From NCBI RefSeq assembly GCF_001435845.1, contig NZ_CM003596.1, positions 62,001 through 126,000 on the forward strand: 64,000 nt of DNA. The letters run 5' to 3'. The translations under genes and the position numbers were made by a program. The notes beneath the pieces were generated by a model that made no database searches, had not been told where the DNA came from, and was given only the letters and a program-made list of their open reading frames with translations. Origin of the DNA: Psychrobacter sp. P11G3. Its GTDB lineage: Bacteria > Pseudomonadota > Gammaproteobacteria > Pseudomonadales > Moraxellaceae. Below, in pieces: positions 1-64,000 of this stretch (its first letter is position 1; the number at the start of each line of letters is the position of its first letter).

Positions 1-502
1 ATAGATAAACATCAGTCAATACAGGATTTGCTTGCTCAGACTTATACTTGTCAAAGCGGTAGCTTGCTGCCAACAGATTAAGGGCAAATTGACCAAAATT
101 GTTTTCTTCTAGTGCATCACCCAAGGCAACAGTGATAGAAGACACACGCTTTTGTGTGCTGCTATAGATGGTATTGGCGATTTTTTGCAGTACTGTATTG
201 TTGAACTTATCAGTGTTACCTACACCGACCAACAGCAGTTGTACAGGGTTTTGCTTAGTGGTTTTCTTATCACCTGCCAGCGCATAATCAGCAACAGTCT
301 CACAGGTAGTGCCCTTGAAATGTGATACTTCAATCAGCTGCTCAATACGAGCTGTATATTCGCTTAGCATAGATTCAGCAAGAATGTTTTTCTTGTCATC
401 GACCAATACAACCAGACAAGCATCGTCTTTACTTTTGGCTTCTTTTTTCAGGATTTTTTGTGTATGGGTCTTTGGTAAATGCTGAGATAATTTGATATTC
501 AT
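1..502 (-). CDS. pepA: Leucyl aminopeptidase, N-terminal part (runs off the window)
   Basis: About 167 codons, read leftward from an ATG at 502 (MNIKLSQHLPK) and open at the window edge. The visible part matches the non-catalytic N-terminal alpha/beta domain of family M17 leucyl aminopeptidases, with VQLLLVGVG followed by an ITVALGD strand and the FALNLLAASYRF helix. The metal-binding and catalytic half lies outside. The family is a cytosolic hexameric zinc/manganese exopeptidase that removes N-terminal residues from peptides; some members also bind DNA (PepA/CarP). The position fits the widespread pepA//lptF-lptG divergent order, although a hydrolase gene sits in between here. The identification rests on the N-domain and context because no catalytic motif is visible. 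Confidence 0.85.
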   Translation of the reverse strand, partial: MNIKLSQHLPKTHTQKILKKEAKSKDDACLVVLVDDKKNILAESMLSEYTARIEQLIEVSHFKGTTCETVADYALAGDKKTTKQNPVQLLLVGVGNTDKFNNTVLQKIANTIYSSTQKRVSSITVALGDALEENNFGQFALNLLAASYRFDKYKSEQANPVLTDVYL

Positions 503-727
503 ATAGTTATCCTTATTAGAGTTATGAAAATTGCAGGATTTGGATGACTGCTTATACCTGTCAGATTATTAGATTATTTGGTCTGTTGAGCAATCACAGT
601 AGTGTAGCATATTGCGATAATCGTGCGCAGTTAGCAAGCCTTAGGTAATACGTTTGAATTATTATGCTGTACTAACTTACGCTATGGTTTAGCGGTTACA
701 TTATCATTTTTCGATGATGCCAACATA

Positions 728-1345
728 TTAGCCATTGATCAATTCATCGGTCGTTACCATCGCGGCAAATCTGTCTTGTAGTGCGGCCATGGCAGTATCA
801 TGCATGATTTCAGCGCTTATCGGCTCTCTAGTAGCGCTAGGTAGGTCGCGAGTGGCACAAGCATCATGGCAGACAAAACTATCGAAACCTAGGTCAAATG
901 CGGCGCGGACGCTTGAGCTGACACACATATGACTCATAAAACCCGCAAAGATAATCTGCTTTTTTCCTGCTGCTGAAATCAGTGATTGTAATTGCGTATC
1001 ATAAAAGGCATTCGGATGCTTCTTGGCAATTACTGTTTCGCCATCTTGCGGCTGCAAATGTTCGACGATCTCAACGTTAGCTGATAAAGGATCAAAGACA
1101 TTGCCATTCTCGGCACCATGATGGGTAATGTGAAAGATAGGTAAATCTTGCTGACGCGCTTTATCGAGTAGTAGACGTGCATTGGTGATAGCTTTTGCCC
1201 CAGCGTCCCCTAATGGCATAGCGCCATCGACGTATTCGTTTTGATAGTCGATAAGAACAAGCCCGCAATTTGACCAGTCAAGCGCATCGAATGTGCCGCC
1301 AGCGAGCTCAAGTAGGGTAGAGGGTGTAGAGGTTGTTTTATTCAT
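728..1345 (-). CDS. Isochorismatase-like cysteine hydrolase
   Basis: 205 residues with the full signature of the isochorismatase/nicotinamidase fold. It has a catalytic Asp in LVLIDYQNEYVDG near residue 33, a Lys in VIAKKHPNAF near 108, and a nucleophile Cys in GFMSHMCVSSSVRAAFDLGF near 141, preceded by the cis-peptide region. Family members hydrolyse amides or vinyl ethers such as nicotinamide, N-carbamoyl compounds or isochorismate. The substrate cannot be read from the sequence, and no entC/entB or pnc genes lie nearby. It appears monocistronic and is inserted between pepA and lptF, which are often direct neighbours in related genomes. Confidence 0.85.
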   Translation of the reverse strand: MNKTTSTPSTLLELAGGTFDALDWSNCGLVLIDYQNEYVDGAMPLGDAGAKAITNARLLLDKARQQDLPIFHITHHGAENGNVFDPLSANVEIVEHLQPQDGETVIAKKHPNAFYDTQLQSLISAAGKKQIIFAGFMSHMCVSSSVRAAFDLGFDSFVCHDACATRDLPSATREPISAEIMHDTAMAALQDRFAAMVTTDELING

Positions 1346-1820
1346 TAGTATTATTCTCCGTTTGACGATATAAGTATATTTTTCTATCAGTCAGTCTAGC
1401 AATTAATAACAGAGATAAATGTTCGATGATACGAATGACAAACAAACCTTTCTAAAATAAATAAAGCAAAAACTTAGCACTATAAATACTATCAATTCAA
1501 TGTAATTTGAGGTTTTATCAATTATTTATCCAATATTTGCTATATTTGTTACTTACTGTCAATAATGCGCTCTCAGCAAGGTGTAGGTAATGTTTTCAAA
1601 CACATTTCACAGCCATTTTTGAGCAAAACATGCTAGCATTAGCGGTTATATCTGTCGCTTGTGTTTATTGAGTATGACTAACCAGTCTCTTAGTAACGTT
1701 TACCGTTATTTGAGTATGTAAATGACTCATATCATGCTGGCGATATGTCGTCGTATGATCTAAATAGTCAATAAGCTCATCATCAATCGCGCGCATACCA
1801 ACCGTTTAAGAGTACCCATT
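1346..1820. other. Intergenic region upstream of lptF
   Basis: 475 bp of AT-rich DNA between the divergent cysteine hydrolase and lptF. It must hold promoters for both. I see no strong consensus sigma-70 pair, no terminator and no convincing small ORF. Confidence 0.5.
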
Positions 1821-3155
1821 GTGATATTACGCCGCTACATGACACAACAAGTTGCCTCGACCACTGCCTTAGTGTTGGGGTTTTTGGTAGTGATGATGCT
1901 CGGCGGTCGTTTGATACGCTATTTTGGCATCGCTGCTGAAGGTCGTTTGGACGTCAGCCTACTGTTTACGATCATTGGGTATAACCTACCGTATTTTTTA
2001 GAGCTCATTTTACCGTTAGCATTCTTTATCGCTTTGATGCTCGTATTTGGCCGCTTATATGTCGATCAAGAAATGGCAGTGATCAATGCTAGTGGCGTGT
2101 CTCGCGGTAGGCTTGCTCGGTTAATGACACCATTAATATTGGCATTGTTCCTTGGTGAAGCGGCACTATCTATCGTCGGCAAGCCTTGGGGCGTACGCTC
2201 ATCTGAGGCTGTCTGGCAACAGCAAGCATTGACCAGTGCGTTTGATTTGATTCGTCCGAACGAGTTTATCAGTAGCGGTAATTATCATTTATACGTGGGT
2301 AGTCTCAGCGATGATAAGAAAAAACTGCAAGATGTGATCTTGATCCAATCTGAACCTACGAAAAAAGGTAGTGCTGCTGAAAGTGTCAATGCTAATGCCA
2401 CTGCTACTGATATGAATAACACGATTGACAGTGAAACAGCCGAACAAATTGGCATCTCAGACATACCAAAAAATATTATAAATAGCGGTGCAAAGGACAT
2501 TAGCAAAGACACTATTACGCTGGCTAAGCGTGCTGAGCAAGTGGATACCGGCAATAGCGGCGTGACCCAGTTGGATTTGTTCCAAGGACGTCGTTACGAA
2601 GTCGGCGCAGGCAGTCTGAAGTATAATCAAGTCGCTTTTGATCGTTATCGCATCACCTTGACTGAGTCTTCACAGGAAGTTATCACCGAAGACAATATCG
2701 AAACGCAAAAGATTGGAACATTGTGGCAGGCCGCCACGAGTAGCTCACCATCAGGTACGAATAGTGCAATGCGTGCTGCACAAGGTGAGCTTGGCTATCG
2801 TTTGGCGCTACCATGGCTGATGATTATCGCGCCTATGTTGGCCGTGCCACTGGCGCAAGTCCGTCCGCGTCAAGGACGTTGGTTGCGATTGTTTCCTTCT
2901 ATCTTATTATTTGTCAGCTGTGCATTAGGTATCATCTCGCTCAAAAACGCGGTGAGCAAAGACAGCATCAGCGTATGGGCGTATGCATGGCTGATTGTAG
3001 GATTTATGGCATTGGCGCTTTATATGAATTGGGGTAGCCGTGTGCAACATCGATTGCGCTTTCGCAAACAAGAAAACAGGCTATCCGTTGCCGCAACTAG
3101 TTCAGTTAGCGACATAGATAATCAGAACAACAGCTCACAAGGAGGGCAGTCTTAA
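1821..3155 (+). CDS. lptF: LPS export ABC transporter permease LptF
   Basis: 444 residues from a GTG start (MILRRYMTQQVASTT). LptF and LptG are the inner-membrane permeases of the LptB2FG exporter, which extracts lipopolysaccharide and hands it to the LptC-LptA bridge. The N-terminus shows the three-helix YjgP/YjgQ block (GFLVVMMLGGRLIRYF, YNLPYFLELILPLAFFIALMLVFGRLY, ASGVSRGRL), then a periplasmic domain, then three C-terminal helices (LALPWLMIIAPMLAVPL). The protein is longer than the usual ~360-370 residues because of a polar Asn/Thr/Ser-rich stretch at about residues 173-247 in the periplasmic domain. Its stop codon overlaps the lptG start by one base, so the two are translationally coupled. 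Confidence 0.93.
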   Translation: MILRRYMTQQVASTTALVLGFLVVMMLGGRLIRYFGIAAEGRLDVSLLFTIIGYNLPYFLELILPLAFFIALMLVFGRLYVDQEMAVINASGVSRGRLARLMTPLILALFLGEAALSIVGKPWGVRSSEAVWQQQALTSAFDLIRPNEFISSGNYHLYVGSLSDDKKKLQDVILIQSEPTKKGSAAESVNANATATDMNNTIDSETAEQIGISDIPKNIINSGAKDISKDTITLAKRAEQVDTGNSGVTQLDLFQGRRYEVGAGSLKYNQVAFDRYRITLTESSQEVITEDNIETQKIGTLWQAATSSSPSGTNSAMRAAQGELGYRLALPWLMIIAPMLAVPLAQVRPRQGRWLRLFPSILLFVSCALGIISLKNAVSKDSISVWAYAWLIVGFMALALYMNWGSRVQHRLRFRKQENRLSVAATSSVSDIDNQNNSSQGGQS

Positions 3156-4363
3156 TGCGCTCTTTATTTGCTAAGTCAGACAAGTCTGTTCCATTGGCCA
3201 AAAAACCTGCCAATCTAAAAGTCCTCAGTCGTTATGTCAAACTCAACGCTCTATTAGCTATTATCGCTGCCGTCATTGGCTTATGGGCATTACAGCTGAT
3301 TTTTTCTTACTTATCAGAGCTTGATTCGTTAGATGATAACTACACCATGGGCGAGGCGCTCAAATATATCTTTTATCGTTCGCCTTACTTTTTAGAGCAA
3401 TTTATTCCAACGGGTGCGCTATTGGGTGCTGTCATAGGGTTAGGTTTGCTGGCGAATAAAAGCGAGCTGGTCGTCATGCGCGCGGCTGGGGTCAGTATTT
3501 ATCGTATCGTCGGTTGGGTATTACAGCCCGCTTTGATATTTGTACTGTTGGCATTAGCTATCAACCAGTTCGTTTTACCGTCTTTTAATCAGTTGGCAAA
3601 ACAGATTAATGATGAAGACAGCACCTCACTGGTCACATCAGTACGCGGCTACTGGACGATACAGCCACGATTCGAAACCGCAGAAGATGGCAGTGCTACA
3701 CCTGATGGTAGCGACGTTTTATATATTGATTATGCTGATGTCGCGGGTAATATTGGCGAGGTGAAACGCTGGCATTTGGACAACAACGGTAATTTGCAAA
3801 CTGCTGTCCATGCGGAAGGTGGAAAGTATACTGGCCGTGAACCAATTGATGTAAATAGTGAAAAGCCAAGTGAGCAGTATCGCTACGAGTGGCAGCTAAA
3901 TGATATGGTTAAGCTCTCTATTAATCAGGGCTTTGAGAGTAGCCAAGCCGTTTCACCATCAGATACGTTAAGCTTACCCTTTGCCCCAGAGTCTGTATAT
4001 CTGTTAACGCGTAAGGCAGAGGATTTGTCATTGACGCAGCTGTATGAGCACCGTACGTTTATGCGCCAACAGGGCAACCGTTCTTTAGATCATGAAGTGG
4101 CATTTTGGCAAAAGCTACTATCGCCATTATCGATATTGTCGCTGGTGATTGTCGCTTGCTCGTTTGTCTTTGGCTCGCTACGGACGCACAGCTTAGGCTT
4201 GCGTATCGTCGTAGCGTTGTTGTTTGGTCTACTATTTAGCTACATTCAGGACTTAGTCGGATTTGTATCGCTAGCGACAGGCTTTTCACCAATGCTCATG
4301 GTGCTATTACCAATTATCGGCAGTGCACTATTAGGCGGATATTTGATAAAACGCCAGATGTAA
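3155..4363 (+). CDS. lptG: LPS export ABC transporter permease LptG
   Basis: 402 residues of the YjgQ family, the second permease of LptB2FG. It shows an N-terminal helix (YVKLNALLAIIAAVIGLWALQLI), the YFLEQFIPTGALLGAVIGLGLLANKSELVVMRAAGVS block typical of the family, a beta-rich periplasmic domain, and C-terminal helices that contain the characteristic GLLFSYIQDLVGFVSLATGFSP region. Start and stop overlap lptF by one base (TAATG), with a GGAGGG ribosome-binding site inside the lptF tail. Expression ends at the hairpin just downstream. Confidence 0.94.
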   Translation: MRSLFAKSDKSVPLAKKPANLKVLSRYVKLNALLAIIAAVIGLWALQLIFSYLSELDSLDDNYTMGEALKYIFYRSPYFLEQFIPTGALLGAVIGLGLLANKSELVVMRAAGVSIYRIVGWVLQPALIFVLLALAINQFVLPSFNQLAKQINDEDSTSLVTSVRGYWTIQPRFETAEDGSATPDGSDVLYIDYADVAGNIGEVKRWHLDNNGNLQTAVHAEGGKYTGREPIDVNSEKPSEQYRYEWQLNDMVKLSINQGFESSQAVSPSDTLSLPFAPESVYLLTRKAEDLSLTQLYEHRTFMRQQGNRSLDHEVAFWQKLLSPLSILSLVIVACSFVFGSLRTHSLGLRIVVALLFGLLFSYIQDLVGFVSLATGFSPMLMVLLPIIGSALLGGYLIKRQM

Positions 4364-4386
4364 GATGACAGTTAATCATACAAAAT

Positions 4387-4422
4387 AAAAAGCACGCTAA
4401 ATCTAATTTAGCGTGCTTTTTT
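4387..4422. terminator. Bidirectional intrinsic terminator between lptG and the methyltransferase gene
   Basis: An 11-bp perfect stem (GCACGCTAAAT / ATTTAGCGTGC) with a 3-base loop, flanked by five A on the left and six T on the right. It can end lptG on the plus strand and the methyltransferase gene on the minus strand. Confidence 0.85.
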
Positions 4423-4474
4423 ATGTCAATTTCAATTTTAGTTTAAATGACTGAAAATCGATCAGAAGTTAAAA

Positions 4475-5083
4475 CTAGTCTTTGGTCGCCATCGTAATCG
4501 TATAGGTTTTACCTTGCTTGATTTTGTCGCTATTGCCAAACACTTCGGTAAACGAGCGCTTCACAAATTGGCGTAGGCCATTGATGGTCACGACATAAAA
4601 ACGGCCACCTTTACGCATGCGCGCATAGGCATCGAGGAAGTATAAATAATGCTGCTCTTTGCCTACTTTGGCTGGCAAGTTGGACATCACAAGGCTAAAG
4701 TCTTTGTCTTTTGCCACATGATTAAAGCCATTTGATAAATGCACATCGACATTGTTTAGACCATTTTTCTCACAGTTACGACGTGCGTATTCTACCGCCA
4801 TAAAGTCTTTATCAATCAGCGTATGCTGACCATTCGGACATTCACGTGCTGCCGTCATACCAAGTACACCATAACCACAGCCCAAGTCGATCGAATCATC
4901 ATCTTGCTCAAAATTCACATAATCAAGCAGCATCAAGCTACCGTCATCGAGTTTTTGCGGTGAAAAAATGCCCCACGTGGTCGCAAAATCAAACGGCTTA
5001 CCCAGCACTTCTTGGCGAAAATTGATATCTTCGCGCCAGTGTTCGGCATTTTTTAATAGGTCAGCAGGTGGTCTATGGCTCAT
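4475..5083 (-). CDS. Class I SAM-dependent methyltransferase, RsmC-like small-domain type
   Basis: 202 residues. The SAM-binding core is clear: DLGCGYGVLGMTAAR (motif I) near residue 67, then an acidic end of beta-2 (LIDKD), and SLVMSNLPAKVGK where RsmC/RlmG-type enzymes carry NPP(F/Y). The upstream DFATTWGIFSPQKLDDGSLMLLDYV is the typical RsmC/YbxB substrate-side segment. The family usually methylates guanine N2 in rRNA, but here Asn-Leu-Pro replaces Asn-Pro-Pro, so the target is uncertain. It is monocistronic and ends at a shared bidirectional terminator. Confidence 0.8.
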   Translation of the reverse strand: MSHRPPADLLKNAEHWREDINFRQEVLGKPFDFATTWGIFSPQKLDDGSLMLLDYVNFEQDDDSIDLGCGYGVLGMTAARECPNGQHTLIDKDFMAVEYARRNCEKNGLNNVDVHLSNGFNHVAKDKDFSLVMSNLPAKVGKEQHYLYFLDAYARMRKGGRFYVVTINGLRQFVKRSFTEVFGNSDKIKQGKTYTITMATKD

Positions 5084-5324
5084 GAGGTTCTCGGATAATA
5101 GATAGGTAAAAGGTAGTGCGCAGCCCAGTTAGGCAACATGTATATCATGACGCACTTTAATAAGGGTATTGTAACGAGAAAAGGGCGGGTTTGCAGCTAT
5201 CTATTTCTAGAACTGCATTTTGCTATATCGCAAGAATTTTTAAGAAAAAATGCTAGAGACATTAGATAAGAGGTATCGCTTAAGATAGAATCAAATTTAA
5301 CCTGATAGTCTCTAAGTATTATTT

Positions 5325-5768
5325 ATGCCAGACATTATATTCGTATCCAAAATAGACTTTTGGCTCGCAATGCTACTCTGGGGTTTGAGCTTATTTACTG
5401 TGTCTGTTCCATTATGGCAGTGGAAGCGAGGTGCTCACAAATCCCTCATACAAACTATATTAATGACGGTTATTCTCATACCTTTTGCAGCACTAATGCT
5501 CATCCCTTTTTTCGGTACTGAGTACACATTAACGAATGACCAGCTACAAGTAGATAGTGGGTTCTCTGTTCAAAAAATTGAGCTTACAAATATCACCTAT
5601 ATTATGCCAACTCGAAGTATGAGTTCTGCGCCAGCTCTATCATTGGATAGGATTAAAATATTATATAACGATGAAGAAATACTAATTTCACCAAAAGACA
5701 AGCCACGTTTTTATCGCGAGATACGGGCACGTAATCCTAGAATAGTGCTAGATACAGCAGGCGAATAG
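5325..5768 (+). CDS. Small membrane protein with a C-terminal bacterial PH-like domain
   Basis: 147 residues. Two membrane helices (about residues 12-29 and 43-63) precede a beta-rich tail (YTLTNDQLQVDSGFSVQKIELTNITYIMPTRSM... ISPKDKPRFYREI), which matches the pattern of bacterial PH-domain proteins of the YdbT/YozB-like kind (a tyrosine-glycine-type ligand domain behind two helices). The role in most bacteria is unknown. The ribosome-binding site is weak. It stands alone between convergent neighbours. Confidence 0.65.
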   Translation: MPDIIFVSKIDFWLAMLLWGLSLFTVSVPLWQWKRGAHKSLIQTILMTVILIPFAALMLIPFFGTEYTLTNDQLQVDSGFSVQKIELTNITYIMPTRSMSSAPALSLDRIKILYNDEEILISPKDKPRFYREIRARNPRIVLDTAGE

Positions 5769-5831
5769 AAAGGCATTATCGTTAGCTGGATTCAGCTACA
5801 CATCGTTCTTGATAGTGAATTTCTCTTGAAA

Positions 5832-6161
5832 TTACTTCCTCAAACTCTTCTTTAATAAATGATCAAATATAAATGGCCCAAATGGCAAAAATGAGCCAAG
5901 CACGCCAGCAGGTAGTGCCCAAAGCGGCAGTTTTATCCTACCCGCGGTGATGATCAGCACTACGACATAAGCGACGAATAATACCCCATGCACTGGACCG
6001 ACATAGCTCACCGCTTCTGGAATATCGAACATATATTTGAGTGGCATCGCGACACCAAGTAACAATAGAAAGGAAGTACCTTCTAAATAACCCATGATCG
6101 TGAGGTTTCGGAGTGCAGTGTTTTGACGCTTCGTTAAGGCAGATGGTTGAGCTTGCGACAC
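5832..6161 (-). CDS. DUF3817 integral membrane protein
   Basis: 109 residues with three predicted helices. The family signature is visible: a start region that runs into LRNLTIMGYLEGTSFLLLLGVAMPLKY, then GPVHGVLFVAYVVVL, then a glycine/proline-rich third helix ending FGPFIFDHLLKK. DUF3817 proteins are small inner-membrane proteins of unknown function that often lie near transporters or alone. Nothing in the context gives it a job. Confidence 0.75.
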   Translation of the reverse strand: MSQAQPSALTKRQNTALRNLTIMGYLEGTSFLLLLGVAMPLKYMFDIPEAVSYVGPVHGVLFVAYVVVLIITAGRIKLPLWALPAGVLGSFLPFGPFIFDHLLKKSLRK

Positions 6162-6237
6162 GATATATTCCTTTTACAATCATCAGTAATATTAGATTTT
6201 AATGCTGCCCATATGGCCATATAGAAATATGGCAAGG

Positions 6238-7176
6238 CTACCCACGTGGGTGATGCTCGGCATGTAATTTCTGCAATCTCGCCGTTGCCACATGAGTATA
6301 GATTTGCGTGGTTGATAAATCGCTATGCCCTAGCAACAACTGCACACTACGCAAGTCTGCACCATGATTGAGCAAATGCGTGGCAAACGCATGGCGCAGG
6401 GTATGCGGTGAGAGCTCTTTATCGATACTGGCAACTTTGGCGTACTTCTTAAGTAGATACCAAAAGTTCTGCCGCGTCATATAGCCACCTTGCGCCGTCA
6501 AAAATACCGCTTGGCAATTGCCTGATTTTAAATGCGCAATCAAATCGCCACGTCCATGAGAAAGATAATCTTCCAATGCATCCGCTGCATATTCGCCGAG
6601 GGGCACCAGTCGCGTTTTATTCCCTTTCCCCGTGATTTGTAGCCAGCCTGAGTTTAGATTCACTTGCTCTAATGAGAGGTTAATCAACTCACTCACCCGT
6701 AGACCGCAGGCATATAAAACTTCTAGCATGGCTTTATCACGCAGTCCAAGTGCCGTACTGGTATCAGGTGCAGCAAGTAGATTATCGACGTCAGCCTCGG
6801 CTAAGTCTTTTGGCAGCGGACGTCCGAGCTTTGGGCTTTTGATACGCTCACAAGGATTATCTTCACGCAGATTACTGGCAATCATCCATAGATAAAACTG
6901 GCGCAAGCTTGAGAGCATGCGTGCTTGGGTACGTGGGGTTTTGCCCTCTTGAGCAAGCAGGGACAGACAGTGCAGCACATCATCAGGCTGCCAACGTGTC
7001 AGGGCGATAGAATTGGTCAGCTCACAAGAGCGTAGGTCGCGGACGTACGCATTACGAGTACGCGTCGCTAGACCGCGCGCCAGCATGGCTTGACGAAACT
7101 CAGTCATATAAGCTGGCTCATCATCGACCGCCAATGCTTTAGGTTGACGCTGTTGCACGGCACGATCACGGCTCAT
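6238..7176 (-). CDS. xerD: Site-specific tyrosine recombinase XerD
   Basis: 312 residues. XerD with XerC resolves chromosome dimers at dif during FtsK-driven segregation. It has an N-terminal SAM-like core-binding domain (FRQAMLARGLATRTRNAYVRDL) and a C-terminal catalytic domain with the complete R-K-H-R-H-Y set: Arg in ACGLRVSEL, Lys in TGKGNKTRLVPLG, HTLRHAFATHLLNHGADLRSVQLLLGHSDLSTTQIYTHV with the nucleophile Tyr. The LGHSDLSTTQIYTHVA ending favours XerD over XerC. A phage integrase is unlikely, because no att sites or phage genes are present and the neighbours are core genes. Confidence 0.92.
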   Translation of the reverse strand: MSRDRAVQQRQPKALAVDDEPAYMTEFRQAMLARGLATRTRNAYVRDLRSCELTNSIALTRWQPDDVLHCLSLLAQEGKTPRTQARMLSSLRQFYLWMIASNLREDNPCERIKSPKLGRPLPKDLAEADVDNLLAAPDTSTALGLRDKAMLEVLYACGLRVSELINLSLEQVNLNSGWLQITGKGNKTRLVPLGEYAADALEDYLSHGRGDLIAHLKSGNCQAVFLTAQGGYMTRQNFWYLLKKYAKVASIDKELSPHTLRHAFATHLLNHGADLRSVQLLLGHSDLSTTQIYTHVATARLQKLHAEHHPRG

Positions 7177-7242
7177 AGGACGATACTCAGGTAGGGGTTA
7201 AGTGAGCGATAACAGACAGTCATTAATATAACGTCAAACCTA

Positions 7243-7575
7243 TCATGCCATTCTTTTCTTAACCAGATAGCGATATAGCGTCGCGCTTGCAGGCGTATCG
7301 TCATCGCTATCGATGGTGATTTCATCAGGATCATCGTCTAAGCTCACGTTTTCAGCCAATGTTTCTTGGCCTATTAGCTCATGCCCTAGGTGACGACAGA
7401 AATTTGGAATATCGCGCGTGGTAGCCGGATCTGTCGCTAATATCTCAATCACTTCACCGCCATCTGCTTTGCGAATGACGCGATGTAGCATCATGACGGG
7501 CTCAGGACAGATTAGCCCTTGAGTATCTAAGTGATGGTGGATAGGCGTATCTGGTATCGAAGTGGTCATAGTCAT
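7243..7575 (-). CDS. tusA: TusA/SirA-family sulfur carrier protein
   Basis: 110 residues. The N-terminal ~75 residues carry the TusA signature LDTQGLICPEPVMML with the reactive Cys of the CPxP motif near residue 22, then an IF3-C-like fold (VIEILATDPATTRDIPNFCRHLGHEL). TusA proteins relay persulfide sulfur from IscS towards tRNA thiolation and cofactor synthesis. The protein is longer than the usual ~80 residues because of an acidic tail (DDDPDEITIDSDDDTP). It sits 66 bases upstream of xerD on the same strand. Confidence 0.85.
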   Translation of the reverse strand: MTMTTSIPDTPIHHHLDTQGLICPEPVMMLHRVIRKADGGEVIEILATDPATTRDIPNFCRHLGHELIGQETLAENVSLDDDPDEITIDSDDDTPASATLYRYLVKKRMA

Positions 7576-7652
7576 TATCGTAAAGCTAAATAAGTGAATT
7601 TGAGGGTAAATAGTTTGCTTAAGTGCTTATCGCGGCGTACTGTGTAGATCGT

Positions 7653-8147
7653 CTACGCTTTAGTACTTTCAGCCTCTTCATCAGCTTCAGGTACATCAGC
7701 TACTTCTAAAAAGTTAAAAAACCGCTTAAAACTTACTTTAAATAAGAATGCCACACCCAACCAACAAGATAGTCCTAACCATGCAGTATCAGCAAAAATT
7801 AATCCACCAACCAATATAATGGTTGATACGCCAATACTCATGGCAATCATCGACGGTTGATTTAAGCGATAACGATAAACGACCAATGCATCATAAATGG
7901 TAATAGGTATCGTGAGGGCTACTAGGGCGTAGGGTAAATTATAAAATAATTGATAAAGCAGCTGGTTGTCATGAAAAGCTTTGATACTAGCAATCGTGCC
8001 AAAGACCACAAATGCAAAAATAGCCGCATAAATGAGATAAATCGCTATTTGGTTGGCACGCTGTGCGCCTTTAATACGGGCAATAGCAAGCGGAGCAAAA
8101 CCATGCTGTGACTTATGTTGCGAGGGTTGGTCTGAGACAATGGTCAT
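7653..8147 (-). CDS. Hypothetical four-helix membrane protein
   Basis: 164 residues, not recognised. Four hydrophobic segments are visible (about residues 34-55, 66-86, 99-118 and 122-138), with a cytosolic N-terminus rich in Gln/His/Lys and an acidic tail (EVADVPEADEEAESTKA). There are no catalytic-looking motifs. It lies between ruvX and tusA on the same strand with gaps of 86 and 77 bases, so co-transcription is possible but not shown. Confidence 0.6.
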   Translation of the reverse strand: MTIVSDQPSQHKSQHGFAPLAIARIKGAQRANQIAIYLIYAAIFAFVVFGTIASIKAFHDNQLLYQLFYNLPYALVALTIPITIYDALVVYRYRLNQPSMIAMSIGVSTIILVGGLIFADTAWLGLSCWLGVAFLFKVSFKRFFNFLEVADVPEADEEAESTKA

Positions 8148-8233
8148 AGTAATCAGTCATTTATCCGTTGAGAGGTACGATGTATCGAAGTGACATTATA
8201 GCCGCACACGTGTCTTTTACCTATTTGGCTGCT

Positions 8234-8809
8234 TTATTCTGCTTTGATTGCATCGATAGCGATACTGCTATTAGGATCAGCAAAATAGGTCGACATTAGG
8301 ATACAAGCGGAGATATCATCGATTGGGTCGCGTTCGTTTTTGATCCAACCATTGTCCCATGCTATTTCTCTTGCTTCGATTGAAGTTAGCCGCTCATCAC
8401 ACATTGATACGGTCACTGGCAAATGTTGCTCCATCACTCTATGGGCCAGACGACGAGCGAATTTGTGTGCTCGTTTTGAAAGCATAGAGCTAGTGCCATC
8501 CATATTAAGCGGTAGACCAACCACGACTTGCGCCACGCCCCAGACTTTGATGATACCAATTAGATTGTCCCAATCTGGCTGCCCGTTATTCATTGCCAAA
8601 ATGTCAAAGGCACGAGCCGTCTGTGTGATGGTATTACCGAGCGCCATGCCCATCTTTTTGACACCGTAGTCTAGCGCCAAGATAAGATGCGGCTTTACTC
8701 CTGGCTCAATAGTTTCAGCAGTGATATTGCTATCGTTATCAAGAGTATTAATATCAATGTCATTATCTATAGCGTCTGTGCTATTAGCCGTAAAAGTGCT
8801 ATCTACCAT
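8234..8809 (-). CDS. ruvX: Putative pre-16S rRNA nuclease / Holliday junction resolvase RuvX (YqgF)
   Basis: 191 residues. The RNase H-like core is intact: LALDYGVKKMGMALG near residue 45, VVVGLPLNMDGTSSMLSKRA near 96, and MCDERLTSIEAREIA near 136, followed by IDDISACILMSTYF, which together supply the acidic metal-binding residues. The YqgF family is implicated in 5' maturation of 16S rRNA and in Holliday junction processing. A ~40-residue Asp/Asn/Thr-rich N-terminal extension (positions 8690-8809) precedes the domain, so the annotated start may be too early. yqgE lies 50 bases upstream, the standard yqgE-ruvX pair. Confidence 0.88.
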   Translation of the reverse strand: MVDSTFTANSTDAIDNDIDINTLDNDSNITAETIEPGVKPHLILALDYGVKKMGMALGNTITQTARAFDILAMNNGQPDWDNLIGIIKVWGVAQVVVGLPLNMDGTSSMLSKRAHKFARRLAHRVMEQHLPVTVSMCDERLTSIEAREIAWDNGWIKNERDPIDDISACILMSTYFADPNSSIAIDAIKAE

Positions 8810-8859
8810 AGTAATGGGTGTCCTTTATGTCTTTATCTAAATTCGTAGAGCGTATGATA

Positions 8860-9423
8860 TTATGCATGACCTATGTCACTACTAAGGTAGTCAAAGTTGA
8901 CTCCGATTTTGTCGGCTGCAATTTGCCAGCGTTCTTCAAACGGTGTATCAAATAATAAGTTCAGATCAGCAGGGCAAACTAACCAATCACCATTACTCAG
9001 CTCTTGGTCTAGCTGTTTTTTGCCCCAGCTGGCATGACCTAGGCACAGCTGATAGTGACCGACGCCTTGACCTGCGGCAATACGCTTTAGAATATCTTGG
9101 CTAGTTGTGATGCAAACGTTCTCTGAAATAGCAAAAGAAGACGCCCATTCTGGCTGACCAGTATGCAGCACAAAGCCAACCTCCGGATACATAGGGCCGC
9201 CCTCTAATGCCACATCTTCCATCACCTGTGGATTGGTCACTTCAATATCTAAATCTTCTAGCAGCTTACCTACGCGAGATTGCTCAAGCGGACGATTAAC
9301 CATCAGACCTAGCGCCCCATGCTTGTCATGACGGCAAATATATATAAGTGCCTTCTCAAACCTTGGGTCTGACAGCTCTGGTGCTGCAATCAAAAAATGA
9401 TGGGTCAAATTGGTTTTAGACAT
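8860..9423 (-). CDS. yqgE: YqgE/AlgH family protein
   Basis: 187 residues. It shows the family landmarks [56 protein letters not shown] and [23 protein letters not shown]. The function is not well defined. In Pseudomonas the homologue AlgH was linked to alginate regulation, and in most proteobacteria it precedes ruvX, as it does here. Confidence 0.9.
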
Positions 9424-9590
9424 AGAAACAAACGCAACCTAATAATAAGGGTGAAAGACCACTATATGGTGATAATCAATAGAAAAGCAAGATTCGTACT
9501 AATTGCTGCTGACGATCATATAGATTCAAATAACCATCCGTTTTGATGAAAACGAATGATTATTTAACGTTAGATAGGTCAGATAGAGCG

Positions 9591-11273
9591 TTATTTAACA
9601 TCGGATAATAAGCTGCGGGCATGATCGCGTGTGACATCAGTGATAATGACACCGCCAGACATACGTGCCAACTCGTCTACTTGCGCACTGTTGGTCAGTA
9701 TGAGTAGCTCGCTTTCGGTCTGTTCTTGATGATGCTTTTGTACCAAGATATGTTGATGCGCTTGTGCTGCGACTTGTGCTTGGTGCGTGATGGCTAGCAA
9801 TTGCTGTGTTTGGCCAAGCGAGCGTAGCAGTTCGCCAACCACTTGCGCAGTACCGCCACTGATACCGACATCGACCTCATCAAATACCAGCATAGGCTTG
9901 GCGGCATTGTTATCAGCATTGGTCGCTTGTAAGACTTGCATCACGAGCGCCATACGTGACAGTTCACCACCTGAGGCGATTTTGTGTAGGGGCTGCATTG
10001 GCATACCGACATTGGCGCTGAATAATAAGTCAATATCAAAACAACCTTGGGCATTGTACTGACTAGGTTCGGCTTTCTTAGTAAAAACAAATTCACAGCG
10101 AGCATTGGGTAGCGCAAGCGGTTGTAGTTGTTTGATGAGTTGCTTACTAATTATCGGGGCAGCTTTCGTACGATCTTTATTTAACTGTGTCGCCAGAGCG
10201 AGATAGTCTTGCCAAGCCTGCTCAATTTGCGCTGCCATTGCATCACTACTTGGCTCGTTCTCTAGCTGCTCTAATTGCGCTTCCCAACCTTTTGCTTCAT
10301 CAATTAAATCACTCGCTGGCAAGCTATGCTTACGTGACAAACGATGTCCTAAGCTGATTAAATTGTCTAATGTTTGCAAGCGTTCAGGATCAGGTAGCTG
10401 CTGTTCGGCATAATCTGATAGCAGAGCAGTCACCTCAGTGATTTGCTGCTGTGCTAGATGGAGCTGTTCAGAAGCTTGTTCAAACGTTTGACTGACGCTT
10501 ACTTGATTGTCACAGAGTTTAATTGCTTGTCCGAGCAAGGTCATGACGTCTGGCTCATCGGTATCATTGTCGAGCAAATGCAGACCATGACTGGCCTCTT
10601 GCATTAAGGCTTCAATATTGGAGAGCTCTTCGTGTTCAGATTCAACTTCTGCGTAATCCACAGCCAATAACGGCGCAATATCTGCTAATTGACTCTGCAA
10701 CAACTGAATACGATCTTGACGCTGGGCTTCGCGACTTGCGATATCATCCACGCGACGTTTTAGTTGCTGATAGGTTTGATAGCTACTGGCAGTTTGGATG
10801 GCTAGCGGTGTTATCTGTGCCATTTCATCAAGCCATTGCACCACAAATTGAGGCTTGAGCAATGCTTGCTGAGCATGTTGGCTATGTATATTGACCAGTA
10901 AAGTGCCTAAACTCTTTAGCTCCGCTAAGCTAACCGGTGAACCATTTAGCCATGCTTTTGAGCGGCCAGTATTACTCAGTTGACGTCGAATAAGTACTTC
11001 AGGCTCTTCTAGCGGTCGCTCATTTTTGGTAAACCACTCAGCGACAACGCTGTTATTTTCTACATCAAATTGAGCGTAGATATCTGCATGCGCGGCGCCA
11101 TGCCTGACCATCGCACTGTCTGCTCGCTCACCGACACACAGTGATAGTGCATCTAGCAATAACGACTTGCCAGCACCTGTTTCACCAGTGATGACATTAA
11201 AACCTTCAGCCACGCTCAGCTCATGCTGAGCAATCAACGCAAACTGATGTAAAGTTAACGATACTAGCATCAA
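9591..11273 (-). CDS. recN: DNA repair protein RecN
   Basis: 560 residues of an SMC-like ATPase used in double-strand break repair. The Walker A motif is in NVITGETGAGKSLLLDAL near residue 30. Long coiled-coil segments rich in Gln/Leu/Glu occupy about residues 150-370. The C-terminal half carries the signature ASGGELSRMALVMQV, the Walker B motif MLVFDEVDVGISGGTAQVVG and ITHQAQVAAQA. The length equals that of typical RecN proteins (~555). It is monocistronic. No clear LexA box was seen in the 760-base region upstream; Moraxellaceae are known to have atypical SOS control. Confidence 0.93.
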   Translation of the reverse strand: MMLVSLTLHQFALIAQHELSVAEGFNVITGETGAGKSLLLDALSLCVGERADSAMVRHGAAHADIYAQFDVENNSVVAEWFTKNERPLEEPEVLIRRQLSNTGRSKAWLNGSPVSLAELKSLGTLLVNIHSQHAQQALLKPQFVVQWLDEMAQITPLAIQTASSYQTYQQLKRRVDDIASREAQRQDRIQLLQSQLADIAPLLAVDYAEVESEHEELSNIEALMQEASHGLHLLDNDTDEPDVMTLLGQAIKLCDNQVSVSQTFEQASEQLHLAQQQITEVTALLSDYAEQQLPDPERLQTLDNLISLGHRLSRKHSLPASDLIDEAKGWEAQLEQLENEPSSDAMAAQIEQAWQDYLALATQLNKDRTKAAPIISKQLIKQLQPLALPNARCEFVFTKKAEPSQYNAQGCFDIDLLFSANVGMPMQPLHKIASGGELSRMALVMQVLQATNADNNAAKPMLVFDEVDVGISGGTAQVVGELLRSLGQTQQLLAITHQAQVAAQAHQHILVQKHHQEQTESELLILTNSAQVDELARMSGGVIITDVTRDHARSLLSDVK

Positions 11274-12033
11274 CGCCTCTCAGGACAGACAATGGACATC
11301 ATATAAATCTTAGGAAGCCATCTATAAATAGGGTAAATAAAGAAGTGAAAATATCTATTTAAACTTGCTAATTAGATAAATATTGTAGGCAAATAGTATG
11401 GTGTTAAATGTGCGTAAATACAAACTTTAAGACGAGGTATAACAGAATTTATTATTGGGAGATTACCATAAAACTATTAAAAACTGACAATAAATCATCA
11501 ACATAATATCTATAATATTAATCATTAGGGTCATTGGATATTCAAAGATAAGCATATTATGCGAAGAAGTATTTTGACTGATAATGATAAAAATATACCT
11601 AAAATAATGGTCTAGCATCTGCCTAGAAAAATACCAAATGAATATTAAACGAACGGGTAGATACTTGCCATCGAATAGAATTTTCCTAGTCGCTTTAACA
11701 AACTTTATAGATATAATGTGGTAGCATAATCTCACATAATGATAAACTCTTCTTATGAGTTTGATGCGCGATGCAACCTAATAACGAGTCATGATTTTGT
11801 AAAATTGTAGGCGTATAGTGGTAAAAACATGCCACTCAATCATTAGTCAAAAGCGTTTTCATAGAACCTGTGGCTACCTTTAGCGCGCAGATATCTACTA
11901 TAGAGGGATAAAGTATCTAAACAGGTGTGTTTGCCTACTGGTCGCGTATTTGAAGTCCAGTGCCACTCTGTCAGTACTTTAACCCGTTACTTATTTTTTA
12001 GTTTTGCCATAATTATTTGATAAGGAAGCCACT
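11274..12033. other. Long AT-rich intergenic region between recN and ppnP
   Basis: 760 bp. It contains only a low-complexity minus-strand ORF (11463-11735), which I reject, and a weak 5-bp hairpin near 11818. It holds the divergent promoters of recN and ppnP. No repeat, tRNA or strong terminator was seen. Confidence 0.5.
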
Positions 12034-12369
12034 ATGACAGCGGCGCAGTTTACTAACGTAACAGTTAATGCCCAAGCGACAGTATCTTATGATGGTCGCT
12101 GCTCAAGCCATACCATTATGTTTGAGGATGGTCGTCATAAAACGCTAGGTGTGATCTTACCTTGTGACAACTTGGTTGAGCATTATCACTTTAGCACTAA
12201 TACCTCTGAGCGTATCGAAATCACTAGTGGTGAGTGTGAAGTGAAAATTAATGGTGATGATGAATTCAGCTACTACCGTGCAGGTCAATCATTTGTCGTT
12301 GAAGGCAATAGCGGTTTTAACCTACGTACTGAAGAGATTGTTCAATATGTCTGTCATCTAGAAGGCTGA
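12034..12369 (+). CDS. ppnP: Pyrimidine/purine nucleoside phosphorylase PpnP (DUF1255)
   Basis: 111 residues with a single small cupin barrel. Conserved family segments are visible: HTIMFEDGRHKTLGVILP, EHYHFSTNTSERIEITSGECEVKI, and FVVEGNSGFNLRTEEIVQYVCHL. The PpnP family (formerly YaiE) phosphorolyses several nucleosides to base and ribose-1-phosphate. It has a strong ribosome-binding site (AAGGAAG) 8 bases before the ATG. It is monocistronic. Confidence 0.9.
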   Translation: MTAAQFTNVTVNAQATVSYDGRCSSHTIMFEDGRHKTLGVILPCDNLVEHYHFSTNTSERIEITSGECEVKINGDDEFSYYRAGQSFVVEGNSGFNLRTEEIVQYVCHLEG

Positions 12370-12437
12370 TATTATTAATAGGGCGCTTGAGCTTTCATTC
12401 TAGCGCTTGTTCTATCACACATTAGTGTTTCGAGAAA

Positions 12438-12475
12438 ATAAACAATATCGGATTGGTATTGTTTATTTCTTTTTT
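12438..12475 (+). terminator. AU-rich hairpin with T-run downstream of ppnP
   Basis: A perfect 10-bp stem (ATAAACAATA / TATTGTTTAT) with a 9-base loop, followed by TTCTTTTTT. The stem is weak because it is nearly all A-T, but the T-run supports an intrinsic terminator. Confidence 0.55.
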
Positions 12476-12590
12476 GACGTTTGGTTTACTGTTCTCTCAT
12501 CATCAATGAGCTATGACATTTAAAGCCGACGTTATCCTCTTTTATCCCGTCGCCTAGTGCGATATCCACTTTATATTTAGTAGGCCTATT

Positions 12591-13361
12591 ATGGCAAAAC
12601 CCATTTATTTTTACGGCATTCATGCAATTGATGCGTTACTTGAACATCGTCCTCTTGATGGTCTTAGCTTGTTTGTGCAGCAAGGGCGTGAGAGTGACAG
12701 TCATGTACAAGCTATCATGGCTGAAGCGGAAGCAAACGGCATTAGCATTCAACCAACCCAAAAAGACAAGCTAACGCAATTATGTGGCAGTCCGCAGCAT
12801 CAAGGCGTGGTGCTCAATGCTCGTCCGTTAGGCTTCGCTGATGAAGGTTTGCTTGATACTATTATTGGTCGTGAGCAATGCTTGTTATTGGTACTGGATC
12901 AAATCACAGATGCACATAATTTTGGTGCTTGCCTGCGTACCGCCGTGGCGATGGGTGTGGATGCAGTGGTTTGTCCAAAACACCATGCGGCAAGTCTAAC
13001 GCCAACAGTGGCTAAAGTATCGGTCGGTGCGGCAGAGATGATGCCAATCATCAGCGTTACGAACTTGGCACGCACGTTGTCGCAAATCAAAAATGCAGGC
13101 GTTTTCGTATTTGGTACGGCACTTAGTGAAGAGGCTAAGCCAATACATGCCGCTGACCTAACTGGCAAGACCGCTATCATTATGGGTTCAGAAGGAGAGG
13201 GTATGCGTCGCCTGACAATGGAGAGCTGTGATGAGTTGGTTTATATTCCAATGTCAGGAAACGAGCATGGTAATCTACAGAGCCTAAACGTGAGTGTTGC
13301 TACTGGCATGGCGTTGTACGAGGTTAATCGCCAGCGAACTTTAGCTGCTGGGCAAGCGTAA
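12591..13361 (+). CDS. rlmB: 23S rRNA (guanosine(2251)-2'-O)-methyltransferase RlmB
   Basis: 256 residues. It has an N-terminal L30e-like substrate-binding domain (YFYGIHAIDALLEHRPLDGLSLFVQ) and a C-terminal SPOUT knot with the three motifs LVLDQITDAHNFGACLRTA, AIIMGSEGEGMRRL and IPMSGNEHGNLQSLNVSVATGMALYE. It makes Gm2251 in the peptidyl-transferase loop of 23S rRNA. The last 38 bases overlap the 3' end of coaE on the other strand. Confidence 0.93.
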   Translation: MAKPIYFYGIHAIDALLEHRPLDGLSLFVQQGRESDSHVQAIMAEAEANGISIQPTQKDKLTQLCGSPQHQGVVLNARPLGFADEGLLDTIIGREQCLLLVLDQITDAHNFGACLRTAVAMGVDAVVCPKHHAASLTPTVAKVSVGAAEMMPIISVTNLARTLSQIKNAGVFVFGTALSEEAKPIHAADLTGKTAIIMGSEGEGMRRLTMESCDELVYIPMSGNEHGNLQSLNVSVATGMALYEVNRQRTLAAGQA

Positions 13362-14010
13362 GATACTCTTGATGTAAAGGTTCTAGTTGTAGATATAGAG
13401 AGGCAAGGTCGCTCTCATTGAGTATGACATTGTCTGCATGACGATTACGCTCTTCACGACTTAGCTGATTGGTCATAATGGCCTTAATCTTTTGTATGCT
13501 TTGATCATCACGCTGACTGGCACGCGCAAGCTGCGTGTCTTCGGTCGCATCCATGACCAAAATACGTTGACATAAATTGGCCAGTCCTGCTTCTGCCGCC
13601 TCTATAAGTAGGGGCGCAGACAAGATTATATACGGTGAAGTACTAGCATCTAGCTGTGCTTTTGCTGTCTCACGTATCGCTGGATGAGTAATAGCCTCAA
13701 GCTCAATCAGCGCTTCAGGATTTGCAAATACGTGTGTACGTACAGCAGCCCTATCCATAACACCATCATCCGTCAGTATCCAATCACCAAATTTTTTCTG
13801 GATTTTCTGCAGAGTGACGCTACCTTTAGCGACAGTCTCATGGGCGATCACGTCTGCATCGATAATATCGATCCCTTGCTCAGCAAACCAAGCACTAGCG
13901 GCAGATTTGCCACTACCGATCCCGCCCGTTAAACCAATGACGAGCGTCTTGTTTTTTGGTTGCGTGGTTTGTGGTTGGTGTGAATAAGAGTGAGATGTGT
14001 TTTTTGACAT
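13324..14010 (-). CDS. coaE: Dephospho-CoA kinase
   Basis: 228 residues. It catalyses the last step of CoA synthesis (ATP-dependent 3'-phosphorylation of dephospho-CoA). The P-loop is GLTGGIGSGKSAAS near residue 27, followed by IDADVIAHE, TDDGVMDRAAVRTHVF, the conserved HPAIRE segment and SRED-like REERNRHADNVI. A Ser/Gln/Thr-rich ~20-residue leader precedes the domain. It lies downstream of pilD in the classic pilB-pilC-pilD-coaE order, separated from pilD by 126 bases. Confidence 0.92.
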   Translation of the reverse strand: MSKNTSHSYSHQPQTTQPKNKTLVIGLTGGIGSGKSAASAWFAEQGIDIIDADVIAHETVAKGSVTLQKIQKKFGDWILTDDGVMDRAAVRTHVFANPEALIELEAITHPAIRETAKAQLDASTSPYIILSAPLLIEAAEAGLANLCQRILVMDATEDTQLARASQRDDQSIQKIKAIMTNQLSREERNRHADNVILNESDLASLYLQLEPLHQEYLTLAQQLKFAGD

Positions 14011-14136
14011 AATAATAGCTTATCTAACAGATAGAACAATGAATGCAGCTTTAAACTCATAACCGGCCTTTTAAGGCTTTAATTATGAGTCACTGCCGGA
14101 AATTTCCTACAATAATCTAGTGTACGCTGTCAGCTA

Positions 14137-15036
14137 TTAGACATACATACCGAGATACCAGCTGACGATATCTGAGCCGTATAATAAGGCAACGATACCT
14201 GCTATAGCGATATAAGGCCCAAAAGCAAAAGGTCGGCTTTCACCCTGTTTTTTCATCAAGATCAATCCAACGATAGAGCCAAGTAAAGACGATAGTAGGA
14301 TGATTAAGGGTAACATTATAGGCCCAAGCCAAGCACCTAATACCGCCAATAGTTTAAAATCCCCTTGGCCCATTCCATGTTTTTTAGTTATTAAGTAAAA
14401 CACTTTGACTACTATCCATAGCGATAAAAACCCAAGTAGTAATCCCCATATCGACTGTGTTGGTGAGACGAACCAGCTTTGTGAGTTTACCGCCAACCCT
14501 AAGCCTGCCAAAGGAAAAGTTAGACGATCAGGTAGTAACTGTGTGTCAAAGTCGATACCTGTTAGAGCAACCAGTGTCCATACTAAAACCAATGCGGACA
14601 AGCCTGTAGTACTTACCCCAAACTTATATATTACTAATACGGACAGGAGGGCAGTTATTAGCTCAACGAGAGGATAACGTAGACCGATAGCCGCTTTGCA
14701 GCTTGAACAGCGTCCGCGTAGTAATAGCCAACTTATTAAAGGAATGTTTTCATACCACTTAATTTTATGTGCGCAATGAGGACAGCGTGAGGCAGGTCGA
14801 CTTAAAGTAATTGGTTGGTCAGTAGCGACAATATTTGCTATGGGCAGCGTATGCTCGCGTGGCATATCTGCTTGTTCAGACATGAACTGGCTACACTCTT
14901 GTCTCCAACCATACACCATCATCAGCGGTATGCGATGAATCACAACATTTAGAAAACTGCCAACGCAAAGACCTAATAGGCCAAATACGAATAAAGCTAG
15001 GGCGATGTTTTCTTGTAGTAACTGTATAAATTGCAT
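14137..15036 (-). CDS. pilD: Prepilin peptidase / N-methyltransferase PilD
   Basis: 299 residues. It is an inner-membrane enzyme that cleaves type IV prepilin leader peptides and N-methylates the new N-terminus. The N-terminal cytoplasmic loop has the tetracysteine zinc site CPHC...CSSC (about residues 84-112). The two catalytic aspartates of this protease family are visible in GIDFDTQLLPDRLTFP and in the GxGD-type MGQGDFKLLAVLGAWLGP. Eight or so hydrophobic segments follow the family layout. It sits 7 bases after pilC, so it is co-transcribed with it. Confidence 0.93.
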   Translation of the reverse strand: MQFIQLLQENIALALFVFGLLGLCVGSFLNVVIHRIPLMMVYGWRQECSQFMSEQADMPREHTLPIANIVATDQPITLSRPASRCPHCAHKIKWYENIPLISWLLLRGRCSSCKAAIGLRYPLVELITALLSVLVIYKFGVSTTGLSALVLVWTLVALTGIDFDTQLLPDRLTFPLAGLGLAVNSQSWFVSPTQSIWGLLLGFLSLWIVVKVFYLITKKHGMGQGDFKLLAVLGAWLGPIMLPLIILLSSLLGSIVGLILMKKQGESRPFAFGPYIAIAGIVALLYGSDIVSWYLGMYV

Positions 15037-15043
15037 TAAGTAA

Positions 15044-16267
15044 TTATCCTACTACTGCGCCCATCTGGAAAATTGGCAAGTACATTGCGATGACTAGGCC
15101 ACCAACTAATACACCTAAAACTGCCATGATCATTGGCTCCATCAAGCTGGTCAAACCATCGACGGCATTATCAACTTCATTTTCATAGTAGACAGCGACT
15201 TTATCTAGCATCTCTTCTAAGCTACCAGACTCCTCACCAATACCAACCATCTGAATGACTAGACTCGGAAACAAGTTGGTCGAGCGTATAGAAAACTGTA
15301 ATTGCTGGCCAGTAGATACGTCATTTTTGATCTGTTGAGTTGCATTGTAAAATACAACATTATTAGTCGCACCGGCAGTAGAGTCTAGGGCATCGATAAG
15401 TGGAACACCAGCGGCAAAAGTTGTAGATAGTGTACGAGAGAAACGTGCAATAATCGCTTGATAGGCGATGTTGCCAAATATGGGAGCTTTTAAGACAGCA
15501 CGGTCTAAAAAGTCACGAAATTTTTTAGATCGTTTTTTAGCTTCTGAAAAACCGATAATTGCACCACCGATAGCAATAATAAGGATAAACCACCATGCCT
15601 GCATCCATTCGGACATACCAACAACCATTTGCGTAAAGGCGGGTAGCTCTGCGCCAAATGATTCAAATAGATCGGAGAATACAGGTACTACTTTTATCAG
15701 TAGAATCATAGTAACAATGATAGCAACCACGATAACGGCAATAGGATACTTCATTGCTTTTTTGATTTTTGCTTTTAGTAGCTCACTCTTTTCTTTGTAA
15801 GTAGCGACTCGTTCAAGCATCGTCTCAAGTGCACCCGATTGTTCGCCAGATTCGACGAGTGAACAGAATAAATCATCAAAATAGCGAGGATGTTTGCGCA
15901 AAGAAGAAGCAAAGGTACCACCTGCTTCAATATCTGCTTTTATTTTCAATACTAAGTCTTTCATACTCGGATTATCGAGAGAGTCGGCGACAATTTCAAA
16001 AGACTGAGTTAACGGTACACCTGCTTTCATCATTGTTGCTAATTGCCGAGCAAAAATAGCAATATCAATGGCTTTAATAGCTTTTTTGAAAGTATAAAGT
16101 GGCTTTGGTTTTTTCTTGATCCCTTTAACCGTGATACCTTGTTTACGCAGGGTTGCCTTCGCCAGCTCTAAGCTACGACTAGTAGTTTCGCCCTTAACTT
16201 TCTGTCCGCGTCGATTCACACCGTCGTAAACAAAGTCTAACAACATATCGGTCTTAGCTTTTGCCAT
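15044..16267 (-). CDS. pilC: Type IV pilus inner-membrane platform protein PilC
   Basis: 407 residues from the ATG at 16267 (MAKAKTDMLLDFVYDGVNRRGQKVKGE). I prefer this to the ATG 24 bases upstream because a GAGGGTGG ribosome-binding site sits 4 bases before it. It has two repeats of the GspF/PilC domain (AIFARQLATMMKAGVPLTQSFEIVAD and ARFSRTLSTTFAAGVPLIDALDS), each followed by conserved GEQSGALETML / GEESGSLEEMLDKV, and three membrane helices. PilC links the assembly ATPases PilB/PilT to the growing pilus. An 18-bp palindrome lies about 30 bases upstream of this start. Confidence 0.93.
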   Translation of the reverse strand: MAKAKTDMLLDFVYDGVNRRGQKVKGETTSRSLELAKATLRKQGITVKGIKKKPKPLYTFKKAIKAIDIAIFARQLATMMKAGVPLTQSFEIVADSLDNPSMKDLVLKIKADIEAGGTFASSLRKHPRYFDDLFCSLVESGEQSGALETMLERVATYKEKSELLKAKIKKAMKYPIAVIVVAIIVTMILLIKVVPVFSDLFESFGAELPAFTQMVVGMSEWMQAWWFILIIAIGGAIIGFSEAKKRSKKFRDFLDRAVLKAPIFGNIAYQAIIARFSRTLSTTFAAGVPLIDALDSTAGATNNVVFYNATQQIKNDVSTGQQLQFSIRSTNLFPSLVIQMVGIGEESGSLEEMLDKVAVYYENEVDNAVDGLTSLMEPMIMAVLGVLVGGLVIAMYLPIFQMGAVVG

Positions 16268-16295
16268 GTTACCACCCTCAAAATTGTCCAATATA

Positions 16296-16313
16296 TATTG
16301 TAAATTTACAATA
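16296..16313. repeat. 18-bp perfect palindrome upstream of pilC
   Basis: TATTGTAAATTTACAATA reads the same on both strands. It lies about 30 bases upstream of the preferred pilC start, in the pilB-pilC gap. It could be an operator for a dimeric regulator or simply an AT-rich chance palindrome. Confidence 0.5.
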
Positions 16314-16487
16314 GAATACCAGACTTAGGATACCAGTCAGGCATACTTTATTTTAGCGTAAAAAACCAGTGGATATCTGTTTTATTTTTAAAGATATACG
16401 ATAAGGAACGTTGCTAGTTTATCACTCTTATAATAACTAAAAGTCAATATGCTAAGACATAAATTACGTGTTCTATGATTTCACTTA

Positions 16488-18197
<1,710 letters not shown>

Positions 18198-18581
18198 TGT
18201 AACCTCTCCTTTGATACAAAATATTCTGTAGAACTGCTTGTTATTACACGCTATATACTTGTTGTTGCTAGTTGATAACTCGCTATAACTGTCTTGCTTT
18301 GTTTATCTTATCTACCTGTATATCTATATATAGAACCAGCAACAATATTTGATTTTATAAACTCTGTAGTATAGAACTTTACTTTAGTTTGAAAAAATTA
18401 TATATACCATTAGACGACTAGCTCGTAAAAATAACGGTCTATTGATGTATTGCCTGTAGATAAGTTTGCAGAAGTGATTCTGCTCATGGTCGCACGCTAC
18501 TATAGCACTTACGAATTATTTGTTATACTGACGCGCATATTAGCCGAATTGGCATGAATACATGAGACAAGGTAAATAAGT
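18198..18581. other. Divergent intergenic region pilB//tpiA
   Basis: 384 bp, AT-rich, with the promoters for pilB (minus strand) and tpiA (plus strand). The only element that stands out is the extended -10 before tpiA, listed separately. No ORF or hairpin of note. Confidence 0.5.
18521..18529 (+). promoter_or_regulatory. Extended -10 promoter element for tpiA
   Basis: TGTTATACT fits the extended -10 form TGn-TATAAT with one mismatch, about 50 bases before the tpiA ATG. The -35 region is poor, as is usual for extended -10 promoters. Confidence 0.4.
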
Positions 18582-19394
18582 ATGCAAGCTTGGGTAATTG
18601 GCAATTGGAAACAGAATCCTGCGACTAACAGTGCTGTCAATGCACTATTAGACGACTTATTGACTAAAGTTAATACTAAAGAACAAGCCAACTCGCAGGC
18701 ATCAAAAAACCGCTGTAAATTAATGGTAGCGCCCAGTTGTGTTCATTTAAGTACAGTGAGTACGCGTCTAGCAGATAGCTCAATACTCTGTGCCGCACAG
18801 GACGTTAGTACCTATAGTGCAAGTACAGGAGCCTATACGGGTGACTGCTCAGCACAGCAGGTAGCAGATGCAGGTGCTACTTGGACGCTACTTGGCCACT
18901 CTGAACGTCGCCAATATCACAAAGAGTCTCATGATTGCCTGATAAGCAAATTGTCTCATGCGTTTTCTCAGAATTTAGGCGTGGTGTTTTGTATCGGCGA
19001 AACGCAAGAGCAGTACGACAATGGTCAAACACTCGACGTTATCAATGAGCAACTCTCGGTTATTAAGGATTTACTGACTCAGCAGCCAGATTTAGCATTA
19101 TCGTTATCTAAAAAGCTGCTCGTCGCTTACGAACCTGTATGGGCGATTGGTACAGGTAAAGTGCCTACTGTGGCAGAAGTGAGTAAGACTCATCAGTACA
19201 TCAAACAAACGGTTGCAAGCTTTGCTGATATAGCAGATACGATTACCGTGCTGTATGGCGGTAGTGTCAATGCTGATAATGCCAATAGCTTTGCTGCTGA
19301 CGCTATGATTGATGGCGCGTTGGTAGGCGGTGCTTCATTAAAAGCAGAGAGCTTTCTAGCGATTGCCGATGCCTTTAACCAAGCCAATGCTTAA
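18582..19394 (+). CDS. tpiA: Triose-phosphate isomerase
   Basis: 270 residues. Glycolytic/gluconeogenic enzyme that interconverts dihydroxyacetone phosphate and glyceraldehyde-3-phosphate. Catalytic and loop motifs are present: the Lys in VIGNWKQNP near residue 10, [11 protein letters not shown] (His), [12 protein letters not shown] (catalytic Glu and flexible loop), and [10 protein letters not shown] with GALVGGASL for phosphate binding. A short polar insertion (about residues 27-44) makes it longer than the usual ~250 residues. tpiA followed by secG is a common order in Moraxellaceae and Pseudomonas. Confidence 0.95.
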
Positions 19395-19608
19395 ATGAAT
19401 AAATAACGCTCAGATATCAAGATCATAGCTTATAAACAGTATGGTTTTATCGGTTAGTAAAAGTAGGTTTAACACTGCCCTTGCAATCGTGTACAATGCG
19501 CCTTATTTATATAGTCGATTTGGCATTTGATCATGTTGATTGTCATTCTATTAACCTTATGTTTTATTTTCCGTTATCAGTCGTCATTACGCGGCAAAAG
19601 AGGCCACC

Positions 19609-19917
19609 ATGTTTACGTTTATATTAGCCCTGCATATTATTGTGGCCATTGCCATGATCGGCTTGATTCTGATACAGCATGGTAAAGGGGCAGACGCTGG
19701 AGCTTCTTTTGGTGCCGGTTCATCAGGTACAGTATTTGGCGCAGCAGGAACTGCTAACTTCTTGACGCGTGCTACGGCAGTACTAACGGTCATATTTTTT
19801 ATTACGAGTATGACGCTTGCTGTTCATGCGCGTAAGCAAGCAGAAGATCAGTTTCGTCTAGATGCGCCAGTTTCAGCACCGCAAACGCCGCGTCCATTGA
19901 CTCAAAATCCTGAGTAA
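19609..19917 (+). CDS. secG: Preprotein translocase subunit SecG
   Basis: 102 residues. Two membrane helices flank the SecG signature LIQHGKGADAGASFGAGSSGTVFGAAGTANFLTRATAVLT. SecG is the non-essential helper of the SecYEG channel and speeds translocation, especially in the cold. The hydrophilic tail ends in Pro/Thr-rich residues. It is followed by tRNA-Leu and tRNA-fMet, the same order as the E. coli secG-leuU-metY region. Confidence 0.93.
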   Translation: MFTFILALHIIVAIAMIGLILIQHGKGADAGASFGAGSSGTVFGAAGTANFLTRATAVLTVIFFITSMTLAVHARKQAEDQFRLDAPVSAPQTPRPLTQNPE

Positions 19918-20058
19918 GCCTCTTTTAAGTAGGCAGCGCTTGCTATTTTGGTAGGTTAGATTTACAATGCTTTCCTGTTTTCGCAACTCCTGTTCTATAG
20001 ATGCCTACCTTAAGCATCATTAATTATAGACTGGATGATAGAGACAGAGCAGTACAAT

Positions 20059-20142
20059 GCGATTGTGGTGGAATGGTAGACACGCCATCTTGAGGGGGTG
20101 GTGGCGAAAGCTGTGGGGGTTCAAGTCCCCCCAATCGCACCA
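20059..20142 (+). tRNA. tRNA-Leu (anticodon GAG)
   Basis: 84 nt including an encoded CCA. Acceptor arms GCGATTG / CAATCGC pair perfectly with discriminator A. The anticodon stem CCATC/GGTGG encloses the loop TTGAGGG, so the anticodon is GAG. A long variable arm and the T arm GGGGG-TTCAAGT-CCCCC confirm a class II leucine tRNA. It is equivalent in position to E. coli leuU. Confidence 0.96.
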
Positions 20143-20220
20143 AGTTTTACAGACGCAGCATAGCGTCAGGTTGGATTCTTAGCAGATAATACTTATTTTA
20201 TAATTAATTTAAAAAAAGTA

Positions 20221-20249
20221 TTGACACTTCTAAGAAACCTCCCTATAAT
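20221..20249 (+). promoter_or_regulatory. Consensus sigma-70 promoter of the initiator tRNA
   Basis: Perfect -35 TTGACA (20221-20226) and perfect -10 TATAAT (20244-20249) separated by 17 bp, placed so that transcription would start about 10 bases before the mature tRNA-fMet. It is the strongest promoter seen in the window. Confidence 0.9.
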
Positions 20250-20265
20250 ATGCGTTCTAGATTGA

Positions 20266-20342
<77 letters not shown>

Positions 20343-20795
20343 CTTTTTATACTGATGTTTTGTACACTAAATTTGTCAGTACCGATTAGCCCACCATTAT
20401 GTTTGTGGGTTTTTTTGTATCTGAAGGTCAGTGTTATCGCGGTATCTATCCTACTTATGCTAAGCTCTAAGTCTATAGAGTACGATATTACTCGTCACTG
20501 GTCATCATCGGCCGCTACCGGCACGATGCTTCTTAAGCAACACTATCTTTTATTCCTCATACTTTTATCGATAGTAGTGCTTTATAAATAATAAAAGCAT
20601 TGTTTGGCCGAGCTTGATGTTTTTTACGCTCGTCCCTATATAAATGCACAATATGTATCATATATTTTGTGATTTAAAATTATATACTGACCGTGATTCT
20701 TATCATCATAAGATTGTTATATATAGATAAGAGTTAATCTTTAATACGGTTTATTAAGTACGATAGATAAGTGAATAGGAAAATACAAAGAGATT
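20343..20795. other. Leader between tRNA-fMet and rimP
   Basis: 453 bp. It holds a terminator-like hairpin 46 bases after the tRNA (listed separately), two short weaker stems (ACTATC/GATAGT near 20545-20575 and CGAGC/GCTCG near 20610-20630), and an AT-rich tract before rimP. I do not support any coding region here. Confidence 0.5.
20388..20416 (+). terminator. Terminator or attenuator between metY and rimP
   Basis: CCCAC / GTGGG stem extended by A-T and G-T pairs, with a 10-base loop and seven T. It would end most tRNA-fMet transcripts and let a fraction read into rimP-nusA-infB. Confidence 0.7.
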
Positions 20796-21296
20796 ATGAA
20801 GCTTTCGACTAAAGTTGCAGAACTGACTAATATTATTGCCCCTGCCGTGGCCGCTTGTGATGTGTCATTATGGGGTATCGAGTTTGCGCCACAAGGTCGT
20901 CGCTCTTTACTACGTATCTATATTGAAGCATTGCCAGAAGAGCAAGCCCAAGATAAACAAGTAACGATTGAAGACTGCGCGGCAGTAAATCATCAAGTAA
21001 GCGGTATCTTAGAAGTTCATGATCCTATCGCTGGTGAGTACATCTTAGAAGTATCTTCACCTGGTTTTGATCGTGCGTTTTTCTCAGATGAGCAAATGCA
21101 TGCGTATGTTGGTCAAACTGTGAGCTTGCGTTTGATTCAAGCTATCGGTACAGGCGATCAAAAACGTCGTAAAGCCACAGGTACTTTAGATAGTATTGAT
21201 GAAAACTCTTTAAAACTGACGTCAAGTGATGGCGAGCAGTTTGAGATTGCACTAAGTAATATTGATAAAGCCAATTTGATTTATGAAGATGCCTAG
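20796..21296 (+). CDS. rimP: Ribosome maturation factor RimP
   Basis: 166 residues. It has the two-domain RimP layout: an N-terminal alpha/beta domain (LTNIIAPAVAACDVSLWGIEF, LRIYIEA, VTIEDCAAVNHQVSGILEVHDPIAGEYILEVSSPGFDR) and a C-terminal small barrel (LRLIQAIGTGDQKRRKATGTLDSIDENSLKL). RimP binds the 30S precursor and aids late assembly. The ribosome-binding site is weak (AGAGA). It is the first protein gene of the nusA-infB transcription unit. Confidence 0.93.
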   Translation: MKLSTKVAELTNIIAPAVAACDVSLWGIEFAPQGRRSLLRIYIEALPEEQAQDKQVTIEDCAAVNHQVSGILEVHDPIAGEYILEVSSPGFDRAFFSDEQMHAYVGQTVSLRLIQAIGTGDQKRRKATGTLDSIDENSLKLTSSDGEQFEIALSNIDKANLIYEDA

Positions 21297-21431
21297 ATTT
21301 TTACTAGGGTAACTGTTTATAAATAGACAGTTTTATTTTTCAATAGCTTATGTGGCTTATAGCAACTATATAATAGCAGCAACCAAATTATAAAATTTAA
21401 GTCAATTAAAAAATGATAGGACAGGTATAGC

Positions 21432-22916
21432 ATGAGTCGTGAAATCTTAACGGTAGTAGAAACTGTCAGTAATGAAAAGGGCTTAAATCCTGAAGATATC
21501 TTTGAAGCAATTGAAGACGCTTTGGTGGTATCGACTAAAAAGAAAGTATATACCGAGCAGCCAGAAGTGGCTGTACGGGTAGCAATCGACCGTGCAACTG
21601 GCGATTACGATACTTATCGTTACTGGACAGTGGTTGCAGATGAAGACCATGAAATGCCAGCTTGTCAGCTTGCTATCACCGATCTTGATCAGGAAGAATG
21701 GTCAATTGGTGATATTAAAGAAGAGCAAATTGAATCAATCGAATTTGGTCGTATTGCTGCTACTCAAGCCAAACAGGTCATCATTCAAAAGATTCGTGAA
21801 GCTGAGCGTGCACTAGTTGCAGACGCTTTCGAGCCGCGTGTTGGAGAGATGATGTATGGCGAAGTCAAAAAACAGACTCGTGATGGCTATATCATAGATT
21901 TGGGTGACAATGCCGAAGGTTACTTGTCACGTGATCAGATGTTGCCACGCGAACAACTACGTGCAAAATCGCGTATTAATGCCATCTTATATCATGTAAA
22001 CCGTGAAAACCGCGGTGCACAGTTACTGTTATCTCGCACGCATCCTGAAATGCTATCAGCATTGATGCAAAAAGAAGTGCCTGAGATTGCAGAACAAATT
22101 ATCGAAATTCGTAACGTCGCTCGTCTGCCAGGTACTCGTGCTAAAATAGCCGTGAAGACTAACGATCATCGTATTGATCCAGTTGGTGCCTGTATTGGTA
22201 TGCGTGGTACACGTATCCAAGCAGTACAGCAAGAGTTAGACGGTGAGCGTATTGATGTCGTGGTATGGTCAGATGATCCTGCCCAGTTCATCATCAGCTC
22301 TCTAGAGCCTGCTGACGTAAGCAGTATCATTTTAGATGAAGATACGCAAACGGCAGACATTATCTTTAGCACCAATGATCAGTTGGCGCGTGCTATTGGC
22401 TCACAAGGTCAAAACGTACGTCTAGCGTCTGAGTTGACGGGCTATAAGCTTAATATGATGCTTGAAGAAGAGTATCAGCAACGTCAACAAAACGAATCGA
22501 AAGCGTTTATTGAATTATTCTATGAGCGCCTAGAAGTAGATAAAGATTTAGCACAGGCATTGGTTGATATTGGTTTTACCAGTATTGAAGAAGTGGCCTA
22601 TGTGCCCGTTGAGACTTTCTATGATATTGAAGGTCTAGACGATGAAGCAATTGATATGATTCAAGAGCGTGCTAAAGAAGTCGTCATCGCTGATGAACTG
22701 GTCAAACAACAGAACATGAAAGAGCCAAGTCAAGAGCTTCAAGAGCTTGAAGGTATGACAGTCAGTTGGGCTTATAAAATGGCGCAAAAAGACATCATTA
22801 CTGTTGATGACTTGGCAGAACAAGCCGTCTTCGATCTAGAAGATATCGAAGGATTAGACTCTGAAACTGCAGGAAAACTCATCATGAAAGCTCGGGAATC
22901 TTGGTTCGATGAATAA
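21432..22916 (+). CDS. nusA: Transcription termination/antitermination protein NusA
   Basis: 494 residues. Domains in order: an N-terminal RNA-polymerase-binding domain (about 1-125), S1 (GEMMYGEVKKQTRDGYIIDLGDNAEGYLSRDQMLP, about 135-200), KH1 and KH2 (VGACIGMRGTRIQAVQQELDGERIDVVVW; ARAIGSQGQNVRLASELTGYKLNMM), and two C-terminal acidic helix-hairpin-helix repeats that in E. coli contact the RNA polymerase alpha subunit. The length equals that of E. coli NusA. It modulates pausing, termination and rRNA antitermination. Confidence 0.95.
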   Translation: MSREILTVVETVSNEKGLNPEDIFEAIEDALVVSTKKKVYTEQPEVAVRVAIDRATGDYDTYRYWTVVADEDHEMPACQLAITDLDQEEWSIGDIKEEQIESIEFGRIAATQAKQVIIQKIREAERALVADAFEPRVGEMMYGEVKKQTRDGYIIDLGDNAEGYLSRDQMLPREQLRAKSRINAILYHVNRENRGAQLLLSRTHPEMLSALMQKEVPEIAEQIIEIRNVARLPGTRAKIAVKTNDHRIDPVGACIGMRGTRIQAVQQELDGERIDVVVWSDDPAQFIISSLEPADVSSIILDEDTQTADIIFSTNDQLARAIGSQGQNVRLASELTGYKLNMMLEEEYQQRQQNESKAFIELFYERLEVDKDLAQALVDIGFTSIEEVAYVPVETFYDIEGLDDEAIDMIQERAKEVVIADELVKQQNMKEPSQELQELEGMTVSWAYKMAQKDIITVDDLAEQAVFDLEDIEGLDSETAGKLIMKARESWFDE

Positions 22917-23063
22917 GCGGTAACTGCATATCGCTGTCTTTTGGTGATATGCTATTGAGAATAAAGTGCTGATATTATTTATAAGTATCAGCCTTAACCC
23001 AATCATTTGTAGCCAACAACTGAATTGAACATATAGCAAATAATAGACAGTAGGTGATAATAA

Positions 23064-25790
23064 ATGGCAGATAAGACCGTCAAAGAACTGGCAGAAATGG
23101 TAGGCAAAACTACAGATGCTGTAAAGCAGCAATTAGTAGATGCTGGCCTGCCTGCTCGCGCAGAGGATGACCTAGTCACCGAGCTTGAGCAAGAAAAGCT
23201 GGTGACGTATTTAAAGCAAAGTCATGGTCAACAAGAAAAGCGTCGTATTAGTCTTAAATCTAAGACGACCAGTACTGCACGTGTGACCGGCTCTTCTGGT
23301 AAATCTAAGAGCGTCAACGTCGAAGTGCGTAAAAAGAAAGTATTTGAAAAGCCTGATCCAGAAAAAATGGCTGAAGAGCTAGCCGCTCGTGAGCAGGCTC
23401 TAATAGAGTCTCAAGAACGTGCAGCAAAAGAAGCTGAAGAACGCGCCGCTACTAAGAAGAAAGCGGAAGAGCGTCAAGCAGCAACGCTAGCAGCGATGCG
23501 TGCAAGCTTGGGCTCTAGCAAAAAATCAGACGACAAGAATGATGATATTTCTACATCAGTTGTCGTCAAAAAAGGCGGTAAAGCGACGGCTGAAGTTAAG
23601 CCTAAAGAACAGCCGAAGAAGAAAGTTGCTGCAACCAAGCCTAAAGTTGAAACCGCTGCTGAGCGTAAAGCTCGCGAGACTCGTGAGAAAGAAGAAGCGC
23701 GTCTGCGTGAAATCGAATTAGAAACCCGCCGCACACAAGCTGAAGAAGCGCAAAAGCGTACACTTGAGCAAATGCGTAAAATGGCTGGTAAATATACAGA
23801 TCGTGAACCTGTTACTGAAGTACGTAAAGATGAGCCATTGGCTGAAGGTCTGGTCGGTGATGCACTAGAAGAGTCTTTCGAAAAAGAACGTCGCGAAATC
23901 AAACGTGGTTCGAACAGTACTGGTACTCGTGGTCGTCGTCGTAAGAACCAAGATGAGCGCGAAATCAAAAACCGCAAAAACGGTTTGCGTTCAACTCAGG
24001 CATCACAGCATAAGTTTGAAAAACCTGTCGAAAAAATCGTCTATGATGTCGAGATTAGTGAGCAAATTTCAGTTGCCGATCTTGCTCAGCGTATGGCGGT
24101 TAAAGCTCGCGAAGTAACCAAATTACTTATGAAAATGGGTGAAATGGCTCGTGAGTCAGATACGATTGATCAAGCAACCGCAAGCTTGCTTGTTGAAGAA
24201 ATGGGTCACAACCCAGTACCAGTTAGTGATACTAAAGTTGAAGATGACTTACAGTACGCAGTTGATGAGCGTAGTAGTAACATCCAGACTCGTCCACCGG
24301 TAGTAACTATCATGGGTCACGTCGATCATGGTAAGACATCACTACTAGATAAAATTCGTGAAACGAAAGTTGCTAATGGTGAAGCGGGCGGCATTACACA
24401 GCATATCGGTGCTTACCATGTAAAAACTGATCGCGGTGTTATTACTTTCCTTGATACTCCAGGTCACGCAGCGTTTAGCGCAATGCGTTCACGTGGTGCT
24501 CAAGCGACTGATATCGTTGTATTGGTGGTTGCAGCTGACGATGGCATGATGCCACAAACAGCAGAAGCAATTGATCATGCACGTGCAGCTGGTACGCCAA
24601 TCATTGTTGCTATCAACAAAATGGATAAGCCAGGTGCTGATCCTGACCGTGTTCTTAATGAATTAACGACGAAAGAAGTTGTTTCAGAAGAATGGGGCGG
24701 CGATACACCAATGGCTCGTATCTCAGCCAAAACAGGCGAAGGTATCGAAGACTTACTAGAATTCATTAGCTTACAAGCTGAGCTAATGGAACTAGAAGCG
24801 CCATTAGACGGTGCTGCTCAGGGTGTGGTTATTGAGTCAAGACTTGAAAAAGGTCGTGGTCCTGTCGTTAGTGTCCTAGTGAAAAAAGGTACATTGAAAC
24901 AAGGCGACTTGGTTCTAGCTGGTGAGCACTATGGTAAAGTTCGTGCATTAACAGACGAGCATGGCCAACGTATCAAATCAGCTGGTCCTTCTATCCCTGT
25001 AGAGATTTTAGGTTTGCCTGAGACACCTGCTGCTGGTAGTGAGTTCCTAGTGGTAACGGATGAGAAAAAAGCTCGTGAAGTTGCGGACTTTAGAACCAAC
25101 CGTGAGCGTGAGCGTCAACTTGAGCGTCAAAATGCCATGCGTTTAGAAAGCATGTTTGACCAGATGGGCCAAGGCGATGTGTCATTCTTGAATATCGTAC
25201 TAAAAACAGACGTACGTGGTTCACTTGAGGCACTACTAGCCGCCCTAAACGAATTGTCTACTGACGAAGTAAAAGTCAGAGTGATCAGTTCAGGCGTTGG
25301 TCCTATCTCTGAGTCTGATGTAACCCTTGCAGAATCGAGTGAAGCAGTACTATTAGGCTTCAACGTTCGTGCAGATGCTACCGCACGCCGCAAAGCAGAC
25401 ACTGCTAACATGGATATTCGCTACTATAGCGTAATCTATGGTTTGATCGATGATGTTAAATCAGCAATGAGCGGTATGCTTGCTCCTGAACATCGTGAGA
25501 AAATCCTTGGTGTTGCAGACGTTCGTGAAGTATTCCGTTCTAGTAAGTTCGGTGCTGCTGCTGGTTGTATGGTGGTCGAAGGTACAATCTATCGCAACAA
25601 ACCTATCCGCGTATTGCGTGATGACCAAGTTATCTTTACTGGTCAATTGCAATCATTGCGTCGTTACAAAGAAGACGTTAATGAAGTACGTACTGGTATG
25701 GAATGTGGTTTGGCTGTTCGTGGCTATGATGTTGAAGCTGGCGATAAGATCGAAGTCTTTGAAATTCAAGAGTTTGCACGTACTATCTAA
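23064..25790 (+). CDS. infB: Translation initiation factor IF-2
   Basis: 908 residues. It opens with an IF2-N helix bundle ([24 protein letters not shown]), then a long Lys/Glu/Ala-rich linker (about 100-330) and a second IF2-N domain ([25 protein letters not shown]). The GTPase core has G1 [10 protein letters not shown]3 DTPGHAAF and G4 [10 protein letters not shown], with a T-rich switch I ([11 protein letters not shown]). The C-terminal domains that bind fMet-tRNA follow ([33 protein letters not shown]). It guides initiator tRNA onto the 30S subunit. Confidence 0.96.
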
Positions 25791-25879
25791 AGCTGCTGTT
25801 CGATAGCAGAGTATGTATTAATGCAATATGCGTAATCCGCTGAGCTATTTAGATACTTTGCTAATATTCAGCTGTACTT

Positions 25880-25913
25880 AGGCCTAACAGGTACATCCTG
25901 CTAGGCCTTTTTT
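25880..25913 (+). terminator. Intrinsic terminator between infB and rbfA
   Basis: AGGCCTA/TAGGCCT outer stem and CAGG/CCTG inner stem around a 5-base loop, followed by six T. The stem is strong, yet it lies inside what is one operon in E. coli. Confidence 0.85.
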
Positions 25914-25991
25914 AGCATATATCAGTGCAACATCTATTAATTAGCAGACTTATACAGTAATAAAATAAGCCCATTAAAGTAAGGTAACAAC

Positions 25992-26381
25992 ATGAACCAA
26001 CGTTTACAAAGATTGTCGGATCAGATTCAGCGTGAGCTTGCTGTTCTTATTCGCGATGAAGTCAATGACCCTCGTCTAACGGGTTTTGTCACGATCTCTA
26101 GTGTCAAAGTGAGCCCAGATTTAGGTTATGCGGACGTCTATGTCACTATCATGGAGCCTGAGCTCAATGATGCTATGAACAAGACCAACCATGAAGAAAG
26201 CATCAAAGTATTGAATAAAGCGGCAGGGTTTTTGCGTACGGAATTAAGCCATAGCTTAAAGACACGTACTACGCCGCGCTTACGTTTTCATTACGATGAA
26301 GTAACGGCTCGTGGTAACTATATGATGGACTTGATTAGTAAGGCCGTGACTAAAACTGAGCAAAACAAGAATGACGAGTAA
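25992..26381 (+). CDS. rbfA: Ribosome-binding factor A
   Basis: 129 residues with the KH-type RbfA fold: QRLSDQIQRELAVLIRDEVNDPRLTGFVTISSVKVSPDLGYADVYVTI, then KAAGFLRTELSHSLKTRTTPRLRFHYDEV. RbfA helps 16S 5' end maturation and is needed for cold adaptation in E. coli. An AAGGTAA ribosome-binding site precedes the ATG. truB starts 9 bases after the stop. Confidence 0.94.
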   Translation: MNQRLQRLSDQIQRELAVLIRDEVNDPRLTGFVTISSVKVSPDLGYADVYVTIMEPELNDAMNKTNHEESIKVLNKAAGFLRTELSHSLKTRTTPRLRFHYDEVTARGNYMMDLISKAVTKTEQNKNDE

Positions 26382-26390
26382 ATTATTATT

Positions 26391-27482
26391 ATGTCTATAG
26401 CGTCTAAGCAAGTTGATAAAAAAGCCAATAAAGTACCTGAAAAAGTAAAAGTTTCAGGTGTCATATTGGTGGATAAACCCAAAGGTATGACCTCGCAGCA
26501 AGTCGTGTCAAAAGTGAAGTATTTATTTAAGTCACCGATACACGATAGTAAAAAGGCAGGGCATACAGGAACGCTTGATCCGATGGCAACTGGCCTGTTG
26601 CCTATTTGCTTGGGCGAAGCCACCAAGTTTAGCCATTATCAACTGGATGCTGATAAATCTTATCAAGCGACTATCTTGCTAGGTAGTCAAACCGATACTG
26701 GTGATGCTGATGGCCAAATCGTAACGCAAGCTTCTATACCAGTATTTGATGAAGCCTCATTGGCGACTATTGCACAGCAGTTTTTGGGTGCTCAGCAGCA
26801 GATACCACCGATGTACTCAGCGCTAAAAAAAGACGGTAAAAAACTGTATGAATATGCCCGCGCGGGCATTGAAGTTGATAGGCCGCCTAGAAATATCACG
26901 ATTAAAGCAATCAATCTACAGATGATAGATGACACCCAGATTAATCTAACGGTTACTTGTACGAAAGGTACTTACGTACGTGTATTAGCAGAAGATATTG
27001 CAAAGCAGTTAGGTACGCTAGGACATTTGACGGCATTACGCCGTACACAAGTAGGGAGCTTTAGCATTGATGATGCGATCGCTTTATCATCGTTAGAAGA
27101 GCATGGTTTAGAGGAGCGTCAGTCTTGGCTACTGCCCATTGACGCTTGTATTGATATCAATGCTGAACTGACGCTGACAGAGGAGCAATGCGCTCGCGTA
27201 CATATGGGGCAGCGCCTAAACGTATTTGATGAGCTGACAGGTAAGCTCAAAAATTATGTTGCTAATATGGTTTCTAACCAGCTGTCTAATGATAGTTCTG
27301 TCGGTATTGATGGTGACGCTAGTACCAATGGTAAAGCTGATACTGGTCTTGATGCGCCTCAGCCATTAGAGCATGAAATACCTATTGATATACGTTTGCT
27401 TAATGAGCAGGGAGAGTTTCTTGGTCTGGGGTCTGTGAGCTTAAACGGACGTCTACAACCTAAGAAATTGATTCAGCGCTAA
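26391..27482 (+). CDS. truB: tRNA pseudouridine(55) synthase TruB
   Basis: 363 residues. Makes pseudouridine 55 in the T loop of tRNAs. It shows GVILVDKPKGMTSQQVV, the catalytic Asp in GHTGTLDPMATGLLPICLGEATKF, KSYQATILLGSQTDTGDADG, PPMYSALKKDGKKLYEYARAG and the RVLAEDIAKQLGTLGHLTALRRTQVGSF segment. The C-terminal part contains a polar Asn/Ser/Asp insertion at about residues 293-328, in the PUA-like tail, which makes it ~50 residues longer than E. coli TruB. Confidence 0.94.
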   Translation: MSIASKQVDKKANKVPEKVKVSGVILVDKPKGMTSQQVVSKVKYLFKSPIHDSKKAGHTGTLDPMATGLLPICLGEATKFSHYQLDADKSYQATILLGSQTDTGDADGQIVTQASIPVFDEASLATIAQQFLGAQQQIPPMYSALKKDGKKLYEYARAGIEVDRPPRNITIKAINLQMIDDTQINLTVTCTKGTYVRVLAEDIAKQLGTLGHLTALRRTQVGSFSIDDAIALSSLEEHGLEERQSWLLPIDACIDINAELTLTEEQCARVHMGQRLNVFDELTGKLKNYVANMVSNQLSNDSSVGIDGDASTNGKADTGLDAPQPLEHEIPIDIRLLNEQGEFLGLGSVSLNGRLQPKKLIQR

Positions 27483-27866
27483 TAGTGACGTTTTCATCAA
27501 TGTTACTTAAATAGAGAAACTACCACTTAACATTGACCTGATTTACTAATAGTTTACACTAATCACATACCGTCACATTTTATTGCAGGTTTCGCCTATG
27601 GTGAAACCTGTTTTTTTTGTACTCTAGATTCATCAGATAAGGAATGCTGAGCTAAAAAATAAAACGGATAAATATCATAAAAATAAAAAATTGCTATAAA
27701 GCAAATAATTAAAAATAGACAATCAAAAGAAAAAAATAATGTAGAAAGGACGCATTTGAATAAAAATGAAATAGTTCAAAGGAAAATGTGCTACTGAATA
27801 ATAATAAAACTAACTTATAAAAATATACTGGCTCACACAAACTAATAGATAAGAAGAAGGAAAGTT
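27483..27866. other. Intergenic region between truB and the PfpI gene
   Basis: 384 bp. It contains the strong truB terminator (27586-27618), followed by about 240 bp of very A-rich DNA that must carry the promoter of the downstream stress-type genes. No ORF is supported. Confidence 0.5.
27586..27618 (+). terminator. Intrinsic terminator of the rbfA-truB unit
   Basis: 11-bp stem (CAGGTTTCGCC / GGTGAAACCTG, one G-T pair) with a 3-base loop and eight T. It separates truB from the genes inserted before rpsO. Confidence 0.9.
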
Positions 27867-28391
27867 ATGAAAACGATCGCTTTTTTACTGCATAACCACT
27901 TTGAACAAGCAGAGTACGAAGACGTCAATAATCAGCTAAAAGACAAAGGTTACAAGACACTTCTCATAACAACAAATGATAAAAAAGAAGTGCAAGCCAT
28001 GCAGCAAGATGTGGATAAAAGTGATACTTTTACTGCCGATATCTTTGCAGAAGATGCCAACGTCTCTGACTATGATGCATTGGTGTTACCAGGTGGTACT
28101 GTCAACGCTGATACTATTCGTGGTAACGAAAAGGCTCATCAAATTATCAACGCTATCAATAAAGCAGGAAAGCCATTAGCTGTGATTTGTCATGCTCCTT
28201 GGGTTCTCATCAATACAGGTATTGCTAAAGGCAAAACCCTTACCGCTTACCCTACATTGCAACTAGATTTAGAAAATGCTGGAGCAAACTATGTAGATAA
28301 GACAGTACAAGTAGATGGTAATCTCATTACATCGCGTAACCCAGACGATATACCCAATTTTGTTGATGCTATAGATAAAGCATTATCTTAG
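27867..28391 (+). CDS. DJ-1/PfpI family protein (YhbO-like class I glutamine amidotransferase fold)
   Basis: 174 residues. It has the PfpI-type fold: IAFLLHNHFEQAEYEDVNNQLKDKGY at the start, YDALVLPGGTVNADTIRGN, and the nucleophile elbow LAVICHAPWVLINTGIAKGKTLTAYP with Cys and His. The C-terminus (VQVDGNLITSRNPDDIPNFVDAIDKAL) is typical. Family members such as YhbO/PfpI protect against oxidative, thermal and glyoxal stress; deglycase or protease activity is debated. It has a strong ribosome-binding site (AGAAGGAAAG). It lies between truB and rpsO with two small acidic genes. Confidence 0.88.
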   Translation: MKTIAFLLHNHFEQAEYEDVNNQLKDKGYKTLLITTNDKKEVQAMQQDVDKSDTFTADIFAEDANVSDYDALVLPGGTVNADTIRGNEKAHQIINAINKAGKPLAVICHAPWVLINTGIAKGKTLTAYPTLQLDLENAGANYVDKTVQVDGNLITSRNPDDIPNFVDAIDKALS

Positions 28392-28482
28392 AATTTTGAA
28401 TTCTGACTAAACAAGTTCATTAAGTACTATTAAATTTCAACTCCGTATAACTTATATTTATAATCATAACTAAGGAAATACT

Positions 28483-28644
28483 ATGTCAAATTCTAACCCA
28501 AACGATACTAAGCTTGAGCAACAGCGTTCTGATTCAGCAGAAGCAGCGCTTAAAGGTCAAACTGAAGACAATCATAATGAAAACAGCGAAGCAGCAGCAG
28601 AACGTATCGCAGCTAACTTAGAAGATGAGAAAGAAGACAAGTAA
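28483..28644 (+). CDS. Small acidic hydrophilic protein (53 residues)
   Basis: Starts MSNSNPNDTKLEQQRSD and ends NLEDEKEDK. It has no Cys, Trp, Tyr or Phe and is rich in Glu, Asn, Ala and Asp, so it is probably disordered with an Ala-rich helix (SEAAAERIAANLEDE). AAGGAAA lies 7 bases before the ATG, which supports real translation. I recognise no family. Its position after a PfpI gene and before a similar small gene suggests a stress-induced hydrophilic protein; this is inference only. Confidence 0.6.
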   Translation: MSNSNPNDTKLEQQRSDSAEAALKGQTEDNHNENSEAAAERIAANLEDEKEDK

Positions 28645-28757
28645 GTTTTTAATATGTCACCTGTAATAGGTGGCGTTGATACGTTTATAGTTTGCACGTC
28701 TTATGATCGATGAGTGCAACTACAGTTAGTCCACAGAACAATAATTTAGGAGCTAAT

Positions 28758-28934
28758 ATGAGTAATTCACCGAACAATATGGACGAGCAGGAAAAAGAGA
28801 TTGAAAAGCTTGCAGAAGAAATCAATCCAAGTGAGCATACTGCCCCAGAAAGTCTAGCGGAAGTGACTACTGCTGCGCCTCTTGAAGATGATGAACTAGG
28901 CGGCAATGCGACAGAGTCTAACGCTAATAATTAG
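28758..28934 (+). CDS. Small acidic hydrophilic protein (58 residues), similar in style to its upstream neighbour
   Basis: I start it at the ATG at 28758 (MSNSPNNMDEQEKEIEKLAEE) because TTTAGGAGC lies just before it; an in-frame ATG at 28710 lacks such a site. It is Glu/Asn/Ala-rich with a short amphipathic helix (EQEKEIEKLAEEI) and no aromatic residues. It shares the N-terminal MSNS-Pro/Asn-rich opening with the preceding 53-residue protein, so the two may be diverged duplicates. Function unknown. Confidence 0.6.
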   Translation: MSNSPNNMDEQEKEIEKLAEEINPSEHTAPESLAEVTTAAPLEDDELGGNATESNANN

Positions 28935-29311
28935 CCTAGGTAGGATCTTAATAGATAGTTATCTATTAAATACTAGTTACCAGAGACCAAAGGTAGCGTT
29001 ACAAGTATTATGAAAAACTGCTGCTAGTTCAGCAGTTTTTTGTTATAATTACCCCCACATTTAAATTAGGTTTTGATGATGTACTGTAGGTAGCTCATTA
29101 CTTTGATTAAGTAGTGCTATAGCTAAATGCAATGTACGATTTAGAACATACTAAATGGTTGTTAACTGAGCTTGTCGTACACTAGGTCAACTCTAGTAAT
29201 GCAGGGTTGTCCTGAATGGCGTACAGGTTATTTTATTTATTATTCTATTGCTTTAATACTGACGCAAATTGCAGTCCGTTTTTAGAGTTATTAGCATTGC
29301 CGGAGATATTT
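28935..29311. other. Intergenic region upstream of rpsO
   Basis: 377 bp. It contains a strong terminator (29013-29041) immediately followed by a TATAAT at 29044-29049, then about 260 bp of rpsO leader. A reading frame in phase with rpsO opens at 29216 but lacks a ribosome-binding site. Confidence 0.5.
29013..29041 (+). terminator. Intrinsic terminator after the small acidic genes
   Basis: CTGCTG/CAGCAG stem prolonged by five A-T pairs, 6-base loop, six T. It isolates the PfpI-small-protein block from rpsO. Confidence 0.85.
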
Positions 29312-29578
29312 ATGCTAACTAATACCGATCGTGAACAAATCATCGCTCAATACCAACGTGGCGAAAATGACACTGGTTCTCCAGAAGTTCAAGTAGCTTT
29401 GTTGAGTGCTCGTATCAATGATTTGCAGAACCACTTTAAAGCACACAAAGCTGACCATCATAGCCGTCGCGGTCTTATCCGCATGGTTAACACGCGTCGT
29501 AAACTGCTTGATTACTTAAAAGGTAAAGACCTTGGTCGTTACACTACTCTAATCAGCCAGTTAGGTCTACGTCGTTAA
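29312..29578 (+). CDS. rpsO: 30S ribosomal protein S15
   Basis: 88 residues from the ATG at 29312 ([27 protein letters not shown]), which has a GGAG site 7 bases upstream and gives the usual S15 length. Conserved [44 protein letters not shown] is present. S15 binds the central domain of 16S rRNA early in assembly and, in E. coli, represses its own mRNA through a leader structure. A terminator follows, as between rpsO and pnp in E. coli. Confidence 0.96.
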
Positions 29579-30246
29579 TCTAACGACAATAGTACGAGTG
29601 GATGCTGAATTTTTCGCTAAATCGCTTGGAACTTGTTTGTTATTATCGATAAAATAGATTTTTCCAAAAACGGTGTGGAATAGTTTCACGCCGTTTTTTT
29701 ATGCTTATTCGTTTTAGATACAGTGCTCAAATAGTAAGAGCTATAATTCCTTCTATAAAATAGCTAAGAGGAATATTGGTATAAACTGTACTAATCAAGC
29801 CTCAAATGCGACATTTTCTGACGATAATTGCGCTACTGTGCAATTAATTGGTCAATGGCTATAAATCACTGTAAAATAATGCCTTGTGAGTTTGATAGCG
29901 CATCTGCTACAGATATGGCGATTATTGATAAGATACTTATTATTTGGCTTGGTAATCGGCGCAGATAGCTGATATTTGAAAGTTCAGAAAATAGCCTGTA
30001 GGGTTTTTAGCATCGAAGTCTTTTGACTTAACGTCTTTTTGATAGTATTTATAGTAAAGCCAAAATTGCACGACCGAATATACATAATAGTACGATGTCT
30101 AACTCAGACAAATATATGAGATAACCAAGTAACGTTATTGGCATTGGTTGCGATGATTTCTAATAGAAAGCATGTCAACTGATAGCCATATACACAGAAT
30201 TTTAATGACAGATATCAGTTTTGTCAGTCAACATTAGGAAGATTAT
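29579..30246. other. Long rpsO-pnp spacer
   Basis: 668 bp with the rpsO terminator near its start. A possible promoter is TTGGTC (29848-29853) with TAAAAT (29872-29877) at 18 bp. A short stem (TGACA...TGTCA, about 30207-30226) sits just before the pnp ribosome-binding site. In E. coli the pnp leader is a regulatory target of RNase III and PNPase itself; the long leader here could serve the same purpose. No ORF is supported. Confidence 0.45.
29666..29700 (+). terminator. rpsO terminator
   Basis: A 12-bp stem (AACGGTGTGGAA / TTTCACGCCGTT with two G-T pairs) around a 3-base loop, followed by a T7 run. Confidence 0.88.
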
Positions 30247-32349
30247 ATGACAATGTTCAACACCATTAAGCGTGAATTTCAGTATGGCAACCAGCAGGTT
30301 GTTATCGAGACAGGCCGTATTGCCCGTCAAGCAAACTCTATTTTAGTACACATGGGCGGCGTAACAGTATTAGTTGCAGCAGTCGTAAAATCAGAAGCTA
30401 AAGAAGGTCAAAACTTCTTTCCGCTAACGGTTAATTATCAAGAAAAAATGTATGCAGCGGGTAAAATTCCAGGTGCTTATGGCAAACGTGAAGGCCGTGC
30501 GAGCGAATTTGAAACCTTAACTTCACGCTTGATTGACCGTCCGATTCGTCCGCTATTCCCAGAAGGCTACGTAAACGAAATCCAAATTACCGCAACAGTT
30601 GTATCATCAGATAAAACTCAGTCTGCAGATATCGCTGCACTAATCGGTGCTTCAGCAGCATTGGCTATCTCTGATGCGCCATTTAATGGTCCTGTTGCTG
30701 CCGCTCGTGTTGGTTTCATTAACGGTGAATACGTTCTAAACCCAACGTCTGAGCAGCTTGAGAGTAGTGATCTAGACTTGGTTGTCGCTGGTACGAAATC
30801 TGCCGTATTGATGGTTGAGTCTGAAGCAGCAGAGCTATCAGAAGACCAGATGCTAGGTGCGGTACTATATGGCCATCAGCAACAACAAATCGTTATTGAT
30901 AATATCGCGTCAATGGCTGAAGAAATTGGTACTGCTAAGCAGCAGTATTCTGCACCTGAGCGTGACCAGGCGCTTACTAGCAGCATGAAAGAGCAGTTCG
31001 GCGAGCAAGTTGCTGACGCTTATACCATTACTGATAAGCAAGCGCGTTACACTAAACTTGACGAAATTAAGCAATCAATTATTGATGCACTTGCTGGTGA
31101 TGCCGAATCAGAAGGCTATGCTGATACCGTATCTGAGCTTAAAGAAATCTATAACGACCTTAAATATCGTACTGTTCGTGACAATATCTTGTCAGGTAAA
31201 CCGCGTATCGATGGTCGTGATCCTGAGACAGTTCGTGCGCTTGACGTACAAGTTGGTGTGTTGCCATACACGCATGGTTCAGCACTGTTTACTCGCGGTG
31301 AGACGCAGGCATTGGTTACGACTACGCTCGGCAACAGTCGTGATGTCAATATGATTGATTCGTTAGGTGGCACGATTCGTGACCATTTCATGCTACATTA
31401 CAACTTCCCGCATTTCTCAGTTGGTGAAACGGGTCGTGAAGGTATTCCAAAACGTCGTGAAATCGGTCATGGCCGCCTTGCACGTCGCGGTGTACAAGCA
31501 ATGCTACCAGATAGTGAACGCTTCCCGTATGTTATCCGTGTGGTATCAGAGATTACTGAATCTAATGGTTCATCTTCTATGGCATCTGTTTGTGGCGCAA
31601 GCTTGGCATTGATGGACGCAGGTGTACCATTAAAAGCACCAGTTGCTGGTATCGCGATGGGTCTGGTTAAAGAAGGTGATCGTTTTGCTGTATTGTCAGA
31701 CATCTTGGGTGATGAAGATCATCTAGGTGATATGGACTTTAAAGTAGCTGGTTCTAAAAACGGTATCACTGCACTTCAGATGGATATCAAAATCGAAGGT
31801 ATTACCCCTGACATCATGGAGCAAGCGCTTAAACAAGCTCATGCAGGTCGTATCCATATCCTAGAAGCAATGAACCAAGTATTGCCTGAGAGCCGTACTG
31901 AAATCAATGCTCATGCACCAAACTACGCGGTTATCGAAATCAACCCAGACAAGATTCGTGACGTTATCGGTAAAGGCGGCGCAACTATCCGTCAGCTAAC
32001 GGAAGAAACTGGCGCGGTTATCGATATCGATGATGCAGGTACTATCCGTATCTTTGGTGAAAATAAAGCAGCTACCAAAGCCGCTATCGGTAAAATAGAA
32101 GCATTAACTGCTGAAGTTGAAGTTGGTAAGACTTATGAAGGTACGGTTGCTCGTATCGTAGACTTTGGTGCATTTGTTAACGTATTACCAAACACCGATG
32201 GTCTAGTGCATATTTCACAAATCGCAGAAGAGCGCGTAGAAAATGTATCAGACTATCTAAAAGAAGGCCAAGTCGTTAAAGTACTCGTACAAGACGTTGA
32301 CAACCGTGGTCGTATCAAACTTACTATGAAAGGTGTTGAGCAAAACTAA
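30247..32349 (+). CDS. pnp: Polyribonucleotide nucleotidyltransferase (PNPase)
   Basis: 700 residues. Phosphorolytic 3'-5' exoribonuclease and degradosome partner. It has two RNase PH domains ([24 protein letters not shown]..., and [35 protein letters not shown] with [29 protein letters not shown]), an all-helical linker, then KH ([22 protein letters not shown]) and S1 ([38 protein letters not shown]). The length matches the family. AGGAAG lies before the start. PNPase is needed for growth in the cold in several bacteria. Confidence 0.96.
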
Positions 32350-32376
32350 GGCTCAGTATTTGATGTAGTTTGACCC

Positions 32377-32428
32377 AAAAAAACCGCCTTGAGTACTCAT
32401 AAAGAGTATTTCAAGGCGGTTTTTTTTA
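32377..32428 (+). terminator. pnp terminator
   Basis: A long hairpin: AACCGCCTTGA / TCAAGGCGGTT outer stem and TACTC/GAGTA inner stem, with A-run on the left and eight T on the right. It can also act for the convergent gene on the minus strand. Confidence 0.9.
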
Positions 32429-32482
32429 TCTTTAAAAACGATAACTGAGCAATTCATAATCAGTTTATAAGTAATAGTCTGT

Positions 32483-33046
32483 TTATAAGCTGATGCTTTT
32501 TGGGACGTGCACATCGATACGTAGCTTTGGTAGGTCTTGTAAATAGGTAGTCAGTAATGGCAATGTATCAGTCTGCCAATCTAGAGGCAGAGAATTTGTT
32601 TCAGTACTTTGGTGAGTTGCAGTATCACGTGGATTATCAAAAATAAGTGGACGTGCCAATAGTGCAACTCTGCGTATGCCTTTATAACGTATGAGCGGCA
32701 TCATCTGCTGTTGTAGATCAATCAAGGCAGTGGTGAACCAACGCGTACGCGCAGGATGGTATGGGTGATTCGATACCACAAGGTTAGCGATATAGCTTGG
32801 CTGATTGCCATTACTACTGATACCCAGACCTGCTTGCTCACGCATGCGCTTATGTAGTAAGCAGCTGCCAATATTTAAGCTACCATCACGGCAAGCACGA
32901 TGATAGCGATGATAGTTATCAGGGTACAAGGTTTTGGCTCGTGCAAGGACAGGGTCCAATAGAACGCCAGCGTTATTGACAGGTAATATGAGCAGTTGTG
33001 CTCTACTATTCAATATAGACGCATGCGTAAGTTGCAGGTTCGCCAT
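32483..33046 (-). CDS. Divergent macro-domain-like protein
   Basis: 187 residues. The N-terminal half aligns by eye with macro (ADP-ribose-binding) domains of the OARD1/DarG kind: SRAQLLILPVNNAGVLLDPVLARAKTLYPDNYHRYHRACRDGSLNIGSCLL corresponds to the usual VNPVNxxGVMGKGLA..F...FP.NF..Y..AC..G.L.PG. Next come SYIANLVVSNHPYHPARTRWFTTALIDLQQQM and an IRRVALLARPL strand. The second ligand loop, usually PxLGCGLGGL-W, is replaced by ARPLIFDNPRDTA...LDW, so hydrolase activity is doubtful. It follows a coiled-coil membrane protein gene by 29 bases on the same strand. Confidence 0.55.
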   Translation of the reverse strand: MANLQLTHASILNSRAQLLILPVNNAGVLLDPVLARAKTLYPDNYHRYHRACRDGSLNIGSCLLHKRMREQAGLGISSNGNQPSYIANLVVSNHPYHPARTRWFTTALIDLQQQMMPLIRYKGIRRVALLARPLIFDNPRDTATHQSTETNSLPLDWQTDTLPLLTTYLQDLPKLRIDVHVPKSISL

Positions 33047-33075
33047 CCTAAGCCTCTTTATCAGAAATGCTGTTT

Positions 33076-33627
33076 TTATTGTGGCTCTGTTTGACCAGCG
33101 CCATCTGCTTCTAGCTGTGCTATTTGCTGTTCGAGTAGGGCGATCTCTTCTGCTTTCATATCGGTGAGTTTTTTACTCATGGCTAATTGCTCAGCAGCCA
33201 GCTTTTCTTGTTCAGCTAAGCGCTTACGCTCATCTTCTAAACGATCAATCTCTTCTTTGGCTAGGCTGTCAGTCTTTGGTATAGGCGCGTTTAAGATAGC
33301 GGCGGGGCTGGGTAGTTCAGTGCTTACACTCTCATCTAAAATGACACTTTCATTCATGTCTTCGCTATCATCAATGATAATATCGTGCTCGTCATTGGTC
33401 ATGTCTTTTGAATTTGAAGCGGCTTTAGCGGCCTCAGTTTGCTCAGCCATTGTTGGTGATTTGCTAATAGGTAAGACAGGATCTGGTTGAGGCTTCGCCC
33501 AAATAAAGTAAGCCACAGCGATAAGTAGCAACGCAAAAATAAGGGTAATCCAAACTCGTCGGCCAGCTTTTGCAGAGGTTGCTCTAGAAGACTTGGTAGA
33601 TAAAGGACGCATTTTTTTACGGTTCAT
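33076..33627 (-). CDS. Hypothetical single-pass membrane protein with acidic linker and C-terminal coiled coil
   Basis: 183 residues, not recognised. A basic N-terminus (MNRKKMRPLSTKSSR) is followed by one membrane helix (about residues 28-44), a Pro/Glu/Asp/Ser-rich linker (about 50-110), and a strong Glu/Lys/Leu/Gln coiled coil (about 120-178) with heptad-like spacing (ERKRLAEQEKLAAEQLAMSK). Topology suggests the coil is in the periplasm. It lies 29 bases upstream of the macro-like gene and probably shares a transcript with it. Confidence 0.6.
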   Translation of the reverse strand: MNRKKMRPLSTKSSRATSAKAGRRVWITLIFALLLIAVAYFIWAKPQPDPVLPISKSPTMAEQTEAAKAASNSKDMTNDEHDIIIDDSEDMNESVILDESVSTELPSPAAILNAPIPKTDSLAKEEIDRLEDERKRLAEQEKLAAEQLAMSKKLTDMKAEEIALLEQQIAQLEADGAGQTEPQ

Positions 33628-33683
33628 ATTATGATCGATTTATGTCAAGACTATAAGTAGACATACTATAGCAAACTCAAAAT

Positions 33684-33712
33684 AAAAAGCCTATCTATTG
33701 ATAGATAGGCTT
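33684..33712 (-). terminator. Terminator of the prlC-yheV unit
   Basis: Perfect 11-bp stem (AAGCCTATCTA / TAGATAGGCTT) with a TTGA/TCAA loop. On the minus strand the stem is followed by five T, an A and four T. Confidence 0.85.
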
Positions 33713-33769
33713 AATAGACCATTAAATAATAAAGGATTTAATCTGTTTTTAGATATGAAAACTAAATAA

Positions 33770-34027
33770 CTAAGGCTTAAATTTTACAGTACCGCTGGTG
33801 CCAGTTGCCATCGCATCACGAGCCATTTGATCTTCTAAATGGTTCTTTGCACTAATGGCATCAGGATCTGGGCGGTGCTCTGTGTGTCCGCACTGAGTAC
33901 ATTCAATATACTCATCTGGGGCAGGAATCACGATATTAACTTGCACCACAGCGTCCATCTCCTGACATTTCGGACAACGTACCCCTGCTAAAAATCGGCG
34001 CTTAGGACTAGATGACTGATAACGCAT
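33770..34027 (-). CDS. yheV: YheV family putative zinc-ribbon protein
   Basis: 85 residues. Two Cys pairs (VRCPKCQEMDAV and IECTQCGHTE) form a zinc ribbon after a basic start (MRYQSSSPKRRFLAG). This matches the YheV family of unknown function. It directly abuts prlC: its ATG begins at the base after the prlC stop codon, so translational coupling is likely. The prlC-yheV pair recurs in gammaproteobacteria. Confidence 0.85.
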   Translation of the reverse strand: MRYQSSSPKRRFLAGVRCPKCQEMDAVVQVNIVIPAPDEYIECTQCGHTEHRPDPDAISAKNHLEDQMARDAMATGTSGTVKFKP

Positions 34028-36238
34028 TTAAATGACCTCGCGAGTCGTTTGAGTATTTGCCGCATCAATATTTTTAACATCAGTAAAACCATTATGACGT
34101 AGCAAAGCATCGATACTGGCGCTACGACCGCGGAAGTTTTCAAAGTTGGTTTTCGCTGGGAAACTGCCGCCAACAGATAAGATGGACTCACGGAATGCTT
34201 TGCCTGTCGCTGGGTTGAAAATACCGTCTTCTTCAAACTTGCTAAACGCATCAGCTGATAGCAGTTCCGCCCATTTATATGAGTAATAACCTGCAGCATA
34301 ACCACCCGCGAAGATATGACTGAAACCATTAGCAAAACGGTTATAGTCAGGCGTTTGCATAACGGAGATATCATTACGGACAGTATTGAGCGTCTCTAAA
34401 ATACCATCATAATTAAGTGCTGGCGTATGAGCATGAATGAGCAAATCAAATAGAGCAAACTCAATCTGACGTAGCGTTTGCATGCCGCTTTGGAAATTTT
34501 TCACTGCTAATAGTGCATCGAGCTTGTCTTTAGGTAATGGCTCACCAGTCTCAACGTGGCTGCTGATAAGGGCGATGCCTTCAGCGTCCCAAGCCCAATT
34601 TTCCATAAATTGACTAGGAAGCTCGACCGCATCCCATTCAACGCCATTGACACCAGCGACATCGCCCACCGTGACTTGAGTCAATAAATGATGCAAGCCA
34701 TGACCAAACTCGTGGAATAAGGTTAATACTTCATCATGGGTCAATAAACTAGGTTTGCCATCAAGTGCTGGCGTGAAATTACCAACCATGAAGCAAACAG
34801 GCAGCTGCTGATGGTTTTGTTCTTCATAGCTATAGCGAGATTGGAAACCACTCATCCATGCACCGCCACGCTTACCACTACGTGCAAACAAGTCAAAGTA
34901 GAAGCCACCGAGCAAGCGATCATCAGCATCAAATAATTGATAAAAACTCACATCGTCATGCCAGCGAGAGACTGAGTCACTTTCTGCATCTTTATAACTT
35001 TGCTCTTGTACTTTGATACCGTATAGACGCTCAACGATAGTGAATAAGCCATTAATCACTTTGGGTAATGGGAAGTATGGACGAATCTCCTCTTGCGATA
35101 AGCTGAATTCACTTTGTTTTACCTTTTCAGCGATGTAGGCGCTATCCCACGGCTGCAACTCGTCAATGCCATAATCGCTTGCGTATTTCTGTAGCTGTGC
35201 CAAATCTGCTTTGGCAGCAGGGGTTGCTTGCGTTGCTAAGTCACGTAAGAATGTTTCAACTTCTAAAACGCTATCTGCCATCTTAGTCGATAGCGATACT
35301 TCGGCATAATTTGCAAAACCAAGTAGCTTGGCTTTTTGCTCACGTAATGAGAGTATTTGACTCATATTGTCAGCGTTATTTAATGAGTTGCCTTTTGCAT
35401 TGGTATGCGTATCAAACTCAGAGGCGCGTGTGACGTAAGCATGATACAGCGTCTCACGTAGGCTACGATCGTCCGCATGAGTCATGATCGCTAGATATAC
35501 AGGAATATTTAAACTGGCCACATAGTAAGGAGTAGGAAGTGCATCTATATCGGCTTGGCTAAGAGCACCGCTAGCAAGCTCACGCGCTTTGTATTGCTCG
35601 CCTGCATCTGCCAATAGTGCCAGACCGCTCTCTGTTAAACCTTTTAACTGAGAGTCTTCTAAAGGCAGGGAAAATGCTTGCGTCGCATCCAAGATATTGT
35701 CCGAAAAGGTTGCAGACAGGGTAGATAACTCACTTTGGATAGCGGCAAATTTTTCTTGCTCAGCTTGAGGTAATGCAACGCCTGATAATTCAAAGCTACG
35801 TAAAGCCAGTTCGATTGCACGTGCACGAGCAGACTCTAATGTAGCAAAGAAATCTGTGTCATTGACGATAGCTTGATAGCGATTAAACAAAGGCTGATGC
35901 TGTCCAACTCGCGTACCGTAAGCAGATAGTTTTGGTAGCAGTTCATGGTGAACATGACGAATTTCATCATTGCTCATCACGCTATTGAGATGCGACAAAA
36001 TACCCCAACTACGATCTAATGCCAAATTGATATGATCAAAGCTCATCACATCTGCCAAAGCTTGTTCACCGCTTATTTTTTCAGCACTTATTTTTTCAGC
36101 ACTGTCGCTTTCTATCACGGTTAAGGTATCTAAAAAAGCATTGGCAGCGTCAATAGCATCAATCACTTGGTTCTGTAACGTACGCGGCGCAGTGTCGGCA
36201 AAATCGACAAGGCGTAAATCTAAAGGAGAAGATGTCAT
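34028..36238 (-). CDS. prlC: Oligopeptidase A (M3 metallopeptidase)
   Basis: 736 residues from the ATG at 36238 (MTSSPLDLRLVDFADTAPRTLQ). A TTG twelve codons upstream could extend it but is less likely. The zinc site HEFGH is in HDEVLTLFHEFGHGLHHLL, with the third ligand Glu in GVEWDAVELPSQFMENW. It degrades signal peptides and cytosolic oligopeptides. The rest follows the M3A neurolysin-like helical fold. It is somewhat longer than E. coli PrlC (~680), partly from an N-terminal insertion that contains a 15-bp tandem duplication coding EKISA twice. Confidence 0.93.
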   Translation of the reverse strand: MTSSPLDLRLVDFADTAPRTLQNQVIDAIDAANAFLDTLTVIESDSAEKISAEKISGEQALADVMSFDHINLALDRSWGILSHLNSVMSNDEIRHVHHELLPKLSAYGTRVGQHQPLFNRYQAIVNDTDFFATLESARARAIELALRSFELSGVALPQAEQEKFAAIQSELSTLSATFSDNILDATQAFSLPLEDSQLKGLTESGLALLADAGEQYKARELASGALSQADIDALPTPYYVASLNIPVYLAIMTHADDRSLRETLYHAYVTRASEFDTHTNAKGNSLNNADNMSQILSLREQKAKLLGFANYAEVSLSTKMADSVLEVETFLRDLATQATPAAKADLAQLQKYASDYGIDELQPWDSAYIAEKVKQSEFSLSQEEIRPYFPLPKVINGLFTIVERLYGIKVQEQSYKDAESDSVSRWHDDVSFYQLFDADDRLLGGFYFDLFARSGKRGGAWMSGFQSRYSYEEQNHQQLPVCFMVGNFTPALDGKPSLLTHDEVLTLFHEFGHGLHHLLTQVTVGDVAGVNGVEWDAVELPSQFMENWAWDAEGIALISSHVETGEPLPKDKLDALLAVKNFQSGMQTLRQIEFALFDLLIHAHTPALNYDGILETLNTVRNDISVMQTPDYNRFANGFSHIFAGGYAAGYYSYKWAELLSADAFSKFEEDGIFNPATGKAFRESILSVGGSFPAKTNFENFRGRSASIDALLRHNGFTDVKNIDAANTQTTREVI
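36072..36101. repeat. Two tandem 15-bp units inside prlC
   Basis: CTTATTTTTTCAGCA occurs twice in direct succession (36072-36086 and 36087-36101). On the coding strand it gives a repeated Ala-Glu-Lys-Ile-Ser register. The unit length is a multiple of three, so copy-number changes keep the frame. Confidence 0.85.
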
Positions 36239-36728
36239 ATAGGTATCCGATATCAATGAATTATTATTAATCAAAATGAGAAAAGTCTGGCTACTATTGA
36301 AATATACAGTGTGTTCTTATTTTATATATAGATTATATAAAAGATGGGTTCGTTTGGTAAAAATACAACCTAAGCACTTTTATACGATTCAAGTAATTAG
36401 GACAGTGCTAGCAATTTGGAAGTAAATATCGAAATTCTGATACTTAGATTCTACTTTTCAAGATAATTATCTGAATATGTAGTTATGCTCGCTAAGGCAG
36501 TTCTTTAACAATATAGAGTGCTCTACTTACAAAGCGCTATCATTTGCTTGCAAATTAACCCTACAGGGAGTGGGGTATAGCTGTTAGCATCAAGATAATG
36601 GAATTTAAATATTATGCATCGACAGGATGCAAGAAAAACACGGATAGAAATTTCTACACTTATAACAGTATATGAGTGAAGAGATACATAAAGTTAAAAA
36701 TGAACGATAATAAAACAAGGAGCAATAT
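36239..36728. other. Long leader region between prlC and the baeRF gene
   Basis: 490 bp of AT-rich DNA with the divergent promoters of prlC and the baeRF gene. It contains TTCTTTAACAAT at 36501-36512, a close match to the boxA antitermination element of rRNA leaders. I find no consensus promoter pair and no supported ORF. Confidence 0.45.
36501..36512 (+). promoter_or_regulatory. boxA-like element upstream of the baeRF gene
   Basis: TTCTTTAACAAT differs by one base from the TGCTCTTTAACAAT core of E. coli rrn boxA over this span. It lies about 215 bases before the start codon on the sense strand. boxA is bound by NusB-S10. The match could be chance. Confidence 0.3.
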
Positions 36729-37841
36729 ATGAAAGCGACTCTTAAAAGTTTACGTGAAACTAAAGCTAACCCTGCAGTAAGTATCTTTGTTAAAACGCAT
36801 CGTGAACATCCAGCTAATGAGCAAGATCCTATCGCTCTAAAAAACCAATTGAAAGTTGCCGAAGATCGTTTGACGAAAGAATACGATAAACGTACAGCGA
36901 CTACCATTCTAGATAACATTCAAAATAAAATCAGTGAGCTCAATCACAATTATAATCTCGATACATTAGCTATATTTGCTAGTACAGATGATGTGCAAGT
37001 TATTCGTATGCCAATTGATACAATGGAACGTGTTGTGATCTCAGATAGGTTTGCTACGCGTGACTTGGTTCGTGATATGGCAAGTGCGGTTCATTATTAT
37101 ACGGTGGTCTTAACCCGTGACAATGCTCGTTTGATCGAAGCATCTAATGACCGTGTTGTGAGAGAATTCGATAAAGATGACGATGCACAAAACAATATGG
37201 AGAACATTCAGTTCCCTGTCGAAAACAACGGTCTATACACAACAGGTGACGGTGGCTCAGATCGTTCATCAAACAACGAAAGCAGTCACTTAAAAGAATT
37301 CTTTAACCAAGTTGATAAAAGCGTCCAAGAACTCTGGGGCGAGCATAAAATGCCTCTAGTCATAGTTGGTGATGCAAAAAATATTGGCTACTACAAAGAA
37401 GTCTGTGATCGTCCAGATAATATCATCGCTACAGTATCGAATGCCACCAATCTAGAGGATGGTAGTGCACAGCATATTGTCGATAGTGTACAAGAAGCGG
37501 TAGAAGAATATCGTACATCATTACATCATGCTGCTTTGGGTGAAATCGATAAAGCTCGCGGTGCGAATATGTTGCAGACTGATTTGCAGGAAGTGTATCG
37601 CAGTGCTTTCCAAGGGGCTGGCGAGACGCTTTATGTACGCCGTGGTTATATACAATCCGCTAAGATTGACGAGAAAGCTCAGACTCTAAGTCCTGCCAAT
37701 GATGCGACTACAGAAGGCATCACAGACGATGCAATCGGCGAAATCATCGAACACGTCATTCATAATGGCGGCGAAGCTGTATTTATGCCACAAGACATCA
37801 TGGGTGAAGATCAACCAATAGCGTTAGTAACTCGATACTAA
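36729..37841 (+). CDS. eRF1/Pelota-fold protein of the bacterial baeRF family; candidate ribosome-hibernation factor Balon
   Basis: 370 residues with three domains. The N-terminal domain opens with PAVSIFVKTHREHPANEQDP and IALKNQLKVAEDRL, the signature of bacterial archaeo-eukaryotic release-factor homologues (baeRF). The middle domain holds HLKEFFNQVDKSVQELWGEHK and MPLVIVGDAKNIGYYKEV. The C-terminal domain (TEGITDDAIGEIIEHVIHNG, GEAVFMPQDIMG) resembles the L7Ae-like domain 3. Where eRF1 has GGQ, this protein has GDGGS (residues 173-177), so peptide release is unlikely. Balon, described from Psychrobacter urativorans, is a Pelota/eRF1 relative that occupies the ribosomal A site with EF-Tu during cold shock and stationary phase; this gene is a plausible orthologue. 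It has a strong ribosome-binding site (AAGGAGC), is monocistronic, and has its own terminator. Confidence 0.75.
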   Translation: MKATLKSLRETKANPAVSIFVKTHREHPANEQDPIALKNQLKVAEDRLTKEYDKRTATTILDNIQNKISELNHNYNLDTLAIFASTDDVQVIRMPIDTMERVVISDRFATRDLVRDMASAVHYYTVVLTRDNARLIEASNDRVVREFDKDDDAQNNMENIQFPVENNGLYTTGDGGSDRSSNNESSHLKEFFNQVDKSVQELWGEHKMPLVIVGDAKNIGYYKEVCDRPDNIIATVSNATNLEDGSAQHIVDSVQEAVEEYRTSLHHAALGEIDKARGANMLQTDLQEVYRSAFQGAGETLYVRRGYIQSAKIDEKAQTLSPANDATTEGITDDAIGEIIEHVIHNGGEAVFMPQDIMGEDQPIALVTRY

Positions 37842-37925
37842 TCTGACGATGACACCTATACGCGATGTTCATTTATGAGTCAGCCATTTATGAATTAGCC
37901 ATTGATAATACATAGGTGTAATATG

Positions 37926-37960
37926 AGAGCATTGGTTCAATACGAGCCAGTGCTCTTTTT
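37926..37960 (+). terminator. Terminator of the baeRF gene
   Basis: 13-bp stem (AGAGCATTGGTTC / GAGCCAGTGCTCT, two G-T pairs), 5-base loop, then a T5 run. Confidence 0.88.
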
Positions 37961-38049
37961 ATGTCTGTCATTACCATCACTATGGGTGCTATCGTAGCTG
38001 AGCTATTGATCTTTACTCCATAAATAATGAGCGTACAACTAACCAAACT

Positions 38050-38805
38050 ATGACTACCACCTCTTTTGTTTTAACCAGCTACAACATTCACAAAGGCATG
38101 TCACCGCTGAATCGCCAAGTGAAGATGCAAGGTATTGCTCAGGCGCTAGAGTCTGTGGGTTCAGACGTACTGTGTTTGCAAGAAGTGCAAGGCCAAAACC
38201 TTAAACGCAATATGCAATACAACGAGTACCCAGATCAATCGCAGCATGAATGGTTCGGCGAATTTTTAGATTTGCAAAACAGTTACGGTAAAAACTCCGA
38301 ATACGAAAACGGCCACCACGGCAATGCAGTATTGAGCCGCTTTCCGCTAGACCCCAAACACAATGTAAATATTACGGTCAACAAGCTTGAGCAGCGCGGT
38401 GTCTTGCACTGTGAGGTACAGCCTATCGATTGGGAAATGCCAGTTGTGGTGCTGTGCGCACATTTAAATTTATTTGAGCGTGATCGTATCAAGCAGTATC
38501 AAGCGATTAGTGACTATGTTCGAAATGAGATTGCGCCAGAGCAGCCACTTATCTTGGCAGGCGATTTTAACGATTGGAAAAAGATGTCTTGTGACAAACT
38601 GGCGTCAGATCTAGGCATGATAGAAGCGTTCAAGCATTGTCATGGCAAGCTGTTGCCAACCTTTCCCGCAAAACTGCCAGTACTTAGCTTGGATCGTATC
38701 TATGTGCGCAATTTGCTTGTGAAGGATGCTTGGGTACACACTGGAAAACCTTGGTCATCGCTATCAGATCATCTGCCCATTAGCGCAGAGCTGATGCTGC
38801 CTTAA
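38050..38805 (+). CDS. Endonuclease/exonuclease/phosphatase (EEP) family protein
   Basis: 251 residues with the EEP metal-dependent phosphodiesterase motifs in order: TSYNIHKGM (Asn), DVLCLQEVQG (Glu), HGNAVLSRFPL, VVVLCAHLNLFERDR (His), LILAGDFNDWKK (Asp and Asn) and SLSDHLPISAELML (Asp-His). This group is close to bacterial YbhP-like proteins. The substrate could be a nucleic acid or a phospholipid/inositol phosphate and cannot be told from sequence. There is no signal peptide, so it is cytosolic. The ribosome-binding site is poor. Confidence 0.85.
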   Translation: MTTTSFVLTSYNIHKGMSPLNRQVKMQGIAQALESVGSDVLCLQEVQGQNLKRNMQYNEYPDQSQHEWFGEFLDLQNSYGKNSEYENGHHGNAVLSRFPLDPKHNVNITVNKLEQRGVLHCEVQPIDWEMPVVVLCAHLNLFERDRIKQYQAISDYVRNEIAPEQPLILAGDFNDWKKMSCDKLASDLGMIEAFKHCHGKLLPTFPAKLPVLSLDRIYVRNLLVKDAWVHTGKPWSSLSDHLPISAELMLP

Positions 38806-38991
38806 TACCTAACTATAATAATTCGTCTAAATGTATTATATTGGCAATCTATCGATATATGAACAATTGTCTTTATTGATCATATTATTGATTAACCATG
38901 TTCTCGATTGAAAGTGATATTAACAGCACAACGTTTCAATAAAATGAATAACAAGTACAGTTTAATAAACAAAATATAAGGATATTCTACG

Positions 38992-40023
38992 ATGGCAACA
39001 GCTTCTACTACCGATAATAATCAACAAGCTAACCACAACATACCTAAGACTCAGCACGCCGTACTCATACGCGAGTTCGGTGAGCCTGAAGTAATGAAAT
39101 ATCAAGATGGTGCTGATGTCCCTGAGCTACAGGACGACCAAGTACTAGTAAAAATTGCCTATGCTGGAATTAACCCTGTCGATTATAAAACCCGCCAAGG
39201 TAAAGGCTGGGGTGCGGAAAATATCCGTAAAGACAAGTTTGAGAATGATCAGCCAGCTATTTTAGGATTTGATGTATCAGGCGAAGTAGTCAGCAGTAAT
39301 AGCGACGAGTTTGCTGTGGGAGATAGAGTAGCGGCCTTGACTTTTACCGGTGGCGGCTATTCGCAATATGTGGCAGTAGATGCCAAGTTGCTTGCAAAAG
39401 TACCAGATAATGTCAGCTTAGAGCAGGCAGGTGCTTTACCTTGTATCGGACAAACGGCGCTACAGTTTGTAGATTTTGCTGATATAAAAACAGGCGAGCA
39501 TGTGGTGATTAATGCACCAGCAGGCGGTGTCGGTCATTTATTAATCCAACTGCTCATGAATAAGGTGGCGCAAGATAACATCAAGGTAACGGTAATTTGC
39601 TCGCCAGAAAAGTACGCCAAGCTTGATGAATTAATAGACGTATCTAAGCTGGCGGGTTGGATAGATTATACAAAAGATGAAGCGTTCCCTAACTTACAAG
39701 CCGACGTGCTGCTTGATTTAGTCGGTAATGATGCAGGTGTCCGTGCGCTTAGCGTACTCAAATCAGGTGCCCGAGTAAATGTGTTGCCAACTATCTGGGT
39801 TGATAAGCTCAAAGAAGCCGGTCAGCAAAAAGACTTAGTAGTAGCAGGCTATAAAGCGCAGCGTAGTGGTCAAGATATGGCGCGCGTTTTACAGGAAGTA
39901 GCCGATGGTAAGCTAACTTTAAAAATTCAAAAGACCTATCCACTCTCAGAAGTTGTTGCAGCGCACCATGAGCTACAAAAAGGCGATGCTTTTGGCAAGA
40001 TTGTCTTAGCAGCAGCTGAGTGA
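38992..40023 (+). CDS. NADP-dependent oxidoreductase, zinc-free MDR (quinone oxidoreductase-like) family
   Basis: 343 residues. It has the medium-chain dehydrogenase/reductase fold with a GroES-like N-terminus (AYAGINPVDYKTRQGKGWG, ILGFDVSGEVV) and a Rossmann segment (GEHVVINAPAGGVGHLLIQLL). Catalytic-zinc Cys/His ligands of alcohol dehydrogenases are missing, which points to the quinone oxidoreductase/enoyl reductase branch. An Asn/Gln-rich ~20-residue leader precedes the domain. AAGGATA precedes the ATG. The true substrate is unknown. Confidence 0.85.
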   Translation: MATASTTDNNQQANHNIPKTQHAVLIREFGEPEVMKYQDGADVPELQDDQVLVKIAYAGINPVDYKTRQGKGWGAENIRKDKFENDQPAILGFDVSGEVVSSNSDEFAVGDRVAALTFTGGGYSQYVAVDAKLLAKVPDNVSLEQAGALPCIGQTALQFVDFADIKTGEHVVINAPAGGVGHLLIQLLMNKVAQDNIKVTVICSPEKYAKLDELIDVSKLAGWIDYTKDEAFPNLQADVLLDLVGNDAGVRALSVLKSGARVNVLPTIWVDKLKEAGQQKDLVVAGYKAQRSGQDMARVLQEVADGKLTLKIQKTYPLSEVVAAHHELQKGDAFGKIVLAAAE

Positions 40024-40218
40024 ATGTCAAGATTGCCCAAGTATTAGGTAGTGTTTGGTAGGATTTATTAGTAAAGGGATGTCTGTTGAAACCCAGTAAA
40101 CTTAACTGATGACCTAACAAATCATACAAAAGTTTTATGTTGGACAACAGAACGTCCCTGTAGTCTTTGCTTATTTATCATAGGATAGAAAGCGAACGAT
40201 ACTAATAAAGGGAATAAT

Positions 40219-41076
40219 ATGACTACCAACAATAAGACCAGCAATGAAAAAACAGATGACCACATTGCTTATGAAACCAAAGTCCGTGAAGAAATAGAAG
40301 CATGGAAGAACCCTGATAAAGGGATTTTGGATAAAACGCTAACAGTGCTTAATACCCCTGTGGTAGCAGCCGGTGATGCGTTAATGGAGGCTCCACAATT
40401 TGGCGATTCTCTAAAAAAAGTAACTGAAGAAACGATTACTGCTTTGAGTGATGCAGCCAATTGGACATTGGACACTCAAGACGTTATTGATAGCTATCAA
40501 GAGATAGCGGATGTTGATAGCTCCTCGATTGCAACACTAGCTGATATTAAACGTCTACCCATTGCGGTTGTAGATAAACAAGTTAAGCTTTTCAAAAGCA
40601 AATATGTTGCGCTAACCAGTGCGCAAGGGGTGACTACAGGGGTTATAGGTTGGGCAGGTATCCCTGCGGATGTCGTTGGACTTATTACAGCTAATCTACG
40701 TGCGATTGGAGAATATGCAACGTACTATGGCTTTGATATCAATGATAAAGGCGAGCAGCTATTTGCTATGTCTTTGTTGGCTGTGGCAACTTCTACCTCT
40801 GTTGAAGAGCGTAAGGCGGCGTTAGATGACACTCATGCGATGATTAAAGATCCAGAAACTCAGGCATTTAATCAGATCAATGAAGAAGTCATGTCTCGTG
40901 TACTGCGTCAGACAGCGACTAAAGTAGCCAATAATATCGTTAAGACAAAAGCGGCGCAAATCATTCCAGCGGTAGGCGCAGTAGTCGCAGGTGGTGTTAA
41001 TGCTAGCTACACTGCCAATGTGTGTGAAGCTGCTTACCAGTGTTATCGTGAGCGTTTTTTAGACCGTTTCGCGTAA
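40219..41076 (+). CDS. EcsC family protein
   Basis: 285 residues. It shows the EcsC layout: an N-terminal amphipathic region (EIEAWKNPDKGILDKTLTVLNTPV), KSKYVALTSAQGVTTGVIGWAGIPADVVGLITANLRAIGEYATYYGFD, then FAMSLLAVATS and a Gly/Ala-rich C-terminal segment (IIPAVGAVVAGGVNASYTANVCEAAYQCYRERFL). EcsC proteins are membrane-associated and of unclear role. An AAAGGGAA site precedes the start. It is convergent with the AlkB-like gene (32-base gap). Confidence 0.85.
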   Translation: MTTNNKTSNEKTDDHIAYETKVREEIEAWKNPDKGILDKTLTVLNTPVVAAGDALMEAPQFGDSLKKVTEETITALSDAANWTLDTQDVIDSYQEIADVDSSSIATLADIKRLPIAVVDKQVKLFKSKYVALTSAQGVTTGVIGWAGIPADVVGLITANLRAIGEYATYYGFDINDKGEQLFAMSLLAVATSTSVEERKAALDDTHAMIKDPETQAFNQINEEVMSRVLRQTATKVANNIVKTKAAQIIPAVGAVVAGGVNASYTANVCEAAYQCYRERFLDRFA

Positions 41077-41108
41077 GAAGTAGATGACTCGTTAAGTCAG
41101 CGGTAGTA

Positions 41109-41726
41109 TCAAGATGTAAGCATATGCCGAAACGTTAGACTGATTCGCCCAGCATCGACCGTCTTTGTCTTAGTAATCGTATGCTTCCAAAAGGTTTGTG
41201 TATCACCATGCATCACAACGAGCTGACCAGACTCAAGATAAAGTTCAACTTTGTCTTGAGTTTTTTTATGCTTAAAAACAAATTTGCGTGTGGCGCCAAG
41301 TGATAAGGAGGCGACAACTGGTTGATGACCGAGCTCTTTTTCGTCATCAGCGTGATAGCCCATACCATCAGCGCCAGAAGGATAGTAATTAAGCAGGCAG
41401 GTATTGAAATTAGCAATGACACCGATTTCTACTAAAGCTTGCTCGATTTTCTGTTTCACGTGAAACACTATATCTGACCATGGAACGGTTTGTCGCACGT
41501 GTCCTGAGTACTGATAGTCTGCATCTGTATCTCCCATCCAGACAATTTTCCGAGTGGTTATATGGGTCTTACCAAATAACGTCACGATGTCTGATTGCCA
41601 AGGTAGCTCATTTCGTAGAGTGTTATAAAGGGCAGTGGCATCGTCGATAATCACACCTAGATCGTTCACTTTACCACCATAGGGTAGTAAGTTATCCGTG
41701 GGTGCAGGGGCAAAGAGGTCAGTCAT
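41109..41726 (-). CDS. AlkB-like Fe(II)/2-oxoglutarate-dependent dioxygenase
   Basis: 205 residues. The HxD iron ligands are in DGMGYHADDEKELG, followed by VVASLSLGATRKFVFKHK, and the 2-oxoglutarate-binding Arg pair appears in AGRISLTFRHML. The distal His is in VVMHGDTQTFWKHTI. The arrangement resembles ALKBH2/3-type enzymes that reverse 1-methyladenine and 3-methylcytosine in DNA or RNA. It is about the size of E. coli AlkB. It lies 20 bases after an alpha/beta hydrolase gene and probably shares its transcript. Confidence 0.9.
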   Translation of the reverse strand: MTDLFAPAPTDNLLPYGGKVNDLGVIIDDATALYNTLRNELPWQSDIVTLFGKTHITTRKIVWMGDTDADYQYSGHVRQTVPWSDIVFHVKQKIEQALVEIGVIANFNTCLLNYYPSGADGMGYHADDEKELGHQPVVASLSLGATRKFVFKHKKTQDKVELYLESGQLVVMHGDTQTFWKHTITKTKTVDAGRISLTFRHMLTS

Positions 41727-41746
41727 AATTCAGTCGTTGTAAATCC

Positions 41747-42637
41747 TTATTTGCTGCTTTGGTAGTGCTCGTTAATAATTTGAGCGCATAGTTCAGGCGC
41801 TTCCATTGGCAATAGATGCCCATAATCTGACAGCGAAATAAGACTGCTATCTGGGACAAATTTTTGCCATTGTTTTCGTACTCTGTCATTGATGAACAGG
41901 GTAGGCTTGCCTGTAATTAAGGTGTAGGGACAGCGTAGTTTTTTGAGTGCGGCATCGATATGAGGTGCGCCAAAATAATTGGCCAGCTCTTGTTCTGGTG
42001 CAAACATAAGCGTATAGCTACCATCTGTATTTTTGCTCAGACTTTGCTCAGCAAATACTTGCAAGTGTTCATCGCTGATACGTTTATAAGCACGCTGCGC
42101 ACGTAGGCTCTCATAATAACTATGGGTGCTTGGCCAAGTAGACTGCTTAGTTAACGTGCTTTTGAAAGGCTCGCGGCTCAGTAGGACAGAGCGTGGCAAA
42201 AGGTTATATAAGGTAGCTTGGTTTTTGGTAAATGTGACAGGCTCGATCAGGTACAACTGCGAAAAAAGCTCTGGACGTTTGGCAGCGGCCATTGCTGTAG
42301 CCGTTGCGCCTTGTGAATGACCAATACCTACGACAGGTTTGTCTTGGGTCTTTTCTAAAAACTCAATCAGCATATCAGCATCTTGCTCGCGCGTCAGACG
42401 ACAACTTTGCGGCTTATCATACCAGTAGCCACGCAGAGCAAGTGAGCTGATATCAAACTCAGTGGTTAGCTTGCTCAATAGTGGTGTATAAGTGCCAACG
42501 GTAAAACTATTGCCACTATAAAAATGTGCTGGCGCGCGGGGAGTAGAGCTTGAGTCTAGCGGCTGATTAAACTGGCTAAGGTCATAGTAACGTGCCTGTT
42601 TTCCGCCAAGATTAATGCGGTTTGTGAATGCTTCCAT
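41747..42637 (-). CDS. Alpha/beta hydrolase
   Basis: 296 residues. It has the nucleophile elbow VVGIGHSQGATATAMAAAKRPEL (Ser near residue 104), an oxyanion-side strand APAHFYSGNSFTVGTYTPLLSKL, and a C-terminal catalytic His in ISLSDYGHLLPMEAPELCAQII. The substrate cannot be predicted. Downstream of the ABC exporter gene by 80 bases and upstream of the AlkB-like gene by 20 bases on the same strand. Confidence 0.85.
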   Translation of the reverse strand: MEAFTNRINLGGKQARYYDLSQFNQPLDSSSTPRAPAHFYSGNSFTVGTYTPLLSKLTTEFDISSLALRGYWYDKPQSCRLTREQDADMLIEFLEKTQDKPVVGIGHSQGATATAMAAAKRPELFSQLYLIEPVTFTKNQATLYNLLPRSVLLSREPFKSTLTKQSTWPSTHSYYESLRAQRAYKRISDEHLQVFAEQSLSKNTDGSYTLMFAPEQELANYFGAPHIDAALKKLRCPYTLITGKPTLFINDRVRKQWQKFVPDSSLISLSDYGHLLPMEAPELCAQIINEHYQSSK

Positions 42638-42717
42638 AAAATAAACACTTCCTTGTGACTTATTTTGAGTGATTTCTTGCAGTTTGTCTTCTTATGATTG
42701 AGCTGACTTAACAAATT

Positions 42718-44634
42718 TTAGTTGTCTTCCCCTAAGAAGCCACCGCTTTGACGTTGCCACAGTCGAGCGTAGACACCGTTTAATGCTAACAGTTCATCAT
42801 GACTACCTTGCTCAATGATACGGCCTTGATGCATAACGACCAGTCTATCTAGTGCAGCAATAGTAGACAGTCGATGGGCGATAGCAATAACGGTCTTGCC
42901 GGTCATGATGTCATTTAAGCTTTCGGTAATAGCATATTCGATCTCAGAATCTAGCGCACTGGTCGCTTCATCCAAAAGTAAAATCGGCGCATTTTTTAGC
43001 ATAACACGTGAGATAGCGATACGTTGACGTTGACCGCCAGATAGTTTGACTCCGCGTTCACCCACTTGGGTATCAAGTCCTGTATTGCCTTTATCATCGT
43101 ACAGATCTTTGATGAAATCCCATGCCTGAGCTTGTTTGGCAGCGATCATAATCTCTTCGTCAGTAGCATCAGGACGACCATAGGCGATGTTTTCACGCAC
43201 GGTGCGATGTAACAATGACGTATCTTGAGTCACCATACCAATCTGTTGACGCAACGATTCTTGCGTGACCGCATCGATAGCTTGACCATCAATTAGAATC
43301 TTACCGCTATCCACATCAAAGAAGCGTAGCAATAAATTAACTAGTGTTGATTTACCAGCACCTGAGCGCCCAACCAAACCAATCTTTTCACCCGGCTTAA
43401 TATCTAAGTGGAAGTTGTCCAACAGTTTGATATATGAGTTAGGAGCGCGTTTAGCAATGTTCGCACTATCAACAGTCTCGCCAGTTTGTCCATTGTCTTC
43501 TTCATCATTCTCATAACTGAAGTCAACGTGGTCAAACACGATACGCCCGTCCGTGACGGCTAGGGCTGGCGCGTCAGGTTTATCAATGATTGTCTGCGGT
43601 GCTGACAACGTACGCATACCGTCTTGAACTGTACCAATACTCTCAAACAAACTGGCTGTCTGCCACATAATCCAACGCGTCAAACCATTTAGACGCAACG
43701 CCATAGCAGTCGCAGCAGCAATGGCACCAACACCAACTGCGCCTTGTTGCCACAAGTACAATCCAATACCTGCGGTACTACTGACCAAGATCACGCTGAT
43801 AAGATGGGTCGATACTTCTAAATAGCTGACCCAGCGCATCTGCGCATGAACCGTACCTAGAAATTGCCCCATGGCGTTTTTGGCATAGCCAAGCTCACGA
43901 CGCGAATGGCTAAATAGCTTTACGGTCATGATATTGGCATAAGCGTCCGTAATTCGTCCTGTCATTAAGGCACGGGCATCCGCTTGCACAATCGCTGTCT
44001 CTTTGAGCTTAGGGATAAAGTACCAAATGGTAATGGCAACCAAGACCAGCCAAATAACAAAAGGAATGAGTAGTAAGCTGTCTAAATTAAACAGAATCAC
44101 CCCTGAGGTGATAAAGTAGACAGAGACATACATAAACATATCGGTGACAGTCATCACGGTATCGCGTACTGCTAGGGCTGTCTGCATTACCTTAGCTGAG
44201 ACGCGACCCGAAAACTCGTCCTGATAAAACTGCATGGATTGCCCAAGCATACGCTGATGAAACCGCCAGCGCATCTGCATAGGAAACACGCCTTGCAAGG
44301 TCTGAAAGTGGATAAACGATGACAAGGCAATCCACAGTGGGCTAACTATCATGACAGTGAGCATGATGAGCAGCATATCGCCTTTTTCTACCCATAAGTT
44401 TTGTGGTGTATAAACGCCCAACCAATCGACGATGTTACCTATCCAAGCAAACAGCATGGCCTCGTAAATACCGATACCAGCGGACAAAATCATAAAGATT
44501 AGTAGCCAGCCGCGTAGACCACTGGTACATGCCCACAAAAACTTCAGCATACCATCGCGAGGTGATGGCAATGGCATAGGGGTGTCTGGAAAGGCGGGTA
44601 GGCGGTTTTCGAAAAAGCGAAATAAAGCATTCAT
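42718..44634 (-). CDS. ABC exporter, fused permease and ATPase (MsbA/MDR type)
   Basis: 638 residues. A six-helix exporter domain (about 30-330, including GIYEAMLFAWIGNIVDWLG and the cytoplasmic HQRMLGQSMQFYQDEFSGRVSAKVMQT) is followed by a complete ATPase: Walker A GLVGRSGAGKSTLVNLLLRF, Q loop GMVTQDTSLLHRTVRENIAYG, signature KLSGGQRQRIAISR, Walker B PILLLDEATSALD and H loop IAHRLSTI. It works as a homodimer or half-heterodimer in the inner membrane. The substrate (lipid or drug) is not evident. A 20-residue acidic insertion (EEDNGQTGETVDSANIAKR) lies just before Walker A. Confidence 0.9.
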   Translation of the reverse strand: MNALFRFFENRLPAFPDTPMPLPSPRDGMLKFLWACTSGLRGWLLIFMILSAGIGIYEAMLFAWIGNIVDWLGVYTPQNLWVEKGDMLLIMLTVMIVSPLWIALSSFIHFQTLQGVFPMQMRWRFHQRMLGQSMQFYQDEFSGRVSAKVMQTALAVRDTVMTVTDMFMYVSVYFITSGVILFNLDSLLLIPFVIWLVLVAITIWYFIPKLKETAIVQADARALMTGRITDAYANIMTVKLFSHSRRELGYAKNAMGQFLGTVHAQMRWVSYLEVSTHLISVILVSSTAGIGLYLWQQGAVGVGAIAAATAMALRLNGLTRWIMWQTASLFESIGTVQDGMRTLSAPQTIIDKPDAPALAVTDGRIVFDHVDFSYENDEEDNGQTGETVDSANIAKRAPNSYIKLLDNFHLDIKPGEKIGLVGRSGAGKSTLVNLLLRFFDVDSGKILIDGQAIDAVTQESLRQQIGMVTQDTSLLHRTVRENIAYGRPDATDEEIMIAAKQAQAWDFIKDLYDDKGNTGLDTQVGERGVKLSGGQRQRIAISRVMLKNAPILLLDEATSALDSEIEYAITESLNDIMTGKTVIAIAHRLSTIAALDRLVVMHQGRIIEQGSHDELLALNGVYARLWQRQSGGFLGEDN

Positions 44635-45003
44635 AAGCAGTAATAAAACATCAATAGCAGTACGTCAAGATGAACGAGAGGACTCGTTATCTAGAATCTT
44701 TACTTTTGTGATTGGGATTAGGTGCTATTTTAGCAAAATTACTAATCATACCTGCATGCTAATTGTAATTTACTTAAGAATAGCTAGGTTTTGAGAGCTT
44801 CAGTTATAACCATAATAAATAGATTGCTGTAGAAAAAATATTTTGTTACATTCCATATCCAAACTTATTTATAGTTTAAATATTGCTTTTATAAGCATGA
44901 TTTCATTGCAAATATCAGCTGATTAGCAGGCATTTTATTTAATGGTTTTTATTAATATACGAACAGTCATAACTCAACATTGAAGTTCAAAAGGTAGCAG
45001 TGA
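44635..45003. other. Divergent intergenic region between the ABC exporter and EamA genes
   Basis: 369 bp of AT-rich DNA with no ORF, clear hairpin or consensus promoter pair that I can support. Confidence 0.45.
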
Positions 45004-45852
45004 ATGGTGTATTTAATAATAGCGGTGCTATGTAGCGTCGCCGTCTCCGTACTTTTAAAAATATTGCGCCAGAAAAATATAGATATTCGTCAGACCATCG
45101 TGGCAGGCTATCCTATGGCTTTTTTACTGACTTGGGTGTTACTAAAACCTGATGTGGGGGCCATACATGCACTTGATAGCGCTTGGGGCATCATCATCGC
45201 GCTTGGGGTACTATTGCCTGCCGTATTTATCATTCTGGGACGAGCTATTGAAGCGGTGGGAATGGTAGCAACCGACGCCTCTCAGCGCTTATCACTCATT
45301 ATCCCCATCGTAGCGGCTTTTTTGCTATTCGATGAGGTGCTGACTGGTACACGTATACTTGGACTGGCGTTAGGTTTTCTGGCATTAGGTGCGCTTGTCT
45401 ATCGACCACAGCATAACGATGTTACTCGGCAAGCAAAGCATACGCCACTGTGGTTATTCGGGGTATGGGCAGGCTACGGCATTATTGATATTTTGTTCAA
45501 ACAAGTGGCCAAACAAGGGGCGGCCTTTCCGTTAACTCTACTGGTTAGCTTCGGGGTAGCAGGTGTATTGCTTTTAATCTATTTGCTTGTCACGCGAGTA
45601 CGTTGGCAAAAACAAGCGCTTATGACAGGTCTGCTGCTCGGCGCATTAAACATGGGCAATATTTATGCCTATGTACGGGCACACCAAGTGCTGCATGATT
45701 CTCCTAGTATTGTTTTCACTGGTATGAATGTCGGCGTTATTGCCGTAGCGACATTGATTGGCGTCGGTGTGTTTAAAGAGCAGCTGAACCGTATCAATAT
45801 AATAGGATTAGTATTGGCAGTCTGCTGTGTAGGGGTACTGTTTTTGGCGTAA
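45004..45852 (+). CDS. EamA/DMT-superfamily transporter
   Basis: 282 residues with about ten hydrophobic helices arranged as two EamA repeats. Each repeat shows the conserved small-residue patterns (SQRLSLIIPIVAAFLLFDEVLTGTRILGLALGFLALGALV; VFTGMNVGVIAVATLIGVGVFKEQLNRINIIGLVLAVCCVGVLFLA). Such proteins export or import metabolites. The substrate is unknown. AAGGTAGC lies before the ATG. Confidence 0.85.
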   Translation: MVYLIIAVLCSVAVSVLLKILRQKNIDIRQTIVAGYPMAFLLTWVLLKPDVGAIHALDSAWGIIIALGVLLPAVFIILGRAIEAVGMVATDASQRLSLIIPIVAAFLLFDEVLTGTRILGLALGFLALGALVYRPQHNDVTRQAKHTPLWLFGVWAGYGIIDILFKQVAKQGAAFPLTLLVSFGVAGVLLLIYLLVTRVRWQKQALMTGLLLGALNMGNIYAYVRAHQVLHDSPSIVFTGMNVGVIAVATLIGVGVFKEQLNRINIIGLVLAVCCVGVLFLA

Positions 45853-46027
45853 TGGACTCTGTTCAAAGTATTGGTTTCATAATTTTTTAGCTATATTGTC
45901 ACGTATCCTATATAGGCATACAAATCATCCTATGATAAGGTTATCTACAAATAACACGGCTTGTATGGAATAAAAAAGCTTAGTTTATGATATTTAACTT
46001 AACCAATAAAAATAGGATGCAGGCTCA

Positions 46028-46918
46028 ATGGAATACGATAAGCAATTACAGCGTATAAAAAATGGTTCAGGTTTTATTGCTGCTCTTGATCAAAGTGGCG
46101 GCAGCACACCAAAAGCGTTAGAGACTTATGGTGTCAACAGCGACGACTATGATAATAATGAGGCCATGTTTGATCTGGTTCATGAAATGCGTGCTCGTAT
46201 CATGACGTGTGACTGTTTTGATAGTGAGCGTGTACTTGGTGCAATTTTATTTGAAGACACCATGGAGCGTGAAGTCAATGGTAAGTCGACGGCTAATTAC
46301 CTATGGGAAGATAAAAATATCGTACCATTTTTAAAGGTAGATAAAGGTCTAGCTGAGCAAATGAGCGGTGTACAAGTCATGAAGCCGATTCCGAATCTAG
46401 ATCTATTATTAGATAAAGCAAAAAACTATCCCGTATTCGGTACTAAAATGCGCTCAGTCATCTATGAGCCAAACGTCGATGGTATCGAGCTTGTGGTACA
46501 GCAGCAGTTTGATGTGGCTAAGCAGATTATTTCAAAAGGCCTGATGCCTATCGTCGAGCCAGAGGTCAATATTGATAGCACTCAAAAGCATGAGTGCGAG
46601 CTACTGTTGAAGGCAGATATCTTGCGCAATCTGGAACGCTTGAATGACGAACATCAAGTAATGCTCAAGCTGACGTTACCAGAAGAGGCAGGGTTTTATC
46701 AGGAGCTGATTGACCATCCTAAAGTGCTCAAAGTAGTGGCGCTGTCTGGTGGTTATAGTCGTAGCGATGCTTGTGCCAAGCTCAAACAAAACCCAGGTAT
46801 GATTGCGAGCTTCTCGCGTGCCTTTACCGAAGGCTTGAGTAAGCAACAAAGCGATAGCGAGTTTGCTGAAACCATCAACGCCTCAATTGAAGAGATTTAT
46901 GAAGCATCAAAAATGTAA
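46028..46918 (+). CDS. fda: Class I fructose-bisphosphate aldolase
   Basis: 296 residues. It matches the short class I aldolase best known from staphylococci: [22 protein letters not shown] is mirrored by [22 protein letters not shown], followed by [24 protein letters not shown] (Schiff-base or active-site Lys region), [33 protein letters not shown] and [10 protein letters not shown]. It splits fructose-1,6-bisphosphate into triose phosphates without metal. AATAGGATG precedes the start. It is monocistronic and convergent with thiC. Confidence 0.92.
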   Translation: [296 protein letters not shown]

Positions 46919-46963
46919 ACGTAGTAAATAAAAACTCGTACATAAATCATGAGTAAATAAGCC

Positions 46964-47021
46964 AAAAAAAGCCCTACTAGATAAGTGTGCAAATACTTAA
47001 ACAGTAGGGCTTTTCTTATTT
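46964..47021. terminator. Shared terminator between fda and thiC
   Basis: GCCCTACT / AGTAGGGC stem around a 24-base loop that can itself pair (AAGTGT/ATACTT partly). A-run on the left and T-rich tail on the right allow both directions. Confidence 0.8.
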
Positions 47022-47042
47022 CAAAAGTATAGGTTATTAACC

Positions 47043-49190
<2,148 letters not shown>

Positions 49191-49229
49191 TCAACACCGC
49201 CAGTATCTGCGGGGGTAGGCATCCATCAT

Positions 49230-49343
49230 CTAGACAAATTTATATCCTGAACCCACAACTTCGACCAAAAAGTATCGTCGCGTATGGTGGTCATCAAATA
49301 TTGGACGCAGCTTGATATCCTCTCTTCTTATCTGGCTATGCAT
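49230..49343 (-). pseudogene. Possible remnant of an OmpR/KdpE-type response regulator C-terminus
   Basis: A 37-codon frame from ATG 49343, open upstream to a stop at 49383, ends RRYFLVEVVGSGYKFV and a stop. This resembles the last beta-hairpin of winged-helix response regulators (pattern R-[YH]-[IL]-x-T-[VE]-x-G-x-G-Y-[RK]-F) with one extra residue. It lies between the TPP aptamer and thiC on the thiC strand. A chance resemblance is possible. No rest of the gene is nearby. Confidence 0.3.
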
Positions 49344-49420
49344 CACGCATATTAAGACAGTAGTGACGATAAAAATGTATTTCTACGCGCCCTTTGCCAT
49401 AAATAACAAAGTGCTTGAGA

Positions 49421-49545
49421 CTTCCCTGCGTCGGTACTAACCGCATCAGGTTCGGCGGGTGATCTCTCAGCGAATGTATCAAGGCGACTACTTTAATAAA
49501 GCAAGTTTAATAAAGTGAGCCAAAAATACACCGCACCCCGAGTCT
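49421..49545 (-). ncRNA. TPP riboswitch controlling thiC
   Basis: On the minus strand the conserved thi-box pieces appear in order: CTCGGGGTGC, then CTGAGAGATCACCC, then CGAACCTGATGCGGTTAG, then ACGCAGGGAAG. The P3 arm between GGGGTGC and CTGAGA carries a ~60-base optional extension. Binding of thiamine pyrophosphate would lower thiC expression. The expression platform in the 263-base leader downstream is not obvious. Confidence 0.93.
49492..49519. repeat. Imperfect tandem 14-bp repeat in the riboswitch P3 extension
   Basis: TTTAATAAAGCAAG (49492-49505) is followed at once by TTTAATAAAGTGAG (49506-49519), two mismatches. It is part of the optional P3 arm of the TPP aptamer. Confidence 0.7.
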
Positions 49546-49751
49546 GTCAGTGTTGTAAATCAGCCTTCATACTAACAAAATTCTGTACCAACGGCTAATA
49601 GTATTTGGATACAAATATTCTGCGTCAAACACACGGTTCAATATTTTCGTGAATAATTTTTCTGAGTGTTAATAGATGAGGATGCTTAGTATTACTAGGT
49701 TGTAGACAAATTATTCAAATATTATGTAAAGCGAATGAAGGATTCTAGAAG

Positions 49752-49773
49752 TTGTCATTAAACTGTCATAAAG
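49752..49773 (+). promoter_or_regulatory. Pho box (PhoB binding site) upstream of pstS
   Basis: Two direct 11-bp half sites, TTGTCATTAAA and CTGTCATAAAG, match the PhoB consensus of tandem CTGTCAT units separated by an A/T-rich spacer. The site lies about 70 bases before the pstS ATG, so it would sit around -35. Confidence 0.88.
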
Positions 49774-49843
49774 ATTTGGCAAGATAACACGCATATCACA
49801 AGCAATGCTTTTTTATACCGTTGTTAAACTTCAGGAGTCCTAC

Positions 49844-51010
49844 ATGCGTTATTCGTTATTAGCAGTGGCCGTCAGTTGTACATTAATGCTTACGGCGTGT
49901 AATAAGTCAACAGATACGGCGGAGCCAACTGCTGATACTAGCAGTAGCGCTGTGACAACAGCTGAAACAACCTCTCAGACAGCATCTTCTGCTACGTCAG
50001 ATTTTAAATCTGCTGAAAATATCGCTATGAATATTACAGGTGCAGGTGCATCATTCCCGCAGCCTATCTATGCGAAATGGTCATATGACTACAATGCTGC
50101 TACCGGCGGCCAAGTCAACTATCAGTCGATTGGCTCATCTGGTGGTATCAAACAAATCCAGTCAAAAACAGTAGATTTTGGTGCTTCTGATGCACCGATG
50201 ACGCCTGAAGAGTTAGATGAAGCAGGTTTGATTCAGTTCCCAACAGTTATCGGTGGTGTTGTACCAATCGTCAACATTGATGGCGTTGAGCCTGGTGCAT
50301 TAAAGCTAGACGGCACAACGTTGGCTGATATCTATTTGGGTAAAATCAGTAACTGGAATGACCCTGCGATTAAGGCGATGAACCCAGATTTGACCTTGCC
50401 AGATGCCCCAATCACAACGGTATTCCGCTCAGATGGTTCAGGTACGACGTTTAACTTTACTGATTATCTTGCCAAGGTTTCACCAGACTGGAAAGACACT
50501 GTTGGCGTTGATAAAACTGTCAAGTGGCCGACCTCTGCGACTGGTGCAGGCGGTAAAGGTAACGAAGGCGTCTCAAGCTACGTAAACCGCATGAAAAACT
50601 CGATCGGTTATGTTGAGTATGCTTACGCTAAGCAAAATAAGATGTCACATACTGCGCTGAAAAACGCAGCTGGTAACATCGTACAGCCATCTGCTGAGAC
50701 GTTTGCTGCGGCAGGTGATATCGATTGGTCACAACAAGAAGGCTTTTATAAAGTCATCACCAACTCTGAAACTGACCAAGCATGGCCTATCGCTGCTGCG
50801 ACCTTTATCTTGGTACATAAGCAACCAGAAAACCCTCAGCAAGTCGCTGGCGTGTTGAATTTCTTTGACTGGGCTTATACCCAAGGTGATGACAGCGCCA
50901 TGGAACTAGACTACGTACCATTCTCTGACACGGCAGTGGCCTTGTTCAAAGAGAAGTGGAACGAAGTGAAAGGTAGCGATGGTCAGCCTGTCTACAAGCC
51001 AGCTCAGTAA
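49844..51010 (+). CDS. pstS: Phosphate ABC transporter periplasmic binding protein PstS
   Basis: 388 residues from the ATG at 49844, chosen because CAGGAGTCC lies just before it. It begins with a lipoprotein signal (MRYSLLAVAVSCTLMLTACNKS, lipobox L-T-A-C) and a Thr/Ser-rich linker, then the PstS domain: TGAGASFPQPIYAKWSYDY, IGSSGGIKQIQSKTVDFGASDAPM, VFRSDGSGTTFNFTDYLAK and GKGNEGVSSYVNRMKNSIGYVEYAYA. It captures phosphate and delivers it to PstCAB. It is the first gene of the pst operon behind a Pho box. Confidence 0.94.
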   Translation: MRYSLLAVAVSCTLMLTACNKSTDTAEPTADTSSSAVTTAETTSQTASSATSDFKSAENIAMNITGAGASFPQPIYAKWSYDYNAATGGQVNYQSIGSSGGIKQIQSKTVDFGASDAPMTPEELDEAGLIQFPTVIGGVVPIVNIDGVEPGALKLDGTTLADIYLGKISNWNDPAIKAMNPDLTLPDAPITTVFRSDGSGTTFNFTDYLAKVSPDWKDTVGVDKTVKWPTSATGAGGKGNEGVSSYVNRMKNSIGYVEYAYAKQNKMSHTALKNAAGNIVQPSAETFAAAGDIDWSQQEGFYKVITNSETDQAWPIAAATFILVHKQPENPQQVAGVLNFFDWAYTQGDDSAMELDYVPFSDTAVALFKEKWNEVKGSDGQPVYKPAQ

Positions 51011-51050
51011 TTTGTTTCTGCTAAATGCTATTTAGCAACCGACAAGTCAT

Positions 51051-51092
51051 CCTCTCGAATAGCTATTCTCCGGTAGTTGTTTGAGGGGTTTT
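51051..51092 (+). terminator. Attenuator-like terminator between pstS and pstC
   Basis: A 9-bp stem CCTCTCGAA / TTTGAGGGG (two G-T pairs) with an inner AGCTA/TAGTT stem and a short T4 run. The weak T-run suggests partial termination, which would give more pstS than pstCAB. Confidence 0.55.
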
Positions 51093-51162
51093 AACACAGC
51101 AAATTTGATGAATACATCTCGATAGATATAGTTACTCATACCATTTAAGTTTGCTGTGTTAA
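51091..51162. repeat. 13-bp perfect inverted repeat in the pstS-pstC gap
   Basis: TTAACACAGCAAA (51091-51103) and its exact reverse complement TTTGCTGTGTTAA (51150-51162) are 46 bases apart. The RNA would fold into a large stem-loop directly after the attenuator and 57 bases before pstC. Confidence 0.8.
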
Positions 51163-51219
51163 GACCTGATATACATTTTTTTAATATTTCGATTCATCCC
51201 ATTCAATGCTGAGACACTT

Positions 51220-52170
51220 ATGACAGACTTAAGGTCCCAACTGGCTAAACAAAAACGTTACGACGCTTTATTTGTTAACTCTACCAAAGCGTTTGCCATA
51301 CTCGTCCTCCTATCTTTAGGGGGCATTTTGGTGTCTCTAATTGTTGGAGCATGGCCGAGTATTCAAGAGTTTGGTTTGGGATTTTATACCAGCAATAACT
51401 GGGATACAGTTGCCAATGAATACGGTGCATTAGCGCCTATTTACGGCACCTTAGTCACGTCATTTATCGCTATTATTATCGCGGTTCCAGTCAGTTTCGG
51501 TATTGCGATATTTTTAACCGAGATGTGCCCTAAGTTCCTCAAAAAACCACTTGGTATCGCCATTGAGTTGTTGGCTGGTATCCCATCTATCATTTATGGC
51601 ATGTGGGGATTGTTCGTATTTGCGCCGTTCTTTGGTGATCATATTCAGCCATGGTTTATTGAGCACGTCGGCCCTTTGCCTATTATCGGTAAGCTGTTTG
51701 CAGGTGCACCTATGGGACTGGGTATGTTTACCGCCTCCCTAGTACTTGCCATTATGATCATACCGTTCATCGCTGCCACCATGCGTGATGTTTTCTCTGT
51801 TGTACCCGATTTGCTGAAAGAGTCAGCATATGGCATGGGCGCGACGACTTGGGAAGTCATGTTCAAGATTATCCTGCCTTATACCAAAGCTGGTGTCGTT
51901 GGTGGCGTAATTTTGGGTCTTGGTCGTGCATTGGGTGAGACGATGGCAGTTACCTTCTTGATTGGTAATGCGTTTAATATCAGTCCAAGCCTATTTACTT
52001 CTGGTGTGACGATTACCTCGGCCTTGGCCAATGAGTTTGCTGAAGCGTCTAGTGAGCTACATCTTGCGTCTCTACTACATCTAGGCTTAATCTTATTTGT
52101 CATCACCTTCATTGTGCTGTCTTTAGCAAAACTGATGCTCATGCGCATGGATCACAAAGCAGGTAACTGA
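51220..52170 (+). CDS. pstC: Phosphate ABC transporter permease PstC
   Basis: 316 residues with about six helices. It shows [34 protein letters not shown] and the EAA loop [51 protein letters not shown], which contacts the PstB ATPase. With PstA it forms the inner-membrane phosphate channel. 209 bases after pstS, with attenuator and inverted repeat in between. Confidence 0.94.
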
Positions 52171-52234
52171 TAAGTCTGTTACTGATTTATTGAACCTTGA
52201 TAGACATCGATAAAAGATATGGGAAATAAATATT

Positions 52235-53140
52235 ATGCCTGCTAACAATACGATCAATGCACCACTACCTACTAAGCCAAACGGCGTTACTCGCTACAAT
52301 CAAAGCCTTTATAACAAGCGTCGTTTGACCAACAAGTTAGGTCTAGGCTTTGCCATGTCAGCGATGATTTTTGGCTTGTTTTGGTTGTCATGGATTTTGG
52401 TGACTTTGTTTGTTGAAGGCTTCCAAGGTATGGTGCAGTTGCCAATCTTTACCGCTGATACGCCGCCACCAATGAGTGCAGGCGGTTTGCGCAATGCTAT
52501 CGTTGGTTCGGTCATGTTAGCGTTTTCAGGCTTGTTTATCGGTGCACCTATTGGTCTTATGACAGGTATTTATTTATCTGAGTTTTCTAAAGGCAGTATG
52601 CTGGGCAAGGTCACTCGCTTTTTAAATGATATTCTATTGTCAGCGCCATCGATTGTCATCGGTCTATTTATCTATGCACTGATGGTAAAAGGTCAAAGTT
52701 TCTCTGGTTGGGCAGGTGCGTTGGCATTGGCATTGATTGTTATTCCAGTGGTCGTGCGTACGACAGAAAACATGCTGAACTTGGTACCTAATAGTCTACG
52801 CGAAGCAGCCTATGCGCTAGGTACTCCTAAATGGAAGCTGGTCACTCAGGTCACTGTGAAAGCTGCGCGAGCGGGACTGACCACAGGTGTGTTATTGGCT
52901 TTTGCTCGAATCACTGGTGAGACAGCACCGTTACTATTTACAGCACTTAACAATCAATACTTCAGTACAGATATGGGTCAGCCTATTGCTAACTTACCCA
53001 ATACCATTTACCAGTTTGCGATGAGTCCTTACGACAACTGGCATACATTGGCTTGGGCGGCAGCACTACTTATCACCGCATCTGTCCTAGTATTAAATAT
53101 TTTGGCAAGATTTATCGGTGGTAGAGGTCAGCCCAAATAA
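52235..53140 (+). CDS. pstA: Phosphate ABC transporter permease PstA
   Basis: 301 residues. It shows GIYLSEFSKGSMLGKVTRFLNDILLSAPSIVIGLFIY and the EAA loop LVPNSLREAAYALGTPKWKLVTQVTVKAARAGLTTGVLLAFARITGETAPLLFTAL. Second half of the permease. It starts 64 bases after pstC, in the same operon. Confidence 0.94.
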   Translation: MPANNTINAPLPTKPNGVTRYNQSLYNKRRLTNKLGLGFAMSAMIFGLFWLSWILVTLFVEGFQGMVQLPIFTADTPPPMSAGGLRNAIVGSVMLAFSGLFIGAPIGLMTGIYLSEFSKGSMLGKVTRFLNDILLSAPSIVIGLFIYALMVKGQSFSGWAGALALALIVIPVVVRTTENMLNLVPNSLREAAYALGTPKWKLVTQVTVKAARAGLTTGVLLAFARITGETAPLLFTALNNQYFSTDMGQPIANLPNTIYQFAMSPYDNWHTLAWAAALLITASVLVLNILARFIGGRGQPK

Positions 53141-53216
53141 GGGCTGAGAGCAGACCGTAGTACGCTAAGCATTTACTTAAACTTATATGAAATTAATTGA
53201 GCTAGGTTGAAATATT

Positions 53217-54137
53217 ATGAATGATGTCCTAAGCAACGTCCGTACAAACACGACTGCTGACAACTTTAATACGGCAACAGGCAGCCTATTAAATAGACCC
53301 ATGTCTACTAGCGCCCAAGCTCAGCAACCAAACACTGCTGATTTTAATAAGCAAACGATTCAAGATATTCCTAAAAACATGCCTGCTGCAAAAATGGAAG
53401 TTCGAGATCTAAACTTCTATTACGATGACTTTCAGGCATTAAAAAACATCAATATCGATATCGCGGATAAAAAAGTGACCGCTTTTATTGGTCCTTCAGG
53501 TTGTGGCAAGTCTACGCTACTGCGTACCTTTAACCGCATGTACGATCTATATCCAGGTATGCGTGCAGAGGGCAATATCAATCTAGATGGCAAAAACATC
53601 TTGGGTAAAGACATCGATGTGAACTTATTGCGTGCACAAGTTGGTATGGTCTTTCAGAAGCCAACGCCGTTCCCGATGTCAATCTATGACAATGTCGCCT
53701 TTGGCGTACGACTATATGAAAAATTAAGCAAAGACGAGCTAGATCATCGCGTCGAGTGGGCACTGAAAAAATCAGCGCTATGGCCAGAAGTAAAAGACAA
53801 GCTAAAAGCATCAGGACTGTCGTTATCAGGTGGCCAGCAGCAGCGTCTATGTATCGCACGTAGTGTAGCGACCAAGCCTGAAGTACTGTTGCTTGATGAG
53901 CCGACGTCAGCACTGGATCCTATCTCGACGGGTGCTATCGAAGATTTGATCGAAGATCTGAAAAACGACTATACCATCGCTATCGTCACTCACAATATGC
54001 AGCAAGCAGCACGCGTATCTGACTACACGGTCTATATGTATTTGGGCGACATGATTGAGATGGGTGAGACCGATCAAATATTCACCAAGCCTACCCAAGC
54101 CGCGACAGAAGACTATATTACAGGTCGTTATGGCTAA
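53217..54137 (+). CDS. pstB: Phosphate ABC transporter ATPase PstB
   Basis: 306 residues. Complete ATPase: Walker [26 protein letters not shown] loop [21 protein letters not shown], signature [16 protein letters not shown], Walker [19 protein letters not shown] loop [17 protein letters not shown] ~55-residue Asn/Thr/Gln-rich N-terminal extension precedes the domain; the internal Met at residue 29 is an alternative start. Powers phosphate uptake and takes part in PhoR signalling with PhoU. Confidence 0.95.
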
Positions 54138-54256
54138 CATTGATTGAGATTGAAATCGGTACAAGCAGACAAAGCTGATTAGCATGTCATAAGCCGACTT
54201 TCTAACTTCATAGGCACATTGCGCTATTAAAATATAGATTCTAGGGAATACCTCTC

Positions 54257-55039
54257 ATGCAAAGTGATAAGCATATCTCCAAAAGTTTTGACCAAGATCT
54301 TGATGAAGCTATCCGTTTATTTTTATACATGGGTGATAGCGCGGCTAACCAAGTGGCCAAAGCTATTCATGCTCTTATCGATAAAGATGAAACACTGGCG
54401 CAAGAAGTCATCGATATGGACTTCGATATCAATCGAATGGAAGTCGAACTCGACGAGCACATTTTGTTATTGGTCGCCAAGCGCCAGCCAGCAGCCAGTG
54501 ATTTGCGCTTAGTCATGTCAATCAGTAAAGGTGTGGTCGATTTGGAACGTATCGGCGATGAAGCGGTAAAAATTGCGCGAATGGCCAGTAAAATTGCGGC
54601 AGAAGGCAAATCAGCATACGGCTACGCTGAAGTTCAGCATCTGAGCAATCAAGTTCGTCTGATGCTAAACAACTCGCTAGAAGCTTTTAGTCAATCGAAT
54701 GCGGAGCAAGCGTTTGAAGTGATGCGTAATGATAGCGCGGTCAATACCGAATATCAGTCAGCCATTCGTGCCTTGATGACCTATATTATGGAAGACTCAC
54801 GCCATGTATCAAAAGTCATCAATATTATGTGGATATTACGATCGCTTGAGCGTATCGGTGACCATGCACAAAATGTCGCAGAGTTAGTGATTAACTATAT
54901 CAGTGGGCAAGACGTACGTCATTCAGACTATGCCATGGTCGAAAAAGCGGTGCAAGAAGCCAATGATCGCTTAGCTGCTCGTCAAGTTAGTACATTGTCA
55001 GCCAATGAGCTTGAAACGTCAGATAGTGATGAAGGCTGA
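54257..55039 (+). CDS. phoU: Phosphate signalling/transport accessory protein PhoU
   Basis: 260 residues of two three-helix bundle repeats. Each repeat has the PhoU metal-binding signature: LRLVMSISKGVVDLERIGDEAVKIARMA and ILRSLERIGDHAQNVAELVINYISG. PhoU restrains PhoR kinase when phosphate is ample. The last gene of the pst operon; a strong terminator follows. Confidence 0.94.
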   Translation: MQSDKHISKSFDQDLDEAIRLFLYMGDSAANQVAKAIHALIDKDETLAQEVIDMDFDINRMEVELDEHILLLVAKRQPAASDLRLVMSISKGVVDLERIGDEAVKIARMASKIAAEGKSAYGYAEVQHLSNQVRLMLNNSLEAFSQSNAEQAFEVMRNDSAVNTEYQSAIRALMTYIMEDSRHVSKVINIMWILRSLERIGDHAQNVAELVINYISGQDVRHSDYAMVEKAVQEANDRLAARQVSTLSANELETSDSDEG

Positions 55040-55070
55040 TAAGAAAGACATTGATTTTCATCTTATAATA

Positions 55071-55100
55071 AAAAACGCGCTATAGTAAGCGCGTTTTTTT
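55071..55100. terminator. Shared terminator of the pst operon and yggX
   Basis: AAAAACGCGCT / AGCGCGTTTTT stem with a 6-base loop and T-runs on both strands. Confidence 0.9.
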
Positions 55101-55138
55101 ATAACTACTAAATGTACCTAGTAGAAGGTAAGTAAATT

Positions 55139-55429
55139 CTAACTTTCTGGTGTCCAACCTTGTGCACGCTCATAGTCTTCGTTGTCTAAGAACTTATCAC
55201 GCTGCTCTGTTAAAAACTTTTTAGCAGCAGGATCCATCATGCTCAGATGGTTTTCATTGATAAGCATCGTTTGATGCTCAAGCCATTCTTTCCACGCCTT
55301 TTCCGATACGGTCTCTTGCAGCTCTTGACCTTTTTTATTAGGGAAGGGTGGATGCGGCATCTTTGGCAAATCTTGCTTATATTTACGACAAAACACAGTA
55401 TTTGCTTGAGGGTTAAAAGTCTCAGTCAT
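55139..55429 (-). CDS. yggX: Probable Fe(2+)-trafficking / oxidative damage protection protein YggX
   Basis: 96 residues from the ATG at 55429, which has AAGGA seven bases upstream; an in-frame ATG 18 bases earlier would remove that site. Family landmarks: [67 protein letters not shown] and a C-terminal [11 protein letters not shown]. It is a small cytosolic protein that limits oxidation of Fe-S clusters. Confidence 0.93.
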
Positions 55430-55746
55430 AAGGCATTCCTTATTCATTATATTAAGTGGTTAAATCAAATATCATATGAGTCTATGATAACGGTCTTGGT
55501 AGATTTAGCAAAGGGTACTAATGTATATCGTCAAGCCTCTATCTATTTGTTATAAAGTCTTTGGTAGTTGGTGTATGATAAATACTGTCTACGTTTAACC
55601 TTTTTATTGAAATTTCCAAAGCTATTGATATTTTGATAATGACATTGGCCAAACCAGTAGAGGTCATAAGACAAATAAAAACACCCGCATAAGTAGCGGG
55701 TGTTAAGTTTAGATTGGCAAGTTGGCTATTGTTTGTAATTTAATGA
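55430..55746. other. Intergenic region yggX-argH
   Basis: 317 bp with the argH terminator at its right end and the yggX promoter region at its left. No other signal or ORF supported. Confidence 0.5.
55674..55703 (-). terminator. argH terminator
   Basis: ACACCCGC / GCGGGTGT stem (8 bp) with a 7-base loop; on the minus strand it is followed by TTTTATTTG. Confidence 0.85.
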
Positions 55747-57252
55747 TTAGGCAAAGGCTTTTAAGCGAGAACGGCCATTGACCACCGCTTGCTTGACTTG
55801 GTTTGGCGCAGTGCCACCTAAATGGTCACGAGCTGCTAATGAGCCTTCTAGCGTTAGATAGTCGAAGACGTCTTCACCGATGGCATCGCTAAATTGCTGC
55901 AGCTGTGCCAATGACAAATCACTTAGATCAACACCTTCTTTGATGCCTAAAGCAACAGCGTTACCAACCACTTCATGAGCGTCACGGAATGCTACGCCTT
56001 GACGTACTAGGTAATCTGCCAAGTCAGTCGCAGTCGCATAGCCTTTCATCGTAGCGGCACGCATGGCATCGACGTTTGGTGTGATGTTTGGTAGCATATC
56101 AGCAAACGCAAGCAGCGAACCTGTCAACGTATCAACGCAATCAAATAAAGGCTCTTTGTCTTCTTGATTGTCTTTATTGTAGGCGAGCGGCTGGCTCTTC
56201 ATTAGGCTAAGTAAAGTCATCAACTGACCAAAGACGCGTGCCGCTTTACCGCGTACCAACTCAGGTACGTCAGGATTTTTCTTTTGCGGCATGATCGATG
56301 AGCCAGTACAGAAGCGATCTGGTATCTGCACAAAATTAAATTGTGCTGACATCCAAAGAATAATTTCTTCGCTCATACGCGACATATGCATCATCAGGAT
56401 AGAAGCCGCTGAAGTAAACTCAATCGCAAAATCACGGTCCGAAACAGCATCGAGTGAATTTTGACAAATACCTTCAAAACCTAGCAATTCAGCAGTGATG
56501 GTACGATCGATTGGGAAAGTCGTACCAGCAAGCGCTGCGCTACCAAGTGGCATCTGATTGATACGGCGACGTGCATCGACAAGACGCTCAGTATCACGAT
56601 ATAACATCTCAAACCATGCCATTACATGATGGCCGAAGCTAACAGGCTGTGCCGTTTGCAAGTGAGTAAAGCCTGGCATGATAGTGTCAGTATGTTGCTC
56701 GGCCAAATCAAGCAAACCACTCTGCAAACGTACTAATAACTCAATGATATTATCAGTCTCTTCGCGCAACCATAGGCGAATGTCTGTGGCTACCTGATCG
56801 TTACGGCTACGACCAGTATGTAGTTTTTTACCAACGGCACCTATAATGTCAGTCAAACGTGACTCGACGTTCATATGCACGTCTTCAAGGGCGATCGACC
56901 AGTTAAACTCACCTGCTTCAATCTCGCGCAATACTTGCTGAAGGCCATCAATAATAGTGGCGACTTCATCAGCAGTTAAAATATCACATTCTTTCAGCAT
57001 CGTTGCATGCGCAATTGAGCCTTGAATATCGTGACGAGCAAAGCGTTGGTCAAAGCCTACAGAAGCAGTAAAGGCGGCAACGAAGCTATCTGTCGCTTCA
57101 CTAAAGCGCCCGCCCCACATTTGTTGGCCTTGGCTACTAGCAGGCGCAGTCTGCGTTGTGGTACTTGTTATAGAAGCATCTGTGCTAAAATCAGAGTCAG
57201 ATGAACTTTTACTTGATTCAGGATTACTAGGTTTTGAAGAATTGGCGTTCAT
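55747..57252 (-). CDS. argH: Argininosuccinate lyase
   Basis: 501 residues from the ATG at 57252 ([14 protein letters not shown]). A TTG 45 bases upstream is a less likely start. It catalyses the last step of arginine synthesis. After a ~45-residue Ser/Thr-rich leader come [39 protein letters not shown], the [16 protein letters not shown] segment, [16 protein letters not shown] and the fumarase/aspartase signature [20 protein letters not shown]. Divergent to algZ, as in pseudomonads. Confidence 0.95.
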
Positions 57253-58385
57253 ATCGGTACAAGACAAGTCAAGAGAATAAGAACTCGAGTATAGCAAATG
57301 ATGAGGTTGCCTTACTAGCTACACGCTTAGAGTTTTTTATTCCTAAACTCATGGAAATCATGAGGCCTTGGCAGTGGCTGACATATATCTTTTTTTGGTC
57401 ACTGTTTTTGACGGTGATTGAGCGCCATGGTCTATCAGGCTGGTCTGATTTTATTATCAAGTTTTTTTCTCGCGTGATACAAAATGCACTGACAGTTATT
57501 CCCGCACTATATTTGGTCGATTATTTGCGTCCTGTCTTCAAAAACGCGAGCATTCCTAGTGTGAGTTTGCGTATTGTCATGCTCATGATGTTTTCTGCCA
57601 CGGTCTCTATGGTGTTGGTGGTTTTGGTTATGATCAATCTAGGGTGGATGGAGTATAACCGTCAAGCTTTTGTCATTAATTTGCTTTTCAACACAGTGCT
57701 TACCGGTGGTTTTACTGCTGTGTTCTTATTGTATTTTTTGCGTAGCTATCGTGAGCTTAATGCGCTTAAGTTGTCCTTTGAATATAAATTGACCGCTCAA
57801 AATGATCTAATAAAAGCCCGTACGGCTCCGCACTTTTTCTTTAATACTATCAATACACTTGTATCACTGATTGAATCAAACCCGCCAAAAGCCGCTATCT
57901 TATTACAGCACGTCTCTGCATTGTTCCGTGCTAGTTTTAGTGGTACACGCGAGATTAGCTTTGAAGAAGAGGTTGACCTTTGTGAACATTATTTGGCAAT
58001 CGAATCTAGTCGTTTAGCAGACAAGCTCGAAGTCAATTGGAAGTTACCTGATGAAGATATCATGTACGACATGGTTATCACTGCGCTAACGCTACAAAGC
58101 GTGCTAGAGAAAATACTCCTCAATGTGGTAGAGATGACCACGGAAACTATCTGTATTAATATCGAAGTCACGTGGGAACAACACCGAGTCAAAATTATGA
58201 TTGATGTTGCACTTCCCAAAAAGACATTGATCATCAACCACGACTTGCGCCAACATATGAACTTCTATATTCAAGCTGATCGTTTGCGCGCCCATTTTGG
58301 ACAAAGTGCGGACATTCAAAGCTCCGTAGCCAGTACTCAAATTATCACTATCATCGACTATCCTTTACAAGACGTGGGTTTATAA
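57234..58385 (+). CDS. algZ: LytS/AlgZ (FimS)-type sensor histidine kinase
   Basis: 383 residues if the TTG at 57234 is used; the first ATG in frame is at 57351 (MEIMRPWQW). The start is uncertain because the TTG overlaps the argH start region. Four to six helices (about 45-170) precede the His_kinase box [18 protein letters not shown] with phospho-acceptor His near 200, and the [10 protein letters not shown]...LEEEVDL-like [22 protein letters not shown] region. The ATP-binding N box and glycine loops are not recognisable ([15 protein letters not shown]). Paired with algR downstream. In Pseudomonas this pair controls type IV pili and alginate. Confidence 0.82.
57288..57296 (-). promoter_or_regulatory. 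Extended -10 element for argH, inside the 5' end of algZ
   Basis: On the minus strand TGCTATACT fits TGn-TATAAT with one mismatch, about 35 bases before the argH ATG. If used, argH transcription would begin within the algZ reading frame. Confidence 0.35.
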
Positions 58386-58713
58386 CCTGCTGTTATTTAT
58401 TAATTTCCTCTCTTTTTTCAACGCTTAAAAACCTATGTGGCATACTTATTGCATTACCATGTATAGGTATCATATTTCGTGTTTGATAAATGATGATTAC
58501 GAATCAGTAATATCATAGCTAATGTGAAACACAATTACATCATATAAAACCTACCTATAGCAGGAGTATATTGTTCGCTATAAAAATTGGTAGTTTTTGT
58601 CAAAATTTCATTAAATAATTTAGACTTTAGATTCTAAGTAATTGATAATGAGTGCTAATATAGCTGTAATGCTATTGAAAAAATATTAAGTATGTACTTG
58701 GATGGGAGTTTGC
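58386..58713. other. Intergenic region algZ-algR
   Basis: 328 bp, very AT-rich, so algR probably has its own promoter. No ORF, terminator with T-run, or consensus promoter pair that I can support. Confidence 0.45.
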
Positions 58714-59451
58714 ATGCGTATCGTAGTTTGTGATGATGAGCCCTTAGCGCGTGAGCGCTTGGTGAGAATTGTACAAGAATCAGGTCATGAAGTAGTTGCT
58801 CAGGCCACAACAGGTGCACAAGCCATCGTCGCTGTAAAAACCCAGCAGCCAGATATTATATTATTAGATATCCGAATGCCTGAAATGGATGGCGTGCGCT
58901 GTGCTCAAGAGCTTGCCACACTTGAGCATCCACCAGCGATTATATTTGTGACGGCATACGACCATTATGCAATCGCAGCGTTAAAAGCCAATGCAATTGG
59001 CTATTTGTTGAAACCTGCAAACAAAGATGAGCTACTAGAGGCATTAAACAAAGCAAAGAATCTAAATGCTGCTCAATTAAATGAAATTCGCAAGCTTGAA
59101 GACCCGACAGCACGTCCGATACGTGAACATATCGCTGCTCGTACGCATCGCGGTGTTGAACTGATTAAGCTAAAAGATATCTACTATTTTGCAGCAGATC
59201 AAAAATACGTCAAAGTGCGTCACAAAGACGGCATGGTATTGATTGATGAAACGCTAAAAGAGTTAGAGCAAGAGTTTGATGATCGTCTGTTCCGAGTACA
59301 TCGCAATGCCATCATCAACCTTAGTTATTTGGACTTTTTAGAAACTTTGGATGCAGGCCAGTATCAGATACGTTTTAAAGGTATTGATGAGACGCTAGCG
59401 GTCAGTCGTCGTCACTTACCTGCCTTACGTGATAAAATCCAAAGCATGTAA
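58714..59451 (+). CDS. algR: LytTR-family response regulator AlgR
   Basis: 245 residues from the ATG at 58714, which is preceded by GGGAG; four upstream codons are probably not translated. The receiver domain MRIVVCDDEPLARERLVRIV has the acidic pocket, phospho-acceptor Asp52 in IILLDIRMPEMDG and Lys in GYLLKPANKDEL. A LytTR DNA-binding domain follows (VELIKLKDIYYFAADQKYVKVRHKDG, LFRVHRNAIINLSYLDFLE, LAVSRRHLPALRDKI). In Pseudomonas AlgR activates fimU-pilE minor pilins and alginate. Its place between algZ and hemC is the conserved order. Confidence 0.9.
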   Translation: MRIVVCDDEPLARERLVRIVQESGHEVVAQATTGAQAIVAVKTQQPDIILLDIRMPEMDGVRCAQELATLEHPPAIIFVTAYDHYAIAALKANAIGYLLKPANKDELLEALNKAKNLNAAQLNEIRKLEDPTARPIREHIAARTHRGVELIKLKDIYYFAADQKYVKVRHKDGMVLIDETLKELEQEFDDRLFRVHRNAIINLSYLDFLETLDAGQYQIRFKGIDETLAVSRRHLPALRDKIQSM

Positions 59452-59491
59452 TAGGCTGTCCTGATAGCGACCAATCATTCCATATCATCAA

Positions 59492-59525
59492 ACCCTTATT
59501 TATGCTTAAATAGGGGTATTTTTTT
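59492..59525 (+). terminator. algR terminator
   Basis: 11-bp stem ACCCTTATTTA / TAAATAGGGGT (one G-T pair), 4-base loop TGCT, followed by ATTTTTTT. Confidence 0.88.
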
Positions 59526-59679
59526 GCGTCAGCATCTACTATTAATCATTTGAGTCGCCTATGCTTTGGCAAATCTGCCCTATCGAGTAATATCGATATT
59601 ATTTAGTATAAATATGAATAGTACTGACATAGGGACTATAGCCACTATAGTATTAGTATCGAACTTATTGAGGCCCTTT

Positions 59680-60714
59680 ATGAGCAATCCGCAGCAACCT
59701 ATTTTGACTACTCTAAATATCGCTACACGTCAAAGTCCTTTAGCCTTATGGCAGGCCGAGCATATCCGTGATCGTTTATTGGCGTTGTATCCTAATCTGA
59801 CGATTAATCTACTAAAAATTGTCACTAAGGGTGACAAGATTTTGGACACACCTTTGGCCAAAATCGGTGGCAAAGGATTATTTGTAAAAGAGCTTGAACA
59901 AGCGCTGTATGACAAACAAGCCGATATTGCAGTGCACTCGCTAAAAGATGTACCGATGCAGCTTCCCGAAGGCCTCACATTAGGCGTCTACTGTAAACGC
60001 GCCTCACCAACAGATGCCTTTGTCTCAAACACTTATAATGGTATTGATGAGCTACCGCAAGGTGCAGTCGTTGGAACATCAAGTTTACGTCGTCAATGCC
60101 AAATTAAAGCCTATCGTCCTGACCTGCAAATCAAAACATTGCGCGGCAATGTTGGCACTCGTTTGGGCAAGCTAGATGCGGGTGAATACGATGCCATTAT
60201 TCTGGCAACGAGCGGCTTGCAACGTATTGAGCTGGACGAGAGAATACGCGGTGAGCTTGATATCGCAGCTTGCTTACCTGCAGTTGGGCAGGGAGCTTTA
60301 GCGATCGAATGTCGTGAAGGCGATGAAGAAGTACTCAAATTACTTGCACCACTCAATGATGATAAAGCTCGTATTCGACTTATCGCTGAGCGTGCTTTGA
60401 ACCGTTATTTAGAGGGCGGTTGTCAAGTACCGATCGCCGCTTATGCAGTTCTGCAGACAGCTGAAGAAACCAGTGTTAATAATGACAACAATGGTGATAA
60501 CGGCAATAACGACAGCGGGAATGTGCTGTGGCTACGTGGTCGAGTGGGTCAGGCCGATGGTAGCGAGTTGTTGAAAGCAGACAAACGAGCTACGTTGGTT
60601 GGGACACAAGCTGAGCAAGAAGCCCAAGCCAATCAATTAGGTATCGATGTCGCAGAAATGCTGCTTGCTGATGGCGCAGGCGCTATTTTGTCAGCCATTT
60701 ATCAGCCTGAGTAG
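59680..60714 (+). CDS. hemC: Hydroxymethylbilane synthase (porphobilinogen deaminase)
   Basis: 344 residues from the ATG at 59680 ([29 protein letters not shown]), with GAGG a few bases upstream; an in-frame TTG start 38 codons earlier has no support. It polymerises four porphobilinogens to hydroxymethylbilane. Landmarks: [49 protein letters not shown] and the dipyrromethane-cofactor Cys in [16 protein letters not shown] polar Asn/Asp/Gly insertion at about residues 265-281 interrupts domain 3. Confidence 0.94.
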
Positions 60715-60782
60715 TACAAGTACAGTCGCTATAGGTTTGATTAACCGTAAGATAGGCTGATCTAAGCATCAGTCACTCTTGT

Positions 60783-61826
60783 ATGCTTAAGCCTTTTTCA
60801 TTCGCTTTTTGTCATGGTATATCGATGTCATCAATGCCAACTCAATCTACATACACAGCTTCTCATAAGAATTTTTCTAATGATAAGTCAAACGTAATGC
60901 CGCAAATTGTCATCAATACTCGCCCAGTAGAGCGAGCAGCATCGTTGACTCAGTATTTACAAGCGGCAGGATTAGTAGTGGTTGAAATGCCAATGTTGAC
61001 GCTACGACCACGTCCAACAACTGATCTAGATATTGCATTAATGCATCAGTGGCTGGCGGGGGTCTACAAAGCGCTTGTTATTGTCAGTCCAACTGCGGCA
61101 GCTTCAGGGCTAGCCGTTTGGCAATCACTTGAACATGAAAAGCGTAAATACAAAGCGAAAGATAGTAATGGCAAGTATGTGCAGAAACTATCAGAAGGTT
61201 TGTCACTACCTAGTCCTCTGGTTGCGGTTGGTGAAGCAACGGCGGCAGAGTTCAGTCAGGTGCTTATAGATACAACAAACTATCAAATACTTCAGCCTAA
61301 GACGGCCAATAACGAAGGCATGCTAGCAATGCCTGAAATTGATAGCTTACAAGCAGGCGATAAATTGCTGATATGGCGCGGGCTTGGTGGACGACGATTA
61401 TTAGTTGATACATTGCAGGCGCGCGGTGTACATATCGATAGTATTGCTTGGTACGAGCGTACAATGCCTATCGATGCAATGGCTGAGTATCAGCAGTGGC
61501 AACAAGCATTTCTTACTCATAGTATTACGTCAGATATTGCCCTACCAAAGCAGCCAAAGCCAATTGTCGTCATCAGCAGTGCGGCAGCTTTTGAGCATTG
61601 GTCAAATATTGTCAATGACGAGCAATCGAAGACGTTAAAAAAAGAGCAAGATTCTGATGCAGTGGCTAATACAACACAGCTTCTATCGCTTACGTTAAAA
61701 GATTTTTCTTACGTTGTGTTGGGTGAGCGTTTGGCCAATATGGTTGCCGCACAGCAGTTGAGCTACTGGCGAGTAGAGGATTTGTCGCCAGCTACGATTC
61801 TCTCAGCCATTCATTCTAAAATATAA
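60783..61826 (+). CDS. hemD: Uroporphyrinogen-III synthase
   Basis: 347 residues from the first ATG; internal ATGs at 60825 and 60897 (MPQIVINTRP, where the domain begins) are alternatives and none has a clear ribosome-binding site. The fold is poorly conserved but typical: VINTRPVERAASLTQYLQAAGLVVVEMPMLTLRP, LVIVSPTAAASGL, PLVAVGEATAAEF, LQAGDKLLIWRGLGGRRLLVDTLQARGVHIDSIAWYERT and VVISSAAAFEHW. It cyclises and inverts ring D to give uroporphyrinogen III. Second gene of a hemC-hemD-hemX unit. Confidence 0.9.
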   Translation: MLKPFSFAFCHGISMSSMPTQSTYTASHKNFSNDKSNVMPQIVINTRPVERAASLTQYLQAAGLVVVEMPMLTLRPRPTTDLDIALMHQWLAGVYKALVIVSPTAAASGLAVWQSLEHEKRKYKAKDSNGKYVQKLSEGLSLPSPLVAVGEATAAEFSQVLIDTTNYQILQPKTANNEGMLAMPEIDSLQAGDKLLIWRGLGGRRLLVDTLQARGVHIDSIAWYERTMPIDAMAEYQQWQQAFLTHSITSDIALPKQPKPIVVISSAAAFEHWSNIVNDEQSKTLKKEQDSDAVANTTQLLSLTLKDFSYVVLGERLANMVAAQQLSYWRVEDLSPATILSAIHSKI

Positions 61827-61886
61827 TACCTTAAACTTCTCATTTGCTTTAAACATGTTTATTTATACCAATAACGGTACTGCCTT

Positions 61887-62921
61887 ATGTCAATGAATTC
61901 TGAGTCCTTATCTAAGGATCCTTCAACTGTTCAGCAGCGCCGGCAAGCAAATATTTTGCTGCTACGGATGCAATGGCTGGTTATCTTATTACTGATCGCT
62001 GCATTATTGTGGCTATATATTAGTCAGCAGCGCTTTCAGCATAGTGTCAACGATCGTTTGCAGAGCAATGAGCAAGTAATCAGTCGATTAAACGAAATGG
62101 ACGATCGTCTATTTGCCATGAGTCAGCAGACGCTGCCAGAGCCTAGAGTTGAGGCTAGTAGCCAAGCTCAGAATCAGTTGGACCTATTGCGTATCCAAAT
62201 CAAAGCTGCTGATAGACTGTTGGCAGATAGTAATGACAGTGCGGCGATTGAGTTATTGCGAGGTCTACATTGGCAGTTGTCGCAAAGCAGTAATGAAATT
62301 GCGCCTGCGCTAACTATTGTTATAAAGCAAAGTTTGCTCAAAGATATTGAGCGTCTGCAGGCACAAAGCTCGCAGCCAAGCCCGTGGCAAATACAAAATC
62401 TTGCGATTCAAAATATTCAGGAATTTTTGCATAGTCATGAGCGTCTTGGCAGCTATGAAGGTACGGATTTACAGCGTCGAGAGCTGGTGGATGCGGCTAC
62501 TGAAAATAAACAGCAGCCTAAAGCAACCAATGCTGCTGATACCTCAGCGACTAATGACACAAATTTAACGCGTCGTCAGCTTACTATCCATGAAGTCATC
62601 ATGACACTGAATTTAGCAAGCCAAGCCAGCAATATGCGTAAGCAAGATCAACTGGTCAGCTATTTGACGCAAGCACGCAGACAGTTAAAAACGTTGGTGC
62701 CTAGGGCCTCAAATAGCGACAATAAAAAGTCAGTACAAGCTGGCGCGATTGGCATTATACAAGCCGATAAAAAATCAATCGATGGTCAAAGTAATCTTGA
62801 GACAATGAAAGCACCGAGTGACATACCAGAAGTAATTGTATGGCTAAATCAGTTGATTGCTCATGCACCCAAACCAACGCCATTACTGACGACAGAAATT
62901 TTAGATAAACCGCAACGCTAA
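61887..62921 (+). CDS. hemX: HemX-like protein (uroporphyrinogen-III C-methyltransferase-like accessory)
   Basis: 344 residues. A cytosolic Gln/Arg-rich N-terminus, one membrane helix (about residues 27-48, WLVILLLIAALLWLYI), then a long helical/coiled-coil periplasmic region (HSVNDRLQSNEQVISRLNEMDDRL; QLDLLRIQIKAADRLLADSNDSAAIELLRGLHWQL). This is the HemX/PA5258 layout. No methyltransferase motifs are present, despite the family's common name. The real role is unresolved. It follows hemD by 60 bases. Confidence 0.8.
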   Translation: MSMNSESLSKDPSTVQQRRQANILLLRMQWLVILLLIAALLWLYISQQRFQHSVNDRLQSNEQVISRLNEMDDRLFAMSQQTLPEPRVEASSQAQNQLDLLRIQIKAADRLLADSNDSAAIELLRGLHWQLSQSSNEIAPALTIVIKQSLLKDIERLQAQSSQPSPWQIQNLAIQNIQEFLHSHERLGSYEGTDLQRRELVDAATENKQQPKATNAADTSATNDTNLTRRQLTIHEVIMTLNLASQASNMRKQDQLVSYLTQARRQLKTLVPRASNSDNKKSVQAGAIGIIQADKKSIDGQSNLETMKAPSDIPEVIVWLNQLIAHAPKPTPLLTTEILDKPQR

Positions 62922-62973
62922 CGAGAGTTAGTCACAATAGTTAATACAGAAAATATAAAACGTAAGGTAAGCA

Positions 62974-63465
62974 ATGACCCATCCTAATGAAAAGTCAGCA
63001 TCTATATCTGATGTAGCAAACGAACACCGCCCGGAATTATTAGCTCATTATCCTGTTATTCATCATCAGCCGATACAGTGGGGAGAGATGGATGCCTTCA
63101 ATCACCTGAATAATGTGGTTTACTATCGTTACGCTGAGTCAGCACGTATTAGTTACTTGCATGCGCTAGGTATGTTTGATGGCAGTATGGTCACTGTTTT
63201 AGCCCAGTCTAGCTGTCAGTATTTACACCCAGTTACCTATCCTGATACGTTATTGTTAGGGGTTCGTTGTAAGCGTTTGGGCAATACGAGTATGGCGATG
63301 GAATATAGTTACTATAGTACCGCGCAAGAAACAATCGTTGCTACAGCAGAGGCTGTGGTAGTGCGTCTGGATAGTGAGGGAAAAGGTAAATTGCCATGGA
63401 CAGCAGCAGAGCGTCAACAGCTGCTAGCAATGGAAGCCAAGTTTGGTCATACGCCTGAGCTTTAG
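62974..63465 (+). CDS. 4HBT-type acyl-CoA thioesterase (hotdog fold)
   Basis: 163 residues. The hotdog domain starts at HQPIQWGEMDAFNHLNNVVYYRYAESARISYL, with the catalytic Asp in the conserved MDAFNHLNN motif, followed by SSCQYLHPVTYPDTLLLGVRCKRLGNTSMAMEYSYY. It resembles YbgC/FadM-type thioesterases that hydrolyse acyl-CoA esters. Substrate not predicted. 52 bases downstream of hemX. Confidence 0.88.
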   Translation: MTHPNEKSASISDVANEHRPELLAHYPVIHHQPIQWGEMDAFNHLNNVVYYRYAESARISYLHALGMFDGSMVTVLAQSSCQYLHPVTYPDTLLLGVRCKRLGNTSMAMEYSYYSTAQETIVATAEAVVVRLDSEGKGKLPWTAAERQQLLAMEAKFGHTPEL

Positions 63466-63533
63466 ATTGGTTTCTATATAAATCGATGATTCATTTTTTC
63501 AAAAAAATTATCATAAATTAAAAGCTAAAAACA

Positions 63534-63570
63534 AAAAAGGCACGCCAACATCATGTCAGCGTGCCTTTTT
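63534..63570. terminator. Terminator between the thioesterase gene and ribBA
   Basis: AAAAAGGCACGC / GCGTGCCTTTTT perfect 12-bp stem, 13-base loop, T-runs on both strands. Confidence 0.9.
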
Positions 63571-63606
63571 AATAACTCATTCTTCAACTAATCTCTTAAA
63601 CAGTCG

Positions 63607-64000
63607 TTAGTCTTGCTGCGGTGCATGAACAAAATCAACCACATTCAGATCAAAACCTGACAATGCAAAAAACTTCATTGGCGATGACAATAAGCGCATA
63701 TCACGCACCCCTAAATGACGTAATATCTGTGCACCAACACCGATACTACGATATGGTTGTTGCGTAATGGTTGATTGAGACTCGTTGTCTGCGGCTTTGT
63801 CCAGCGCATCTCCTAAATCAACTGGCTGATTGCTACCAATCCATACCAGCACACCACGATCTGAAGCACTGATTTCTTCTAGTGCTGACTGTACACTCCA
63901 GCCACTACGGCCCGTCATGTCATTTTTAGCTGCAAATAAATCGCGTAATGGGTGGAAACCATGAACACGTACAGTGCTGACACCTTCGCTGACATCACCT
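63607..64000 (-). CDS. ribBA: RibBA-type protein, C-terminal part (runs off the window)
   Basis: About 130 residues, open at the window edge; the in-frame ATG at 63918 is internal. The C-terminal segment YRSIGVGAQILRHLGVRDMRLLSSPMKFFALSGFDLNVVDFV matches the end of GTP cyclohydrolase II-like domains of RibBA proteins (riboflavin synthesis). VSTVRVHGFHPLRDLF stands where active GCH II has the Leu-Arg-Cys-Asp-Cys zinc segment, and no GRGxGL motif is seen, so this half is probably inactive and the enzyme works as 3,4-dihydroxybutanone phosphate synthase. The catalytic N-terminus is outside. Confidence 0.8.
   Translation of the reverse strand, partial: GDVSEGVSTVRVHGFHPLRDLFAAKNDMTGRSGWSVQSALEEISASDRGVLVWIGSNQPVDLGDALDKAADNESQSTITQQPYRSIGVGAQILRHLGVRDMRLLSSPMKFFALSGFDLNVVDFVHAPQQD

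Follow-up and report, generated by a model that had tools for sequence, protein, structure and literature searches.

The balon locus

The window analyzed here is a stretch of 64,000 nucleotides from the genome of Psychrobacter sp. P11G3. It contains, on the forward strand, an open reading frame (36729..37841, +) that runs from an ATG to a stop codon and encodes 370 amino acids, as the initial annotation had described. We assign it as balon (NF052287, AOC03_06830-family ribosome hibernation factor) on the basis of its match to PDB chain 8rd8_B and to the corresponding NCBIfam equivalog. A Shine–Dalgarno sequence, AAGGAG (36717..36722, +), can be read six bases before the ATG. The upstream neighbor is a divergent reading frame for an M3 peptidase with its start at 36274, leaving an intergenic stretch of 454 nt upstream of balon. 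Downstream, a terminator-like hairpin of 14 pairs is followed by a T run (37925..37957, +); it is one of three terminator-like sites across both strands of 36200-38150, where shuffled sequences average 0.9. The divergent neighbor makes the gene monocistronic by layout, in agreement with the earlier description of a gene standing alone with its own terminator. An antisense reading frame occupies 36605-36919 (-). No Rfam family matches at E <= 1 within 36275-38050, and a PADLOC search found no defence families.

The window also holds nusA, infB, rbfA, truB and pnp, as assigned by NCBIfam, and these genes constitute an ordinary bacterial translation cluster. The initial annotation had taken rbfA, pnp and infB as cold-related support. 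They are indeed present in the window, but because the cluster is a general one, this neighborhood is weak evidence and does not support a cold role. A RaiA/HPF gene is present in the same genome, outside the window.

Identity of the protein

A search against all PDB sequences returned a single convincing match, the Balon protein of P. urativorans (8rd8, 8rdv and 8rdw), with an E value of 2.6e-200. The next two matches have E values of 1.2 and 1.8, and the Balon match is not due to chance. The alignment with the published Balon, proposed in the initial annotation as a check, extends from end to end. Residues 1-370 of the window protein align on residues 1-369 of 8rd8_B, without gaps over residues 1-323 and with one extra residue near position 324, and the identity given by the fold search is 80-82%. 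The molecule name that the depositors gave to the P. urativorans chains, "Methyl-accepting chemotaxis protein", is a poor fit.

The family models give the same assignment. The protein scores 520.4 bits against the NF052287 equivalog, for which the cutoff is 330, with residues 5-370 covering positions 1-361 of the 361 in the profile. In Pfam, baeRF family 3 is found at 115.6 bits; families 7 and 6 match more weakly, still above their cutoffs, and families 11 and 8 fall below theirs. A protein search retrieved 222 relatives. Identity to the window protein is 72-97% among the 120 listed, and many of those with a name bear the designation "AOC03_06830 family ribosome hibernation factor". The identification as Balon proposed in the initial annotation is supported by both the full-length match and the equivalog score.

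An AlphaFold2 model was built from a set of 21 relatives, the window protein among them, at 68-92% identity to it. The model is weak, with a mean pLDDT of 60 and a pTM of 0.53, and so gives no independent proof of the domain arrangement. Foldseek, which draws on the sequence as well as on this model, gave the highest ranks to the three chains of P. urativorans Balon. Below them came two chains of Msmeg1130, then the archaeal protein 3vmf and release factor 1 of human and archaeal origin; Pelota first appeared by name with 2qi2 (E 0.027), further Pelota entries being weaker. Structure prediction had likewise been suggested at the outset. It did place the Balon chains at the top, but with a weak model and a TM-score to Balon of about 0.44, and such low TM-scores make the ranking a matter of consistency rather than proof.

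Distribution and gene neighborhood

A second, truer Balon elsewhere in the genome would have spoken against the identification. Searches with the protein, PF18845, NF052287 and PF18849 found only one Balon locus in the P11G3 genome. In a panel of 57 genomes, all 36 from the same genus (P11G3 included) carry one Balon match, which in G032 is cut to residues 1-173 by the end of a contig. The remaining 21 genomes belong to other families of the order, and a single one of them yields a partial match, covering residues 4-142 at E 1.5e-12. Across the family, 115 of 249 genomes, belonging to four genera (g1, g28, g31 and g36), score above the NF052287 cutoff, and three further genomes match below it.

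The neighbors are also shared. Across 75 loci, the divergent M3 peptidase lies upstream in 74, an EEP-family protein lies downstream in 66, and both are present in 65, with the reservation that at L095, L105 and others the fetched DNA ends early or the neighboring gene may sit beyond it. Nine Moraxellaceae loci outside the genus were compared as well; L165 has both neighbors, and L163 has the downstream one without the peptidase. Separately, a 285-residue protein encoded at 40219-41076 (+), which has no NCBIfam match, has a relative downstream of Balon in 17 of the 75 loci. We find no arguments against Balon orthology.

Functional residues and inferred mode of action

The codons for His27 and Pro28 lie at 36807..36812 (+). 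An HP motif at the decoding center is named in PMC10901736, and we infer that it corresponds to this pair. HP is kept in 74 of the 75 sequences, the exception (L090) being misaligned at its start. Among the nine Moraxellaceae loci outside the genus, it is found in three (L160, L161 and L165); four have FP (L158, L159, L162 and L163), L157 has SP, and the distant L164, 22% identical, has RP. The proline is thus constant and the histidine is not, which places a small limit on HP as a diagnostic feature.

The second site is the GDGGS sequence at residues 173-177 (37245..37259, +), which stands where eRF1 has GGQ and contains no glutamine. According to DSSP of the predicted model, in which the pLDDT of this part is below 50, it lies in the middle domain between the third strand (142-146) and a helix at 181-203. 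This is the strand–helix stretch to which PMC6514570 assigns the eRF1 catalytic loop. The initial annotation was right about the position of GDGGS and the missing catalytic glutamine, but as support for Balon the motif is weak, for the loop varies among relatives, including those within the genus, showing other letters or a two-residue deletion. GDGGS is, from the aligned sequences, a variable loop sequence. Such variability fits the view expressed in PMC6514570, where baeRF loops without glutamine are read as non-catalytic. Balon also has a bL27 trap and a beta-hairpin that contacts EF-Tu; the window protein aligns to 8rd8_B without a gap over residues 1-323, and its counterparts of these loops are putative.

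NIKS is found in none of the 84 sequences (the 75 loci and the nine Moraxellaceae loci outside the genus). GGQ is found in two, L070 (at 347) and L157 (at 332), in both cases in the C-terminal part, and a catalytic middle-domain GGQ was not found in the window protein. Two of the 84 sequences, L090 and L096, are not cleanly readable. In L096 (Psychrobacter sp. JCM 18901), the reading frame of Balon is interrupted, with 37 stops in the frame used. This may be a sequencing error, since one source labels the protein as low quality.

Several reported properties of Balon bear on its mode of action. According to PMC10901736, ice shock brings the protein into the A site of ribosomes, whether these are vacant or translating, and practically every ribosome carries it in late stationary phase; RaiA and EF-Tu(GDP) accompany it. 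The same source describes ribosome-bound structures for P. urativorans Balon. It also reports that P. arcticus lacking Balon grows slightly faster in rich medium and shows a first-day growth defect after three months of dormancy.

An alternative is that the window protein acts like Pelota, without catalysis, and splits stalled ribosomes or rescues them instead of causing their hibernation. The absence of the catalytic glutamine and the distant fold similarity to 2qi2 and weaker Pelota entries are compatible with this, and a Dom34-like role is named as one possibility in PMC6514570. However, the protein is 80-82% identical to one that sits with RaiA on practically all stationary-phase ribosomes, and Balon is said in PMC10901736 to lack Pelota's loop A; we therefore regard a Pelota-like role as very improbable. 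Even less credible is an active baeRF, a peptidyl hydrolase or rescue release factor that frees stalled peptides: the protein does belong to the baeRF families of the aeRF1 superfamily, a few of which, notably family 10, keep the catalytic glutamine and could be active (PMC6514570), but its middle-domain loop has no GGQ and differs in sequence and length among members of the genus, such loops are read as inactive in that source, and the nascent peptide is retained on Balon-bound ribosomes (PMC10901736).

It is almost certain that the window gene is the Balon orthologue, whose product would park ribosomes in cold shock or stationary phase. By orthology, the window protein would act on ribosomes as P. 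urativorans Balon does. Under cold shock or in stationary phase, it would enter the ribosomal A site, where the N-terminal HP motif would hold the decoding center and leave the mRNA untouched. The glutamine-less loop of the middle domain would lie at the peptidyl-transferase center without hydrolysis of the peptidyl-tRNA, and the C-terminal domain would contact EF-Tu(GDP). Empty and translating ribosomes would both be parked in this manner, the empty ones with RaiA. Given the full-length Balon match, the equivalog score, the genus-wide presence, the shared neighbors and the conserved HP pair, the protein is nothing unusual for its genus; it has been described before and adds no new mechanism.

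Promoter region and proposed regulation

When the upstream regions of the 75 loci were aligned with that of the window, a block at about 36524-36600 was found to be far better conserved than its flanks. It contains a direct repeat, TTACAAA-N14-TTGCAAA (36527..36554, +), whose two boxes are 21 bp apart and which is a putative activator site. It also contains an extended -10 element, TGTTAGCAT (36582..36590, +). This element would place the transcript start near 36597, so that an untranslated leader of about 132 nt is probable.

The spacing within the module is rigid. The repeat occurs without mismatch in 67 of the 75 loci and with one mismatch in another; in these 68 loci, TGnTA follows it at exactly 27 nt in 66 and the stricter TGnTAnnWT in 57, all of these counts being inflated by strain relatedness. 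How far the boxes stand from the start codon varies, between 131 and 360 nt. Among 32 rows hand-picked for variety, ATCATTT between the boxes and TTGnTA after them are nearly constant, and neither motif played any part in the picking.

Seven loci have no repeat at one mismatch or fewer (L073, L092, L093, L095, L099, L103 and L104). In L103, the repeat is present with a spacer that is one base shorter. L073 is apparently the same assembly as G017, as Balon lies at the same contig position in both, and the G017 boxes are 512 nt upstream, beyond the 500-nt cut. In L092 (P. pasteurii), L093 (P. phenylpyruvicus), L095 (a MAG) and L104 (P. piechaudii), another shared stretch, with GACAAGAACCGACAA, replaces the repeat; TATAG and TTGnTAATAT are kept. 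A change of regulator is possible in these four. A second conserved block, at 36335-36375, lies close to where the divergent M3 peptidase gene begins, has TATAAT on the minus strand, and is probably the promoter of that gene.

A fuller pattern, TTACAAA-N5-ATCATTT-N-CTTGCAAA with at most two mismatches, was found in 29 of the 36 same-genus genomes and in none of the 21 others; a reversed control gave no match in the same genomes. Of its 30 occurrences, 29 are on the Balon strand, 151-512 nt ahead of the gene, the remaining one being a two-mismatch match elsewhere in G001. Seven same-genus genomes, G028 and G035 among them, lack the pattern at two mismatches.

We also searched with a sequence model of the promoter. 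In the P11G3 genome, where 150 of 1504 candidates were scored, there was one strong match (E 1.8e-19), the next standing at 0.42. Ten further genomes (150 candidates scored each) gave five matches at E <=1.5e-13, all before Balon and each in a different one of the six same-genus genomes. G028 is among these five and has a second, weak match at 0.006. In the sixth, G035, no match was better than 0.02, and in the four genomes of other genera none was better than 0.004. With one mismatch allowed, the short form TTRCAAA-N14-TTRCAAA was set aside as not specific, given 19 places in the P11G3 genome versus 11 for the reversed control. The DNA upstream of raiA/hpf has no copy of the repeat, either by eye or in the short-form and model searches, and a search for plasmid copies of the promoter region gave no match.

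By eye, the usual -35 element is lacking before balon, and a sigma-70 scan gives no site there. We therefore read the promoter as activator-dependent, and expression of balon is probably switched on by an activator at the conserved direct repeat. Among the genomes searched, the fuller pattern is restricted to the genus and lies nearly always before Balon, which suggests a dedicated activator. The leader between the module and the gene changes freely, and the fuller module occurs essentially once per genome. We tentatively propose that Psychrobacter Balon may be run by a dedicated activator acting through the rigid module of two TTRCAAA boxes, an idea to which we give somewhat less than even chances. 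BfmR of Acinetobacter was considered as a candidate regulator. If the proposal holds, a single-target regulator would put ribosome hibernation under its own, separate control in these bacteria.

An RNA thermosensor or structured leader was rejected as a conserved feature, the mean z-score of 65 distinct leaders being -0.84. The leader in the window folds better than its shuffles (z -3.5). Thirteen of the 65 fall below z -2 (60 shuffles each), and ten of these belong to strains with a Balon 96-99% identical to that of the window.

The accessible part of PMC10901736 gives the locations of Balon genes and the time at which the protein acts, and does not treat its switch-on in Psychrobacter. A literature search outside subscription papers found no prior description of a Balon promoter in this genus. 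The rigid promoter module is thus the only detail for which no earlier description was found, and it is a modest regulatory lead. A conserved, gene-specific operator would offer a direct handle on the regulator and on the signal that starts Balon hibernation.

Relation to known systems

The predicted model of the window protein finds archaeal and eukaryotic eRF1 and Pelota in the fold search, and Balon has the three-domain layout and A-site binding in common with them (PMC10901736). Unlike them, the window protein has neither NIKS nor a middle-domain GGQ. The mycobacterial Balon homologues Msmeg1130 and Rv2629 (8v9j, 8v9l and 8v9k) are also found by the fold search, but at only 10-16% identity, and the mycobacterial model NF052288 fails with 27.6 bits against a cutoff of 480. 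The low identity and the score far below the cutoff place the window protein in another subfamily.

The closest known system is P. urativorans Balon (AOC03_06830; 8rd8, 8rdv and 8rdw), which the window protein resembles over its full length, in the HP motif and in the GDGGS loop. The two differ by substitutions and by the single extra residue near 324, none of which is seen to touch a named feature. The Psychrobacter sp. P11G3 protein confirms the hibernation system described for its P. urativorans counterpart.
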